From an uncultured Clostridia bacterium (GTDB taxonomy: Bacteria > Bacillota > Clostridia > Christensenellales > UBA1242), in the NCBI GenBank assembly GCA_944381205.1, contig CALWKG010000007.1:1-50472 (forward strand): a stretch of 50,472 bases of DNA, written 5' to 3'. Below, one piece after another: positions 1 to 50,472 of the stretch (position 1 is its first letter; each line of letters begins with the position of its first letter). A program made the translations under genes and the position numbers. The notes below the pieces were generated by a model, which had not been told where the DNA came from, ran no database searches, and saw only the letters and a list, made by a program, of their open reading frames with translations.

Positions 1-60
1 AGTTTATTTATAAAACTATTTGTTGTCTGTGGGTTGATGTTAGTTATAATTTTTGCTTAA
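1..60 (+). CDS. spoIIIAB: SpoIIIAB, C-terminal end (partial)
   Basis: The window opens inside a gene whose last 19 codons read as a hydrophobic tail ending FVVCGLMLVIIFA before TAA at 58-60. SpoIIIAB proteins end in such a single membrane-spanning segment, and the next gene is spoIIIAC, so this is inferred to be the end of spoIIIAB. It encodes a forespore-associated membrane protein of the SpoIIIA complex. Only position and tail hydrophobicity support the call; the body of the protein lies outside the window. Confidence 0.7.
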   Translation, partial: SLFIKLFVVCGLMLVIIFA

Positions 61-79
61 AATTAGGGGGTAGACAAAT

Positions 80-277
80 TTGGACTACAATATAATTTTA
101 AAAATTGCGGCAATAGGAATTTTAACCGCGGTGGTATCTCAAATATTAAAAAATATTGGCAAGGACGAAATTTCTACATTTGCAACACTGGCAGGAGTGA
201 TTATTGTGCTCATTATGGCTATAAATATGATTAGTGAACTTTTTGACACTGTAAAACAATTATTTTTAATTTATTAG
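80..277 (+). CDS. spoIIIAC: Stage III sporulation protein AC
   Basis: A 65-residue protein with two hydrophobic spans (about residues 7-25 and 33-55), the size and layout of SpoIIIAC. It is a mother-cell membrane subunit of the SpoIIIA-SpoIIQ channel that links mother cell and forespore and is needed for late forespore gene expression. The start is a TTG at 80 with a GGGGG ribosome-binding site at 66-70. It lies 19 nt after the spoIIIAB end and 2 nt before spoIIIAD, so it is translated as part of the operon. Stop codon TAG. Confidence 0.93.
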   Translation: MDYNIILKIAAIGILTAVVSQILKNIGKDEISTFATLAGVIIVLIMAINMISELFDTVKQLFLIY

Positions 278-279
278 AT

Positions 280-666
280 ATGGAAATTTTTAAAATTATA
301 GGTGTGGGACTTCTAACTTGCATTATAGCAATTATTATTAGGCAAATTCGTCCAGAGTTTTATATAGTAGTTATTTTAACGGGAACAATAGTTGTTTTAT
401 TTTTAATTATAGACCAATTAAAGTCCGTGTTTGACTATTTTTTGATTATTTTTAATAAAACCAATTTAGATTATTCGTTGCTTTCAAATATGCTAAAAAT
501 TATAGGAGTAGGTATGCTTACGGAATTTGCAAGTTCTGTTTGCGTTGATACAAACAATGCTAGTATAGGAGATAAAATTGTTTTTGCAGGAAAAATCGTT
601 ATGTTAAGCCTATCTATGCCAATCGTAATATCTTTATTTAATATGATTATAGAGATTTTGCCGTGA
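280..666 (+). CDS. spoIIIAD: Stage III sporulation protein AD
   Basis: A 128-residue polytopic membrane protein with four hydrophobic stretches, matching SpoIIIAD in length and in place between AC and AE. It is a membrane subunit of the SpoIIIA channel. The C-terminal half carries the conserved pattern LLKIIGVGMLTEFASSVCVD, typical of the family. It ends in TGA, the only TGA stop in the window that is not inside an overlap with the next gene; read on, the frame meets another TGA and then TAA within seven codons. Confidence 0.93.
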   Translation: MEIFKIIGVGLLTCIIAIIIRQIRPEFYIVVILTGTIVVLFLIIDQLKSVFDYFLIIFNKTNLDYSLLSNMLKIIGVGMLTEFASSVCVDTNNASIGDKIVFAGKIVMLSLSMPIVISLFNMIIEILP

Positions 667-817
667 AAATTTAGATTTTGATAAGTTTCGCAACAAGGGG
701 TCATAAAGTTTAATTATAGAGAATTTGCAGAAAAAAATTTTAATTATTACAGAAAATTCCACTAAAAAATTTAGTTGTTTTTACGTTGAAAGTAGTTTTT
801 ATTTAAGAGATTTTGAA

Positions 818-1999
818 GTGAAAGGAAAGTTTTGGTTATTAATTATAGGTTTATTTTTTGTTTGTTTGCCTTTTTGTAAATCTTACGAGAGTAAAGAGAT
901 TTATGTTTTTAATCAGCAGGTTTTGTTGTCACAGGGTTTAGAGGAAGCAACAAACGAAAAGTTGGAAGAAATCGATTTTGGGTCACTAGATGAAATTTTA
1001 AATGATAATGATGGCTTTGTAAAAAATAAAACTTTTATTGAAATTGTCAAAAATTTTTTAAACAGCGAAAACTTAGAATTGTTTAATGACTTTCTACCTT
1101 ACCTTATTAGCACTATATTTGAAAATTTTACTAGTATTGTACCTTTTTTTGTGATAATTATTAGTATTTGTTTGTTATCTAGCCTTATGGGGAATATAAA
1201 CTCAAAATCAAATTCTTCATTATCAGTGGTGAACCTAATATCTTTTTCACTTATTGCAGTAATTGTTTTAAAACTTATCTTTGATTTATTGTCATCTTCG
1301 TTTAATGTACTTAATTTAATTGATAGCCAAATGGAAGTTCTTTTCCCTATACTGCTAACTTTAATCACGGCACTAGGCGGAAGTGCAACAGTTGTGACTT
1401 TCCAGCCGTTGCTTGCAGTAATGTCTAGTTTAATAAGTAAATTTTTTACTTCCTTTTTAGTGCCAATTTTTATTTTTAGTGTAGTGTTTGGGGTTGTTGG
1501 CAATTTATCAAATAATGTGAGATTAGAAAAATTTTCAAAATTTTTCACATCACTATTTAACTATTCGGTAGGGGTGTGTTTTACGATATTTATTGCGTAT
1601 ATAACTATTAATGGAATAAGTGTATCAACTATTGATTCAATTTCCTTAAAAACTGCAAAATTTGCGATAAAAAGTTATGTGCCCATACTTGGTTCATACC
1701 TAAGTGATGGGGTAGGGCTAATTTTATTTAGTACCACTCTTATCAAAAATTCCATAGGTGTATCGGGAATTCTGGTGTTATTTTCTGTAATTTTGTCCCC
1801 AATAATAAAAATTTTGCTTGTGATTTTGTTATTAAAATTAGTTTCTAGTTTGTTAGAACCCGTAAGCGATGCAAAATATAGTAATTTTTTATTTGCCGTG
1901 TCAAAAAGTTTAAATATGTTATTTGTTAGTTTAATCGCGGTAAGTTTTATGTATGTTTTATCATTATCTCTTATTATGAGTTGTTCCAATATTTTATAA
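818..1999 (+). CDS. spoIIIAE: Stage III sporulation protein AE
   Basis: A large polytopic membrane protein of the SpoIIIA complex, with a signal-peptide-like N terminus (KGKFWLLIIGLFFVCLPF), a soluble segment rich in acidic residues (DEILNDNDGF) and then seven or so hydrophobic spans. I prefer the GTG at 818 because it puts the signal peptide at the N terminus and gives 393 residues, close to the 399 of Bacillus subtilis SpoIIIAE. The frame is open back to a TTG at 725 (424 residues), which would add 31 charged residues before the signal peptide. Neither start has a strong ribosome-binding site. It sits between spoIIIAD and spoIIIAF. Confidence 0.9.
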   Translation: MKGKFWLLIIGLFFVCLPFCKSYESKEIYVFNQQVLLSQGLEEATNEKLEEIDFGSLDEILNDNDGFVKNKTFIEIVKNFLNSENLELFNDFLPYLISTIFENFTSIVPFFVIIISICLLSSLMGNINSKSNSSLSVVNLISFSLIAVIVLKLIFDLLSSSFNVLNLIDSQMEVLFPILLTLITALGGSATVVTFQPLLAVMSSLISKFFTSFLVPIFIFSVVFGVVGNLSNNVRLEKFSKFFTSLFNYSVGVCFTIFIAYITINGISVSTIDSISLKTAKFAIKSYVPILGSYLSDGVGLILFSTTLIKNSIGVSGILVLFSVILSPIIKILLVILLLKLVSSLLEPVSDAKYSNFLFAVSKSLNMLFVSLIAVSFMYVLSLSLIMSCSNIL

Positions 2000-2014
2000 G
2001 GGGGAAGTTGTGAG

Positions 2015-2497
2015 TTGAATTCGATATCTGTTTGGGTTTTGCAAATTATAGGACTTGTAGTGGTGGGGGTAATTATAGATATTGTTTTTGGTGGTAGAAA
2101 ATTATGTAACATATTAAAAACAATAGTTGCGGTGTTTTTGATGATAGTGATAATTTCACCATTAAAAACAATAGATTTTAATAATTTTAATATAAATAAT
2201 TTCACGAATCCAATAGAGATAGACAAGGATATGATTGAAGAAATTCAGACTGATTTAATTAATGCAATGGAAAAGGACATAGAAAAAAGTTTGGAAAACA
2301 ATGGTTTTATGAGTGTAAAAATACAAATAGATTGTGAGCAAAATGATGAAACTCTAAATATAAAAACTATTTTTGTCGATTTAACAAATATGGTTCTTTT
2401 AAGCGAAAATTTGAATATAGATAAATATACAAAAATTATAGCAATAATAAGCAAGGAGGTTACTATTGAAAGGGAAGATGTAGTGTTCTATGAATGA
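2015..2497 (+). CDS. spoIIIAF: Stage III sporulation protein AF
   Basis: A 160-residue protein with two N-terminal membrane spans (about 5-25 and 33-50) followed by a soluble alpha/beta ring-building-like domain, as in SpoIIIAF. That domain is related to those of type III secretion rings and is thought to face the intermembrane space. The start is TTG at 2015 behind GGGGGAAG (2001-2007). The stop TGA (2495-2497) lies inside the start of spoIIIAG: the two genes overlap by 8 nt, which implies coupled translation. Confidence 0.88.
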   Translation: MNSISVWVLQIIGLVVVGVIIDIVFGGRKLCNILKTIVAVFLMIVIISPLKTIDFNNFNINNFTNPIEIDKDMIEEIQTDLINAMEKDIEKSLENNGFMSVKIQIDCEQNDETLNIKTIFVDLTNMVLLSENLNIDKYTKIIAIISKEVTIEREDVVFYE

Positions 2498-3029
2498 GGA
2501 AAAACCAAAAAAGAAAAATTTTCTAGAAAAGATAAAAAAAATAAAGCATTTAGATATAATTTTAACTGTACTTTTTATTGCTATAATTTTGCTAATATAC
2601 TTTTCTACTTTTAGTATTTCCAAGGACAAGCCTTCTACACAAAATGAGATAAGTTTAACTAGCGATTTTGATAATTACAAGCAAAGTTTAACTTACGAAT
2701 TAGAACAGTTAATATCGGCAATGAAAGGTGTAACAAGTGTAAAGGTAATGCTGTATTACAATTCTAGTATAGAAAAACAAATTGCTTATGACATGAACAT
2801 AACAACTACTGCTTCTGGTGAAAAGATTGAAACTAAAACCCCCATTTTAATAACAAATAACGGGAAAGAAGAAGTGGTGGTTTTACAAGAGATTATGCCA
2901 GAGCCAGAGTCTGTTGTTATAGTTGCTGGTGGAGCAGAAAATGCGAATATAAAGTTAGAAATAATAAAACTTGTAGAAACAACTTTTAAAATTAGCACTT
3001 CTAAAATAGAAGTTTTTGCAGGAAAATAA
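2490..3029 (+). CDS. spoIIIAG: Stage III sporulation protein AG
   Basis: A 179-residue single-pass protein: basic N terminus, membrane span at about residues 24-44, then a periplasmic-type domain with KGVTSVKVMLYYNSSIE and a later EIIKLVETTFKISTSKIEV helix-strand unit. This is the ring-building motif arrangement of SpoIIIAG, which forms a large ring between mother cell and forespore. The ATG at 2490 overlaps spoIIIAF by 8 nt. The usual insertion that splits the ring-building motif is present as the segment around residues 95-140. Confidence 0.92.
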   Translation: MNEEKPKKKNFLEKIKKIKHLDIILTVLFIAIILLIYFSTFSISKDKPSTQNEISLTSDFDNYKQSLTYELEQLISAMKGVTSVKVMLYYNSSIEKQIAYDMNITTTASGEKIETKTPILITNNGKEEVVVLQEIMPEPESVVIVAGGAENANIKLEIIKLVETTFKISTSKIEVFAGK

Positions 3030-3045
3030 AGGAGGATTTTTATTT

Positions 3046-3528
3046 ATGTTAACAAAAAAGAAAAAAATAATTGTACTAGTATCTATGGTAGCCCTTTTAG
3101 TAATAACAGGGGTACTTAATATTGTATTAAACAATACAGCCACAACGGCGCCAACTAATAGTGATTACGAGTATTCATCAGAGTCTTTTTTTGCAACTAG
3201 TAAATTAGACAGGACAAACACTAGGCAAGAGGCAATAGATAGATACAACCAAATCATATCCAGCAGTTCTAGCAGTCAAGAAGCAAAAGACCAAGCCCAA
3301 GAAGATTTGTCATTTGTTTTAGATTCAATGCTGCTTGAAAGTGATATGGAAGGACTTATCAAAGCCAAAGGGTTTAGTGACGTTTTTGTAAATTATTCTT
3401 CAACCTATATTAATGTAATGGTACAAAGTGCCGAACTAACCGAATCGGAAGTTGCCCAAATAGTAGAAATTATTCAGGGTAAAACTGCCAGAGATATAGA
3501 TTACATCAAAATTATTCCTGTGCAGTAA
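3046..3528 (+). CDS. spoIIIAH: Stage III sporulation protein AH
   Basis: A 160-residue protein with one N-terminal membrane span (IIVLVSMVALLVITGVLNIV) and a soluble domain containing a long helix with a run of serines (SSSSSQEAKDQAQED). SpoIIIAH binds SpoIIQ or its equivalent across the two forespore membranes to hold the engulfment channel together. The frame extends to a TTG at 3016, but the ATG at 3046 is preferred because AAGGAGG lies 8-10 nt upstream. It is the last gene of the operon. Confidence 0.93.
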   Translation: MLTKKKKIIVLVSMVALLVITGVLNIVLNNTATTAPTNSDYEYSSESFFATSKLDRTNTRQEAIDRYNQIISSSSSSQEAKDQAQEDLSFVLDSMLLESDMEGLIKAKGFSDVFVNYSSTYINVMVQSAELTESEVAQIVEIIQGKTARDIDYIKIIPVQ

Positions 3529-3536
3529 AAATTTAA

Positions 3537-3565
3537 TTGCATAAATGTTGCTTACATGATATACT
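3537..3565 (+). promoter_or_regulatory. Sigma-A type promoter for the Asp23-nusB-xse-proS cluster
   Basis: The -35 element TTGCAT (3537-3542) and the -10 element TATACT (3560-3565) are 17 bp apart, and a TGA triplet before the -10 gives an extended -10. It lies between spoIIIAH and the Asp23 gene, so it separates sporulation from housekeeping transcription. Confidence 0.75.
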
Positions 3566-3588
3566 ACTAAAAATAATAGGGGTAAATT

Positions 3589-3972
3589 ATGTTTAATAAT
3601 AGCAACTTATATGAAAAAAACGATGACGGAAAAGTCTACTGTGGTAAGAATATAATGCTTTCTATTATCAATCTTTCTGCCAAGGAGATTAGCGGGGTTG
3701 CGTCCCTTTGTACTAATTTTGCAAGCAGGTTTAAAAGATTTTTTTCCAATAATTATTTTGAGGGAGTAAAGGTTTCTTATACTCAAAGTAAAAATATAGT
3801 TATAGACATCTACTTAACAGTTTTCTTTGGTTATAGCGTTGCAGACGTTGCCTATCGTGTGCAGGAAAACGTTAAGAATGGTATTTCAAATATGATTAGC
3901 GCAAAGATTGATAGTATTAATATTCACGTTCTTGGGGTAGAGTTTTCTAAGGAAGAATTAGCAAAATATTAA
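3589..3972 (+). CDS. Asp23/Gls24 family envelope stress response protein
   Basis: A 127-residue protein of the Asp23/Gls24 (YqhY/YloU) family. Visible family features are an N-terminal INLSAKEISGVASL segment, the VSYTQSKNIVIDIYLTVFFGYSV strand core (only part quoted) and the VAYRVQENVKNGI helix. In Firmicutes the gene before nusB is regularly such a protein; in B. subtilis YqhY affects acetyl-CoA carboxylase activity. A GGGG ribosome-binding site precedes the ATG. The call to family is firm; the cellular role here is inferred. Confidence 0.9.
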   Translation: MFNNSNLYEKNDDGKVYCGKNIMLSIINLSAKEISGVASLCTNFASRFKRFFSNNYFEGVKVSYTQSKNIVIDIYLTVFFGYSVADVAYRVQENVKNGISNMISAKIDSINIHVLGVEFSKEELAKY

Positions 3973-3978
3973 AAAATT

Positions 3979-4006
3979 CCCTTGTATAAAACAAGGGCTA
4001 TTTTTT
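3979..4006 (+). terminator. Intrinsic terminator or attenuator before nusB
   Basis: A CCCTTGT / ACAAGGG stem (3979-3985 with 3991-3997) is followed by CTA and six T residues. It sits between the Asp23 gene and nusB, so it probably limits read-through into nusB rather than ending the cluster. Confidence 0.7.
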
Positions 4007-4030
4007 ATGCAAAAAGGAGTATTAGTAAAA

Positions 4031-4414
4031 ATGAGTCGTTCGCAAGCAAGAGAATATGCCTTTAAATTGACATTTGAATATTTATTTAATAAACAACCTG
4101 ACGAAAATATTGAGGAATTTGATATAATTAATGTAGATGAAAAAAATTTTGTGCAGGAACTTTTTGATTGTGTAAAGACAAATTTTGATGACATTGAGCA
4201 AAAACTTCAACAAAGTATAAAATACCCCAAGACATTAAAAGATATTTACACACTAGACCACGCGATATTAATTATTAGCATTGCGGAAATTGATTATTTA
4301 AAACAAGATAAAGGGGTTGTTATAAATGAGGCGGTAAGACTTGCAAAAAGATACTCTTCTGATAAGAGTCCAAAGTTTATTAATGGAGTTTTATCATCTA
4401 TTTATAATAAATAG
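4031..4414 (+). CDS. nusB: Transcription antitermination factor NusB
   Basis: A 127-residue all-helical protein with the NusB hallmarks SRSQAREYAFKLTFEYLF near the N terminus, a central ILIISIAEIDYL helix and the C-terminal VINEAVRLAKRYSSDKSPKF motif. NusB with S10 (NusE) binds boxA RNA and promotes antitermination in rRNA operons. The frame opens at an ATG at 4007, but MSRSQARE at 4031 is the conserved beginning, with AAGGAG at 4013-4018. An intrinsic hairpin directly upstream makes autoregulated attenuation conceivable. Confidence 0.94.
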   Translation: MSRSQAREYAFKLTFEYLFNKQPDENIEEFDIINVDEKNFVQELFDCVKTNFDDIEQKLQQSIKYPKTLKDIYTLDHAILIISIAEIDYLKQDKGVVINEAVRLAKRYSSDKSPKFINGVLSSIYNK

Positions 4415-4419
4415 TTGCT

Positions 4420-5595
4420 ATGTTAAAAGCATTAAGCGTTAGTGAATTAAACGAAATTGTAAAAAATATTTTTGATGCGGAAGAATTGTTATCTTACATA
4501 AAGGTTTATGGAGAAGTATCTAATCTTGCTTTTGTAAGGAACAACTTATACTTTAACCTTAAAGACGAGGGGGCATTAATCCCGTGCGTTATGTTTGGTG
4601 CTACAAGTTGTAGTATTAAAGATGGCGATCAAGTTATGGTAACGGGTGGACTTAAATTTTATGTAAAATCAGGTAAACTTAATTTATACGCAACCAGTAT
4701 TGCGCCATATGGCAGTGGGGTTTTATTTAAAAAATTTTTAGAATTAAAAAACAAATTAGAGCAAGAAGGTGTTTTTGACGAAAAATACAAAAAACCAATT
4801 CCTAAAAAGATTAAAACGATAGGTGTAATTACTTCTACAACTGGGGCGGTTTTGCACGATATAATAACAGTTACGCAAAGGAGAAATCCATACCTAGATA
4901 TAGTAGTTTATCCCGCTAGAGTGCAGGGAGAAGGAGCAGAAAACACTATAATTAATGGGTTAAGGTATTTTAATAAAGAACCAGATATTGACGTTGTTAT
5001 TATTGCTAGGGGTGGCGGTTCTATTGAAGATTTAGCACCGTTTAATACAGAAAGTTTAGCGCGAGAAATTATAAAAATTGATAAGCCAGTTATTTCTGCT
5101 GTTGGACACGAAACCGATTTTACTATATGTGATTTTGCTTCGTCACTTAGAGTTGCAACTCCATCTGTCGCGGGTGAAATAGTGTCAGAAGATATAACAG
5201 GTGTGGTAAAACAACTTAAAAGCAATGTTCAAAAACTTAATTATTTATATTTTTCTTTTTTAGATGAAAAATATTTTCTTTTAGATAAAATTACAAGTAA
5301 TTTAAAGTTAAAATTGCAAGGATTTTTGCTAAATGAAGAATATAAGTTAGAAAATTCTTTAAATTTGCTAAAATCAATTGATTTTACTACTATTTTAGAA
5401 CATAATTTAGAAGCAAAAAATTTAAAACTTTTATCTTTAGACGTTAATTCGATTTTAGACAAGGGGTTTGCAAAAATAACTGGTGATGATGGTAAAGTTA
5501 TCAAATCTATAAAACAAATAAATGTTAATAGTAAAATTTTGGTTGAGATTAAAGACGGAAAATTTAAAGCCAATGTGTTAGAAATAGGGGGATAA
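4420..5595 (+). CDS. xseA: Exodeoxyribonuclease VII large subunit
   Basis: A 391-residue XseA: N-terminal OB fold (about 1-100, beginning LSVSELNEIVKNIF), catalytic domain with TIGVITSTTGAVLHDI, VIIARGGGSIEDL and VISAVGHETDFTICDF, and a C-terminal coiled coil ending in KGFAKI. It is slightly shorter than the usual 440-450 residues, the loss falling in the coiled coil. With XseB it degrades single-stranded DNA in repair. The start follows nusB by 5 nt and has no clear ribosome-binding site, which suggests coupling. xseB follows 5 nt after its stop. Confidence 0.96.
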   Translation: MLKALSVSELNEIVKNIFDAEELLSYIKVYGEVSNLAFVRNNLYFNLKDEGALIPCVMFGATSCSIKDGDQVMVTGGLKFYVKSGKLNLYATSIAPYGSGVLFKKFLELKNKLEQEGVFDEKYKKPIPKKIKTIGVITSTTGAVLHDIITVTQRRNPYLDIVVYPARVQGEGAENTIINGLRYFNKEPDIDVVIIARGGGSIEDLAPFNTESLAREIIKIDKPVISAVGHETDFTICDFASSLRVATPSVAGEIVSEDITGVVKQLKSNVQKLNYLYFSFLDEKYFLLDKITSNLKLKLQGFLLNEEYKLENSLNLLKSIDFTTILEHNLEAKNLKLLSLDVNSILDKGFAKITGDDGKVIKSIKQINVNSKILVEIKDGKFKANVLEIGG

Positions 5596-5600
5596 GTAAG

Positions 5601-5807
5601 ATGAGTTTTGAAGAAAGCAATAAAAGGTTAGAAGAAATAATAACTAAGTTAGAAAAATCAAATTTGTCGTTGGAAGAAAGTTCAAAATTATACGAAGAAG
5701 GTGTTAAACTTGCCAAGGAGTGTTACAAAATATTAAACGAAAACAAAGGAAAAATAAAAATTTTAAAAGATGAACTTGATAATTTAACAACTGATACCGA
5801 AGAATAA
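5601..5807 (+). CDS. xseB: Exodeoxyribonuclease VII small subunit
   Basis: A 68-residue helical hairpin protein with the XseB signature SFEESNKRLEEIITKLE and SLEESSKLYEEGVKLAKECY. Several copies bind the coiled coil of XseA to form the active exonuclease. It starts 5 nt after the xseA stop, with GGGGG upstream at 5587-5591, and is followed by proS after 19 nt. Confidence 0.95.
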   Translation: MSFEESNKRLEEIITKLEKSNLSLEESSKLYEEGVKLAKECYKILNENKGKIKILKDELDNLTTDTEE

Positions 5808-5826
5808 AAAAAAGGAGTAAAAATTT

Positions 5827-7542
5827 ATGAGACTTAGTAAGTTAGTAGGTGAAAGATTAAAAGATATTCCAAGCGACGCAAAAATGAAGAATCATATTTT
5901 ACTTTTGCGTGCAGGGTATATGAAGCAGGTTGCAAACGGGATATATTCATTAACTGCTTTGGGACAAAAAGCCTGTTTAAATATAGAAAATATTATTAGG
6001 GACGAAATGAATTCTTGCGAAGGTCAGGAAGTTAAATTCCCAGTTGTAATGCCAAAGGAATTATGGGATTTAAGCGGTAGGTATTCTTCTATTGGTAGTG
6101 AAATGGTTAGATTTGTAGATAGAACAAACAGACCAATGCTTTTAGGTATGACTCACGAAGAAGCTGCGGTTCATTTGGCAAAAAATTGGGTAAATAGTTA
6201 TACTCAGTTACCGTGTATGATTTATCAAATCCAAACAAAGTTTAGAGATGAGCCAAGAAGCCGAGGCGGATTGATTAGAGTTAGAGAATTTACTATGAAG
6301 GACGCATATTCCTTCCATATCACGCAGGACGATTTGGAAGATTATTATGACGTTATGTTTAAAGCATACGAGAGAATTTATAAAAAAATCGGTTTAAAAA
6401 ATGTTATCTCAGTAAAAAGTGATAATGGAATGTTTGGCGGAAATGCTTCCCACGAATTTATGTATCTCAACCCAATGGGAGAAGATGAATTGGTTATCTG
6501 CCCACATTGCAGTTATAGGTCTAATCAAGAGGTGGCGGAAAGTAAAATTTATGAAAAAAAAATAGAGGAGATGCTTCCACTTGAAGAAATTTATACTGCA
6601 CAGGCAAAAGATATTGCCGAAGTAAGCAAATTCTTGAAAATTGATAGCAAGGATTGTGTCAAAGCGGTTGTTTTTGCTATAAAAGGAGAAACGGGCAGTG
6701 TTGTTTGTTTTATAAGGGGAGATAGGGAAGTTAATGAAACAAAATTAAGAAAGTTATGTAAAAAGGAAGTTGTTCCTTATGATGCAACTAATGATTCAGA
6801 ATTTTGTGCAGGTAATATTGGACCTCTTAATTTAAAGGCTAAAAATACTCAAATTTATTTTGATTTAAGTTTAAAAGATAGAAACAATCTAGTCACGGGG
6901 GCTAATCGTGCTGAATATCACCTTGTAAATTTTAATATAGAAAGAGATTATGGTAATGTTGAGTATGTTGATATTTCAAAGGTGAAGTCCGGGGATTTGT
7001 GCCCAATCTGCGGTAAAGAACTTGAAATTTCAAATGGAATTGAAATAGGAAACATTTTTCAACTTGGAACAAAATATTCCAAATCTATGGGTATGTTTGT
7101 AAAGACAAAGGACGGAGAAGAAATTAACCCAATTATGGGGTGTTATGGCATAGGTGTAGGTAGAAACCTGGCTTGCGTTGTGGAAGAAAATAGTGACGAA
7201 AATGGTATTTGTATGCCTTTGAGCATTGCTCCATATAAAGTGCATATTGTACCATTAAGATTAGACGATGATAATGTATCAAGTGTTTCAAGTAAATTGT
7301 ACCACGACTTGCAATTACAAAAAATAGAAGTCTTAATTGATGATAGGGAAGTAATGGCAGGTGTAAAATTTGCAGATGCAGATTTAATGGGTATGCCAAT
7401 AAGAGTTTTAATTAGCCCAAGAAGTTTAAAAAACAATGAGATGGAAATTAAACTTAGAAAAACAGGAGAAACTATAATGGTTAGTACAAATAATGCTCTA
7501 TCAAAAATTTTAGAAATTATGGATACAAATAAAAATATATAA
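5827..7542 (+). CDS. proS: Proline--tRNA ligase (bacterial type, with editing domain)
   Basis: A 571-residue class II synthetase that charges tRNA-Pro. Motif 1 is seen around VVMPKELW, motif 2 as FRDEPRSRGGLIRVREF, and motif 3 as GCYGIGVGRNLACV. Between motifs 2 and 3 lies the INS editing insertion (about residues 225-405, with GDREVNETKL) that hydrolyses Ala-tRNA-Pro. The anticodon-binding domain is at the C terminus. A strong AAAGGAG site precedes the ATG. In many clostridia this slot after xseB holds ispA and dxs instead. A terminator follows at 7568. Confidence 0.96.
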   Translation: MRLSKLVGERLKDIPSDAKMKNHILLLRAGYMKQVANGIYSLTALGQKACLNIENIIRDEMNSCEGQEVKFPVVMPKELWDLSGRYSSIGSEMVRFVDRTNRPMLLGMTHEEAAVHLAKNWVNSYTQLPCMIYQIQTKFRDEPRSRGGLIRVREFTMKDAYSFHITQDDLEDYYDVMFKAYERIYKKIGLKNVISVKSDNGMFGGNASHEFMYLNPMGEDELVICPHCSYRSNQEVAESKIYEKKIEEMLPLEEIYTAQAKDIAEVSKFLKIDSKDCVKAVVFAIKGETGSVVCFIRGDREVNETKLRKLCKKEVVPYDATNDSEFCAGNIGPLNLKAKNTQIYFDLSLKDRNNLVTGANRAEYHLVNFNIERDYGNVEYVDISKVKSGDLCPICGKELEISNGIEIGNIFQLGTKYSKSMGMFVKTKDGEEINPIMGCYGIGVGRNLACVVEENSDENGICMPLSIAPYKVHIVPLRLDDDNVSSVSSKLYHDLQLQKIEVLIDDREVMAGVKFADADLMGMPIRVLISPRSLKNNEMEIKLRKTGETIMVSTNNALSKILEIMDTNKNI

Positions 7543-7567
7543 TGTATAAGTTTTAAAAAATGGATTT

Positions 7568-7597
7568 GCCTCATATAAATTTATATGGGGCTTTTTT
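7568..7597 (+). terminator. Intrinsic terminator after proS
   Basis: A 12-bp hairpin arm pair (GCCTCATATAAA with TTTATATGGGGC, G-T pairs included) is followed by six T residues. Confidence 0.8.
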
Positions 7598-7643
7598 ATG
7601 TAATTTCAGTTGAAAATTTTTAATTAAAAAGTCGTAAAATTGT

Positions 7644-8255
7644 ATGATTTTTAATAATGAATCTAAGACAGAAATTTTAAAGGCAAGGGAGAGGAAAAAG
7701 TATGTTTGGTTTGTCAAAATAAGCATACTTGCTTTTTGCGTTTCATTAATGTTAACCTTTTTTTCTGAGTTTATTTTAAATAAAGTTAATATTATCATAG
7801 CGATTTTATTATTAATTATTTTTATGTTGTTAAATGTTTTTTCTGATATGTTAGGGCTTGCTATTACTTCGTGTCAGATAGAAAATTTAAAAAGGGAAGT
7901 GAGTGACGAAAATCATTTTAAAATTTGTATTAAATTAGTAAAATCTTCCGATAAAGTGTCCTCGATTTTGTGTGACGTTGTAGGTGATATTTGTGGTATT
8001 TTATGTGGAGTTAGTGGGACGATGATTGCTTATATTTGCGCTAGTCTTTTACCAGAGTCAAATTTTAATATGTTTTTAGGGGCAATTGTTAGTGCGTTAA
8101 TTGCTGGTTTTACTGTTTTATTTAAAGCAATTTCTAAAAATTATGCAGTAAAAAACTCTACAAAAATTGTTAAAAAGGTTGTAAATTTCATTTTTGTTTT
8201 AAAAAATTTGAAAAATCAAATGAAACATAAATCTCGCTCAAATAAAGAGAATTAG
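7644..8255 (+). CDS. CorB/DUF21-like four-helix membrane protein
   Basis: A 203-residue integral membrane protein with spans at roughly residues 24-45, 50-75, 105-135 and 140-160 and a basic C-terminal tail. The stretch around NVFSDMLGLAITSCQIEN and SSDKVSSILCDVVGDICGI resembles short clostridial proteins annotated as Mg2+/Co2+ transporter CorB-like (CNNM/DUF21 fold without CBS domains); this is a memory-based match, not a search. No ribosome-binding site is visible before the ATG. It stands alone between a terminator and the argR control region. A transport role is inference. Confidence 0.7.
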   Translation: MIFNNESKTEILKARERKKYVWFVKISILAFCVSLMLTFFSEFILNKVNIIIAILLLIIFMLLNVFSDMLGLAITSCQIENLKREVSDENHFKICIKLVKSSDKVSSILCDVVGDICGILCGVSGTMIAYICASLLPESNFNMFLGAIVSALIAGFTVLFKAISKNYAVKNSTKIVKKVVNFIFVLKNLKNQMKHKSRSNKEN

Positions 8256-8313
8256 ACTTTTTTAAAAATATTAAATGTATAATTATTTATTGCTATATTT
8301 ATTTTTATTAGTC

Positions 8314-8373
8314 ATTTTGCATAAATATAAATTTTAATATTGCATAATTATTCAAAATATATTGCATAATTAT
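8314..8373 (+). promoter_or_regulatory. Three tandem ArgR-box-like repeats upstream of argR
   Basis: The 15-bp sequence ATATTGCATAATTAT occurs perfectly at 8337-8351 and 8359-8373, and a 13/15 copy (ATTTTGCATAAATAT) lies at 8314-8328. The copies are 23 and 22 bp apart, about two helical turns, and TGCATAATTATTCA resembles the ARG box half-site arrangement. The last copy overlaps the -35 element of the argR promoter, which points to autoregulation by ArgR hexamers. Confidence 0.6.
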
Positions 8374-8390
8374 AATAAAAAATGTATAAT
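8362..8390 (+). promoter_or_regulatory. argR promoter
   Basis: The -35 element TTGCAT (8362-8367) and the perfect -10 TATAAT (8385-8390) are 17 bp apart. The -35 falls within the third operator-like box. Confidence 0.75.
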
Positions 8391-8433
8391 CAAACCATAC
8401 AAGATGTATGAATATCCGCGGAGGGTTTGGTTT

Positions 8434-8889
8434 ATGGCAAGAAGTACAAGGCAATCAAAAATATTAGAGTTAATTTCTACATATGAGGTTGAAACCCAAG
8501 ACGACCTTGTATCTAGGTTAAAAGCAAATCGTTATAATGTAACTCAGGCCACTGTTAGTAGAGATATAAAAGAACTTGGTCTTATTAAACTTTTGTCAAC
8601 CGAAACTGGAAAATACAAATATGCCATTGCAGATAGTCAAAACCAAACTTCAAATAAATATCTTTTTATGTTGAGAGAATCGATTATTTCCTTTAAGGCC
8701 ATTAATAATCTTGTGGTTGTAAAGACTTTAAAGGGTATTGCTCAAAGTGTATGTAATATTTTAGATAGATTTAATTTAGAGCAAGTGCTTGGCATCGTAG
8801 CAGGAATAGATACTGTACTAATTATTTTGCAGGATAATTTAGGGGCAGAATATTGCGAAAAAAAACTTGAAAATCTAATTAATGCCTAA
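8434..8889 (+). CDS. argR: Arginine repressor ArgR
   Basis: A 151-residue regulator with an N-terminal winged helix (RSTRQSKILELISTYEVETQ, then NVTQATVSRDIKELGLIKL) and a C-terminal hexamerisation and arginine-binding domain (VLGIVAGIDTVLIIL). The usual acidic pair GDDT of that domain reads GIDT, so one of the two acidic residues is replaced. The frame is open to 8362, but the ATG at 8434 has GGAGGG 8 nt upstream and the right length. Position just before recN is the classical Firmicutes order. Autoregulation through the boxes at 8314-8373 is inferred. Confidence 0.94.
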   Translation: MARSTRQSKILELISTYEVETQDDLVSRLKANRYNVTQATVSRDIKELGLIKLLSTETGKYKYAIADSQNQTSNKYLFMLRESIISFKAINNLVVVKTLKGIAQSVCNILDRFNLEQVLGIVAGIDTVLIILQDNLGAEYCEKKLENLINA

Positions 8890-8922
8890 TAGATTGTTTT
8901 TTTGGATAATTCATCTCTATAA

Positions 8923-8950
8923 TTTACAACTATGTAACTACTTTTATACT
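8923..8950 (+). promoter_or_regulatory. Candidate promoter of recN
   Basis: TTTACA (8923-8928) and TATACT (8945-8950) are 16 bp apart, about 54 nt ahead of the recN ATG. A second -10-like TATATT (8992-8997) sits 6 nt before the ATG but lacks a good -35. I see no LexA-type box. Confidence 0.5.
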
Positions 8951-9003
8951 AAATGGTAAAAATATTACTTTATCTTTTTATGTTTTTTTGATATATTTAT
9001 AGT

Positions 9004-10701
9004 ATGTTAAGAACTCTGGATATACAAAATGTTGCCTTAATTGATAGGCTTAGTATTGATTTTTCTAAAAACCTTAATGTGCTTAGTGGCGAAACGGGCG
9101 CTGGTAAGAGTATTATCATTGATGCTCTTAGTTTTGTTTTAGGCATAAGGGCAAATAAGGGACTTATTAAGCAGGGAACAGATTTTATGAAAGTGGTCGC
9201 TGTTTTTACAACCCCATTTGTACTCGAAGTTCAAAATCTTTTGGCTGAGTTAGATGTTGAGTACGAAGATGAAATTATTATTTCTCGCAAACTAACCAAG
9301 GACGGAAGGGGGGATTTAAGAATAAATGGGAATATTGTACCGCTGAATGTATTGAAAAAGTTGGCAACTTTTCTTGTAGACATTCACGGACAGCACGAAC
9401 ATCAGAAACTATTAAAAAATCAATACCACATAGAAATCATTGATAACTTTATTAAGGATAAGTCTGTTTTTAAAGATTATACTGATAAATTTCAACTGCT
9501 AAAAGAATACAATAGGCAAATTACTAAACTTAACGGGTCTAGTGAAAACCAAGCACGTATGTTGGACCTTATTAGTTATCAAATAAAAGAAATAGAAGAT
9601 GCTGATTTAAAACTTAATGAAGATGAAGAATTGTCCCAAAAAAAATTTATAATGCAAAATTCTGAAAAAATTTTTGAAGGGTTAAGTGATGCCTATAATT
9701 GTTTTGATAGAAATGGCGGATTAATTGAAAGTGCTAAAAGTGCAAATATTAGCCTGAATAGTATTTCAAAATACGACGAGTCGCTTTATGACCTTGCGGA
9801 TAGGATAGAAAGTATTAAGTTTGAAGCAATGGACATTGCAAATATTATAAAAGAAAAACGTTCTGAGTGTGATTTTGACGAGTATGAGTTTGAAGCCGTA
9901 GACGAAAGATTAGATAAAATTAAATCCTTAAAAAAGAAATATGGGGCAACTATTGAAGATATTTTTAGTTTTTTAGAAGAAGCAAAAAAACAGTATGATG
10001 AAATTGTAAATAGTGCAGATAAATTAAAAAAATATCTAGAAGAAAAATCAAATTTATTAAATGATATGTTTTTATTGGCAGAAAAAATCCATAATATTAG
10101 GGTAAAAATTGCTGTTGAATTTGAAAATAGAACGAACAAAGAATTATCAGAACTTGGTATGAAAAGTGCAAAATTTAAGGTTTTTTTTAGAGATATTCCA
10201 TCTAAAACCGAGTTTGAAAAGTATTTGACAAGTAATGGTTTTGATGAAATTTGGTTTATGTTTTCTGCTAATGCGGGTCAAGATTTAAAACCATTAAGTG
10301 AAGTTATCTCTGGCGGTGAGGCTAGTAGGTTTATGTTAGCACTTAAAAATATTCTTGCCGATACAGATAATATTTCTCTTATGGTGTTTGACGAAATTGA
10401 TACAGGTATTAGTGGGGAAATGGGTTACAAAGTAGCCTGCAAATTAGCAAATATTTCTCGCTCTCATCAGGTAATATCTGTTTCACATTTGCCACAAATT
10501 TGTGCAATGGCAGATAAAAATATTTTTGTAAAGAAGCAAACAGTTAATGATACCACTGTTGTTAGTGTGCAGGATTTAGATAATGATGATACGTTAGAAG
10601 AAATTGCAAGGCTCGCTGGCGGAGAGTCTAAAAATGTGGTTGCCCTAGAACACGCAAAAAATTTGAAGGCAAGGTGCGACACATATAAAAAATCAATTTA
10701 A
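9004..10701 (+). CDS. recN: DNA repair protein RecN
   Basis: A 565-residue SMC-like ATPase that acts early in double-strand break repair. Visible are the N-terminal start LRTLDIQNVALIDRLSIDF, Walker A GETGAGKS, the Q-rich loop HGQHEHQKLL, a central coiled coil (about 150-380), the ABC signature SGGEASRFMLAL, Walker B MVFDEIDTGISG and the ISVSHLPQICAMAD switch. Full length for the family. No ribosome-binding site precedes the ATG. In most clostridia spoIVB follows recN; here a D,D-carboxypeptidase follows instead. Confidence 0.96.
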   Translation: MLRTLDIQNVALIDRLSIDFSKNLNVLSGETGAGKSIIIDALSFVLGIRANKGLIKQGTDFMKVVAVFTTPFVLEVQNLLAELDVEYEDEIIISRKLTKDGRGDLRINGNIVPLNVLKKLATFLVDIHGQHEHQKLLKNQYHIEIIDNFIKDKSVFKDYTDKFQLLKEYNRQITKLNGSSENQARMLDLISYQIKEIEDADLKLNEDEELSQKKFIMQNSEKIFEGLSDAYNCFDRNGGLIESAKSANISLNSISKYDESLYDLADRIESIKFEAMDIANIIKEKRSECDFDEYEFEAVDERLDKIKSLKKKYGATIEDIFSFLEEAKKQYDEIVNSADKLKKYLEEKSNLLNDMFLLAEKIHNIRVKIAVEFENRTNKELSELGMKSAKFKVFFRDIPSKTEFEKYLTSNGFDEIWFMFSANAGQDLKPLSEVISGGEASRFMLALKNILADTDNISLMVFDEIDTGISGEMGYKVACKLANISRSHQVISVSHLPQICAMADKNIFVKKQTVNDTTVVSVQDLDNDDTLEEIARLAGGESKNVVALEHAKNLKARCDTYKKSI

Positions 10702-10772
10702 CTACAAAAACTAAAAAATCCATAATATTTTTAACATTTTTACAGAAAATAATAAAAAAGGAGTTTTCTGTT

Positions 10773-11936
10773 ATGAAAAAATATCTATTGGCTTTTTTAG
10801 TTTTTTCTTGTTGTTTGGCTGTATTATCTTTGTTTAATCCAGTTTTTACATATGCGTCTAGTCAACCAGATTATACTGCAAAATCAGCATATTTAATGGA
10901 TTATAATTCAGGGCAAGTACTTTACGAGTTTGAATCTGAAAAACAGATGCCTGTTGCTAGTATTGTGAAACTTATGACAATAAACATAGTTTGCGAAAAA
11001 TTAGAAAATGGAGATATAAGTTTAGATGATAAGGTAAAGGTATCTGATAAGGCACAAGGTATGGGTGGCTCGCAAGTATTTATTGAGGCTGGTGGGGAAT
11101 ATTCGGTTGGAGATTTACTAAAATCGACTATAATAAGTTCCGCTAATGACGCAAGTGTTGCGTTGGCAGAGTTTGTTAGTGGTAGCGAAGAAAATTTTGT
11201 TACTCTTATGAACAAAAAAGCAAACGACTTAGGACTAAAAAACACAAATTATATTAATTGTACAGGTTTACCTGCTCCTAATCAGTATTCGTGTGCAAAG
11301 GACACGGCATTATTACTTAAAGAAGTTTTAAAACATGATGATTATCATAAATTTAGCACTATTTGGATAGATTCTCTTTTACACCCAAAGGGTAGGGAAA
11401 CCGAATTAGTAAACACAAACAAACTAATAAGGTATTACGAAGGGTGTGATGGTGGCAAAACAGGCTCTACTAATGAGGCTGGTTATTGCTTAGTAGCGAC
11501 TGCAAAACGTGGTGATATGCGATTAATAGGCAGTGTTTTAGGGGCAAAAAGTGGGAAAGAAAGATTCTCAGAAGCATCAAATTTGTTAAATTATGGTTTC
11601 AATAATTTTGAAAATGTTAAAGTAGTGGATAAGAGTATTATGTTGCAAGAACAATTAGTTGTAAAAAATGCAAAACAACAAAATATTAATATTTGTGCTA
11701 GCGAAGATGTTTATCTTTTAACAAAAAAAGGTGACAGTAGTGATATCACAACAAAGGTGGATTTGTCCGTGCAGAAGGCGCCTCTTTTTAAAGGTAAAGT
11801 TGTTGGAAAAATTTTTGTTATTAAAAATAGTGAAGTAGTTGCAGAAAGTGACGTAGTTTGCTGTGAAGACGTACAAAGTGTGGGCTTTTTAGATAATATA
11901 GAGAAAATTGCAGAAAGTTGGAGATTAAAGTCCTAA
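10773..11936 (+). CDS. D-alanyl-D-alanine carboxypeptidase (DacF/PBP5-like)
   Basis: A 387-residue secreted serine D,D-peptidase that trims D-Ala from peptidoglycan stem peptides. An N-terminal signal peptide (residues 1-29) precedes the S11 domain with SxxK at ASIVKLMT, SxN at SSANDAS and KTG at DGGKTGS. A C-terminal beta domain (about 285-365) and a final amphipathic-type segment may anchor it to the membrane. AAAAGGAG precedes the ATG. It is the first of two paralogues in the window; the other is at 38408. Which one serves the cortex cannot be told from sequence alone. Confidence 0.93.
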   Translation: MKKYLLAFLVFSCCLAVLSLFNPVFTYASSQPDYTAKSAYLMDYNSGQVLYEFESEKQMPVASIVKLMTINIVCEKLENGDISLDDKVKVSDKAQGMGGSQVFIEAGGEYSVGDLLKSTIISSANDASVALAEFVSGSEENFVTLMNKKANDLGLKNTNYINCTGLPAPNQYSCAKDTALLLKEVLKHDDYHKFSTIWIDSLLHPKGRETELVNTNKLIRYYEGCDGGKTGSTNEAGYCLVATAKRGDMRLIGSVLGAKSGKERFSEASNLLNYGFNNFENVKVVDKSIMLQEQLVVKNAKQQNINICASEDVYLLTKKGDSSDITTKVDLSVQKAPLFKGKVVGKIFVIKNSEVVAESDVVCCEDVQSVGFLDNIEKIAESWRLKS

Positions 11937-11963
11937 AAAGTTTAAAACTCAAACGTAATTTAT

Positions 11964-12021
11964 TTGATTAATTAGATAAATTATAATATAATAGAGAAGT
12001 CTAGAAATAGGCTTCTTTATT
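11964..12021 (+). promoter_or_regulatory. Promoter with a start-site hairpin ahead of the M50 protease
   Basis: TTGATT (11964-11969) and TATAAT (11987-11992) are 17 bp apart. Immediately after the -10, GAAGTC (11996-12001) pairs with GGCTTC (12010-12015) and is followed by TTTATTTT. The hairpin may end transcription from the carboxypeptidase gene, or form the 5' end of the new transcript. Confidence 0.5.
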
Positions 12022-12039
12022 TTAAAAAAAGGATTTAAT

Positions 12040-12702
12040 ATGTTAATTGATATTTTATTTAACAATAGTTTGTCTTTTGCTAGTAAACTTATAGTGTTTT
12101 TCACTTTTTCTTTTGCTATCGTTTTTGCCCTTACAATTCACGAATTTGCTCACGCATTTACAGCATATAAACTTGGTGATAATACTGCTAAATTAAATGG
12201 TAGAATGACTTTAAATCCAATGGCACATTTTGACGTTATGGGTATTTTGTGTTTTATATTTTTTGGCTTTGGCTGGGCAAAACCTGTGCCTATTAATACA
12301 TATAATTTTTCTAAAATAAAAAGAGATACTTTCCTTGTTAGTATCGCCGGGGTTTTAACTAATTTAATTGTCGCCTTTTGTTTTTACCCTTTGGCTAAGT
12401 TGTTATTAACCGTTGCAGATACTAGTATATTTTTAGAAATTTTATACTATCTATGTATGTTTATCTTTCAAATTAATCTTGTTTTTGCTGTTTTTAATTT
12501 ATTACCAATTTACCCATTAGATGGTTTTAATGCTATTTCTTCACAACTTAGATATGATAATCCCTTTGTTACTTTTATGCAAAGGTATGGAATGTTAATT
12601 TTGCTTATCGTGATTATCATTTTTTCGTTTACAGATATCTTTAATTATCTTGTAGATTACGTTGGTTATCCAATTATGGCTTTTTGGGGACTGTTTTTTT
12701 AG
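12040..12702 (+). CDS. Site-2 protease family (M50) membrane metalloprotease
   Basis: A 220-residue polytopic protein with the zinc motif HEFAH (in LTIHEFAHAFTAYKLGD) in the first membrane region and a second motif LLPIYPLDGF, where the aspartate is the third zinc ligand. Five or six hydrophobic spans are present and no PDZ domain, so it belongs to the short M50 group commonly encoded before scpA in clostridia. It would cut a protein inside the membrane; the substrate is unknown. The stop is TAG, 9 nt before the scpA ATG. Confidence 0.92.
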   Translation: MLIDILFNNSLSFASKLIVFFTFSFAIVFALTIHEFAHAFTAYKLGDNTAKLNGRMTLNPMAHFDVMGILCFIFFGFGWAKPVPINTYNFSKIKRDTFLVSIAGVLTNLIVAFCFYPLAKLLLTVADTSIFLEILYYLCMFIFQINLVFAVFNLLPIYPLDGFNAISSQLRYDNPFVTFMQRYGMLILLIVIIIFSFTDIFNYLVDYVGYPIMAFWGLFF

Positions 12703-12711
12703 GGGGCAGAT

Positions 12712-13494
12712 ATGAAGGTAGAAACTAATAAGGAATTACTAAGTCAATTAAATTATGTGGATACTGGATATGAGTTTAAACTCGATAATTTTGAAGGACC
12801 AATAGAACTTTTGTGGCATATGATTAAGGAAACAAAATTAGAAATTACCGAGGTTAAACTTGCCGATATGACGGAGCAGTACCTAGAATATATGGCGGGT
12901 TTAGATGAGATAGATTTGGAAAAAGCCAGTGATTTTATTGATATTGCTGCAACTTTAATAGAGATAAAATCTAAGTCTTTGCTTCCAAGGGAAGAGGAAA
13001 TTGTAGAAGACGAAGAAGACCCAGAAACAAGGCTTTTAAGACAAATCAAGGAATATGATATGTTCCAAGAAGCAATTCAAAAGTTAAAACCATTGGAAAA
13101 TGTAGATAGGTTTTATAAGCCTATGGACGAAAAGGTTAATGATTACAGGTATGTCTTAGGGGAAATGACCATGTCAGGACTTTTAGATGCTTTTGCTAAG
13201 ATGATGACTAGGGTAAAAAGGCAGGAACAAGAGATTATTCCTAAAAAAATTGAAAAGGATAGATTTACTGTTGCCGAAAAAATCATATCTATTAGACAAA
13301 CTTTGCAGGAGAAAAAGCAAATATTTTTTTCCGAATTTTTTAAAGAAGACTTTACAAAAAGCGAGATGATAAATTTATTCCTTGCTGTATTGGAATTGCT
13401 TAAAATGCAAGAAATTAGAGTAATTCAAAATTCAATTTTTGACGATATAGAGATTGATTTAAAGGAAAAAGAAGGAGAAAGAGATGCTGTCTAA
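12712..13494 (+). CDS. scpA: Segregation and condensation protein A
   Basis: A 260-residue kleisin that bridges the SMC heads. It shows the family opening YEFKLDNFEGPIELLWHMI (typical: F-GPLDLLLHLI), the ADMTEQYLEYM helix, FIDIAATLIEIKSKSLLP, and a C-terminal winged helix starting near FFSEFFKEDFTKSEMINLFL. A GGGGG ribosome-binding site precedes the ATG. The 3' end overlaps scpB by 11 nt, as usual. Confidence 0.95.
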   Translation: MKVETNKELLSQLNYVDTGYEFKLDNFEGPIELLWHMIKETKLEITEVKLADMTEQYLEYMAGLDEIDLEKASDFIDIAATLIEIKSKSLLPREEEIVEDEEDPETRLLRQIKEYDMFQEAIQKLKPLENVDRFYKPMDEKVNDYRYVLGEMTMSGLLDAFAKMMTRVKRQEQEIIPKKIEKDRFTVAEKIISIRQTLQEKKQIFFSEFFKEDFTKSEMINLFLAVLELLKMQEIRVIQNSIFDDIEIDLKEKEGERDAV

Positions 13495-14566
13495 TATTAG
13501 CGAATTAATAAACGTTGTAGAAGGAATTTTATTTGTGTCAGGGCAGGGAGTAGAAATAAAAGATATTGCAGAAAAATGAGAAGATGACACAAAAAAAATA
13601 CAAAAGGTAATAGAAGAATTAAAACAAAAGCATATCAATGATGGTATTAATGTTATTACATATAAATCTAGTGTTCAAATGTGTTCAAATCCTACTTATG
13701 CCGAAGATATTGCAACCGTTTTAAATCCAATTAGAGAAAAACAACTCACAAAAGCCGCTTTGGAAACACTTGCAATTATTGCCTATAAACAACCATTAAC
13801 TAGGCTAGATATAGAGCAGGTTAGAGGGGTAAACAGTGACTATGCCTTACAAGTTTTAATCAATTTTAAATTAATTGAAGTAGTTGGCAGAAAAGATGCC
13901 GTGGGTAAGCCTTTGCTTTTTGGAACAACAGATGAGTTTTTAAAACGTTTTGATTTGCAAGATATAAATGATCTTCCAGATTATGACGATCTTTTAAATC
14001 GTATAAAAATTTTACACGAACCTACGACGGATTCTTTGTACAAAAGCACTGAAATTATTCCAGAAGAAGATTTGCCTGATAGTAAGAAAAAATTAGAAGA
14101 ACAAGCAGAGCAAGAGGCTCAAAATAATGAAAAAATAAAAAATGAGCCAGTTGATAAAAATGTAGAAAAGGAAAATTCAGATATTAAAATTAAAATTGAT
14201 AATCAAACTTTTGACGACAAAAACGGTGGTTTTAGTTTAAATAAAGAAAATTTTGACTCAAAAGAAAACAGCATACTATCAAGTGATTATGATAATATAG
14301 AAAATAAAAATATTAATTTGGAAAATGTCGAAAGAAAAGGCACTAATTTTGATAATGAAAATTCAAATGTAAAAGAGCAGTCAAATGAGTTATCTCAGGC
14401 AGATAATGAGTCATTTGTTAACAAAAATCAACTTAATTTGGTTAGTGCAGAAGATAAAGATGACTCTCAAAATCGATTTGATGATGAACAAACTATTATT
14501 AATACTTTATCTAACGAAGATGAAGATTTTGATAATTTTTATGATAAAGATAGCGACCTTTTATAA
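13484..14566 (+). pseudogene. scpB: Segregation and condensation protein B with an in-frame TGA at codon 32
   Basis: Read from the ATG at 13484 (GGAG site at 13473-13476), the frame gives LINVVEGILFVSGQGVEIKD and reaches a TGA at 13577-13579, then continues without other stops for 328 codons with unmistakable ScpB sequence (LETLAIIAYKQPLTRLDIEQ, RGVNSDYALQ, LLFGTTDEFLKRF). The TGA falls in the first winged helix; a leucine TTA is the likely ancestral codon (AEKL-EDD). The next in-frame ATG is at 13679 and would lose most of that domain. After about residue 190 the protein carries an unusual acidic Asn-rich tail of some 170 residues. Explanations: sequencing or assembly error, a real nonsense mutation, or read-through. 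It was not interrupted by a frameshift. Confidence 0.85.
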
Positions 14567-14615
14567 TTTTAAATGTCTTTTTAGTATAAAAGTAAGGTAT
14601 TTTTGTGCCAATTTG

Positions 14616-16856
14616 TTATGAAATATAAAATTTAACGGTATTACTTTTTATGGTTTTGCCGTTATATTTTTCTATTACATAATACTCATAAAAATTTCCA
14701 GATTTTATTTGATTATCATAAGTAACGAATTTACCTTGTGTATTTTTTATGGCTTTTAATAGTCTGGTATTGTCATCACTACAACAGTATATTTCGTATT
14801 CTAAATACTTTTCGGCATCAAAACATATTTCTATCTTATCATTAGTTTTTTTACAATTTATAGTTAAAATTGGTAATTCTTCAAACATATTTGAGTTTTC
14901 TTTTGGCAAGTTTGATATTGCAAAAAGTTCTTTTCTTTTATATCTATCCGGAGTTTTTGCGTTGGCTTTTAAAATTTTGTGTTTTTTAGTATACTCTATA
15001 TCGTTTAACTCTACTTCTAAAACACTGTTTGGTCGGTCAAATTTTTCGTTTTTTAAATCACTATTTTTGTAAATTTCCTGAGCAATACAACTTGGAGCAT
15101 TAGAACCAGTAATATCGCTTGGTAGGTAGTTATTTGCGCTATTGTTAACATCTTTTTTTGCGTTTTTTATATATACACACAGAGTTTGACTTTTTGTATA
15201 AGAAATACTCCACGCGTCAGTATTCAGGTGGTTACTTGAATTTCCAACTGTACCTGTTTTTCCCGCAATGGTCAGATTAGATAAATTTAGTTTTTTACAG
15301 GTCCCATTTTTTACACTTTCTCTTAGCATATCTGTTATTAAATAGGCTGTTGAATCTTTCATAACTTGCTTTGGAATGTCTATGTTTTTATAAATTATGT
15401 TTCCACTACTGTCTTCAATGGATTTTATAAATTTCGCTTTACATAGTCTACCATTATTTGCAAATGCGCAATAGCAGTTAGTTAAATCTATTAGTTTTAC
15501 TCCCTTAGTTAATCCACCAAGGGCAATTGATAACCCATTATCGTTTTCATCTAATTCTAAATTTAATTTTTTTGCAAAACTTTTTGCTTTTTGCACTCCT
15601 ACATAATCTAAAACTTTTACACTTGGCACGTTATAAGAATTTGCAAGGGCTGTTTTGCAGGATATGTATCCGTGGTATTTGTTTTTGTAATTGTGCGGTG
15701 TGTAATTATTTATGCTAATTTTTTCGTCTAAAATTGGTGTACAAGGACTAATAAGTCCATATTCTATTGCTGGGGCATAGGCAATAATTGGTTTTATGGT
15801 GGAGCCCGGTTGTAAATTTATGTTTAACAAATTATAGTCACTTTTGCCAAAATATGCCTTTATCCCACCATTTGAATTGTCTATTGATAGTATTGCTCCG
15901 TCACAAGGGCATTTTGTATATTCTTGTAGATTATTAATTTGCTCTATTGCAAGATTTTGCAATTTTGGGTCAAGATATGTATTTATCTTGTATTTTTTTA
16001 TTACAAGGTCTTTTTCATTTAACTTTAATATATGGCAGGCTTCATCAATAACGGCATTGTAATAATCATTATAGCCTAAAAAATTTTTATTCAGATTTAG
16101 TTCTAGTGGAGAATCTTTTGCGAGATTATATTCTTCTTCACTTATTTTGTTATCATCTTTCATTTCTTTTAATACAAGGTTGCGTCTTTTTAAGCAGTTA
16201 TCTTTATTGGTTATAGGGGAATATAGTTTAGGCGATTTTATAATTCCTGCAAGTGTAGCAGATTCCTGTAAATTAAGATTGCAGGCATCTTTACTAAAAT
16301 ACCGTTGAGATGCTTCGTTTATTCCAAAAGTACCATTACCAAAATATATAGCATTAAGATAGGCAGTCATAATTTGATTTTTATCTAGTTGTTTTTCTAC
16401 GTTTTTTGCCAAAACTATTTCGTTAAATTTGCGTTTAATAGTCTTTTCGCTTGTTAAATGGGTGTTTTTTATTAGTTGTTGAGTTATGGTTGATGCTCCT
16501 TCGCTAAATTTGAGATTTTTTATGTTTTTTAAACCTGCTTTTACAATTCTTTTGTAATTTATCCCGTGGTGATTATAAAAATCTTTGTCTTCTATACTTA
16601 TAAAAGCATTTATTGTGTGGTTGGGAATATCTTCAAAGTTTATATTTTTTTTCACATTTTCATTTACTTTTTTGCCGTTATTATCCGTAATCAAAACCGA
16701 CGAAGAAGTGTACGTTAATTTGTCTTTGTCAAACTTTACATCTGTAAAACTATCAAATAAATTAAGATTAAAAGCACAAAAAGTCATTATAACAAGCATA
16801 AAAAAACATAGGCTTATGTAAAATAAAACTTTTGAAACCCTTTTTACTTGTGTCAT
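14616..16856 (-). CDS. Class A penicillin-binding protein (transglycosylase/transpeptidase)
   Basis: A 746-residue bifunctional peptidoglycan synthase. After a membrane anchor (about 9-30) comes the GT51 domain with ISIEDKDFYNHHGINYKRI, STITQQLIKN and the later NAIYFGNGTFGINEASQRYF region. The transpeptidase domain has SxxK at QPGSTIKPII, SxN at ANSYNVPS and KTG at AGKTGTVGN. A C-terminal part of about 120 residues looks fibronectin-like (YCCSDDNTRLLKAIKN). It stands alone on the minus strand, divergent from miaB, with its own promoter containing a palindrome. No ribosome-binding site is obvious before the ATG. Confidence 0.94.
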   Translation of the reverse strand: MTQVKRVSKVLFYISLCFFMLVIMTFCAFNLNLFDSFTDVKFDKDKLTYTSSSVLITDNNGKKVNENVKKNINFEDIPNHTINAFISIEDKDFYNHHGINYKRIVKAGLKNIKNLKFSEGASTITQQLIKNTHLTSEKTIKRKFNEIVLAKNVEKQLDKNQIMTAYLNAIYFGNGTFGINEASQRYFSKDACNLNLQESATLAGIIKSPKLYSPITNKDNCLKRRNLVLKEMKDDNKISEEEYNLAKDSPLELNLNKNFLGYNDYYNAVIDEACHILKLNEKDLVIKKYKINTYLDPKLQNLAIEQINNLQEYTKCPCDGAILSIDNSNGGIKAYFGKSDYNLLNINLQPGSTIKPIIAYAPAIEYGLISPCTPILDEKISINNYTPHNYKNKYHGYISCKTALANSYNVPSVKVLDYVGVQKAKSFAKKLNLELDENDNGLSIALGGLTKGVKLIDLTNCYCAFANNGRLCKAKFIKSIEDSSGNIIYKNIDIPKQVMKDSTAYLITDMLRESVKNGTCKKLNLSNLTIAGKTGTVGNSSNHLNTDAWSISYTKSQTLCVYIKNAKKDVNNSANNYLPSDITGSNAPSCIAQEIYKNSDLKNEKFDRPNSVLEVELNDIEYTKKHKILKANAKTPDRYKRKELFAISNLPKENSNMFEELPILTINCKKTNDKIEICFDAEKYLEYEIYCCSDDNTRLLKAIKNTQGKFVTYDNQIKSGNFYEYYVIEKYNGKTIKSNTVKFYIS

Positions 16857-16874
16857 ATATGTATTATTTATTAT

Positions 16875-16903
16875 TTTATATAGTTTTATAACTATATGTA
16901 CAA
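16875..16903 (-). promoter_or_regulatory. Promoter of the class A PBP, with a palindrome in the spacer
   Basis: On the minus strand TTGTAC (16898-16903) and TATAAA (16875-16880) are 17 bp apart. The inverted repeat ATATAGTT-TTAT-AACTATAT (16878-16897) fills the spacer and touches the -10, the place where a dimeric repressor would bind. It could also be chance in AT-rich DNA. Confidence 0.45.
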
Positions 16904-16910
16904 ATTTTTG

Positions 16911-16939
16911 TTGAAATTTGACAAAGATTTTTATATAAT
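16911..16939 (+). promoter_or_regulatory. miaB promoter adjacent to the start codon
   Basis: TTGAAA (16911-16916) and perfect TATAAT (16934-16939) are 17 bp apart. Transcription is expected to begin near 16946, three bases before the miaB ATG, leaving no room for a ribosome-binding site. Confidence 0.7.
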
Positions 16940-16948
16940 ATTCTCACT

Positions 16949-18277
16949 ATGGATAACACACAATTTTATTTTATAGAAACCTTTGGTTGCCAAATGAATG
17001 TTCACGATTCCGAAAAAATAGCAGGAATGTTAAGGGATTTGGGCTATGTAGAAACAAAAGATAAAAATAATGCGGATATAATAGTATTTAATACCTGTTG
17101 TATAAGAGAAACTGCTGAATCAAAAATTATGGCAAAAATAGGCGATTTAAAGGCCTTAAAGGCTAGGAATAAAAACTTAATAACTGTTATTTGTGGGTGT
17201 ATGACACAGCAAAGGGGAATGGCAGAACTTTTAAAAAAGAGATTTCCATTTTTAAGCATTGTCATTGGGACGCACAATTTAGATAGGTTAGAAGAATATA
17301 TCGTTTCCTATAAAAAGCAAAAAAAATTTCAAAATATTGTTTGGGATAAAGAGCAAGAGATAACCGAAAATCAAAAAATATATAGAGATAGTACAAATCA
17401 CGCTTTTGTTAATATTATGTACGGCTGTAATAATTTTTGTTCCTATTGCATTGTGCCTTATGTTCGTGGTAGAGAACGTAGTAGAAGTGTTGACGAAATT
17501 GTTAAAGAAGTTAAATCTTTGGCACAACAAAATAGGTATAGTGAAATTGTCTTACTTGGGCAAAATGTAAACTCTTATGGGCAAGATTTTAAAGACGGGG
17601 TAACTAATTTCGTTTATCTCCTAGACAAGTTATGCAAAATACAAGGTGATTTTAAAATTAGTTTTATGTCTTCTCACCCAAAAGATTTTTCTAGCGAACT
17701 TGTGGATTTTATCGCATCGCATCAAAAAATGAGTAGGGCAATTCACTTGCCTGTGCAAAGTGGTAGCAGTAGAATTTTAAAACTTATGAATAGACGTTAC
17801 ACAGCCGAGGCATATAAATCTTTGGTAGACGATATGTATGCAAAAATAAGTGGTTTGTCACTTACAACAGATATTATTGTTGGTTTCCCGGGCGAAACCG
17901 AGGACGACTTTTTACAAACTTGTGATTTGGTGAAATACTGCAAATTTTCTAGTATTTTTGGTTTTGTGTATTCTAAAAGGAATGGTACCCCGGCTGCAAA
18001 ATTTGAAAATCAAGTACCATACAAAGTGAAAAAGGATAGAATAACTCGCCTTTTTGCACTAGAACATCAGTTGCAAAAGGAAGAACTTTTATCTATGGTT
18101 GGCAAAACTTTTGATTGTATAGCAGAAATAAACGACAAAGGCTTTTTAGTTGCTAAGACAGAAAACCATAAAAGTATTAAGATTGTAAATGGAAATAAAA
18201 GCATTTGTGGGGAAAAATGCAAAGTTAAAGTTAAAGCATTAGATGAAAAAGAATTATTGGGGGAAGTGTTAAAATAA
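16949..18277 (+). CDS. miaB: tRNA-2-methylthio-N6-dimethylallyladenosine synthase
   Basis: A 442-residue radical SAM methylthiotransferase that adds the methylthio group to i6A37 in tRNA, acting after MiaA (22809). The N-terminal domain has the three cluster cysteines in ETFGCQMNVHDSE, FNTCCIRE and ICGCMTQQ; the radical SAM core has CNNFCSYC followed by VRGRERSRS; a TRAM domain closes the C terminus (from about 375). The ATG at 16949 fits the family start, yet no ribosome-binding site is present and the -10 element ends 9 nt before it, so the mRNA should be leaderless or nearly so. Confidence 0.96.
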   Translation: MDNTQFYFIETFGCQMNVHDSEKIAGMLRDLGYVETKDKNNADIIVFNTCCIRETAESKIMAKIGDLKALKARNKNLITVICGCMTQQRGMAELLKKRFPFLSIVIGTHNLDRLEEYIVSYKKQKKFQNIVWDKEQEITENQKIYRDSTNHAFVNIMYGCNNFCSYCIVPYVRGRERSRSVDEIVKEVKSLAQQNRYSEIVLLGQNVNSYGQDFKDGVTNFVYLLDKLCKIQGDFKISFMSSHPKDFSSELVDFIASHQKMSRAIHLPVQSGSSRILKLMNRRYTAEAYKSLVDDMYAKISGLSLTTDIIVGFPGETEDDFLQTCDLVKYCKFSSIFGFVYSKRNGTPAAKFENQVPYKVKKDRITRLFALEHQLQKEELLSMVGKTFDCIAEINDKGFLVAKTENHKSIKIVNGNKSICGEKCKVKVKALDEKELLGEVLK

Positions 18278-18279
18278 CA

Positions 18280-20892
18280 ATGGAAGATAAAAAACAAAAA
18301 GAAAAAGATTTTTCGCCTATGATGAAAAAATATCTTATCACAAAAGAGCAATATAAAGATTGCTTGCTCTTTTATAGGCTAGGCGATTTTTATGAGTTGT
18401 TTTTTGAAGATGCGGTTTTGGCTTCAAAATTACTTGATATTGCACTTACATCTAGGGCTTGTGGCTTAGACCAAAAGGCTCCGATGTGTGGGGTGCCATA
18501 CCACGCAGTAGATAGTTATATTGCTAAAATTATAGAAAAGGGCTACAAGGTAGCAATATGTGACCAGTTATCCGAACCTAAAAAAGGGCAAATAGTAGAT
18601 AGAGATGTCACAAGAATTATCACTCCGGGAACTATTATAGAAAGCGACATACTAAACTCCAATTCGAGCAATTATATTTTAAGCCTTTTTGAAAGCGATA
18701 AGGGAAGTGTAGGCTGTGCGTATTCTGACGTTTCTACGGGAGAGTTTAGAGTTTGTGAATTTACTGACGATGTAAAAAATTCTTTGATAGACCTTTTTTC
18801 TAGATTACGTCCAGCGGAAATAATTTGTAATGAAAAAGTTTACGACATAATGTATGATAAAGACGTAAAATCCCTTGACTTTTTGCCAAAGTTTAATAAG
18901 CAAATGGAGTTTGATTTTGACTATGGCAACGCAAAAAATCTTATACAAATACAGTTTAAGATTGCGTCTTTACAGGGTCACGATTTTGCAAAGTTAAAGA
19001 GTGCTATATGTGCGGTGGGGGCTCTTATTAATTACTTAAATATTACTCAAAAAAGGAATTTAAACCATATTAATAAAATTATAACCGAAGACCCTAGCGA
19101 CTATATGCACTTGGACTATAATGCGTGTAAAAATTTGGAACTTATAGAGAATTTTAAGGATAAAAAGAAAAAGGGCTCATTATTAGGTCTACTTGATAAG
19201 ACAAAGACATCTATGGGGGCTAGACTTTTAGAAAAATGGATTCTACAACCTCTGCAACATTCTGACCAAATTAATGAAAGGCTAGACTGTGTAGAGGAAC
19301 TTTACTACAATACTATGGCTCAAAACGACATTTCCGCAGTGCTATCAAGTATTAATGACATTGCTAGAATGTGCTCCAAAATTTCCTATGGTACTGTTAT
19401 GCCAAGAGATTGCGTTTCGCTTAAAAATTCACTTTTATCCGTAATAGATTTAGCAAGTCAAGTGAGAGATTTAAAAAGCAATAGGTTTTCGCAGTTGTTT
19501 AAAAATATAGATGTCGTAAAGCAAATAGTTGATTTACTGTCCAGTGTTTTTGTCGAAGAACCACCAGCTGTGATTTCTAACGGTGGTTTTATAAGATTGG
19601 ATTTTAATAAAGAACTTAATGAACTTAGAAATATGTCCCAAAATGCAAAACAGTGGCTTGCTAATTTAGAAGCAAAAGAAAGAGAAGAAACAGGTATAAA
19701 AAATTTAAGGATAGGATATAGTAGGGTTTTTGGGTATTTTATAGAAGTAAATAAGTCACAAGAAAACCTTGTTCCATATAGGTACCAAAGAAGACAAACA
19801 ATCTCTAATCACGAAAGATTTGTTACAGATGAATTAAAAGAAATAGAAAATAAATTACTCAATTCTGAGGAACTTGCAAACAAATTAGAAAGCAAAATTT
19901 ATGAAGAAATAAAAGAAAAGTTAAAAAGTCTTGTTATAGTTATTCAAAATGTTTCCGAAGATGTTGCCTATTTAGATACTGTAAACGCACTAGCAAAAGT
20001 AGCACAGGAGCATAATTACACTAGACCAAAACTAAGCGATAGGGCAAAGTATATTAAAATTTTAGACGGAAGACACCCTATTGTAGAAGCAAATTTAAAA
20101 TCAGAAAACTTTGTTCCAAATGATGCCTATTTAAATGAATCTGATGATAGGACTCTTATTATCACTGGACCAAATATGGCAGGAAAAAGTACATATATGC
20201 GCCAAATTGCTTTAATCGTAATTATGGCACATATTGGGTCTTTTGTACCAGCATCTTTGGCTGAAATTTGTATAGTAGATAGAATTTTTACAAGAATAGG
20301 TGCCAGCGATGACCTAAATAGTGGGCAAAGTACCTTTATGGTAGAAATGGTAGAAGTAGCAAACATTTTAAATAATGCAACTAGTAAAAGTTTGGTTTTA
20401 CTAGACGAAGTAGGTAGGGGAACAGCAACATACGACGGTATGAGTATTGCTTGGGCTGTGCTAGAATACATCTCACAAAAGGTTAGATGCAAAACACTAT
20501 TTTCAACCCACTATCACGAAATTACCACATTAGAAGGTAAATTAGAAGGCATAAAAAATTATAGAATAACAGTAAAGGAATTTAATAATTCAATAATATT
20601 TTTAAGAAAAATAGAACGTGGTAGTGCAAACAAAAGTTTTGGTATTGAAGTGGCAAGTCTGTCAGGAATTTATGAAGAAATTATAAAACGAGCCAAAGAA
20701 ATTTTGCGTAGTCTAGAAAAAAACTCGGTAAAATTGGATATCAAAAGAGATATTTCTAATGATAAAGAACTAAGCATTGACGAGAAAAATAATATAATTA
20801 ACCAAATAAAAAATATTGATGTAAATAAACTTAGTCCAATGGACGCATTTGAATTATTAGTGTCTCTCAATAAGGAAGCAAATTTAAAGTAA
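18280..20892 (+). CDS. mutS: DNA mismatch repair protein MutS
   Basis: An 870-residue mismatch sensor. The N terminus has the Phe-x-Glu mismatch-contact motif in RLGDFYELFFEDA, then connector, core and clamp domains (with RIGYSRVFGYFIEVNKSQ), then the ATPase with Walker A GPNMAGKSTYMRQ, the signature region ASDDLNSGQSTFMVEM, Walker B LVLLDEVGRGTATYDG and the histidine TLFSTHYHEIT. It starts 2 nt after miaB and precedes mutL by 10 nt, a typical operon. Confidence 0.97.
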   Translation: MEDKKQKEKDFSPMMKKYLITKEQYKDCLLFYRLGDFYELFFEDAVLASKLLDIALTSRACGLDQKAPMCGVPYHAVDSYIAKIIEKGYKVAICDQLSEPKKGQIVDRDVTRIITPGTIIESDILNSNSSNYILSLFESDKGSVGCAYSDVSTGEFRVCEFTDDVKNSLIDLFSRLRPAEIICNEKVYDIMYDKDVKSLDFLPKFNKQMEFDFDYGNAKNLIQIQFKIASLQGHDFAKLKSAICAVGALINYLNITQKRNLNHINKIITEDPSDYMHLDYNACKNLELIENFKDKKKKGSLLGLLDKTKTSMGARLLEKWILQPLQHSDQINERLDCVEELYYNTMAQNDISAVLSSINDIARMCSKISYGTVMPRDCVSLKNSLLSVIDLASQVRDLKSNRFSQLFKNIDVVKQIVDLLSSVFVEEPPAVISNGGFIRLDFNKELNELRNMSQNAKQWLANLEAKEREETGIKNLRIGYSRVFGYFIEVNKSQENLVPYRYQRRQTISNHERFVTDELKEIENKLLNSEELANKLESKIYEEIKEKLKSLVIVIQNVSEDVAYLDTVNALAKVAQEHNYTRPKLSDRAKYIKILDGRHPIVEANLKSENFVPNDAYLNESDDRTLIITGPNMAGKSTYMRQIALIVIMAHIGSFVPASLAEICIVDRIFTRIGASDDLNSGQSTFMVEMVEVANILNNATSKSLVLLDEVGRGTATYDGMSIAWAVLEYISQKVRCKTLFSTHYHEITTLEGKLEGIKNYRITVKEFNNSIIFLRKIERGSANKSFGIEVASLSGIYEEIIKRAKEILRSLEKNSVKLDIKRDISNDKELSIDEKNNIINQIKNIDVNKLSPMDAFELLVSLNKEANLK

Positions 20893-20902
20893 AGGAGTAA
20901 AA

Positions 20903-22804
20903 ATGCCTAATAAAATTAATATATTAACAAGCGATGTTTACAATAGAATTTCCGCAGGAGAAGTAGTAGAAAACCCGGCTTCTGTTGTCAAAGAGTTAAT
21001 TGAAAATGCACTTGATGCTGGGGCTACAAGCATTACGATACAAATTTCCGGTGGCGGGATAAAGTTAATAAAAATAACAGATAATGGCTCTGGTATAGAA
21101 AAAGAAGACTTGCCACGAGTTTTTTTGCCACACGCAACAAGTAAAATATCTAAGGCATCAGATTTAGATAGTATATTAACATTGGGTTTTCGCGGGGAAG
21201 CACTCGCAAGTATTGCTTCGGTAGCGCAAGTTGAGATTGTTTCAAAGACCAATGATTCTGCTGTTGGTGGCAAGATTACTATTTCTGGTGGGCAAAATCA
21301 ACAAATTAGCGATTGCGGGGCGGTGATTGGGACTACAATAACCGTAAAAAACTTATTTTTTAATACCCCTGCTAGATTAAAGTTTTTAAAATCCAATAAG
21401 CACGAAGAAAACCTTGTTACCAACATAGTTAATAGACTTATGTTAGCAAATCCAGAGATTTCTTTTAAGTATATTGTAGAAGGCAAAATTATATATAACT
21501 CTGTATTAAACGGTTTAACAGAAAAGGTCTTTATGATTTATGGTAAAGAAACTGTTGATAACTTAATTCCGATAAATTATAGTGAAGATGATTATTCTTT
21601 AAATGGTTTTATTTCAAAACCTACTTTTTGTAAGTCTAATAAAACCTATCAAACTTTAATTGTTAACGGCAGGTATGTAAATAATTCACTTGTGTCAGTG
21701 GCGATAGTTAATGCTTACGAAAACTTTTTGATGAAGGGTAAATTTCCTTTATTTATTCTAAACTTTAAGTTGAAATCTGATGATATAGACGTAAATGTTC
21801 ACCCTAGTAAAATGGAAGTAAAATTTAGAGAACCTAGACAAATTTACCAATTTTTTTATTCTACAATACTTAATGCCCTAAATGATGATAATAGTGCACA
21901 ATCTATTTTAGGTGAAGAAGAATTGTCATTTTTTGAAGATAGCAATGCCGTTCCAAAAGACGATTACAAACAAATAAGTGGTGGATATAGTTTTATCCAA
22001 AGTTTAAAAGAAGAATTGGAAGGGACGTCTGTTTATGCCCCAGATTACGAAAGTGTGGGACTACATTCCAATACCTATGTTACAGACGCATTAGACTATT
22101 CTCAAATCACATCTCCACCTGACGAAGATAAAATGAATTTTAACTTTTTTAGTAAAGAAAATATAAATTTTGACCCACTTATAGACGAATATCCAGTAAA
22201 AAAGAAAAAGGTCGTTCAGGAAGAGATAGATAAGCCATTTTATAATATAGTTGGCACCTTATTTTCCACATACGTTATCATTGAAATCGGTGATACCTGT
22301 TATTTTATAGACCAGCACGCAGGGCACGAAAGAGTCTTATTTGATAAACTTATGGAAGACTATGATAAAAATAAAGTAGTAAAGCAGGATTTGTTGTTGC
22401 CGTATGTATTTGAAGTTAATCCAATTGAAAAAAATTTGGTAGAAGAAAACCTAGACGTCTTTGAAAACCTTGGTTTTGAAGTAGAAAGTTTTGGGGAAAA
22501 TACTTATAAGATAAATTCTATTCCTCATATGCTATCTGGTATAAACCTAAGTGAATTTATAAAAGATGCTTTACGTGAGCCTAATAAGATATCTAAGACT
22601 AACGAAGAAATAAAAAACAGACTAGCCCGTAGTGCTTGTCGAAGTGCTGTAAAGAGCGGGGATTTGTTAAGTGGGGAAGAAATTGATATTCTACTTAATT
22701 TAATTATGAAGCAAGACAGGGTTTTACTTTGTCCACACGGCAGACCAATATGTATAAAATTTAGTAAATATGAGATAGAAAAGATGTTCAAAAGGGTGGT
22801 CTAA
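20903..22804 (+). CDS. mutL: DNA mismatch repair protein MutL (endonuclease type)
   Basis: A 633-residue MutL with the GHKL ATPase at the N terminus (ISAGEVVENPASVVKELIEN, DNGSGI, TLGFRGEAL), a variable acidic linker (about 335-445) and the C-terminal dimer/endonuclease domain. The endonuclease metal motif reads DQHAGHERVLFD; the usual form is DQHAxxExxxxE, so the second glutamate is an aspartate. ACRSAVKSGD and CPHGRPICIKF, the other nuclease motifs, are present. AAAGGAG precedes the ATG. Confidence 0.96.
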   Translation: MPNKINILTSDVYNRISAGEVVENPASVVKELIENALDAGATSITIQISGGGIKLIKITDNGSGIEKEDLPRVFLPHATSKISKASDLDSILTLGFRGEALASIASVAQVEIVSKTNDSAVGGKITISGGQNQQISDCGAVIGTTITVKNLFFNTPARLKFLKSNKHEENLVTNIVNRLMLANPEISFKYIVEGKIIYNSVLNGLTEKVFMIYGKETVDNLIPINYSEDDYSLNGFISKPTFCKSNKTYQTLIVNGRYVNNSLVSVAIVNAYENFLMKGKFPLFILNFKLKSDDIDVNVHPSKMEVKFREPRQIYQFFYSTILNALNDDNSAQSILGEEELSFFEDSNAVPKDDYKQISGGYSFIQSLKEELEGTSVYAPDYESVGLHSNTYVTDALDYSQITSPPDEDKMNFNFFSKENINFDPLIDEYPVKKKKVVQEEIDKPFYNIVGTLFSTYVIIEIGDTCYFIDQHAGHERVLFDKLMEDYDKNKVVKQDLLLPYVFEVNPIEKNLVEENLDVFENLGFEVESFGENTYKINSIPHMLSGINLSEFIKDALREPNKISKTNEEIKNRLARSACRSAVKSGDLLSGEEIDILLNLIMKQDRVLLCPHGRPICIKFSKYEIEKMFKRVV

Positions 22805-22808
22805 ACTT

Positions 22809-23735
22809 ATGCGCAAAATTTTAATAATAACTGGACCTACCGCTAGTGGAAAGACAAATCTTGCGTTACGGTGTGCCAAGCAACTAGATGGAGAGATTAT
22901 TTCCGCCGACTCTATGCAGGTATATAGACACTTAAATATTGGCACGGCTAAAATAACAAAATTAGAAATGCAAGGGATAAGACATCACTTAATTGATGTT
23001 GTGAACCCAGACCAAGAGTTTAGTGTGGGGCAGTTTGTAACTCTTGCAAGAGATATTATAGAGGATATATTTTCTCGCAATAAAGTTCCCATTATCGTAG
23101 GCGGAACGGGCTTGTATATAAAGTCTTTAATTTACCCTTATACTTTTGCCAGTACTCCAAAAAATAACGATGTTAGACAAAAATATAAGGATTTGTTAGA
23201 AAAAAATGGACAAGATTATTTGTATAATTTATTAAAGCAAAAGGATAGCATTGCAAGTCAAAAAGTTCACCCTAATGATACCAAACGGGTAATACGGGCG
23301 CTAGAAATTATAGAACTTAGTGGAAAGACAAAGTCTGAGCAAAATCTAGAAAACATTACCCCTGCGTATGACTATTTATTAGTTGCAATAGACCTTGACA
23401 GACAAGTTTTGTATGATAGAATAAACAAACGTGTTGACAATATGTTTAATAGTGGATTAGTTAGTGAAGTTAAAAAATTAATTGAAAGTAAATTAGTCAC
23501 TTTTGATTGTCAATCAATGCAAGCAATAGGATACAAGGAATTTAAAGACTATTTTAATGGTACTATTGGATTGTCACAATTAAAAGATTTAATAAAACGA
23601 CATTCTCGCAATTATGCCAAACGTCAATTAACTTTTATTAGGGGATTTGATAATGTTTTGTGGTTAAAAAACATTGAAGAAATAGAACAAACTCTTATCC
23701 ATATTAAAAAGCAATTTAAAGGAGAAACAAAATGA
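22809..23735 (+). CDS. miaA: tRNA dimethylallyltransferase
   Basis: A 308-residue enzyme transferring the dimethylallyl group of DMAPP to A37 of tRNAs reading UNN codons. It has the P-loop ITGPTASGKTNLALRCA, the SADSMQVYRHLNIGTAKI segment, IVGGTGLYIKSLIYP and RHSRNYAKRQLTFIRG near the C terminus. It requires DMAPP, although dxs, ispA and ispH are absent from their usual clostridial positions in this window. Its TGA stop lies in an ATGA overlap with the next start. Confidence 0.96.
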   Translation: MRKILIITGPTASGKTNLALRCAKQLDGEIISADSMQVYRHLNIGTAKITKLEMQGIRHHLIDVVNPDQEFSVGQFVTLARDIIEDIFSRNKVPIIVGGTGLYIKSLIYPYTFASTPKNNDVRQKYKDLLEKNGQDYLYNLLKQKDSIASQKVHPNDTKRVIRALEIIELSGKTKSEQNLENITPAYDYLLVAIDLDRQVLYDRINKRVDNMFNSGLVSEVKKLIESKLVTFDCQSMQAIGYKEFKDYFNGTIGLSQLKDLIKRHSRNYAKRQLTFIRGFDNVLWLKNIEEIEQTLIHIKKQFKGETK

Positions 23736-24955
23736 TAATAGATAGCAGAATTATTATTGCAGAAGAAGAATTAAAAGAAGATTTTAAAAAAGCAGAAGAA
23801 GTTAGTTTAAAAAATATAAATAAAATATTAAATGCTTTTAGGGAAAATAGAATTTCAGCAAACCACTTTTACGGCTCCACCGGGTATGGTTTTGATGACC
23901 TTGGTAGAGAAAAATTAATGAAGGTATATGCAGATGCTTTTGGAGCAGAATCCGCTATTGTATCTCAGGCGATTTCCTGCGGGACAGAAGCCTTAACAAC
24001 TGTATTGTATGGCTTGCTACGACCGGGTGATACAATGCTTGCTATAACGGGTAAACCTTATGATACCTTAGACCAAACCATATTTGGTGTGAATGGTAAA
24101 GATAATGGCAGTCTAAAAGATTTTGGAGTTATATATAAGCAGGTAGAGTTAAATTCAGATGGCGATTTTGATGAAGAAAAAATATTGCAAGCAGTCAAAT
24201 CTAATCCAAAAATGATATATATTCAACGTTCGTGTGGGTATTTGTTAAGACGAGCCATAAGGGTAAATAGATTGGCCGATATTATAAAAAAGATACGTGA
24301 GATTAATAAAACAAGTATTATTATGGTAGATAACTGTTACTGTGAGTTTGTAGAAGATAAAGAACCTACCGAAGTAGGTGCAGATGTCACAGCAGGTTCT
24401 TTGATAAAAAATCCGGGTGGTGGGCTTGTTTCAAATGGCGGGTACATTGCTGGGAAGAAAAAGTATATAGATTTAATCGCCGGTAGATTTACATCTCCAT
24501 CTATTAAAACCGAAGTTGGTTCATTTGAAGGTGGTTATAGGCTTATGTATCAAGGGCTTTTTGTGGCACCACATACTGTTTTACAAGCAAAAAAAGGTTC
24601 AATGTTAATCGCTAAGGTTATGAGTAATTTGGGCTATAAACTTGTAGATTATTCAATGGATTTAGGAGATATTGTAAGGTCAGTGTATTTTGAAGATAGG
24701 GAAGACCTTATTAGTTTTTGTCAATCCATTCAACATATGTCACCTGTGGATAGTTACGTTACTCCTATTCCAAGCCCAATGGCAGGTTATGATAATGATA
24801 TTATTATGGCGGCCGGTTGTTTTGTTCAGGGAAGCACAATAGAACTTAGTTGCGATAGCCCGCTTAAAAAGCCTTATGTCTTGTATATTCAGGGTGGCTT
24901 AACTTATGAACACGTAAAACTTGCACTAAATGACTACTTGCTTAAACGTGGCTAA
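23732..24955 (+). CDS. PLP-dependent YnbB / methionine gamma-lyase family protein
   Basis: A 407-residue fold-type I PLP enzyme of the YnbB ('aluminium resistance', methionine gamma-lyase family) group. Typical segments are ANHFYGSTGYGFDDLGREKL near residue 45, AISCGTEALTTVLYGLLRPGD, YIQRSCGYLLRRA, MVDNCYCEFVE and GSLIKNPGGGLVSNGGYIAG, where the lysine in SLIKNPGG is the expected Schiff-base residue. The ATG overlaps the miaA stop by 4 nt. The gene regularly follows miaA in Firmicutes; its true substrate is not established. Confidence 0.9.
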   Translation: MIIDSRIIIAEEELKEDFKKAEEVSLKNINKILNAFRENRISANHFYGSTGYGFDDLGREKLMKVYADAFGAESAIVSQAISCGTEALTTVLYGLLRPGDTMLAITGKPYDTLDQTIFGVNGKDNGSLKDFGVIYKQVELNSDGDFDEEKILQAVKSNPKMIYIQRSCGYLLRRAIRVNRLADIIKKIREINKTSIIMVDNCYCEFVEDKEPTEVGADVTAGSLIKNPGGGLVSNGGYIAGKKKYIDLIAGRFTSPSIKTEVGSFEGGYRLMYQGLFVAPHTVLQAKKGSMLIAKVMSNLGYKLVDYSMDLGDIVRSVYFEDREDLISFCQSIQHMSPVDSYVTPIPSPMAGYDNDIIMAAGCFVQGSTIELSCDSPLKKPYVLYIQGGLTYEHVKLALNDYLLKRG

Positions 24956-25064
24956 AATTTTTTTAGGAGTAGTTAAAATTAGATTTAAAAACACAATTTT
25001 TTTTTAGTTAAAATAAAAAAGAATAAATAAATTTGATATATTTAAAATAATTGTTTTAAAATAT

Positions 25065-25102
25065 AAAAAAAAGGAACTTTTTCAAAAAAGTTCCTTTTTT
25101 TT
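25065..25102. terminator. Bidirectional terminator between the PLP enzyme and the minus-strand orphan
   Basis: AAAGGAACTTTTT pairs with AAAAAGTTCCTTT, flanked by A and T tracts on both sides, so it can end transcription from either strand between the convergent genes. Confidence 0.85.
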
Positions 25103-25139
25103 AAATACACATTAATTTTTTATCAAAAGTTTATATTTT

Positions 25140-26288
25140 TTATCTTTCTTGTTCTGGGAAGACAGGGCTTTGTGGGTCTTGTGGGGTATTATGGTCTTGT
25201 TGTGTGTTGTCAGGAATATCAGGGGTAGTGGAAGAACCGCCAGTATTTGCTTTCTTTGCTAAGTCAAAATCTGATTCACTACCTGGTCTGTCAAAATTTG
25301 CAGTGTTATTTTCGCTGTTACCACCAAATGTAAATTTTCCGGCGACAAGAAAAGTAGGTTTTCCATTTTGAATTTCGGCACCTGCTGACCCTGCAAAATA
25401 AGTACTATCGTTCACTGGGACTCCATAATGCCCCATTACACCAACTTTGTAATCATTAATTCCATTTGTATGTCCAAAATCAGTGTCTGCATATGCTGTA
25501 AAACCTGTTACCTGATCACCTTTTAGTTTAAACAAGTTAGTAGAAGAGACCCCAACACCATAGTTACCTTCAAGATTCGGGTTGTATGAAAAGGTTTTAG
25601 AAGCATAGACTTCATTATCGGATATAAAGTTTCCTTTCTCAACAGTTACCCCACCAGACATTGTTGCTTTTGTTGCTTCTTGTCCAACTGCTACACTAGT
25701 TCCAATAGAACCCGAAACTTTTGTTTTATTGGTCTTTTGAGTTATTTCTTGTTCCGCGTTTTCTGTGGCTGAATCGCTTGTAATCTCACTGCTAGCATCA
25801 GTTGAGTTTTCAACACTTGTTTCTGATACATTTTCACTTGTTGCTTCATTTTCGGTAGTTTCTGTATTTTCCTGTTCTTCATCTATGTCTGCATTTGCGT
25901 TGTCGTTATTTTGTTTATTATCTTTACCGGTAAAAACGTCTTTCATTTTTTCAAAATCAGTTTTTTCTGGGTCAGAGTCAAGTTTTACCCCATCTGTATC
26001 TGCTTCATAAGAGTTACCATTTTCATCAACATATACTTCGTTATCAGAAGATTTTTCGTTTTCAGAAACTTTTTCATCATTGATAGACTGTTCCATTTTA
26101 GTTTCGTTGTCTAAATTTTTATTATTATATTGATTATTGGCATCTCCTCCAAAAAACAAAACAGTAGAAACAACACCAGCAGCGAGTACCACCCCAACAA
26201 CACGAACGACCTTATTTTTTAAAATAATCTTTCTAATTTTTTCTGGGAAATCCCCACCGAAAGTTTTATCTTTTATACCTTTTGACAT
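25140..26288 (-). CDS. Orphan membrane-anchored acidic protein with beta-rich C-terminal domain
   Basis: I do not recognise this 382-residue protein. It has a basic N terminus, one membrane span (about 27-47), a very acidic low-complexity stretch rich in E, N, S, T and D (51-184), and a domain at about 188-323 made of alternating polar/hydrophobic strands with glycine and aromatic residues (GNYGVGVSSTNLFKLKG, TGFTAYADTDFG, DYKVGVMGHYGV, TFLVAGKFTFGG) that looks like a series of beta hairpins. A Pro/Gln/Asp-rich tail closes it. It should be an exported protein tethered to the membrane. AAAGGAG precedes the ATG. Its promoter carries a perfect palindrome, so regulated expression is likely. Function unknown. 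Confidence 0.8.
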   Translation of the reverse strand: MSKGIKDKTFGGDFPEKIRKIILKNKVVRVVGVVLAAGVVSTVLFFGGDANNQYNNKNLDNETKMEQSINDEKVSENEKSSDNEVYVDENGNSYEADTDGVKLDSDPEKTDFEKMKDVFTGKDNKQNNDNANADIDEEQENTETTENEATSENVSETSVENSTDASSEITSDSATENAEQEITQKTNKTKVSGSIGTSVAVGQEATKATMSGGVTVEKGNFISDNEVYASKTFSYNPNLEGNYGVGVSSTNLFKLKGDQVTGFTAYADTDFGHTNGINDYKVGVMGHYGVPVNDSTYFAGSAGAEIQNGKPTFLVAGKFTFGGNSENNTANFDRPGSESDFDLAKKANTGGSSTTPDIPDNTQQDHNTPQDPQSPVFPEQER

Positions 26289-26318
26289 TTTTTATTACTC
26301 CTTTCCTTTGTTGTATAG

Positions 26319-26347
26319 ATTTTACTGCAAAAAGTGCAGTTTGTCAA
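26319..26347 (-). promoter_or_regulatory. Promoter with operator-like palindrome for the 25140-26288 gene
   Basis: On the minus strand a perfect TTGACA (26342-26347) and TAAAAT (26319-26324) are 17 bp apart. The spacer is the palindrome ACTGCA-CTTTT-TGCAGT (26324-26340 on the + strand as ACTGCAAAAAGTGCAGT). Further upstream the minus strand has AGTGCAAAGTGC, a repeat of the half-site core. A repressor bound here would block RNA polymerase. Confidence 0.65.
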
Positions 26348-26492
26348 TACGTACATTATATTATCGGCACTTTGCACTATTATAATAATCTTATGCACAA
26401 TTTATCAATGCTAATTATATTACTTTTCTAGTAAAAAGTCAATATTGGCGCTTCTTAGACCATACGAAAGTGTAAAATGGAAAAGTTTTGAG

Positions 26493-26521
26493 TTTACAAA
26501 CGAAAAAGAAATATGTATAAT
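26493..26521 (+). promoter_or_regulatory. aspS promoter
   Basis: TTTACA (26493-26498) and TATAAT (26516-26521) are 17 bp apart. The expected leader is only about 23 nt, leaving no space for a T-box. Confidence 0.75.
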
Positions 26522-26550
26522 ATTTTAAGAAAAAGTTAAAGGGGACAAAG

Positions 26551-28302
26551 ATGATAAGTCTAAAAAATAATATTTATAGAAGCCATATGTGTGGCAATAT
26601 TACAGCAAAATATATCGGAGCAGAAGTCAAAGTTGCTGGCTGGGTAAATAATATTAGAAAGTTAGGTAGTTTAACTTTTTTAACTTTAAGGGATCAAACT
26701 GGAATAGTTCAGATTTTTGTCGAAGATGAAAATTTGGTGAAAAATTTAACAAAAGAAAGTACTGTTACTGTTAAGGGAATAGTTAGGTCACGTGGCGAAA
26801 AAAATATTAATACTGAAATGAAAACCGGTGAAATTGAGATTTTGGCTAGTGAAATAACCGTATTAGGTGTTTGTGAAGATATTTTGCCGTTCGAAATTTC
26901 TCGTGCAAGGGAGCAAAACGAAAACACAAGATTAAAATACAGATACTTAGATTTAAGAAATGAGCAAAATTTAGATAACATTTGCCTTAGGGCAGAGTTG
27001 CTAAAATTTATTAGACAGCAAATGGACGAATTGGAGTTTATGGAAATTCAAACTCCAATACTTACTTCTTCTAGCCCAGAAGGAGCAAGGGATTATTTAG
27101 TTCCTAGCAGAATTAACGCGGGAATGTTCTATGCTTTACCGCAAAGTCCACAAATTTTTAAGCAACTACTGATGATAAGTGGCTTTACCCGTTATTATCA
27201 AATCGCCCCTTGTTTTAGGGACGAAGATGCTCGTGCAGATAGAAGTCCAACCGAATTTTATCAACTTGACTTTGAGGCTAGTTTTGTTTCTCAAGATGAT
27301 ATTTTGCAGGTTTTGGAAACCGTTTTATATAATGTTTTAACTCATTTTACAACTTTAAATGTAGACAAACCACCTTTTAGAAGAATAAAATTTAATGATT
27401 CTATGCGTATGTATGGTTCAGATAAGCCAGATTTAAGAAATCCACTTTTACTAATAGACCTTACAGATGATTTTTCAAGGCACAGTTTTTCAGTATTAAA
27501 TGGTAAATATATTTATGCTTTAAAAGCCAATGCCAATGATATGGGAAGAAGATTTTTCGATGCCCTAACTGCTGAATTAAAAGTTCAAGGTGCCGGTGGG
27601 TTAGTTTACTTAAAATATGATGGTAATGAACTTAGTGGACCGGCTAGTAAATATTTTGACGAAAAAGACCTCTCTGTTTTAAAGTCAAAAGCGAATTTGC
27701 AGGCAAATGAAACTTTATTTATTGTATCAGATGTAAAGAAAAATAGAGCGCTAAAATATACTGGTTTTTTAAGAAACTTGCTTGGAGAAAAGTTAGATTT
27801 AATTGATAGAAATTCTTTTAAACCTTGTTTTATAGTGGACTTTCCGTTCTATGAAGAAGATGATGACGGGAATGTTGCTTTTTCGCATAATCCTTTTTCT
27901 ATGCCACAAGGGGGTATGGAAGCACTAAAAAAACAAAATCCTTTTGACATAGTGGCCTATCAATATGACCTTGTGTTAAATGGTGTAGAACTTGCCAGTG
28001 GAGCAGTTAGAAATCATAGTAGGGAAATTATGATAGAGGCATTTCGTTTGGCTGGTTACGATAAGTCTGTTGTCGAAAATAAATTTCCAGCATTATTTAA
28101 TGCTTTTAGATATGGGGCACCACCGCACGCAGGGGCTGCCATTGGATTTGACAGATTACTTATGTTTTTGTGCAACGAAACAAGTATAAAAGAAGTTATG
28201 GCTTTTCCAATGAATAAATCCGCCCAAGACCCACTTATGGGGGCACCAAGCACTGTTACTGATAAACAACTAAAAGATATACATATTAAAGTAGATTTAT
28301 AA
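26551..28302 (+). CDS. aspS: Aspartate--tRNA ligase
   Basis: A 583-residue bacterial-type class IIb synthetase: anticodon-binding OB fold (1-110, with VAGWVNNIRKLGSLTFLTLRD), catalytic domain with YALPQSPQIFKQLLM and motif 2 FRDEDARADRSPTEFYQLDFE, the GAD insertion (about 290-420), and motif 3 GFDRLLMFLCNETSIKEVMAF. Full length. Whether it also charges tRNA-Asn cannot be decided without knowing if asnS and gatCAB exist elsewhere. A GGGG site precedes the ATG. Confidence 0.96.
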   Translation: MISLKNNIYRSHMCGNITAKYIGAEVKVAGWVNNIRKLGSLTFLTLRDQTGIVQIFVEDENLVKNLTKESTVTVKGIVRSRGEKNINTEMKTGEIEILASEITVLGVCEDILPFEISRAREQNENTRLKYRYLDLRNEQNLDNICLRAELLKFIRQQMDELEFMEIQTPILTSSSPEGARDYLVPSRINAGMFYALPQSPQIFKQLLMISGFTRYYQIAPCFRDEDARADRSPTEFYQLDFEASFVSQDDILQVLETVLYNVLTHFTTLNVDKPPFRRIKFNDSMRMYGSDKPDLRNPLLLIDLTDDFSRHSFSVLNGKYIYALKANANDMGRRFFDALTAELKVQGAGGLVYLKYDGNELSGPASKYFDEKDLSVLKSKANLQANETLFIVSDVKKNRALKYTGFLRNLLGEKLDLIDRNSFKPCFIVDFPFYEEDDDGNVAFSHNPFSMPQGGMEALKKQNPFDIVAYQYDLVLNGVELASGAVRNHSREIMIEAFRLAGYDKSVVENKFPALFNAFRYGAPPHAGAAIGFDRLLMFLCNETSIKEVMAFPMNKSAQDPLMGAPSTVTDKQLKDIHIKVDL

Positions 28303-28411
28303 TTGGTGGGCATCTAACTTTTACTTTTTTAAGGATAAATGGGGAAGACTAAAAAAAGACTTTGCTATCTTTTAAATTAGCAAAATTAAAATATTGTTTT
28401 ATTTTATAAAT

Positions 28412-28444
28412 AAAAAAAGAACTCTTTTTTACAGAGTTCTTTTT
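28412..28444. terminator. Bidirectional terminator between aspS and the small minus-strand orphan
   Basis: AGAACTC and GAGTTCT form the stem around a TTTTTTACA loop, with an A tract before and a T tract after, so it works for both convergent genes. Confidence 0.8.
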
Positions 28445-28461
28445 AGTTAAATATTGTTTGA

Positions 28462-28863
28462 TTACTTGACAAGTTCATCAGTGTAATCCGTGTTTTCGCC
28501 AAAGTGGCTCACACCTTCACCTAATTGACTATTTATAAAGGCAATATCGTTTTGATATTTATCATAGTCACAATTTTGTACAAAAGTATCCCAAACAAAA
28601 TTATTTAAACTTTCACAATGTTTTGCACAAGTTTGTTGGTTGTCAAATATGGCAGAAACTATGTCCTTGTCTAGAAGGTGAATATTCATTTCTTTGTCGT
28701 CTATATCAGGATAACTAACTGAATAAAAATCCCTATCTTGATTTTGAAATTCTACCACATAATGATTTTCCACAACAACTTTTGAAGGTATGTAACAAAT
28801 TGTGTTTTCAATACCGTTTTCGCTTGTAAAACATTTTCTTGGAGCAAAAAAATTATTTCCCAT
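28462..28863 (-). CDS. Small orphan protein, function unknown
   Basis: A 133-residue soluble, acidic protein without a signal peptide or membrane span. I recognise no family. The start ATG at 28863 follows GGGGG with 7 nt spacing; the frame continues upstream to 28923 but lacks a site there. Notable are a fairly high cysteine count (six) and aromatic residues (FYSVSYPDIDD, NNFVWDTFVQNCDYDKY). It is a single-gene unit, ended by the terminator at 28412. The clean start site and terminator argue that it is a real gene. Confidence 0.65.
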   Translation of the reverse strand: MGNNFFAPRKCFTSENGIENTICYIPSKVVVENHYVVEFQNQDRDFYSVSYPDIDDKEMNIHLLDKDIVSAIFDNQQTCAKHCESLNNFVWDTFVQNCDYDKYQNDIAFINSQLGEGVSHFGENTDYTDELVK

Positions 28864-29257
28864 AAAATCCCCCTTAATTTCTATTAACAAATATATTTTA
28901 TACTCATTTTTGGAATTTTTCAATAATAAATTTTACATTTTTTTATACTAGTTTAAAGTTGATTAATTTACACTAAAATTATAAAGAATTAAAAATCACT
29001 CTCCCTACATTATTAATTGGGTTTTATCGTAAAAAAGTTGAAGAACTTTATATCAAATTTTAATAATTTGTAAGAGATAAAATGAATATAATTCTTTTAA
29101 TTTGCAATCTAATTAACCGTTATAAAAATGTATTTTGAATTTACTTTATATTATAAAAAACATTAAAAATATTTGTTTTTATGAAAGAAATTGTATTTTA
29201 TAATTTTCTTAGTTAAAAAAGCAATTATGCTATGTTTTATAGTTTGATAAACTTTAT
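28864..29257. other. Intergenic stretch without recognisable gene
   Basis: About 390 bases, very AT-rich, between the small orphan and the tRNA-Glu terminator. I find no open frame with a ribosome-binding site, no tRNA and no convincing repeat. It probably holds the promoter of the minus-strand orphan. Confidence 0.5.
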
Positions 29258-29286
29258 AAAAAAACTAGGGTGTCCCTAGTTTTTTT
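29258..29286 (-). terminator. Terminator of tRNA-Glu
   Basis: CTAGGG and CCCTAG flank a TGT loop, with seven A before and seven T after; downstream of the tRNA on the minus strand and able to act in both directions. Confidence 0.85.
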
Positions 29287-29361
29287 TGGTACCACCAGCG
29301 GGATTCGAACCCGCATTACCGGCGTGAGAGGCCAGCGTACTAACCCTTATACTATGATGGC
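29287..29361 (-). tRNA. tRNA-Glu (anticodon CTC)
   Basis: On the minus strand the acceptor arm GCCATCA pairs with TGGTGGT, followed by A and an encoded CCA. The anticodon arm is CTGGC-CTCTCAC-GCCGG with CTC at positions 34-36, and the T arm GCGGGTTCGAATCCCGC is intact. It reads GAG codons and stands alone. Confidence 0.95.
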
Positions 29362-29459
29362 TTTTTATTTGCCTACATAGTTTAGCAAAGAAAAATAGAA
29401 AAATCAATAAGAATTTTAAAAATCTCTAATTTTTTTGGCAATTTTATTAGTTAAAATTA

Positions 29460-29488
29460 TTTACACAAAAAAATAAATTTTGTATAAT
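29460..29488 (+). promoter_or_regulatory. comEC promoter adjacent to the start codon
   Basis: TTTACA (29460-29465) and TATAAT (29483-29488) are 17 bp apart. Transcription should begin near 29495, six bases before the ATG at 29501, with no ribosome-binding site between. Confidence 0.7.
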
Positions 29489-29500
29489 TTTGTTTGTTTT

Positions 29501-31150
29501 ATGGAAGTTAAAAAAATTGTAAATTTTAGAGTTATATTTTATTTGTTTATTTTAGGTATGTTTTGTGTGTATATTTCATACAAAATGTTTTTAGATTTTA
29601 CATACTCACTGGCATTGATAGTTCCAACATTATTTTTGTTTTTTATTTTAATTAAAAGAAGATATATATTATTTGTGTTTTCAATTTTATATTTTACTTT
29701 TTTGGTTATATATCCTTTTAGTTTTATATCTTCTTATGCTGATTATGCCTTAAACAATAAAGGTAATGTTTATGTCACAGGGAAAGTTTTCAACATTAAT
29801 CAAATTTCGTCAACGTTTTGTTTTATAACAATAGAAGATGTAACGGCAATAGATGCAAACGGAGAAATACACCATCTGCTTGGCAAAACTTCATTGTCAG
29901 TAAAAGTAGATAATAAAATTACGTTTAGCCCGTATGACAGAATATCCTTTAAGTCTAGCATTAATAATGTAGACTTATTAGAAGAAGATAATCAAATCAA
30001 CACATTTTATTTAAGGTATGATATTAGATATACAACCAATGTAAATGTAAGTGATTTGCAGTTTGTTAGCAGTGATAAGACAATAATAGAATCTTTTAGG
30101 GAGTATAACAGGCAACTATTAGTTAAAGGGTTTGGGGAAGTTTTAGGGAATGTTGCATTTACGTCTTTATATGGTGATACTAATTACACAGATAGGGACT
30201 TACTGGCGGAGTTTAAATATTCGGGTGTTGCACATATATTTTCTGTTTCTGGATTACATATTAGTCTTATTGTGCTTATTATTAATTTTATTTTGCAAAA
30301 ATTAAATACAAATAGAAAAATAAGGCTTATTATCACAGGATTTATTTTGTTTTTGTTTTGTATGCTGTGTAATTTCAACTCACCAGTTATTAGGTCTAGT
30401 ATTATGTCTATGGTGCTTGTTTTATCTTCTACCGTTTTTAGAAAGTATGATGGGCTTAATTCAATAGGCTTAGCAGGTGTTATTTTATTATTAATTAATC
30501 CTATGAATACGTTTGATATTGGATTCCAAATGACTTTTTTATCAATATTGGGTATTATAATGTTTTCTAATGTTGTAAAGAAAATAAAGATTAAAAATCA
30601 ATTCTTTAATGCATTATTCTTGTCTTGCGTAACATCTATTGGGGCTCAGTTGGCTCTTTTACCGATTTTGGCAAATGTATATGGTTATGTATCAACTTGG
30701 TCTTTAATAGCCAATTTGATTATAATACCTATGTTTTCGCTATTTTATACTACGTTATTTTTAATAAATTTAGTTATATTACCATTGCCATTTTTAAACT
30801 TTTTATATTTTGCCCCAAAACTTGTACTTGAAGCAATTTTTATATGTAATAGGCTTGTAACATCTTTGCCATATTCAATATTTGTTATGCCCAAAATTTC
30901 TGATGAACTAATCTTTATTTTTTATATTAATTTATTTATTATTAGCAAATATGTTATGATTGACTTTAAGATAAAAATATTAGTAACAATATTAGTATTT
31001 ACATTACTAATTGGCACAATATATTTTGAAAACAAAGGTAAAAATACTGTTTATTTTACAAATCAAAATTATTTTGAACAAACCGAAATTTACAATAATT
31101 ATAACTATAAATGCAATCAACTAATAATCTATAACAGTAAATATCAATAG
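29501..31150 (+). CDS. comEC: ComEC/Rec2-type DNA uptake membrane protein lacking the metallo-beta-lactamase domain
   Basis: A 549-residue polytopic protein (a TTG at 29480 would add seven residues). After N-terminal spans comes an OB-like extracellular domain (about 75-195, DUF4131 type), then the competence domain with EFKYSGVAHIFSVSGLHISL, PVIRSSIMSMVLV, and FDIGFQMTFLSILGI. ComEC forms the channel for single-stranded DNA entry. Typical bacterial ComEC is 700-800 residues with a C-terminal metallo-beta-lactamase domain bearing LDVGQGD; here the protein stops about 50 residues after the last span and no such motif follows in any frame. It is preceded by a tRNA and followed by holA, a common neighbour. 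Confidence 0.88.
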   Translation: MEVKKIVNFRVIFYLFILGMFCVYISYKMFLDFTYSLALIVPTLFLFFILIKRRYILFVFSILYFTFLVIYPFSFISSYADYALNNKGNVYVTGKVFNINQISSTFCFITIEDVTAIDANGEIHHLLGKTSLSVKVDNKITFSPYDRISFKSSINNVDLLEEDNQINTFYLRYDIRYTTNVNVSDLQFVSSDKTIIESFREYNRQLLVKGFGEVLGNVAFTSLYGDTNYTDRDLLAEFKYSGVAHIFSVSGLHISLIVLIINFILQKLNTNRKIRLIITGFILFLFCMLCNFNSPVIRSSIMSMVLVLSSTVFRKYDGLNSIGLAGVILLLINPMNTFDIGFQMTFLSILGIIMFSNVVKKIKIKNQFFNALFLSCVTSIGAQLALLPILANVYGYVSTWSLIANLIIIPMFSLFYTTLFLINLVILPLPFLNFLYFAPKLVLEAIFICNRLVTSLPYSIFVMPKISDELIFIFYINLFIISKYVMIDFKIKILVTILVFTLLIGTIYFENKGKNTVYFTNQNYFEQTEIYNNYNYKCNQLIIYNSKYQ

Positions 31151-31205
31151 AAACTTTAACTATAAATTTTTTAATAGTAAGGATTGTTTTAAGTGAATTT
31201 ATATT

Positions 31206-31234
31206 TTGCAAATCCATTTATGGTGTGTTAAAAT
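31206..31234 (+). promoter_or_regulatory. holA promoter
   Basis: TTGCAA (31206-31211) and TAAAAT (31229-31234) are 17 bp apart, with a TGT before the -10 (extended -10). Confidence 0.7.
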
Positions 31235-31256
31235 ATAACGGATAAGGGGATATTCT

Positions 31257-32228
31257 ATGGAGTTTGAAAATTTAAAAAATAGTTTAGAATATGACTTACG
31301 TCCTGCTTATTTGATAAATGGCGGGGAAAGTCTTCTTACCCGTTTGGCACTTAAAACAATAGAAAACAGCCTAAATATCTGCCTTAAAGATTTTAATATT
31401 GTTTACTTTAACGATACTTTTCGTGGTAATATAAAGGACGTTATAGCGAGTTTTAATATTTTGCCAATGTCAGATAATTATAGGTTGGTTGTAGTTTATG
31501 ACTTTATAGGTAAAAAGTCTGAAAACGATAAAAAGGCAATTTTAGAATATCTAAAACACCCAAATCTCACCACTTGCGTTATATTTTTTTCTACAAATAA
31601 AAGTGATTTTTTTTCAAGTTTAGAAGGAAAACTCGAAAGTATTGATTGCAGTAAAGTTTCGCTCGACTTTATAAAAAAATATATTGTTAATTTTTTGACA
31701 AAGAAAAACCTGTCAATAGGGGCAGATTCAATAAATAAGTTAATTGAGTATTGTAATAAGTCAATTACAAAAATTGACGTAGAACTAGAAAAGTTATCTA
31801 ATCTTAAAGTTAGTGGGGATATTATAACAGGCGACGATATAGAAAAATATGTTACAAAAGATATAGAGTATGTCATCTTCGATTTATCTAATGCCATAAG
31901 CGAAAAGAATAAAAATAAAGTTTATTTGCTTATTAACGCGATGATAAAAAATAAGGAACAGCCATTGTCTATTGTAAACTTACTCACAAATCATTTTAGG
32001 CGACTGTTTTTTATTTCACGCAGTATCTTTGAGGATAAATCCTTATCAGAATATCTAGGCATAAAAGAATATGCTATAAAAAAATATAGAGAGCAACTCA
32101 GATTATTTACACAAAGGCAATTAAAAAAAATTTATGACGAGTGCGTTAATACGGAATTTAAAGTAAAAAGTGGTAAAATGGAAGCGAAAAACGCAGTGTA
32201 TTACTTGGTTTCAACTATATTGAGTTAG
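31257..32228 (+). CDS. holA: DNA polymerase III subunit delta
   Basis: A 323-residue clamp-loader subunit. The N-terminal domain has LRPAYLINGGESLLTRLALK and the strand VVVYDF; the middle holds the helix bundle with LSIGADSINKLIEYC; the C-terminal part has IVNLLTNHFRRLFFI, KKYREQLRLFTQRQLKKIYD, and the end helix. It opens the beta clamp together with the other clamp-loader subunits. A GGGGA site precedes the ATG. comEC-holA-rpsT is the usual Firmicutes order. Confidence 0.93.
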   Translation: MEFENLKNSLEYDLRPAYLINGGESLLTRLALKTIENSLNICLKDFNIVYFNDTFRGNIKDVIASFNILPMSDNYRLVVVYDFIGKKSENDKKAILEYLKHPNLTTCVIFFSTNKSDFFSSLEGKLESIDCSKVSLDFIKKYIVNFLTKKNLSIGADSINKLIEYCNKSITKIDVELEKLSNLKVSGDIITGDDIEKYVTKDIEYVIFDLSNAISEKNKNKVYLLINAMIKNKEQPLSIVNLLTNHFRRLFFISRSIFEDKSLSEYLGIKEYAIKKYREQLRLFTQRQLKKIYDECVNTEFKVKSGKMEAKNAVYYLVSTILS

Positions 32229-32331
32229 CGAAATTTTTATCTTTAATTAGTTAATTAATACTTAAATTTATAAAAAAAACAACTTTTAATTGTGGTTTTA
32301 GGTGAAATTATAAATAATTATAAAAAAAGTG

Positions 32332-32360
32332 TTGCAAAATTTCTTTTTGTGTGCTAAACT
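32332..32360 (+). promoter_or_regulatory. rpsT promoter
   Basis: TTGCAA (32332-32337) and TAAACT (32355-32360) are 17 bp apart with a TGC directly before the -10. The expected leader is about 20 nt and contains the ribosome-binding site. Confidence 0.65.
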
Positions 32361-32386
32361 CTTTTAGTCTTAAAAAGGAGTGGAGA

Positions 32387-32794
32387 ATGCCAAATATAAA
32401 ATCAGCGAAAAAGAGAGTTCTTGTAATCAATAGAAGAAGGGAAGAAAATAGATACGTAAAATCTACTATGGCAACTATGATTAAAAAATTTAGGGTTGCA
32501 GTAAATAGTGATGTAAATAAGGCGGAAAAAATGTTGAATGAAATCATTTCATATATAGATTCTGCCAAAAGTAAAGGTGTTATTCATAAAAATAATGCTA
32601 GTAGAAAGGTATCTAGACTTAATCTTATGCTAAATAAAGCAAAACTTAATTCTTCTACAAAACAGGCAGAAAAGGTTGAAGAAGTCGTAGAACCAAAACA
32701 AGAAGTTAAAGAAGAAAAGAAAGCAACAAGAACTAAAAAAGAAGCAGAAGCAAAAGCAGAAACAAAGAAAAAAGCATCAAAAAAATCTGAATAA
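32387..32794 (+). CDS. rpsT: 30S ribosomal protein S20 with long charged C-terminal tail
   Basis: The first 85 residues are canonical S20 (MPNIKSAKKRVLVINRRREE; KGVIHKNNASRKVSRL), which binds the 5' domain of 16S rRNA. From about residue 90 to 135 a Lys/Glu/Ala-rich tail follows (KVEEVVEPKQEVKEEKKATR and similar), absent from common S20 proteins of 85-90 residues. A GTG at 32351 lies in frame, but the ATG at 32387 with AAGGAG is the correct start. A terminator follows. Confidence 0.95.
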   Translation: MPNIKSAKKRVLVINRRREENRYVKSTMATMIKKFRVAVNSDVNKAEKMLNEIISYIDSAKSKGVIHKNNASRKVSRLNLMLNKAKLNSSTKQAEKVEEVVEPKQEVKEEKKATRTKKEAEAKAETKKKASKKSE

Positions 32795-32806
32795 TTTTTA
32801 CAAATA

Positions 32807-32838
32807 AAACTAAGGATTGTGATTTCCTTAGTTTTTTT
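32807..32838 (+). terminator. Intrinsic terminator after rpsT
   Basis: AAACTAAGGA pairs with TTCCTTAGTT across a 7-nt loop and leads into a run of T. Confidence 0.9.
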
Positions 32839-32937
32839 ATGTCTATTTTTAAATGATATTTATATTTTTAAAGAGATTAAATTGCTTTTAATTAATATTT
32901 TTTTATGATAAAATAAACAAAAAATTGGAGTTTTACT

Positions 32938-33543
32938 ATGACAAGTGAAGAAATTAACAATAACAAAAATGAATTTATTAAAATTTATAATGAAAACATA
33001 AAGCGAGAAGGAGCAAGTGAACTTTTAAATTTTATTGAAAATTCTGACTTTTTTACAGCCCCTGCTAGCACTAAATTTCACTCGGCTATTGAAGGTGGGT
33101 TGTGCTTTCATTCGCTAAATGTTTATAAGAGATTTAAACAAAACCTAATAAGTGAGTTTAAAGACAAATACACCGATGTTATTAGTGAAGAAAGCATTGC
33201 AATCATTGCTTTATTGCACGATATTTGTAAGGTAAACTGTTATAAATTAGACTACCGTAACGTTAAAGTGAATGGAGAGTGGACAAAACAGCCATATTTT
33301 GCCTATGAAGACTCATTACCATACGGACACGGAGAAAAATCAGTATATATGATATCCGGATTTATGAAATTATCTCGTGACGAGGCAATGGCTATAAACT
33401 GGCATATGGGGGGATTTGATTCACGTGTCCTTGGTGGAAATTATTCATTAAGTACTGCATTTTATTCTTATCCACTTAGCGTTATCTTTCATATTTCAGA
33501 CGTTCAAGCCACTTATTTAGACGAAAAAATTACTAAAATATAG
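32938..33543 (+). CDS. HD-domain hydrolase
   Basis: A 201-residue protein with an HD phosphohydrolase core: the early histidines in KFHSAIEGGLCFHSLNVYKR, the metal pair in IALLHDICKVNCYK, and later HGEKSVYMI and NWHMGG. Such proteins hydrolyse nucleotides or other phosphate esters; the substrate is unknown. GGAG precedes the ATG by 7 nt, and an extended -10 (TGATAAAAT, 32906-32914) lies upstream. It is flanked by a terminator and polA. Confidence 0.85.
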   Translation: MTSEEINNNKNEFIKIYNENIKREGASELLNFIENSDFFTAPASTKFHSAIEGGLCFHSLNVYKRFKQNLISEFKDKYTDVISEESIAIIALLHDICKVNCYKLDYRNVKVNGEWTKQPYFAYEDSLPYGHGEKSVYMISGFMKLSRDEAMAINWHMGGFDSRVLGGNYSLSTAFYSYPLSVIFHISDVQATYLDEKITKI

Positions 33544-33617
33544 TTTTATATATAGTACAGATTGCAATAATTTTTGAACTTGCGTTACAAAATAATCTAA
33601 TAAAGGAACTTTTTAAT

Positions 33618-36179
33618 ATGAAAGATAAATTCGTTATTATAGATGGAAATAGTTTAATCAACAGAGCATTTTATGCTTTGCCACTTTTGTCAAATGCAAA
33701 AGGCGAGTTTTCTAACGGTGTTTATGGATTTATGAATATTCTTGTTAAGGCTATTTTAGAAATTAAGCCAAAATATATTGCCGTTGCCTTAGATTACGGT
33801 AAAAAAACTTTTAGAAATTCACTTTATGCAGACTATAAGGCAAAAAGACGCCCTACTCCAAAAGAACTAATAGAACAATTTCCTATACTAAGAAAATTTT
33901 TAAATGAAATGCAAATAAAGTATGTCGAAGTACCTAATTTTGAAGCAGATGATATTATTGGTACTTTGTCAAGAAAATTTGATACCTACAATATAATAAT
34001 TACGGGAGATAGGGATTCCTTACAATTAATTAATGATAATACTGAAATCTGGCTTACCAAAAAAGGAATAACCGAAGTTAAAAATATGACTAGGCAAACC
34101 TTTTTTGAAGAATATGGTATTGACGTCGAACAATTTATAGATTTAAAAGCCCTTATGGGTGATAGTTCTGACAATATTCCCGGAGTTCCAGGAGTTGGAG
34201 AAAAGACCGCTCTCGAACTTATAAAACAGTATAAATCTATTGATGCCGTTTACCAAAACACAGATAATTTAAAGGGAAAGTTAAAGGAAAAAATAGAAAC
34301 AGATAAGGAACTTGCGTATTTAAGTAAAGAACTTTCTAAAATAAAAACAGATATGCCATTAGATTACAAATTAGAAGATTTTTTGTATCCATTTCCTTTC
34401 AATAAGCAGACTTATATGCTTTTTGACGAGTATGATTTTAATAGTTTACTTAAAAGGCAAGAACTTTTTGAAAGTAATGCTGTGCCAGAAAAGAAAAATG
34501 AAATTAATGCAAATAAGATAGAGATAAAGGACAGAGAAACTCTTTTAAAACAAATTTCCCATATAAAAAGAGCCGGAATTTTTAATTTTGAAATAGATAA
34601 TTTGGGCATTTGTTTTGCATACGACAAAAATTGTGAGTTTTTTATCTCTTGTGAAAACTCTTTATTTAACACGGATTTTAATTATGAAATTGCAATAAAT
34701 TTGTTAAAGGAAATTTTTGAAGATGATACTATTGATAAGACTGTTTACGATAAAAAAAGACTAATGCACGTCTTATACAATAATAACATTATCTTAAAAG
34801 GTGCAAATTTTGATTGTTTGCTAGCATACTATCTATTAATAGTGGGCGAAAGGGAAACTACAAAAGAAAGTATGCTAAACTATTATAGAATGGATTTTGA
34901 TAAGCAAGGTGTTAGCCTGTTTTACCTTAAAGACACTCTTTTAAACCAATTGTTAGAAAACAAGTTAGATATTTTGTACAATAAAATTGAATTCCCTTTG
35001 ATAGATGTCTTGTTTGATATGGAGATAACAGGTTTTAAAGTTGATAGGGAAAGTTTAAATGCTTTAAAAACAAAATATTCTAGCGAAGCAGACGAGTTAG
35101 AGGAGCAAATTCACATTCTTGCAGGTAAAAATTTTAATGTAAATTCTCCAAAACAAGTGGCGGAAGTTCTGTATGACGACTTAAAATTGATATCTAGTAA
35201 TAATAGAAAAAAATCTACAAGTATAGATAAATTGGAAGAACTCTTTGATTTGCACCCAATAGTACCAGCAATTATTAGATATAGAAAGATAAAAAAGATT
35301 GTAACGACATATATAGAACCATATGAACAGATGCTAACGGGTAATACAGATATTATACATACTATTTTTAACCAAACTTTAACAACTACTGGTAGGCTAT
35401 CTTCTAGTGAGCCAAATTTGCAAAATATTCCTGTTAGGGAAGAAGAAGGTCGCAGTTTAAGAAAAATTTTTGTAACTAGACATAAGGACGGTTATTTAGT
35501 GAGTGCAGACTATTCACAAATAGAACTTAGACTTCTTGCTCATTATAGCGAAGATGAAAGTTTGATTAATGCTTTTCATAATAATATAGATATTCATTCG
35601 TTAACCGCTAGCGAAATTTTTGATGTGCCAATCCAAGAAGTTAATTCCACTATGCGTAGGACTGCAAAGGCTGTTAACTTTGGAATAATTTATGGAATAT
35701 CAGACTATGGGCTTGCTCAAAACATAGGTTGCAGTAGGACTAGGGCAAGGGAGTATATTTCAAAATATTTTGATAAATATGCCAAAATAAAAAACTATTT
35801 AGATAGTAGTGTTTTAAAAGCAAAAGAAACCGGATATTCTACAACATTGTTTAATAGGCGAAGAAAAATTATAGAGTTGTTTTCTAGCAAATATACAATT
35901 AGAACTTTTGGAGAAAGAGTTGCTATGAATACACCTTTGCAAGGTAGTGCTAGTGATATTATTAAACTGGCTATGATAAATGTAAGCAAAGCATTAAAAG
36001 AGAACAAAATGAAAAGTAAATTAATTTTACAAATTCACGACGAACTTATCATAGATGCAACTAATGACGAAGTTGCTACTGTTGCAAGACTACTTAAAGA
36101 AAATATGGAAAATGTTGTAAAATTAAGTGTTCCTTTAACAGTGGATATTTCTTCTGGCAAAACGTGGTATGACTGCTAA
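33618..36179 (+). CDS. polA: DNA polymerase I
   Basis: An 853-residue polymerase. Residues 1-290 are the 5' nuclease (FVIIDGNSLINRAFYALP, NFEADDIIGTL, the H3TH loop GDSSDNIPGVPGVGEKTA). Residues about 295-460 match the 3'-5' exonuclease fold, but the first catalytic motif reads FNFEIDNLG instead of FDTE and the last YxxxD motif is missing, so proofreading is probably inactive as in many Firmicutes. Residues 470-853 form the polymerase with motif A SADYSQIELRLLAHYS, motif B RRTAKAVNFGIIYGIS and motif C QIHDELIID. AAAGGAA precedes the ATG. coaE, its usual follower in clostridia, is absent. Confidence 0.96.
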   Translation: MKDKFVIIDGNSLINRAFYALPLLSNAKGEFSNGVYGFMNILVKAILEIKPKYIAVALDYGKKTFRNSLYADYKAKRRPTPKELIEQFPILRKFLNEMQIKYVEVPNFEADDIIGTLSRKFDTYNIIITGDRDSLQLINDNTEIWLTKKGITEVKNMTRQTFFEEYGIDVEQFIDLKALMGDSSDNIPGVPGVGEKTALELIKQYKSIDAVYQNTDNLKGKLKEKIETDKELAYLSKELSKIKTDMPLDYKLEDFLYPFPFNKQTYMLFDEYDFNSLLKRQELFESNAVPEKKNEINANKIEIKDRETLLKQISHIKRAGIFNFEIDNLGICFAYDKNCEFFISCENSLFNTDFNYEIAINLLKEIFEDDTIDKTVYDKKRLMHVLYNNNIILKGANFDCLLAYYLLIVGERETTKESMLNYYRMDFDKQGVSLFYLKDTLLNQLLENKLDILYNKIEFPLIDVLFDMEITGFKVDRESLNALKTKYSSEADELEEQIHILAGKNFNVNSPKQVAEVLYDDLKLISSNNRKKSTSIDKLEELFDLHPIVPAIIRYRKIKKIVTTYIEPYEQMLTGNTDIIHTIFNQTLTTTGRLSSSEPNLQNIPVREEEGRSLRKIFVTRHKDGYLVSADYSQIELRLLAHYSEDESLINAFHNNIDIHSLTASEIFDVPIQEVNSTMRRTAKAVNFGIIYGISDYGLAQNIGCSRTRAREYISKYFDKYAKIKNYLDSSVLKAKETGYSTTLFNRRRKIIELFSSKYTIRTFGERVAMNTPLQGSASDIIKLAMINVSKALKENKMKSKLILQIHDELIIDATNDEVATVARLLKENMENVVKLSVPLTVDISSGKTWYDC

Positions 36180-36214
36180 ATAATAAAAATAAAAAATAAG
36201 CATACAATAAAATT

Positions 36215-36772
36215 ATGGAAAAGGTTAAAAAGAAAAGTAATTTCAAGTACTTTTTAATATTTTTTATTGTAATAGGCTTGATATTGCTTGCAATGTTTGC
36301 ATTTTATAAAATAAGGTATCCACTTAAATATGGTGATATAATAGCAAAGTATTCTAATGAGTATAAGTTAGATAAAACACTAGTTGCAAGTTTGATTAAT
36401 GAAGAAAGTAGTTTTGACAAAAACGCAGTTTCGCATATGAATGCTATGGGGCTTATGCAAATTTCTCCTACAACGGCAAAATTTATAGCAGAAAAATTGG
36501 ACGATAAAGATTTTGTTGTGGAAAATTTATTTGACCCTGATACAAATATAAAATATGGTTGTTATTATTTATCATATCTAAAAGATAAATTTAAAGATAG
36601 GGTTGTTTATTTATCGGCATATAATGCGGGAGAAACAACTGTATCCCTTTGGCTTTCGTCTAGCAAAAACAGTGATGACGGGGTTACATTAAAAAAAATT
36701 CCATATAATATTACTCATAATTATACAATTCGTATTATAAATGGAATGAAACATTATAAAGGGAGACTATAA
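36215..36772 (+). CDS. Membrane-anchored lytic transglycosylase (SLT domain)
   Basis: A 185-residue protein with an N-terminal membrane span (about 10-32) and a soluble lytic transglycosylase domain. The catalytic glutamate is in LINEESSFDKNAVS, followed by NAMGLMQISPTTA, NIKYGCYYLSYL and YLSAYNAGETTV. It cleaves glycan strands to anhydro-muropeptides outside the cell. It begins 35 nt after polA with no ribosome-binding site; a -10-like TACAAT ends 6 nt before the ATG, but no -35 is evident, so it may be cotranscribed. Confidence 0.92.
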   Translation: MEKVKKKSNFKYFLIFFIVIGLILLAMFAFYKIRYPLKYGDIIAKYSNEYKLDKTLVASLINEESSFDKNAVSHMNAMGLMQISPTTAKFIAEKLDDKDFVVENLFDPDTNIKYGCYYLSYLKDKFKDRVVYLSAYNAGETTVSLWLSSSKNSDDGVTLKKIPYNITHNYTIRIINGMKHYKGRL

Positions 36773-36938
36773 TTTTTATCATTGTTTTTGACTTTTGACA
36801 AAAATAGACAAAAACTACCATTTTTTGAATCGAGAAACATTTTGAAAATTGACTTAAAACAATTATAATTTTTATGTTCGTTTTTTTAGTTTTGTATGAA
36901 TTAATTAAAAAAATATAATTGTAAAGGAGTTTGGATAA

Positions 36939-37388
36939 ATGAAAGACGAATCATCAACAATGAGAAAATTAATTAAATTAGCAAAAGAGAGGTTATTAAA
37001 AAATAACTATTCACAATTAGTAAAGGAAGAAGCAAAAAATAGAACAAAAGGGTTAGCCGCATTTCTAGAACAAAATCATAAAAATCAAATAAAGACTGTC
37101 AACGCGGTAAAGACTTCTAGTAATAATAAAGTCGTAACTAAGGAAAACCCTATGGACGAAAAAATGTATAAAATAGTCAGTGAGATGTTAAGCAGTGGTA
37201 AGGTTTACTTAAATCCTGTTTTAGAACTTATAGATAGAAGTATTTTTGATAAATTAGATAGCGAGGCAAAACAATTTTATTTAAACCGCTTATCAGAAAA
37301 GTACATAGTGTTAAGAAGTAGATTCTATAAGGAACACCCACAATATTTGTATATAAATACAGATTCTAATCAAAACTTAAAAAGATAA
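36939..37388 (+). CDS. Orphan basic helical protein, function unknown
   Basis: A 149-residue soluble, basic, mostly helical protein: an N-terminal helical part (STMRKLIKLAKERLLKNNY), a Lys/Asn-rich linker (about 48-70) and a C-terminal helical part (MYKIVSEMLSSG ... KQFYLNRLSEKYIVLRSRFY). I recognise no family. AAAGGAG is well spaced before the ATG. A candidate promoter TTGAAA (36842-36847) and TATAAT (36864-36869) lies upstream, and a terminator follows, so it is a one-gene unit. Confidence 0.75.
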   Translation: MKDESSTMRKLIKLAKERLLKNNYSQLVKEEAKNRTKGLAAFLEQNHKNQIKTVNAVKTSSNNKVVTKENPMDEKMYKIVSEMLSSGKVYLNPVLELIDRSIFDKLDSEAKQFYLNRLSEKYIVLRSRFYKEHPQYLYINTDSNQNLKR

Positions 37389-37400
37389 ATATTTTTTAGG

Positions 37401-37430
37401 GATAGCAAAATACATTGCTATCTTTTTTTT
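37401..37430 (+). terminator. Intrinsic terminator
   Basis: GATAGCAA pairs with TTGCTATC across a 6-nt loop, followed by eight T. Confidence 0.85.
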
Positions 37431-37490
37431 ATATTTTAAATAAATTAAAATTATAATAATAATTTATTCAAAATTACAAAAGATATATTT

Positions 37491-38054
37491 ATGAAGTTGG
37501 CAATTATATTAATTATTTTATTGATTTTTATTTTATTCATTCCGCTTAGGCTTAGGGGCAAGATTATATATAATGCCATATCAAATAACGGATATATTAG
37601 TTTTTATTTTTACAAAATTAATGTTTTTTTGGCAGAGTTTAAGCCTGGTGTTAAAAGTATTAAATTACAAACTAATAAAAAAAACATAGAGTTTGAGTTT
37701 TTTAAAAAGGAGGAAGATTATGCCTTAAACGAGTTATTTATAAAGAATTTACTACGGGAAACAACTATCAATAATGTAAAGATTATAACTAAAATTGGTT
37801 TGTTTAATAACAACTTATTGTCTTGCAGTATTTGTGGGATATTAAACACATCTTTAAGTATTTTAAGAGTTCTTACTAAAAGAGTTAAAAGATTACAAAC
37901 CTATTTCTTCCCAGATTTCTTAATGTCTAGGGCATTGTTTTGTCTTACAATAAGTGTACAATTTAATATTTTTCTGATATTGCTAAGTTTTCTAAAAAGT
38001 TTAATGAAAATAATAAAAAGGGGAAAGTTCTATGGAAATAAAAAAGCCTGTTGA
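37491..38054 (+). CDS. DUF2953 domain protein
   Basis: A 187-residue protein with an N-terminal membrane span, a beta-rich middle (ISFYFYKINVFLAEF) and a hydrophobic C-terminal part (about 150-175). In clostridia a DUF2953 protein commonly precedes gerW/ytfJ, as here, where the two overlap by 23 nt. The divergence from the family consensus is large, so context carries weight in the call. No ribosome-binding site is visible before the ATG. Stop TGA lies within gerW. Confidence 0.75.
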   Translation: MKLAIILIILLIFILFIPLRLRGKIIYNAISNNGYISFYFYKINVFLAEFKPGVKSIKLQTNKKNIEFEFFKKEEDYALNELFIKNLLRETTINNVKIITKIGLFNNNLLSCSICGILNTSLSILRVLTKRVKRLQTYFFPDFLMSRALFCLTISVQFNIFLILLSFLKSLMKIIKRGKFYGNKKAC

Positions 38055-38391
38055 AAATGTTTTAGAGCAAACATTAAAAAATTTAAAAACAATTATTGAT
38101 GTAAACTCTATCGTTGGTGAACCTATAAAAAATGAGGGGGCAACAATAATACCTATATCAAAGGTATCATTAGGATTTGTTAGTGGGGGTGGAGAATATG
38201 AAGAAAAAAAGCACAAAAGGTTTGAACAAAATTTGCCGTTTGCAGGTGGTAGTGGTGCAGGGTGTAATATAAGCCCAATAGGTTTTTTAGTCATTGCTCA
38301 AAATAACGTTAAATTTATAAAAGTAGATTGCGAAAATAATTTCGAAAAAATAATAGATATTATTGGTGACTTTGTAAAGAAAAGTAAGTAA
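38032..38391 (+). CDS. ytfJ: GerW family sporulation protein (YtfJ)
   Basis: A 119-residue protein with the family pattern NVLEQTLKNLKTIIDVNSIV, GEPI, GATIIPISKVSLGFVSGGGE and the Gly-rich AGGSGAGCNISPIGFLVI. GerW/YtfJ is made in the forespore and is needed for normal germination in B. subtilis. The ATG at 38032 has AAAGGGGAAAG upstream and overlaps the DUF2953 gene. dacF follows after 16 nt, consistent with a sporulation operon. Confidence 0.93.
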   Translation: MEIKKPVENVLEQTLKNLKTIIDVNSIVGEPIKNEGATIIPISKVSLGFVSGGGEYEEKKHKRFEQNLPFAGGSGAGCNISPIGFLVIAQNNVKFIKVDCENNFEKIIDIIGDFVKKSK

Positions 38392-38407
38392 AGGGGAGTT
38401 TTAAGTT

Positions 38408-39553
38408 ATGAAAAATAAAATTTTAAAGTTAAGTTTTTTACTTATTTTTCTCTTTGTTACCATTGGCATTAGTTCTAATTTTTGCAAATGCTATGCCCAA
38501 TCTTCAAAAGTAGAAACGTCGGCAAAAAGTATGATTGTAATGGAAACATTGCACGATAAGGTTTTGTATAGCAAAAACGAAAACACACAATTACCTATGG
38601 CAAGCACTACTAAGATAGTTACAGCTATAACTGTTATAGAAAATTGCGATGATTTAGATGCTTTGGTAACTATACCCAAAAGTGCCACATTGGCGGAAGG
38701 CAGTTCTATTTACCTTAGAGCAAACGAGCAATTAACCATAAGGCAGTTGTTATATGGATTAATGTTACAATCGGGCAATGATGCTGCGGAAACTTTGGCT
38801 CTTGAATTAGGTAACGGAAGTTTAGAAAATTTTGCCGAACTTATGAATCAAACTGCTGAAAATTGTGGAGCAGAAAATAGTAACTTTGTAACCCCACACG
38901 GCTTAGATGATAAGGAGCACTATACTACCGCGTATGACTTAGCAAAAATTACAAGTTATGCTCTTAAAAACCCAGTATTTAAAGAAATTGTAAGTTGTAA
39001 AAAGTATATCATACCTGCAACCGAGCATAATACAGCGCGAACACTTTTGAATAAAAACAAGTTGTTATCTTCGCTAGATGGTTGTGACGGGGTAAAAACG
39101 GGCTATACTAAAAAATCTGGCAGATGTTTAGTTTCTAGTTGTACACGCAATGGTATGCAAGTTGTGTGTGTGGTTTTAAATTGTGGACCAATGTTTGAAG
39201 ATAGTACTAACTTAATCAATAAAGCCTTTGAAGAATATAAACTATATGAGATATTACCTAGTTATAAATTTGTAGATGATGTTGTTGTCGAAGACGGCAA
39301 AACAGATAAAGTTAGAATTTACAATAAAGAAGGTTACAATGTTGTTGCAAATGAAACCGAGATAAATAAGTATAGAGTTGAGTATGATTATAATAAAACT
39401 GTAAAAGCGCCTATTGATAAAGACACTAAATTAGGTGAAGTAAAAATATACTATGATAATTCCTTGATTTTTACTGATAATTTGTATAATATTGAAAATG
39501 TAGAAGGACTAGATAAAATCGACAAACTAAAAGATATATTAGAAAAGTGGTAA
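38408..39553 (+). CDS. dacF: D-alanyl-D-alanine carboxypeptidase DacF
   Basis: A 381-residue secreted S11 peptidase with a signal peptide (1-31), SxxK at MASTTKIVTA, SxN at QSGNDAAE and KTG at GVKTGYTKKSG, then a beta domain and a C-terminal amphipathic stretch. Its position straight after gerW/ytfJ is typical of the forespore DacF, which controls cortex cross-linking. It is a paralogue of the protein at 10773-11936. rluB follows after 3 nt. Confidence 0.94.
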   Translation: MKNKILKLSFLLIFLFVTIGISSNFCKCYAQSSKVETSAKSMIVMETLHDKVLYSKNENTQLPMASTTKIVTAITVIENCDDLDALVTIPKSATLAEGSSIYLRANEQLTIRQLLYGLMLQSGNDAAETLALELGNGSLENFAELMNQTAENCGAENSNFVTPHGLDDKEHYTTAYDLAKITSYALKNPVFKEIVSCKKYIIPATEHNTARTLLNKNKLLSSLDGCDGVKTGYTKKSGRCLVSSCTRNGMQVVCVVLNCGPMFEDSTNLINKAFEEYKLYEILPSYKFVDDVVVEDGKTDKVRIYNKEGYNVVANETEINKYRVEYDYNKTVKAPIDKDTKLGEVKIYYDNSLIFTDNLYNIENVEGLDKIDKLKDILEKW

Positions 39554-39556
39554 GAT

Positions 39557-40261
39557 ATGAGAATTAATAAGTATATAGCGAGTTGCGGAGTTTGTTCTAG
39601 AAGGGGTGCGGAAGATTATATTAAACAAGGTTTAGTAAAGGTAAATGATAAGATTGTAACTAATTTGGCAACCGATATCAATGTCGGGATAGATAAGGTT
39701 ACAATATCTAATCAAGTCATCAAACCAGTAGAAGATAAAGTTTATTATATGCTAAATAAGCCTAAGGGGTATATATCTTCTTTAAGCGATGATAGAAATA
39801 GAAAGTCAATTATTGACTTACTGAATACAGACAAAAGAGTTTTCCCAATAGGCAGGCTGGATTATGAGAGTGAAGGGTTATTACTTTTAACAAACGATGG
39901 GGAACTTGCATATAAACTAACTCACCCAAAATTTGCAATAGAGAAAAAATATATAGTTAAAGTAAATGGACAAATGAAGGAAAGTGAACTTGCAGTTCTT
40001 AGGGCCGGTGTTGTAATAGATGGTATTAGGTATTCTAAGTGCAGGGTTAAAGTCTTAGAGTATAAGGAAAATATATCGCGAATAGAAGTAGTCTTAACAG
40101 AAGGTAAAAATAGAGAAATTAGGAAGATGTTTTCAGCAATTAATAAGGAAGTAATATTTTTAAAAAGAACAGAAATTGCAGGTATTAGACTAGGAGGATT
40201 AAGTAGGGGAGAAATTCGACCATTAAACGAACAAGAGATAAGATATTTAAAATCTCTTTAA
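39557..40261 (+). CDS. rluB: 23S rRNA pseudouridine synthase (RluB family)
   Basis: A 234-residue RsuA/RluB-type enzyme: S4 domain (MRINKYIASCGVCSRRGAED) and catalytic domain with the aspartate motif PIGRLDYESEGLLLLTNDGE, plus EGKNREIRKMF near the C terminus. It forms a pseudouridine in 23S rRNA helix 89 by analogy with RluB. The start is coupled closely to the dacF end. Confidence 0.93.
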   Translation: MRINKYIASCGVCSRRGAEDYIKQGLVKVNDKIVTNLATDINVGIDKVTISNQVIKPVEDKVYYMLNKPKGYISSLSDDRNRKSIIDLLNTDKRVFPIGRLDYESEGLLLLTNDGELAYKLTHPKFAIEKKYIVKVNGQMKESELAVLRAGVVIDGIRYSKCRVKVLEYKENISRIEVVLTEGKNREIRKMFSAINKEVIFLKRTEIAGIRLGGLSRGEIRPLNEQEIRYLKSL

Positions 40262-40304
40262 AATCCAACTAATTTTAAAAAATAGTTTATAGATTATCTT
40301 ATAA

Positions 40305-40333
40305 TTTACAAAAAGCATTACTTTTGTTATACT
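40305..40333 (+). promoter_or_regulatory. Promoter placing the start site on the flavoprotein ATG
   Basis: TTTACA (40305-40310) and TATACT (40328-40333) are 17 bp apart, with a TGT before the -10. The expected first transcribed base is 40340, the A of the ATG. Confidence 0.75.
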
Positions 40334-40339
40334 AATGAT

Positions 40340-41548
40340 ATGAAAGTTGCAATAATTGGTGGCGGACCATCGGGTCTTATGTGTGCGTGTAAAATAGGGA
40401 CAAAGCACGATGTTTATTTGTTTGATTCGAACGAGAAATTAGGTAAAAAGTTATATATAACTGGTAAGGGAAGATGCAATGTTACAAATCTGGTGTCAGA
40501 AGATGAGTTTTTAAAGAATGTAGTTCGAAATCCCAAATTTTTATATTCCATATTAAGTAAGTTTAACCCTGATGATACTTGGAATTTTTTTGAAAGTAAT
40601 AATACAAAATTAAAGTTAGAAAGGGGAAAAAGGGTTTTCCCTATAAGCGATAAGGCTAGTGATATTACAAGAACTTTTGAGCAGTTACTCAAAAAAAATA
40701 ATGTCACTATTTTGCTTAATAGAAAGGTTGTTGGTATTGAAAAGATAGATAATTATTTTGTTTTACATACAACTGATAAAAAATATAAGTTCGACGTAGT
40801 TGTAATTGCAACAGGTGGAAAATCATACTCTTTTACTGGTTCTACGGGCGATGGTTATAAATTTGCTAGAAATTTTGGGCATAGTATAGTATCTTTAAAG
40901 TCAGCGCTTGTTCCAATAGATTTAAAAGGGTATAATGCTAACTTATCGGGGCTCACACTAAAAAACGTTAGTGCTAAGGTTACAACAAACAAAGGAGATT
41001 TTTCTCAGTTTGGGGAGATGTTATTTACTCATACAGGGGTTAGTGGCCCTATAATACTAACTTTAAGTAGTTATATAAACCGATTAGAATGTAAAAAATT
41101 AATTATTGATTTTAAACCAGCATTAAGTAAAAATGATTTAGATAAAAAAATTTTAAGAGATATTTCAAATTTTAAGTTAATAATTGTTAAAAATTATCTA
41201 AAAAAATTGCTACCAACTACCATTATCGAGGAGTTTTTACTTAGATTAAATATTAATGCAAATATGCGTTTGTGCGAAATAACAAAGGAAATTCGCCAAA
41301 AAATTATTTATTTGCTTAAAAATTTTTCATATGATATTTTATCTCTTAAAGATATAGAAAATGCGATTATAACAAGTGGCGGGGTAGATGTAAAGCAAAT
41401 TAATCCTAGAAATTGTGAAAGTAAACTTGTTTCAAATTTATTTTTTGTAGGGGAAGTTTTAGATGTAGATGCTTTAACAGGTGGGTTTAATATTCAAATT
41501 GCATTGTCAACAGGTTATGTTGCGGGCGAGTATATTTCTAATTTGTAG
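40340..41548 (+). CDS. NAD(P)/FAD-dependent oxidoreductase (HI0933/YhiN family)
   Basis: A 402-residue flavoprotein: FAD-binding VAIIGGGPSGLMCACKIG, the family motif GKKLYITGKGRCNVTN, VVIATGGKSYSFTGSTGDGY, the LFTHTGVSGPIIL segment and the C-terminal GEVLDVDALTGGFNIQIA. The reaction of this family is not settled. In clostridia it normally precedes cmk, plsC and ispH; here plsC follows directly. No ribosome-binding site is present and the promoter predicts a leaderless mRNA. Confidence 0.93.
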   Translation: MKVAIIGGGPSGLMCACKIGTKHDVYLFDSNEKLGKKLYITGKGRCNVTNLVSEDEFLKNVVRNPKFLYSILSKFNPDDTWNFFESNNTKLKLERGKRVFPISDKASDITRTFEQLLKKNNVTILLNRKVVGIEKIDNYFVLHTTDKKYKFDVVVIATGGKSYSFTGSTGDGYKFARNFGHSIVSLKSALVPIDLKGYNANLSGLTLKNVSAKVTTNKGDFSQFGEMLFTHTGVSGPIILTLSSYINRLECKKLIIDFKPALSKNDLDKKILRDISNFKLIIVKNYLKKLLPTTIIEEFLLRLNINANMRLCEITKEIRQKIIYLLKNFSYDILSLKDIENAIITSGGVDVKQINPRNCESKLVSNLFFVGEVLDVDALTGGFNIQIALSTGYVAGEYISNL

Positions 41549-41562
41549 TAAAAGGAGTTAAT

Positions 41563-42216
41563 ATGTTTTGGTTTATATATGGACTGATTTATTTGCCGGT
41601 AAAAATTATTTCACCTTTTAAAGTATTTGGGAAAGAAAATTATGATAAAAATAAAAATTATATTCTAGTTTGTAACCATCAAAGTGCTTTTGACCCGATA
41701 ATTCTTGACTATGCGTTCAAAAAAAGAAATCGATTTATAGCAAAAAAAGAGTTATTTAAGAAAAAGTGCAGTTCGTTTTTTTTAAAAAATATTTTGGGTG
41801 CAGTTCCTATTGATAGAGAAAAGGGGTTGACAGTTTCACAATTAAAAGACATTGTCTCAATAATAAAAAATAAGGAAAATGTTGCTATTTTCCCAGAAGG
41901 GACAAGAAAATCGTTTAACGAAAATGATGAAATTAAGGGCGGAGCAAGTTTTTTTTCAATAAAAACAAAAACCCCAATTTTACCTTGTTTTATAGTAAAT
42001 AAACAAAAAGCCTTTAAAAAAAATGTATTGTTAATAGGTACCCCCATTGAATTTAAAGAATTTTATAATAAAAAAATTGATAAAGAAGTCTTAGATGAAG
42101 CAGACAAAATTTTAAAACATAAACTAGCCCTATTACAAGAAAGTTATCAAAAGTATATAAATGAAAAAAAATTGGTGAAAACATTAAAAAAACAGGCAAA
42201 AATCAATAAAACTTAA
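41563..42216 (+). CDS. plsC: 1-acyl-sn-glycerol-3-phosphate acyltransferase
   Basis: A 217-residue acyltransferase that makes phosphatidic acid. The catalytic box is NHQSAFDPI, followed by GAVPIDREKG and FPEGTRK. One N-terminal hydrophobic segment would hold it to the membrane. AAAGGAG precedes the ATG. The C terminus is very lysine-rich. Its gene stands between the flavoprotein and the S1 protein, where cmk and ispH would often be seen too. Confidence 0.93.
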   Translation: MFWFIYGLIYLPVKIISPFKVFGKENYDKNKNYILVCNHQSAFDPIILDYAFKKRNRFIAKKELFKKKCSSFFLKNILGAVPIDREKGLTVSQLKDIVSIIKNKENVAIFPEGTRKSFNENDEIKGGASFFSIKTKTPILPCFIVNKQKAFKKNVLLIGTPIEFKEFYNKKIDKEVLDEADKILKHKLALLQESYQKYINEKKLVKTLKKQAKINKT

Positions 42217-42247
42217 TAAAATTGTTTTTGTTTTTTTGATATTTTGG

Positions 42248-42253
42248 TATAAT
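42248..42253 (+). promoter_or_regulatory. Extended -10 element for the S1-domain gene
   Basis: A perfect TATAAT preceded by TGG (TGn extended -10); a matching -35 is weak. AGGAG follows at 42261-42265. Confidence 0.5.
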
Positions 42254-42275
42254 ACTTATCAGGAGATTTTTTACA

Positions 42276-43367
42276 ATGGACGAGAAGTTTAATTTAGAAA
42301 GCATAGATAAAACATTTACAAGATTTAAAGTAGGTGCGAAGGTAAACGCAAAGGTGGTAGAAAGTTTAAAGTCTGGATTGCTTGTTAATATAGGTGGTAA
42401 AAAAGATGGTTTAATCCCTTTTAGTGAAGAAGAAGATAAAGCGCTTAAAGATGTAAAAATTGGTGATGAATTTGAAACTATTATTGTCAGTACAAAAGAC
42501 GAAAGCGGTGCGATTATTTTGTCTAAGCAAAAGGCCGATAGTATAAGAGAAGGTAATGAACTTGTAAGTAATTTAAAAGTAAATGACGAGTGTGATTTGA
42601 TTATAACAGGATTTAAAAAATCTGGCTTAGAATCAAAGTTGGGGTCTTTTGAGGTCTTTATTCCTTATAGTCAAATATCTTATACTAAGGTAGATAATAA
42701 TTTGCAGAATTATGTTAATAAAAAATTTAAGGCTATTGTACTTGAAATAGATTTAATAAGGCAAAAGGTTATCGCTTCTATCAAAGCATACGAAGAACAC
42801 AAAAAATTAGATGATGAAACGGCATTTTTTAGTTCTACCTTTGAAAATAAAATTGTTACTGGGACTGTTGTTAGATTTGTGGATTTTGGAGCTTTTGTAA
42901 ATGTTGGTGGAGTAGATTGTCTGCTTCATAACAGCGAAGCGAGTTTTGACAAGACAAAAAAGGCCAGTGATGTTTTAGAAATTAACAAATCCTATGATTT
43001 TAAGGTGATAAAATGCGATAGGGAAAACAAAAAAGTTTCACTAAGTTACAAGGCTTTGCAGGTAAATCCACTTACTAAAAAGTTAGAACAACTAAAAATT
43101 GGCGATGTGGTAAATGGAGAAGTCATAAAAATTCTTCCTTTTGGCGCAATTATTAAATTTGGTGACGACATTGAAGGTTTATTGCACGTAAAGGAAGCAT
43201 CGCACTATTACGTAAAAAATATTTATGAAGTCGCAAAAGTTGGGCAAAAGTTAGACCTGCAAATAATAGCAGTTGATTTGGAAAATAATAAGGTTTCACT
43301 AAGTTTAAAAGCATTACAGGAAGAACCAGAAGTCTTAAAATTATCTAAACAAAATGAAGAAAAATAG
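42276..43367 (+). CDS. S1 RNA-binding domain protein (ribosomal protein S1-like)
   Basis: A 363-residue protein of four S1 repeats: FKVGAKVNAKVVESLKSGLL (about 16-75), LKVNDECDLIITGFKKSGLE (about 98-160), KIVTGTVVRFVDFGAFVNVG (about 190-257) and LKIGDVVNGEVIKILPFGAI (about 273-345). Repeats 3 and 4 are the best conserved, as in Firmicutes S1 homologues. It probably binds mRNA on the 30S subunit or general RNA. In many clostridia it is fused to or follows ispH; here it has its own promoter and no IspH part. Confidence 0.92.
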   Translation: MDEKFNLESIDKTFTRFKVGAKVNAKVVESLKSGLLVNIGGKKDGLIPFSEEEDKALKDVKIGDEFETIIVSTKDESGAIILSKQKADSIREGNELVSNLKVNDECDLIITGFKKSGLESKLGSFEVFIPYSQISYTKVDNNLQNYVNKKFKAIVLEIDLIRQKVIASIKAYEEHKKLDDETAFFSSTFENKIVTGTVVRFVDFGAFVNVGGVDCLLHNSEASFDKTKKASDVLEINKSYDFKVIKCDRENKKVSLSYKALQVNPLTKKLEQLKIGDVVNGEVIKILPFGAIIKFGDDIEGLLHVKEASHYYVKNIYEVAKVGQKLDLQIIAVDLENNKVSLSLKALQEEPEVLKLSKQNEEK

Positions 43368-43532
43368 TTTTAAGCAAATAAATAATATTTTATAACCCGA
43401 TTTTAACTAAAATTTTTGTCATCAAAATTAATTACAAAGATTATCAATTACAAAAGATATACTTTGTTGTTTTTAAATTCTGTATTGTTCTAATAAGGTA
43501 GGTGACAGTTAGTTTATAAATAATTGTTATAT

Positions 43533-43576
43533 AAAAAAACACTATACAAGGTTTTTTAACCAAATATAGTGTTTTG
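43533..43576 (-). terminator. Terminator of tRNA-Thr
   Basis: AACACTATA pairs with TATAGTGTT, with a smaller AAGGTT/AACC helix in the loop, and on the minus strand it leads into a T tract. Confidence 0.75.
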
Positions 43577-43579
43577 TTT

Positions 43580-43655
43580 TGGAGCTACCGGGCGGGCTCG
43601 AACCGCCGACCTATTGATTACGAATCAATTGCTCTACCAACTGAGCCACGGTAGC
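43580..43655 (-). tRNA. tRNA-Thr (anticodon CGT)
   Basis: On the minus strand acceptor GCTACCG pairs with CGGTAGC, discriminator T, encoded CCA. Anticodon arm ATTGA-TTCGTAA-TCAAT has CGT at 34-36; D arm GCTCAGTTGGTAGAGC and T arm GGCGGTTCGAGCCCGCC are intact. It reads ACG. Confidence 0.95.
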
Positions 43656-43733
43656 AACAAAAGAATTTTATCAAAAAAAATAATTTTTGTAAATGTTTTT
43701 TTGTATAAACTTTTATAACTTAAATGTTTTTTA

Positions 43734-43761
43734 TTGACAAAGGAAAAAATCAGTGTATAAT
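43734..43761 (+). promoter_or_regulatory. rpmB promoter
   Basis: Perfect TTGACA (43734-43739) and perfect TATAAT (43756-43761), 16 bp apart: the strongest match in the window, fitting a ribosomal protein gene. Confidence 0.85.
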
Positions 43762-43792
43762 ATAGTAGTAAAAATTTTAAGGAGAAAGAAAA

Positions 43793-43990
43793 ATGGCAAA
43801 ATGTGAGATTTGTGGCAAGGACCAGATGAGAGCAAGCAATTTAAGTTATAGAAGTTCTCAATTAACCAGAAGAACTTTAACACATAAAAAGGCTAATATT
43901 CAAAGGGTTACTATTGTAGAAAATGGTACTCCTTCTAAGAAATATGTTTGCACAAAATGCTTAAAGAGAAAGGATATCGTTAGGGGATAG
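43793..43990 (+). CDS. rpmB: 50S ribosomal protein L28 (zinc-binding form)
   Basis: A 65-residue L28 with the start MAKCEICGKD and the end YVCTKCLKRKDI, giving two CxxC pairs that bind zinc (the C+ paralogue type). The middle segment RRTLTHKKANIQRVTIVENG is typical. GGAGAAAG precedes the ATG. It stands alone between its promoter and terminator. Confidence 0.96.
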   Translation: MAKCEICGKDQMRASNLSYRSSQLTRRTLTHKKANIQRVTIVENGTPSKKYVCTKCLKRKDIVRG

Positions 43991-44032
43991 TTTTCTTATT
44001 TTTTGTGTTGTAATTATTGATTTTAGTTAATT

Positions 44033-44062
44033 GATAGTGAATTTTTTTCACTATCTTTTTTT
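44033..44062 (+). terminator. Terminator after rpmB
   Basis: GATAGTGA pairs with TCACTATC across a 7-nt loop, followed by seven T. The remaining 200 bases up to tmk hold only its promoter. Confidence 0.85.
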
Positions 44063-44228
44063 GTGCAGTTTGGATTTAAGTCGTTTTTTCTAAAATTAAT
44101 TAGTTAAGACAATGTAAAATTTGCTAAAAATTTTTAAAAGCAAACACAAATTTTTTATCACGTAAATCAAGTATATTTTAGAGTAATAATATTCAATAAA
44201 ACACGCGATGATTATTAATTTGTTATTG

Positions 44229-44257
44229 TAGACAAAATTTAAAATTAGATTTATAAT
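44229..44257 (+). promoter_or_regulatory. tmk promoter
   Basis: TAGACA (44229-44234) and TATAAT (44252-44257) are 17 bp apart. Confidence 0.7.
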
Positions 44258-44283
44258 TAGTAAAATTTAAGGAGTTTTTAGCA

Positions 44284-44961
44284 ATGCAGAAAGGGTGTAT
44301 TATTTTAATTGAAGGTACTGATTGTTCTGGAAAACAGACTCAGGCGACAAGGTTGGTTCAAACTTTAAATGAAAATAATATTAAATCCGTTATGTTTAGT
44401 TTTCCTATGTATGACACTGCTACGGGTAAAATTGTTGGTGGAGCATATCTCGGTAAAACTAGTATCTCGCAAGGCTATTTTGTCGAAGGGGCTGATAACG
44501 TTGACCCAAAAGTTGCATCACTATATTTTGCAGCAGATAGAAAGTATAATATAGATAAAATTATATCAAAATTAAATCAAGGATACATTGTTGTGTTAGA
44601 CAGGTATGTTGAGAGTAATATGGCTCACCAATGTGGAAAAATAAAAAATGAGCAGGAAAAGTTAGATATGATTAATTGGATAGATAATTTAGAATACGGA
44701 TTACTGAATTTTCCTCGTCCAGACAAAACAATTTTTTTGCATATGCCGTATGAATATACTACTCAACTAAAACAAAATAGAACTGACGATGGCGACCAGC
44801 ACGAAAACAATAAAAGTCATTTAAAAAATGCAGAAAAAACCTATTTATTGCTTGCTCAAAAATATAATTTTGATATAATTTCTTGCGTAAAAAATGGTAA
44901 AATAAGAAGCATAGATGATATAGCAAGAGAAGTATATAATTTGGTTAAAAATTTTTTATAA
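44284..44961 (+). CDS. tmk: Thymidylate kinase
   Basis: A 225-residue P-loop kinase making dTDP from dTMP. The P-loop is LIEGTDCSGKQTQATRLV, the DR(Y/F) motif is VLDRYVESNMAHQ, and the lid is near RTDDGDQHENNKSHL. The segment FSFPMYDTATGKIVGGAYLG is a variant found in one clostridial group of thymidylate kinases. AAGGAG precedes the ATG. The SDR gene follows after 19 nt. Confidence 0.92.
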   Translation: MQKGCIILIEGTDCSGKQTQATRLVQTLNENNIKSVMFSFPMYDTATGKIVGGAYLGKTSISQGYFVEGADNVDPKVASLYFAADRKYNIDKIISKLNQGYIVVLDRYVESNMAHQCGKIKNEQEKLDMINWIDNLEYGLLNFPRPDKTIFLHMPYEYTTQLKQNRTDDGDQHENNKSHLKNAEKTYLLLAQKYNFDIISCVKNGKIRSIDDIAREVYNLVKNFL

Positions 44962-44980
44962 TAAAAAGGAAGTAAAACAA

Positions 44981-45718
44981 ATGCAAATAAATGCACTAAT
45001 CACAGGGGCTAGTAGGGGAATAGGCAGGCAAATTGCAATAGAATTTGCAAAACTGGGTTATAATCTAATATTAAATTACAACCAATCAAAAATCTTGGCA
45101 GAAGAATTAAGTGAATATATAAAAAATAACTTTAATGTTCAAGTTTACATCTTTAAGGCTGATATGTCTAAAAAAGAAGATATTGACCAATTAGTCGAAT
45201 TTTCTTATTCTAAATTTGAGAAAATTGATGTTTTAATTAATAATTCCGGTATTTGCTACGATAAAGAATTTTGCGACCGACAGGTCGAAGATTTTATAAA
45301 GACATTCTCAGTTAATCTTTTTGGACCTTTTTATTTGTCTAAAATTGTTGGGGAGAAGATGTTTAATAATAGGTTTGGTAAAATTGTAAACATTTCTTCA
45401 AACAATTCTATTAATGGGCAATATCCTACTACAATAGATTATGACGCATCAAAAAGTGCGCTCAACTCACTAACAAAAAATCTTGCAATACAATTTGCTC
45501 CTTTTGTAAATGTTAATGCTATTGCTCCGGGGTGGATTGATACGGATATGAATAAAAATGTATTAACAGATGAAATAAAACAGCTCGAAGCACAACGCAT
45601 ACTAAAAAGGAGAATAGGAACCACATTAGATATTGCTAATTTAGTTTGCTTTTTGGTATCTGAAAAGTCAGATTATATAGATGGTCAAATAATTGTGATA
45701 GATGGTGGAATGTTTTAA
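44981..45718 (+). CDS. Short-chain dehydrogenase/reductase (FabG-like)
   Basis: A 245-residue classical SDR: cofactor motif TGASRGIGRQIA, NNSGI, active-site serine in NISSNNSINGQ, YDASKSALN with the catalytic Tyr-x3-Lys, and the C-terminal GQIIVIDGGMF. It resembles 3-oxoacyl-ACP reductase, but no fatty acid genes are nearby, so another oxidoreduction is possible. AAAAGGAAG precedes the ATG; it is likely cotranscribed with tmk. Confidence 0.88.
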   Translation: MQINALITGASRGIGRQIAIEFAKLGYNLILNYNQSKILAEELSEYIKNNFNVQVYIFKADMSKKEDIDQLVEFSYSKFEKIDVLINNSGICYDKEFCDRQVEDFIKTFSVNLFGPFYLSKIVGEKMFNNRFGKIVNISSNNSINGQYPTTIDYDASKSALNSLTKNLAIQFAPFVNVNAIAPGWIDTDMNKNVLTDEIKQLEAQRILKRRIGTTLDIANLVCFLVSEKSDYIDGQIIVIDGGMF

Positions 45719-45908
45719 AAAAACAAAATTTTAAAACTAACAATAAAGGGGCAGATATTTTAATTGCTTTTGTTTATTTAAAAACATATTTTTGAGCAAT
45801 AAAAATAATATGAATTTATAACAGAGTAGAAATATATAAAATATATGTTTTCATATAAAGAGTTGTTTAAACAATTTTTAATATTTTTAAAAAAATTCAT
45901 AAAAATTA

Positions 45909-45937
45909 TTGCTTTAACGAAAATATTGTGGTAATAT
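45909..45937 (+). promoter_or_regulatory. Promoter of tRNA-Leu
   Basis: TTGCTT (45909-45914) and TAATAT (45932-45937) are 17 bp apart, with a TGG before the -10. Confidence 0.6.
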
Positions 45938-45956
45938 ACATACGTAATTGCTTTAA

Positions 45957-46042
45957 GCCGAAGTGGCGGAATGGTAGACGCACAAGACTCAAAATCTTGC
46001 GTAGGCAACTACATGAGGGTTCGAGTCCCTCCTTCGGTACCA
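45957..46042 (+). tRNA. tRNA-Leu (anticodon CAA)
   Basis: Acceptor GCCGAAG pairs with CTTCGGT (terminal G-T), then A and encoded CCA. Anticodon arm CAAGA-CTCAAAA-TCTTG has CAA at 34-36. The long variable arm typical of tRNA-Leu is present, and the T arm is GAGGGTTCGAGTCCCTC. It reads TTG codons and carries A37, so it is a likely MiaA/MiaB substrate. Confidence 0.95.
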
Positions 46043-46088
46043 AACAATTATGGAGTTTCTAAAAATATAAATTTATGGTATATAGGAT

Positions 46089-46126
46089 AAAAAAGGCTAC
46101 CAAGAATTAATTTTGGTAGTCTTTTT
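46089..46126 (+). terminator. Terminator after tRNA-Leu
   Basis: GGCTACCAA pairs with TTGGTAGTC (one G-T pair), followed by five T, about 50 nt after the tRNA. Confidence 0.75.
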
Positions 46127-46245
46127 AGTGTATGTTGTTTCATTAAGTTGTTATTTTTTGTCAATTTTGGACAGTTAAATTATCGTTAATTTTAAAATTG
46201 TTTTCATATTAGTTCAAATATTCAATTTTTTTTATATAAATAAGA

Positions 46246-48381
46246 TTATGCACTTATTTTTGCGCGTACATTTTTAGGATTTTGTATTAAATTTGTTTGT
46301 TGTACATATTTATTTTTTGTGTCGTTATTATTCATTTTATTGTTATTTTTGTAATTTTGTGTATTTTTATGGTTATTATTTAAAGAGTTATCGCGTTTAT
46401 TATTTAAAGTATTGTTATTGCTTTTATGATTTGAAGTATTATTTTTAGAATTAATATCTTGGTTTTGGATAGTATTATTAGTTAAAATTTTATCTTCATT
46501 ATCATTTTCACTTACGTCAAATTGATTATTTGTTTTAGGGTTTAGATTTTTTGTTTGAAGAGTTTCTTTTGAGATATTGCTGTTTGTTTGAGTATTATTT
46601 TTATTAATCAAATAATTATCATCTATAATTTCATTTTTATTACTTGTATATATAACAGGGGAAGTCTTATTTGATGTATATCTATTACGAGAATTATTTA
46701 TACTTGAAAAATAACGATTGTTTTTTAAATAACGATTATTTTGCAACCTTTTTTGAGTATTAGAATGAGTGTTAGAATTTGCCGGGTTTACATTATTACT
46801 TTGAGAATTATTATTTGTTTTATTATTTGGAATAACTCTTTTTACATCGCTATTAGTTTCATTATTATTTGAATTTTGATTTGTTTGGTTGTAATTTACA
46901 GGGTTGTTGGCCTTGTTGTAAGGAACAACGGAGTTGTTTTGAACGTTATCAATATTATTTGTCTGATTATTTACTATGTTATTGTTTCTAGAAATTATAT
47001 CTTTTTGAGTATTTTTTGAAATATTATTGTCCTTTAAAGTAGAATTATTTTGATTGTTAATTATTGTGTTGTTATTTTTTATACTATTGTTTGAAATGAT
47101 ATTAGAATTTTCGTCATTTTTTGTGGTGTCTGATATATTTCGACTTGGAGTGTTGATTTTTTTTGTTAAATTTGTGGTTGCATTTTGATTTTCTACACCT
47201 AGAAGATTTGAAACAAATTTTATCAGTTGTTCTACTGATTTATTTGCGTTATTACAAATAGTATTATTGCAGTCTAGACAACTATATATTTGTAAATATT
47301 CGGCATTTAGACTAGACGAATTATTGTTTAGATTTGTCTTTTTATAATTAATGTCGTTGGCTATTTTGGAGCAGGTTTTACAAGATTTTAGGTTATTAAT
47401 GGATTGGTTTACTACTTCTAAATAACTATTTAAAGTTTTTATATCGTTATCTGAAAGTGTTTTTTTGCTATTAACCAAATCTTTTAAAAGATTTTTTGCA
47501 ATGCCACAATTTTCCTTTAAAAGTTGTTTGTTTGTTTTATAACTTTCACCAATGGTTCTACATTCTTGGGAAATTTGATGCAAATCATAATAGTCATTAT
47601 TTGCTATATTTTGATTAGAAACAGTTGAAATTTGCTCGTTTTTTTGAACTGAATTTAGTTTATTATTTATTGTTTTATTTAGTCTGTTTCTAGTTGGGAC
47701 GTTACTGCTTAACGCATCACGATTTGTTTGAAGGTCAAAATATTCGCGACTTGTAGAAGGCTTATATATGGATTTGTTGTTTTGAGTAAGATTTGTGTTT
47801 TGTTGAGTGGCATTAGATTGATAGTTATTTTGGGTGCTGTTAGTTTGGGTAAAATTTGCGTTGTTACGATTGTTTTTTATTAAGGTTTGAGAATTGTAAT
47901 TTTGTTGAGAGGTATTATATTGATAATTATCTTGTTGAATATTATCGGAATATCCGTTTTGGCTAGTAGCCGTGTAGTTTTGATTGTCATTAGTTAGGTT
48001 TTGAGATTTATAGTTCTGCTGATTAGTATTAGTTTGACTATATTGCTGTGTATTATCATATTTGTATTGGTTAAAGTTTATGTCTTTTTGATTGCTGTTT
48101 GTTAGATTTTTGATGTTATAGTCTTGTTGAGTGATATCGGCTTGATAGTAGTTTAAATATTTGTCATTGTCATATTTAATTGTAAAGTCACCTAAAACAG
48201 AGTCTAAATTAAACTTTTCACTATCTACATCTTCTAATTTATCCACTTGTTTTACCATTTTATCTAAACTATTAGATAGTTTTTGGCTTGCTAATTTTAC
48301 TTGTGCGTTATTATTACTGGCACACCCTCCAATAAGAATTACCACAAAAATAATTGATAGTAGTGCTAAAAATTTTTTCAT
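46246..48381 (-). CDS. Large Asn/Gln-rich repeat lipoprotein, function unknown
   Basis: A 711-residue protein with a lipoprotein signal (ILIGGC, lipidated Cys at 20). A short helical segment (24-55) precedes a region with three imperfect repeats of about 37 residues (cores at 84-98 TQQDYNIKNLTNSNQ, 120-134, 158-172). A folded-looking core (about 264-396) is helical and has seven cysteines, including KSCKTCSK and CLDCNNTIC. From about 400 to the end it is extremely rich in Asn with Thr, Ser and Lys. GGGGG precedes the ATG. It diverges from spoVAC across 128 nt, so a role in sporulation or the spore surface is possible but only by proximity. I recognise no family. Confidence 0.85.
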   Translation of the reverse strand: MKKFLALLSIIFVVILIGGCASNNNAQVKLASQKLSNSLDKMVKQVDKLEDVDSEKFNLDSVLGDFTIKYDNDKYLNYYQADITQQDYNIKNLTNSNQKDINFNQYKYDNTQQYSQTNTNQQNYKSQNLTNDNQNYTATSQNGYSDNIQQDNYQYNTSQQNYNSQTLIKNNRNNANFTQTNSTQNNYQSNATQQNTNLTQNNKSIYKPSTSREYFDLQTNRDALSSNVPTRNRLNKTINNKLNSVQKNEQISTVSNQNIANNDYYDLHQISQECRTIGESYKTNKQLLKENCGIAKNLLKDLVNSKKTLSDNDIKTLNSYLEVVNQSINNLKSCKTCSKIANDINYKKTNLNNNSSSLNAEYLQIYSCLDCNNTICNNANKSVEQLIKFVSNLLGVENQNATTNLTKKINTPSRNISDTTKNDENSNIISNNSIKNNNTIINNQNNSTLKDNNISKNTQKDIISRNNNIVNNQTNNIDNVQNNSVVPYNKANNPVNYNQTNQNSNNNETNSDVKRVIPNNKTNNNSQSNNVNPANSNTHSNTQKRLQNNRYLKNNRYFSSINNSRNRYTSNKTSPVIYTSNKNEIIDDNYLINKNNTQTNSNISKETLQTKNLNPKTNNQFDVSENDNEDKILTNNTIQNQDINSKNNTSNHKSNNNTLNNKRDNSLNNNHKNTQNYKNNNKMNNNDTKNKYVQQTNLIQNPKNVRAKISA

Positions 48382-48402
48382 TTTATCCCCCTAAAAATAG
48401 TT

Positions 48403-48432
48403 TTTATAAAATTAGTGTGTATGATTTTTCAA
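48403..48432 (-). promoter_or_regulatory. Promoter of the Asn-rich lipoprotein gene
   Basis: On the minus strand TTGAAA (48427-48432) and TATAAA (48403-48408) are 18 bp apart, a sigma-A type rather than a sporulation-sigma arrangement. Confidence 0.5.
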
Positions 48433-48509
48433 GAAATATTTATATTTACTCAAATTTTTGTATTAAAAAACTAAAATGGGTAAATATTTTCCTTAGGAGT
48501 TTTAACTTT

Positions 48510-48965
48510 ATGGATAAAAATAAAATAAACATTGCTTATAACAAATTTGTAGAAAATAGGTTGCCAAAAACAAAATTTTTCCCTTCACTGCTGTGGGCTT
48601 TTTTAGTAGGTGGGCTAATTTGTTGTATAGGGCAAGGGATTTTTGATGGTTTAATGGCGATATTTCCCAAACTATCCAAAGATAACGCACAGGCATACAC
48701 TTTAATAATACTTATATTTCTTGCGTCATTTTTAACGGGCTTAGGAGTCTATGACCGTATAGGTGCCTTTGCAGGGGCGGGGTCAATTGTGCCAATAACG
48801 GGATTTTCTAATTCCATAGCAAGTCCTGCGGTAGAGTTTAAAAATGAAGGTCTTATTTTTGGACTATGTGTAAAAATGTTTAGTGTAGCAGGCCCAGTTA
48901 TTGTAACGGGGATTGTGTCTAGTATGCTAGTAGGTTTAATTTATTATATTGTGGGGTTATTATGA
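48510..48965 (+). CDS. spoVAC: Stage V sporulation protein AC
   Basis: A 151-residue membrane protein, the size of SpoVAC, with FPSLLWAFLVGGLICCIGQG, the acidic turn, LASFLTGLGVYDRIGAFAGA and VPITGFSNSIASPAVEFKNE. SpoVAC is part of the channel that moves calcium dipicolinate in sporulation and germination. The frame is open further upstream, but the ATG at 48510 has TTAGGAG before it. Its TGA stop overlaps the spoVAD start (ATGA). Confidence 0.95.
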   Translation: MDKNKINIAYNKFVENRLPKTKFFPSLLWAFLVGGLICCIGQGIFDGLMAIFPKLSKDNAQAYTLIILIFLASFLTGLGVYDRIGAFAGAGSIVPITGFSNSIASPAVEFKNEGLIFGLCVKMFSVAGPVIVTGIVSSMLVGLIYYIVGLL

Positions 48966-49972
48966 TAAAAAGAGTAGGAGAAAGTACTATAAAGTTTACT
49001 CTTCCGCCAAAGTTTGTTAGCGGATATGCTATTGTGGGTCCCAAGGAAGGTCAAAGCCCGCTTGCGGGATATTTTGATTACATTTTAAAGAATGATTCCT
49101 TTAACGAAAAAACTTACGAAAAAGCGGAACGAAAGATGTTAGAGCAGGCAATAGGCGGGGCGATAGATAAGGCAAATTTATTGTCTACCGATATAGACAT
49201 TCTGCTTAGCGGAGATTTGTTAAATCAAATTATTTCTGCATCGTTTTCTGCTAGGCAACTGCAAACTGCGTTTATCGGAGTTTTTGGGGCCTGCTCTACT
49301 ATGACTGAAAGTCTTGCCGTAGGAGCCTGTTTAATTGACGGCGGATATGCTAGTAACGTGGCTTGTGCGACTTCTAGTCATTTTAGTACTGCTGAAAGAC
49401 AATTTAGGTTCCCGCTTGAACTTGGTTGTCAAAGACCGCCCACAGCGCAGTGGACAGTAACGGGGGCAGGGTGTTCTATTTTGTCTAGGGAAGGCAATGG
49501 GCACAATATAACCCACGTTACATTTGGAAAGGTGGTTGACTATGGCATAAAGGATATGAACAATATGGGTGCGGCTATGGCACCCGCTGCGTGCGACACT
49601 CTAAAAAGATTGTTTAAAGATACAAAAACCACCCCTGATGATTACGATTTAATTGTAACTGGCGATTTAGGTAAACTGGGCTCGGAACTTTTGGTTGATT
49701 TGCTTGAAAATTGCGGTTACAAACTTGGGGCTAATTACTGCGACTGCGGACAAATGATTTTTAGTAATTCGCAAAAGAGTTTTATGGGCGGTAGCGGTTG
49801 CGGGTGTAGTGCTAGTGTTATTAACTCATACGTATTAAGCAAACTCGATGCAGGCGACTATAAAAAGGTTATTTTAATGTCAACCGGCGCTCTTGTAAGT
49901 ACAACATCTACCCAGCAGGGAGAGTCTATCCCCGGCATAGCACACGCAGTTATTGTAGAAAAGGGCATTTAA
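48962..49972 (+). CDS. spoVAD: Stage V sporulation protein AD
   Basis: A 336-residue thiolase-fold protein that binds dipicolinic acid. Typical segments are KFVSGYAIVGPKEGQSPL, FGACSTMTESLAVGACLIDG, TSSHFSTAERQFRFPLELG, and GSGCGCSASVINSYVLSKL. Full length for the family. It overlaps spoVAC by 4 nt and is followed by spoVAE after 8 nt. Confidence 0.96.
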   Translation: MIKRVGESTIKFTLPPKFVSGYAIVGPKEGQSPLAGYFDYILKNDSFNEKTYEKAERKMLEQAIGGAIDKANLLSTDIDILLSGDLLNQIISASFSARQLQTAFIGVFGACSTMTESLAVGACLIDGGYASNVACATSSHFSTAERQFRFPLELGCQRPPTAQWTVTGAGCSILSREGNGHNITHVTFGKVVDYGIKDMNNMGAAMAPAACDTLKRLFKDTKTTPDDYDLIVTGDLGKLGSELLVDLLENCGYKLGANYCDCGQMIFSNSQKSFMGGSGCGCSASVINSYVLSKLDAGDYKKVILMSTGALVSTTSTQQGESIPGIAHAVIVEKGI

Positions 49973-49980
49973 AAGGAGAA

Positions 49981-50361
49981 ATGAAAAAAATGAATATGTT
50001 TTTGCAATATTTAATTGTTTTTACTGTGGGCGGAACGATTTGTCTACTTGCACAAATTTTAATTATTAGAACGCGTATGACATCGGCAAGAATTTTGGTA
50101 CTTTTTGAGTTAATAGGTGTGTTTTTGCAGGCAGTAATGCTTTTTGAACCAATTAAAGAGTTTGCTAAATCGGGTATAACTGTGCCAATTATTGGGTTTG
50201 GGGCTTCACTTGCTAGGGGTGCAATGGAAGCAGTTAAGCAAGACGGTATTTTGGGAATTTTTACAGGCGGGCTAACTGCTACTGCGGCGGGAATTGCTGC
50301 TGCGGTTGGTTTTGGATATATCTTTGCACTGATTTTTAGGGCAAGGAGCAAAAAATCGTAA
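49981..50361 (+). CDS. spoVAE: Stage V sporulation protein AE
   Basis: A 126-residue membrane protein with QYLIVFTVGGTICLLAQILI, ILVLFELIGVFLQAV, FAKSGITVPIIGFGASLARG and GGLTATAAGIAAAVGFGYI, matching SpoVAEb. GGAG lies only 2 nt before the ATG at 49981; the ATG at 49990 (MNMFLQYL), with 11 nt spacing, may be the real start. It closes the operon; no spoVAF follows before the terminator. Confidence 0.93.
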   Translation: MKKMNMFLQYLIVFTVGGTICLLAQILIIRTRMTSARILVLFELIGVFLQAVMLFEPIKEFAKSGITVPIIGFGASLARGAMEAVKQDGILGIFTGGLTATAAGIAAAVGFGYIFALIFRARSKKS

Positions 50362-50402
50362 TTTTTATGTTAATGATAAACCTTTAACTCATAATATTTA
50401 TA

Positions 50403-50442
50403 AAACACAGTATTTGTAATGTACAAATATTGTGTTTTTTTT
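50403..50442 (+). terminator. Terminator of the spoVA operon
   Basis: AAACACAGTATTTGTA pairs with TACAAATATTGTGTTT (one G-T pair) across a 3-nt loop, followed by a T tract. Confidence 0.9.
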
Positions 50443-50472
50443 ATTAATAAGTGCCTGTTGAATTAAACAAAA

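Follow-up and report, generated by a model that had tools for sequence, protein, structure and literature searches.

A fast-changing, Asn-rich lipoprotein encoded head-to-head with spoVAC: a possible additional outer component of the SpoVA channel in a family of gut Clostridia

The SpoVA channel for dipicolinate (DPA) is poorly understood on its outer face and, going by the account in PMC13059800, a single cap, NJ2, has been described. NJ2 (SpoVANJ2) is a YhcN/YlaJ-type lipoprotein encoded in the spoVA2 locus of B. anthracis and B. cereus; as presented in that account, it is needed for full DPA import in B. anthracis, the SpoVA2 proteins of B. cereus co-purify, NJ2 is predicted to cap the channel, and the SpoVA loci of C. 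difficile and B. subtilis are listed as lacking it (PMC13059800). Other spore proteins offer partial likenesses. GerD of Bacillus is outlined as a helical lipoprotein that is made in the forespore and sits at the inner spore membrane, on its outer side (PMC11841064). GerG of C. difficile is introduced as an Asn-rich protein that is produced under mother-cell sigma-E control, forms gels through its repeats in vitro and affects germination, its repeats being dispensable for its function, and GerS of the Peptostreptococcaceae, likewise under mother-cell sigma-E control, has a role in SleC activity (both as summarized in PMC5241399). Here, we describe a lipoprotein gene that faces spoVAC in an uncultured clostridial family; among the open-licence PMC papers listed by literature searches, no title or abstract opening described such a lipoprotein.

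The window, i.e. the whole stretch of 50,472 nucleotides that was analysed, belongs to a genome of about 1.0 Mb in 31 contigs. On its minus strand, an open reading frame (46246–48381) that begins with MKKF stays open over 711 residues, and it diverges from a plus-strand operon comprising spoVAC (48510–48965; TIGR02838, start set by relatives), spoVAD (48962–49972; PF07451 and TIGR02845) and spoVAE (49981–50361; PF03862 and TIGR02839, the latter below the NCBIfam cut-off with a score of 120.9 against 131.1). The intergenic region of 128 bp between them (48382–48509) holds, by upstream-region analysis, the promoters of both transcription units. The frame is not a chance one, as, when 60 relatives were queried with the single protein, 10 of the 12 genomes of the genus (its own included) had a homologue; the same query matched none of the 48 relatives outside the genus. 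Two other parts of the window may be mentioned: a series of frames at the contig start (280–3528, plus strand) resembles by eye the end of a spoIIIA operon, and a lone minus-strand gene (25140–26288) encodes a 382-residue protein rich in Glu, Asn, Ser and Thr with a hydrophobic N-terminal segment.

The encoded protein starts with a predicted Sec signal peptide that ends in the lipobox IGGC (residues 1–20; 48322–48381, minus strand, as for all following parts), and its putatively lipidated residue, Cys20, is invariant across all 10 sequences of the genus. A conserved helix follows (residues 24–48; 48238–48312) with the consensus NNSAQVKLASQKLS..LDKMI.QVNKLEE, which was delimited by alignment and predicted by AlphaFold2 at a pLDDT of about 95. 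Gln/Asn repeats, degenerate and each about 38 residues long (residues 93–190; 47812–48105), precede an all-helical core domain with seven cysteines, recognized by profiles and AlphaFold2 (residues 257–394; 47200–47613), and behind this core runs an Asn-rich tail with a net positive charge, disordered by AlphaFold2 and composition (residues 399–701; 46279–47187). The chain closes with the motif PKNVRAKISA (residues 702–711; 46249–46278), defined from the alignment of genus members. In the full-length AlphaFold2 model the helix at 24–48 is confident and nearly every residue of 93–262 and 399–711 falls below a pLDDT of 50. Modelling of residues 227–404 gave helices at 257–304, 311–332, 338–347 and 351–394, mostly with pLDDT values above 80–90 (mean of the whole construct 77, pTM 0.64). 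The core cysteines lie at positions 274, 292, 334, 337, 368, 371 and 376 and include both a CxxC and a CxxCx4C arrangement. These results confirm what an earlier note on this DNA had read from the letters, namely a 711-residue lipoprotein next to spoVA and divergent to a spore operon, a seven-Cys helical core with both cysteine motifs, repeats of about 37 residues and a C-terminal stretch of some 310 residues dominated by Asn. The repeats are real but degenerate: the self-match of residues 74–226 peaks at an offset of 38 (21 identities in 60 columns), a score equalled by none of 500 composition-preserving shuffles, and they are absent from the Tandem Repeats Finder listing. They form a gap in the alignment rows of the other genus members.

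Known families and folds offered little guidance. Pfam, which includes a GerD model, returned no family at E≤1 for the whole lipoprotein, and NCBIfam only two unrelated names far below cut-off; searches of both with single core members gave mixed, mostly coiled-coil families, below cut-offs for the first member. Sequence comparison with the PDB yielded generic helical proteins only (best E 0.003), and Foldseek had no match at E≤0.001. VIA reached a best Z of 9.6 among many unrelated helical proteins, a value that may reflect no more than a common arrangement. No chain of GerD, whose fold is a trimeric helical rope, was among the 50 matches listed by Foldseek or VIA, an absence that does not speak against a shared fold. 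One PHROGs match (E 0.003) was taken as chance. None of 317 pattern stretches in viral contigs was confirmed, and no homologue was found on plasmids either. A phage origin of the lipoprotein finds no support.

The position of the gene is conserved well beyond the genus. Within the genus, all nine relatives that carry it have it facing spoVAC. In G009 and G011, the two genomes from which it is missing, spoVAC is absent as well, although spoIVA is present; as the genes adjoin, a single gap or deletion in each could explain this co-absence. Across 59 family genomes, a spoVAC search gave 53 strong matches, two weak ones (maybe spoVAE) and four without a match, and longer stretches were examined for 40 of the 50 strong loci outside the genus, from 29 genera. 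In 38 of these 40, spoVAC faces, head-to-head, a gene for a secreted and mostly N/Q-rich product; the gene is separated from spoVAC by 3–220 bp according to the called start and encodes 298–993 residues with 15–34% Asn plus Gln. At L098 the operon order has changed to spoVAD-spoVAE-spoVAC and a similar gene for a secreted N/Q-rich protein of 454 residues faces spoVAD; at L094 spoVAC is present and has no neighbour of the lipoprotein type (one of the 40 loci). A sigF-like gene is nearby in half of the 38 loci (19), with the lipoprotein gene between sigF and spoVAC and pointing at sigF; the genus of the window has lost this sigF linkage and retained that to spoVA. As the pairing survives both loss of the sigF linkage and operon rearrangement, the link appears to be to SpoVA itself. 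The co-absence in the two genus members would also fit an unrelated vegetative lipoprotein with nothing but an intergenic region in common with spoVA, one gap each sufficing, but the pairing at 38 of the 40 loci, which span 29 genera, a spoVT-like promoter (see below) and the presence of a single copy make such a coincidence highly improbable. The single copy is seen with profile A6, which matched 21 of 297 genomes of the order, 20 of them from the family, with 20 of the 21 having a single match each; this count is a lower bound, as genomes were drawn evenly and A6 finds the diverged family only in part, and the one outsider matched weakly (G134, E 4e-7). A contig scan with the single lipoprotein as query found no loci, and one with profile A2 found nine, all known genus members. 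Of 24 genomes from the order's other families, 18 yielded spoVAC and none of these 18 loci has the lipoprotein gene, so SpoVA is present in other Clostridia without such a lipoprotein; L132, from one of these families, has an unrelated-looking divergent frame for a secreted product of 142 residues. A small Cys-rich protein is encoded beyond the lipoprotein gene in two genus members, L021 (10452–10793, minus strand) and L025 (4644–4970, plus strand; preceded there by two further genes at 2147–4642).

What unites these neighbours is the helical core. A search with the core alone, proposed in the earlier note, found homologues beside spoVAC across the family: the profile built from the genus matched 13 of the 38 proteins from other genera at E≤0.001, and its iterated form 33, placing 43 of 48 proteins in one alignment. 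In a control, the iterated profile also matched an unrelated short helical frame of the window (5601–5807) with an E-value of 0.002, so that for the remotest among the 33 the assignment depends in part on their position. The N-terminal profile of the genus matched 23 of the 38, helped by the shared signal peptide. With hhalign, the genus cores align to 20 cores of other genera (E 6.5e-17, probability 98.8) and these 20 to ten more distant ones (E 2.2e-12), values that are somewhat flattered as the domain edges were set by the profile. The shared core pattern is helical (..LY.....D....N........Y......L..R....N...), and what is conserved overall, judged from the alignments, is the export signal, the N-terminal helix and the all-helical core, joined in the genus by a C-terminal PKxVRA. 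By eye, all 48 members have a hydrophobic export signal. A strict filter finds a lipobox in 34 of them and reading adds L024, L061, L063, L066 and probably L095, for a total of about 39; in the remaining nine the N-terminus is hydrophobic but has no lipobox, which indicates that lipidation is not essential.

The cysteines fare differently. The earlier note had proposed that they bind metal or cross-link, and a Cys-rich metal-binding or cross-linking protein of the spore surface could draw on the seven core cysteines, on the invariance of C292 and C337 in 10 genus members and on repeated CDxNGNCxxC stretches in the linkers of L064 (residues about 379–430), L074 (about 130–190) and L078 (about 112–170), which we take to resemble Ca-binding-loop or knot-like modules. 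The core cysteines are not kept outside the genus, however, although the helical domain is, and the Cys-rich stretches occupy different regions in different members. As a general function, the metal or cross-linking core is therefore rejected, and the Cys-rich reading as a whole is very improbable, also in view of the promoter type discussed below.

The tail is likewise no common denominator. Asn makes up 24.8% of the window protein, an extreme outlier compared with a median of 7.0% and a runner-up of 11.5% among the 38 window frames of at least 150 residues; residues 401–711 contain 32% Asn and 6% Gln, and the densest stretch has 40 N/Q per 80 residues. The tail has no repeat signal (its best value was matched by 152 of 200 shuffles). 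A 30-bp stretch of the window (43996–44025, minus strand), directly downstream of a frame at 43793–43990, is 90% identical to the tail DNA, probably by low-complexity chance. The tail's net positive charge recurs in eight of the 10 genus members, and the C-terminal PKxVRA, with V and R invariant in all 10, is kept there despite the hundreds of freely diverging residues before it; L062, from another genus, ends in SKKVRA. Members with at least 30 N/Q in an 80-residue stretch number 34 of 48, and the short proteins of L075, L076 and L087 (356–372 residues; 18–22 N/Q per 80) have no N-rich stretch, so that the core, not the tail, is what the members share. Gel or amyloid behaviour of the N/Q-rich region, raised in the earlier note, is possible, going by composition. 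The Asn excess is partly mutational, as the Asn fraction falls with rising flanking GC (Spearman -0.66, p 3.6e-7, 48 loci); Gln shows no such relation at these loci (p 0.09). Together with the wide range of lengths and the lack of a tail repeat, this would suit a structural filler, i.e. a polymer of the intermembrane space or cortex, anchored in the inner membrane, in which length and hydration matter rather than specific contacts and Asn mostly reflects AT-biased mutation. Lys, which is equally AT-coded, is nevertheless not raised (9.0% compared with a window median of 9.2%), Asn reaches 3.6 times its own median, and neither a core conserved across the family nor a C-terminal motif kept in the genus behind a diverging tail is expected of a filler, leaving this reading improbable.

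In C. difficile, promoters for sigma-F and sigma-G are reported to differ around the -10, those for sigma-F having a conserved upstream G and those for sigma-G a conserved downstream A, with spoVT placed under both factors and spoVAC in the sigma-G regulon (as presented in PMC3789822). The gene in the window is preceded by a sigma-G-type promoter by motif comparison, TAAATA-N17-CACACTA, 31 bp before its ATG (48413–48442, minus strand). Calibration used the upstream regions of spoIVA, spoIIR and spoVT-like genes of the same lineage; SASP promoters were unusable, as SASP genes were not found. Read in the lipoprotein direction, 26 of the 48 intergenic regions contain the dyad T[GA][AC]ATA-N16-18-CANRHTA (a mean of 0.15 and at most 2 in shuffles), 15–34 bp before the start; because the patterns were framed after inspecting the regions, this and the following shuffle contrasts are fair comparisons rather than measures of absolute fit. 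Of the 48 lipoprotein regions, 42 have the relaxed form ATA-N16-18-[CA]ANAMTA (3.1 on average in shuffles), as do 14 of 18 spoVT regions (1.0), the latter defined by TIGR02851 matches below the model's cut-off, as against one of 27 spoIIR, none of nine spoIVA and four of 48 spoVAC regions (2.4 for spoVAC). A sigma-F-type form with the upstream G is present in 10 of 48 spoVAC regions (0.55 by shuffle), seven of 27 spoIIR regions (0.23) and one of 48 lipoprotein regions, and a sigma-E-type form in six of nine spoIVA regions and nowhere else, including none of the 48 lipoprotein regions. The strict pattern TRAATA-N17-CAMAMTA is not enriched genome-wide (57 matches against 59 for the reversed pattern in 12 genomes), and 10 of the 57 belong to the lipoprotein gene, so the pattern does not reveal a sigma-G regulon. 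From these contrasts and the sigma-F and sigma-G differences of C. difficile, the lipoprotein promoter is of a forespore type, closest to sigma-G, and the forespore is the probable place where the protein is produced. Coat and exosporium proteins are mother-cell products, and a forespore lipoprotein would end up on the outer face of the inner membrane, as GerD does. Of the spore-surface role raised in the earlier note, the link to sporulation is thus strongly supported by the spoVA pairing and the forespore-type promoter, whereas placement in coat or exosporium is unlikely with a promoter of sigma-G rather than sigma-E type. The spoVAC sites of the family, for their part, resemble those of spoIIR (sigma-F type), in contrast to the sigma-G regulon membership given for C. 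difficile in PMC3789822, and spoVA expression in the family has possibly shifted earlier.

How, then, does the family protein compare with the described systems? It shares a lipoprotein signal with the YhcN/YlaJ lipoproteins, NJ2 among them. It differs from NJ2 in having no PF09580 match, an all-helical core and a long N-rich tail, and in being encoded by a divergent transcription unit, whereas NJ2 lies within the spoVA2 operon. PF09580 (YhcN/YlaJ) exceeded its cut-off in none of 36 family genomes, the window's own genome having no match, and in six of 24 order-mates. GerD is not known to have an N-rich tail. The family protein resembles it as a helical lipoprotein with a putative forespore origin and a putative place on the outer face of the inner membrane; GerD acts with germinant receptors and is not reported in association with spoVA. 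GerG, described as a germination-linked spore protein, is likewise lineage-specific, with about 30% Asn and low-complexity repeats, but in PMC5241399 it is confined to C. difficile and no core like that of the family protein is described for it. GerS is, by description, another lineage-specific lipoprotein of sporulation (PMC5241399). Such likenesses invite a scaffold for germination, either an inner-membrane or cortex lipoprotein that organizes germination proteins or a hydrogel formed by the Asn tail, with the spoVA pairing arising only because both are forespore genes. The gel-forming, germination-affecting GerG and the N/Q density of most members lend this some weight. Against it, the lipoprotein has no match to a Pfam family, GerG is under mother-cell sigma-E and no sigma-E-type site was found at the lipoprotein gene, the repeats of GerG form gels yet are dispensable (which is also why we do not place the function in the tail), some short members have no N-rich stretch, and the spoVA pairing outlasts the loss of sigF linkage and the rearranged operon. 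We regard the scaffold as unlikely, though less so than the other alternatives weighed above.

The lipobox export signal, helical core, disordered tail, head-to-head pairing with spoVAC and sigma-G-type promoter can be read directly from the sequence. The explanation that we put forward, with about an even chance of being right, is that they mark a family-specific, forespore-made extracytoplasmic lipoprotein serving the SpoVA DPA channel; a SpoVA-linked inner-membrane lipoprotein explains the data better than a Cys-rich or amyloid protein of the spore surface. In the proposed model, for which the anchoring face, the contact with SpoVA and the role in DPA transport are conjectural, sigma-G RNA polymerase would make the lipoprotein in the engulfed forespore, from where it would cross the inner forespore membrane via Sec and be anchored by its diacylglyceryl-Cys on the outer face, beside the mouth of the SpoVAC/SpoVAE channel. 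The helical core would be the working part and contact the channel or its neighbours, as the unrelated NJ2 cap does in the SpoVA2 of B. anthracis; binding to the channel is demonstrated, in what PMC13059800 describes, for NJ2 only, and we infer that the family protein is its counterpart. The Asn-rich tail would serve as a hydrated spacer that extends between the forespore membranes or into the cortex, where it might present the short C-terminal peptide (PKxVRA in the genus) to a partner, and loss of the lipoprotein would be expected to impair the uptake of DPA, its timely release or resistance to heat. Counting against the model are the members without a lipobox, L094, the SpoVA loci of other Clostridia that do without such a protein, the missing genome-wide enrichment of the strict promoter pattern, and the control by both sigma-F and sigma-G that spoVT, a calibrating gene, has in C. 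difficile. A bolder and more speculative version, which we hold to be rather doubtful, is that the family, probably UBA1242, independently invented an extracytoplasmic SpoVA gate, as a replacement or an addition, in which a capping helical lipoprotein unrelated to NJ2 and a fast-evolving Asn-rich tail, acting as hydrogel or tether in the intermembrane space, set DPA entry and exit.

For family UBA1242, to which these bacteria probably belong, the presence of sporulation genes is called ‘quite unexpected’ in PMC12306168. All 12 genus genomes have SpoIVA, 35 of 39 family genomes have SpoIIR, and alpha/beta-type SASPs (PF00269) were found in none of the 12 genus genomes, a B. subtilis control being positive; from these searches, the genus seems to have a sporulation programme without DNA-protecting SASPs. 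Two other family genomes, G031 (rated 100% complete, in three contigs) and G064, have SpoIIR and no spoVAC match, so the DPA channel has possibly been lost there with sporulation genes kept. The present findings bear on whether uncultured gut Clostridia with genomes of roughly 1 Mb form real spores. Should the idea of an independent gate be true, it would mean that genome-reduced gut bacteria keep and still innovate their spore channel, apparently without alpha/beta-type SASPs in the genus. The lipoprotein is, on present comparisons, an undescribed and fast-changing protein that may form an additional outer component of the SpoVA channel, and a clear case of a protein that changes in most of its sequence yet retains its location, helical core and promoter. 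If the proposed link to the channel is true, a second, unrelated SpoVA-linked lipoprotein in at least 29 genera would offer an independent system for testing extracytoplasmic control of SpoVA, and would point to the extracytoplasmic side of the channel as a recurrent control point.
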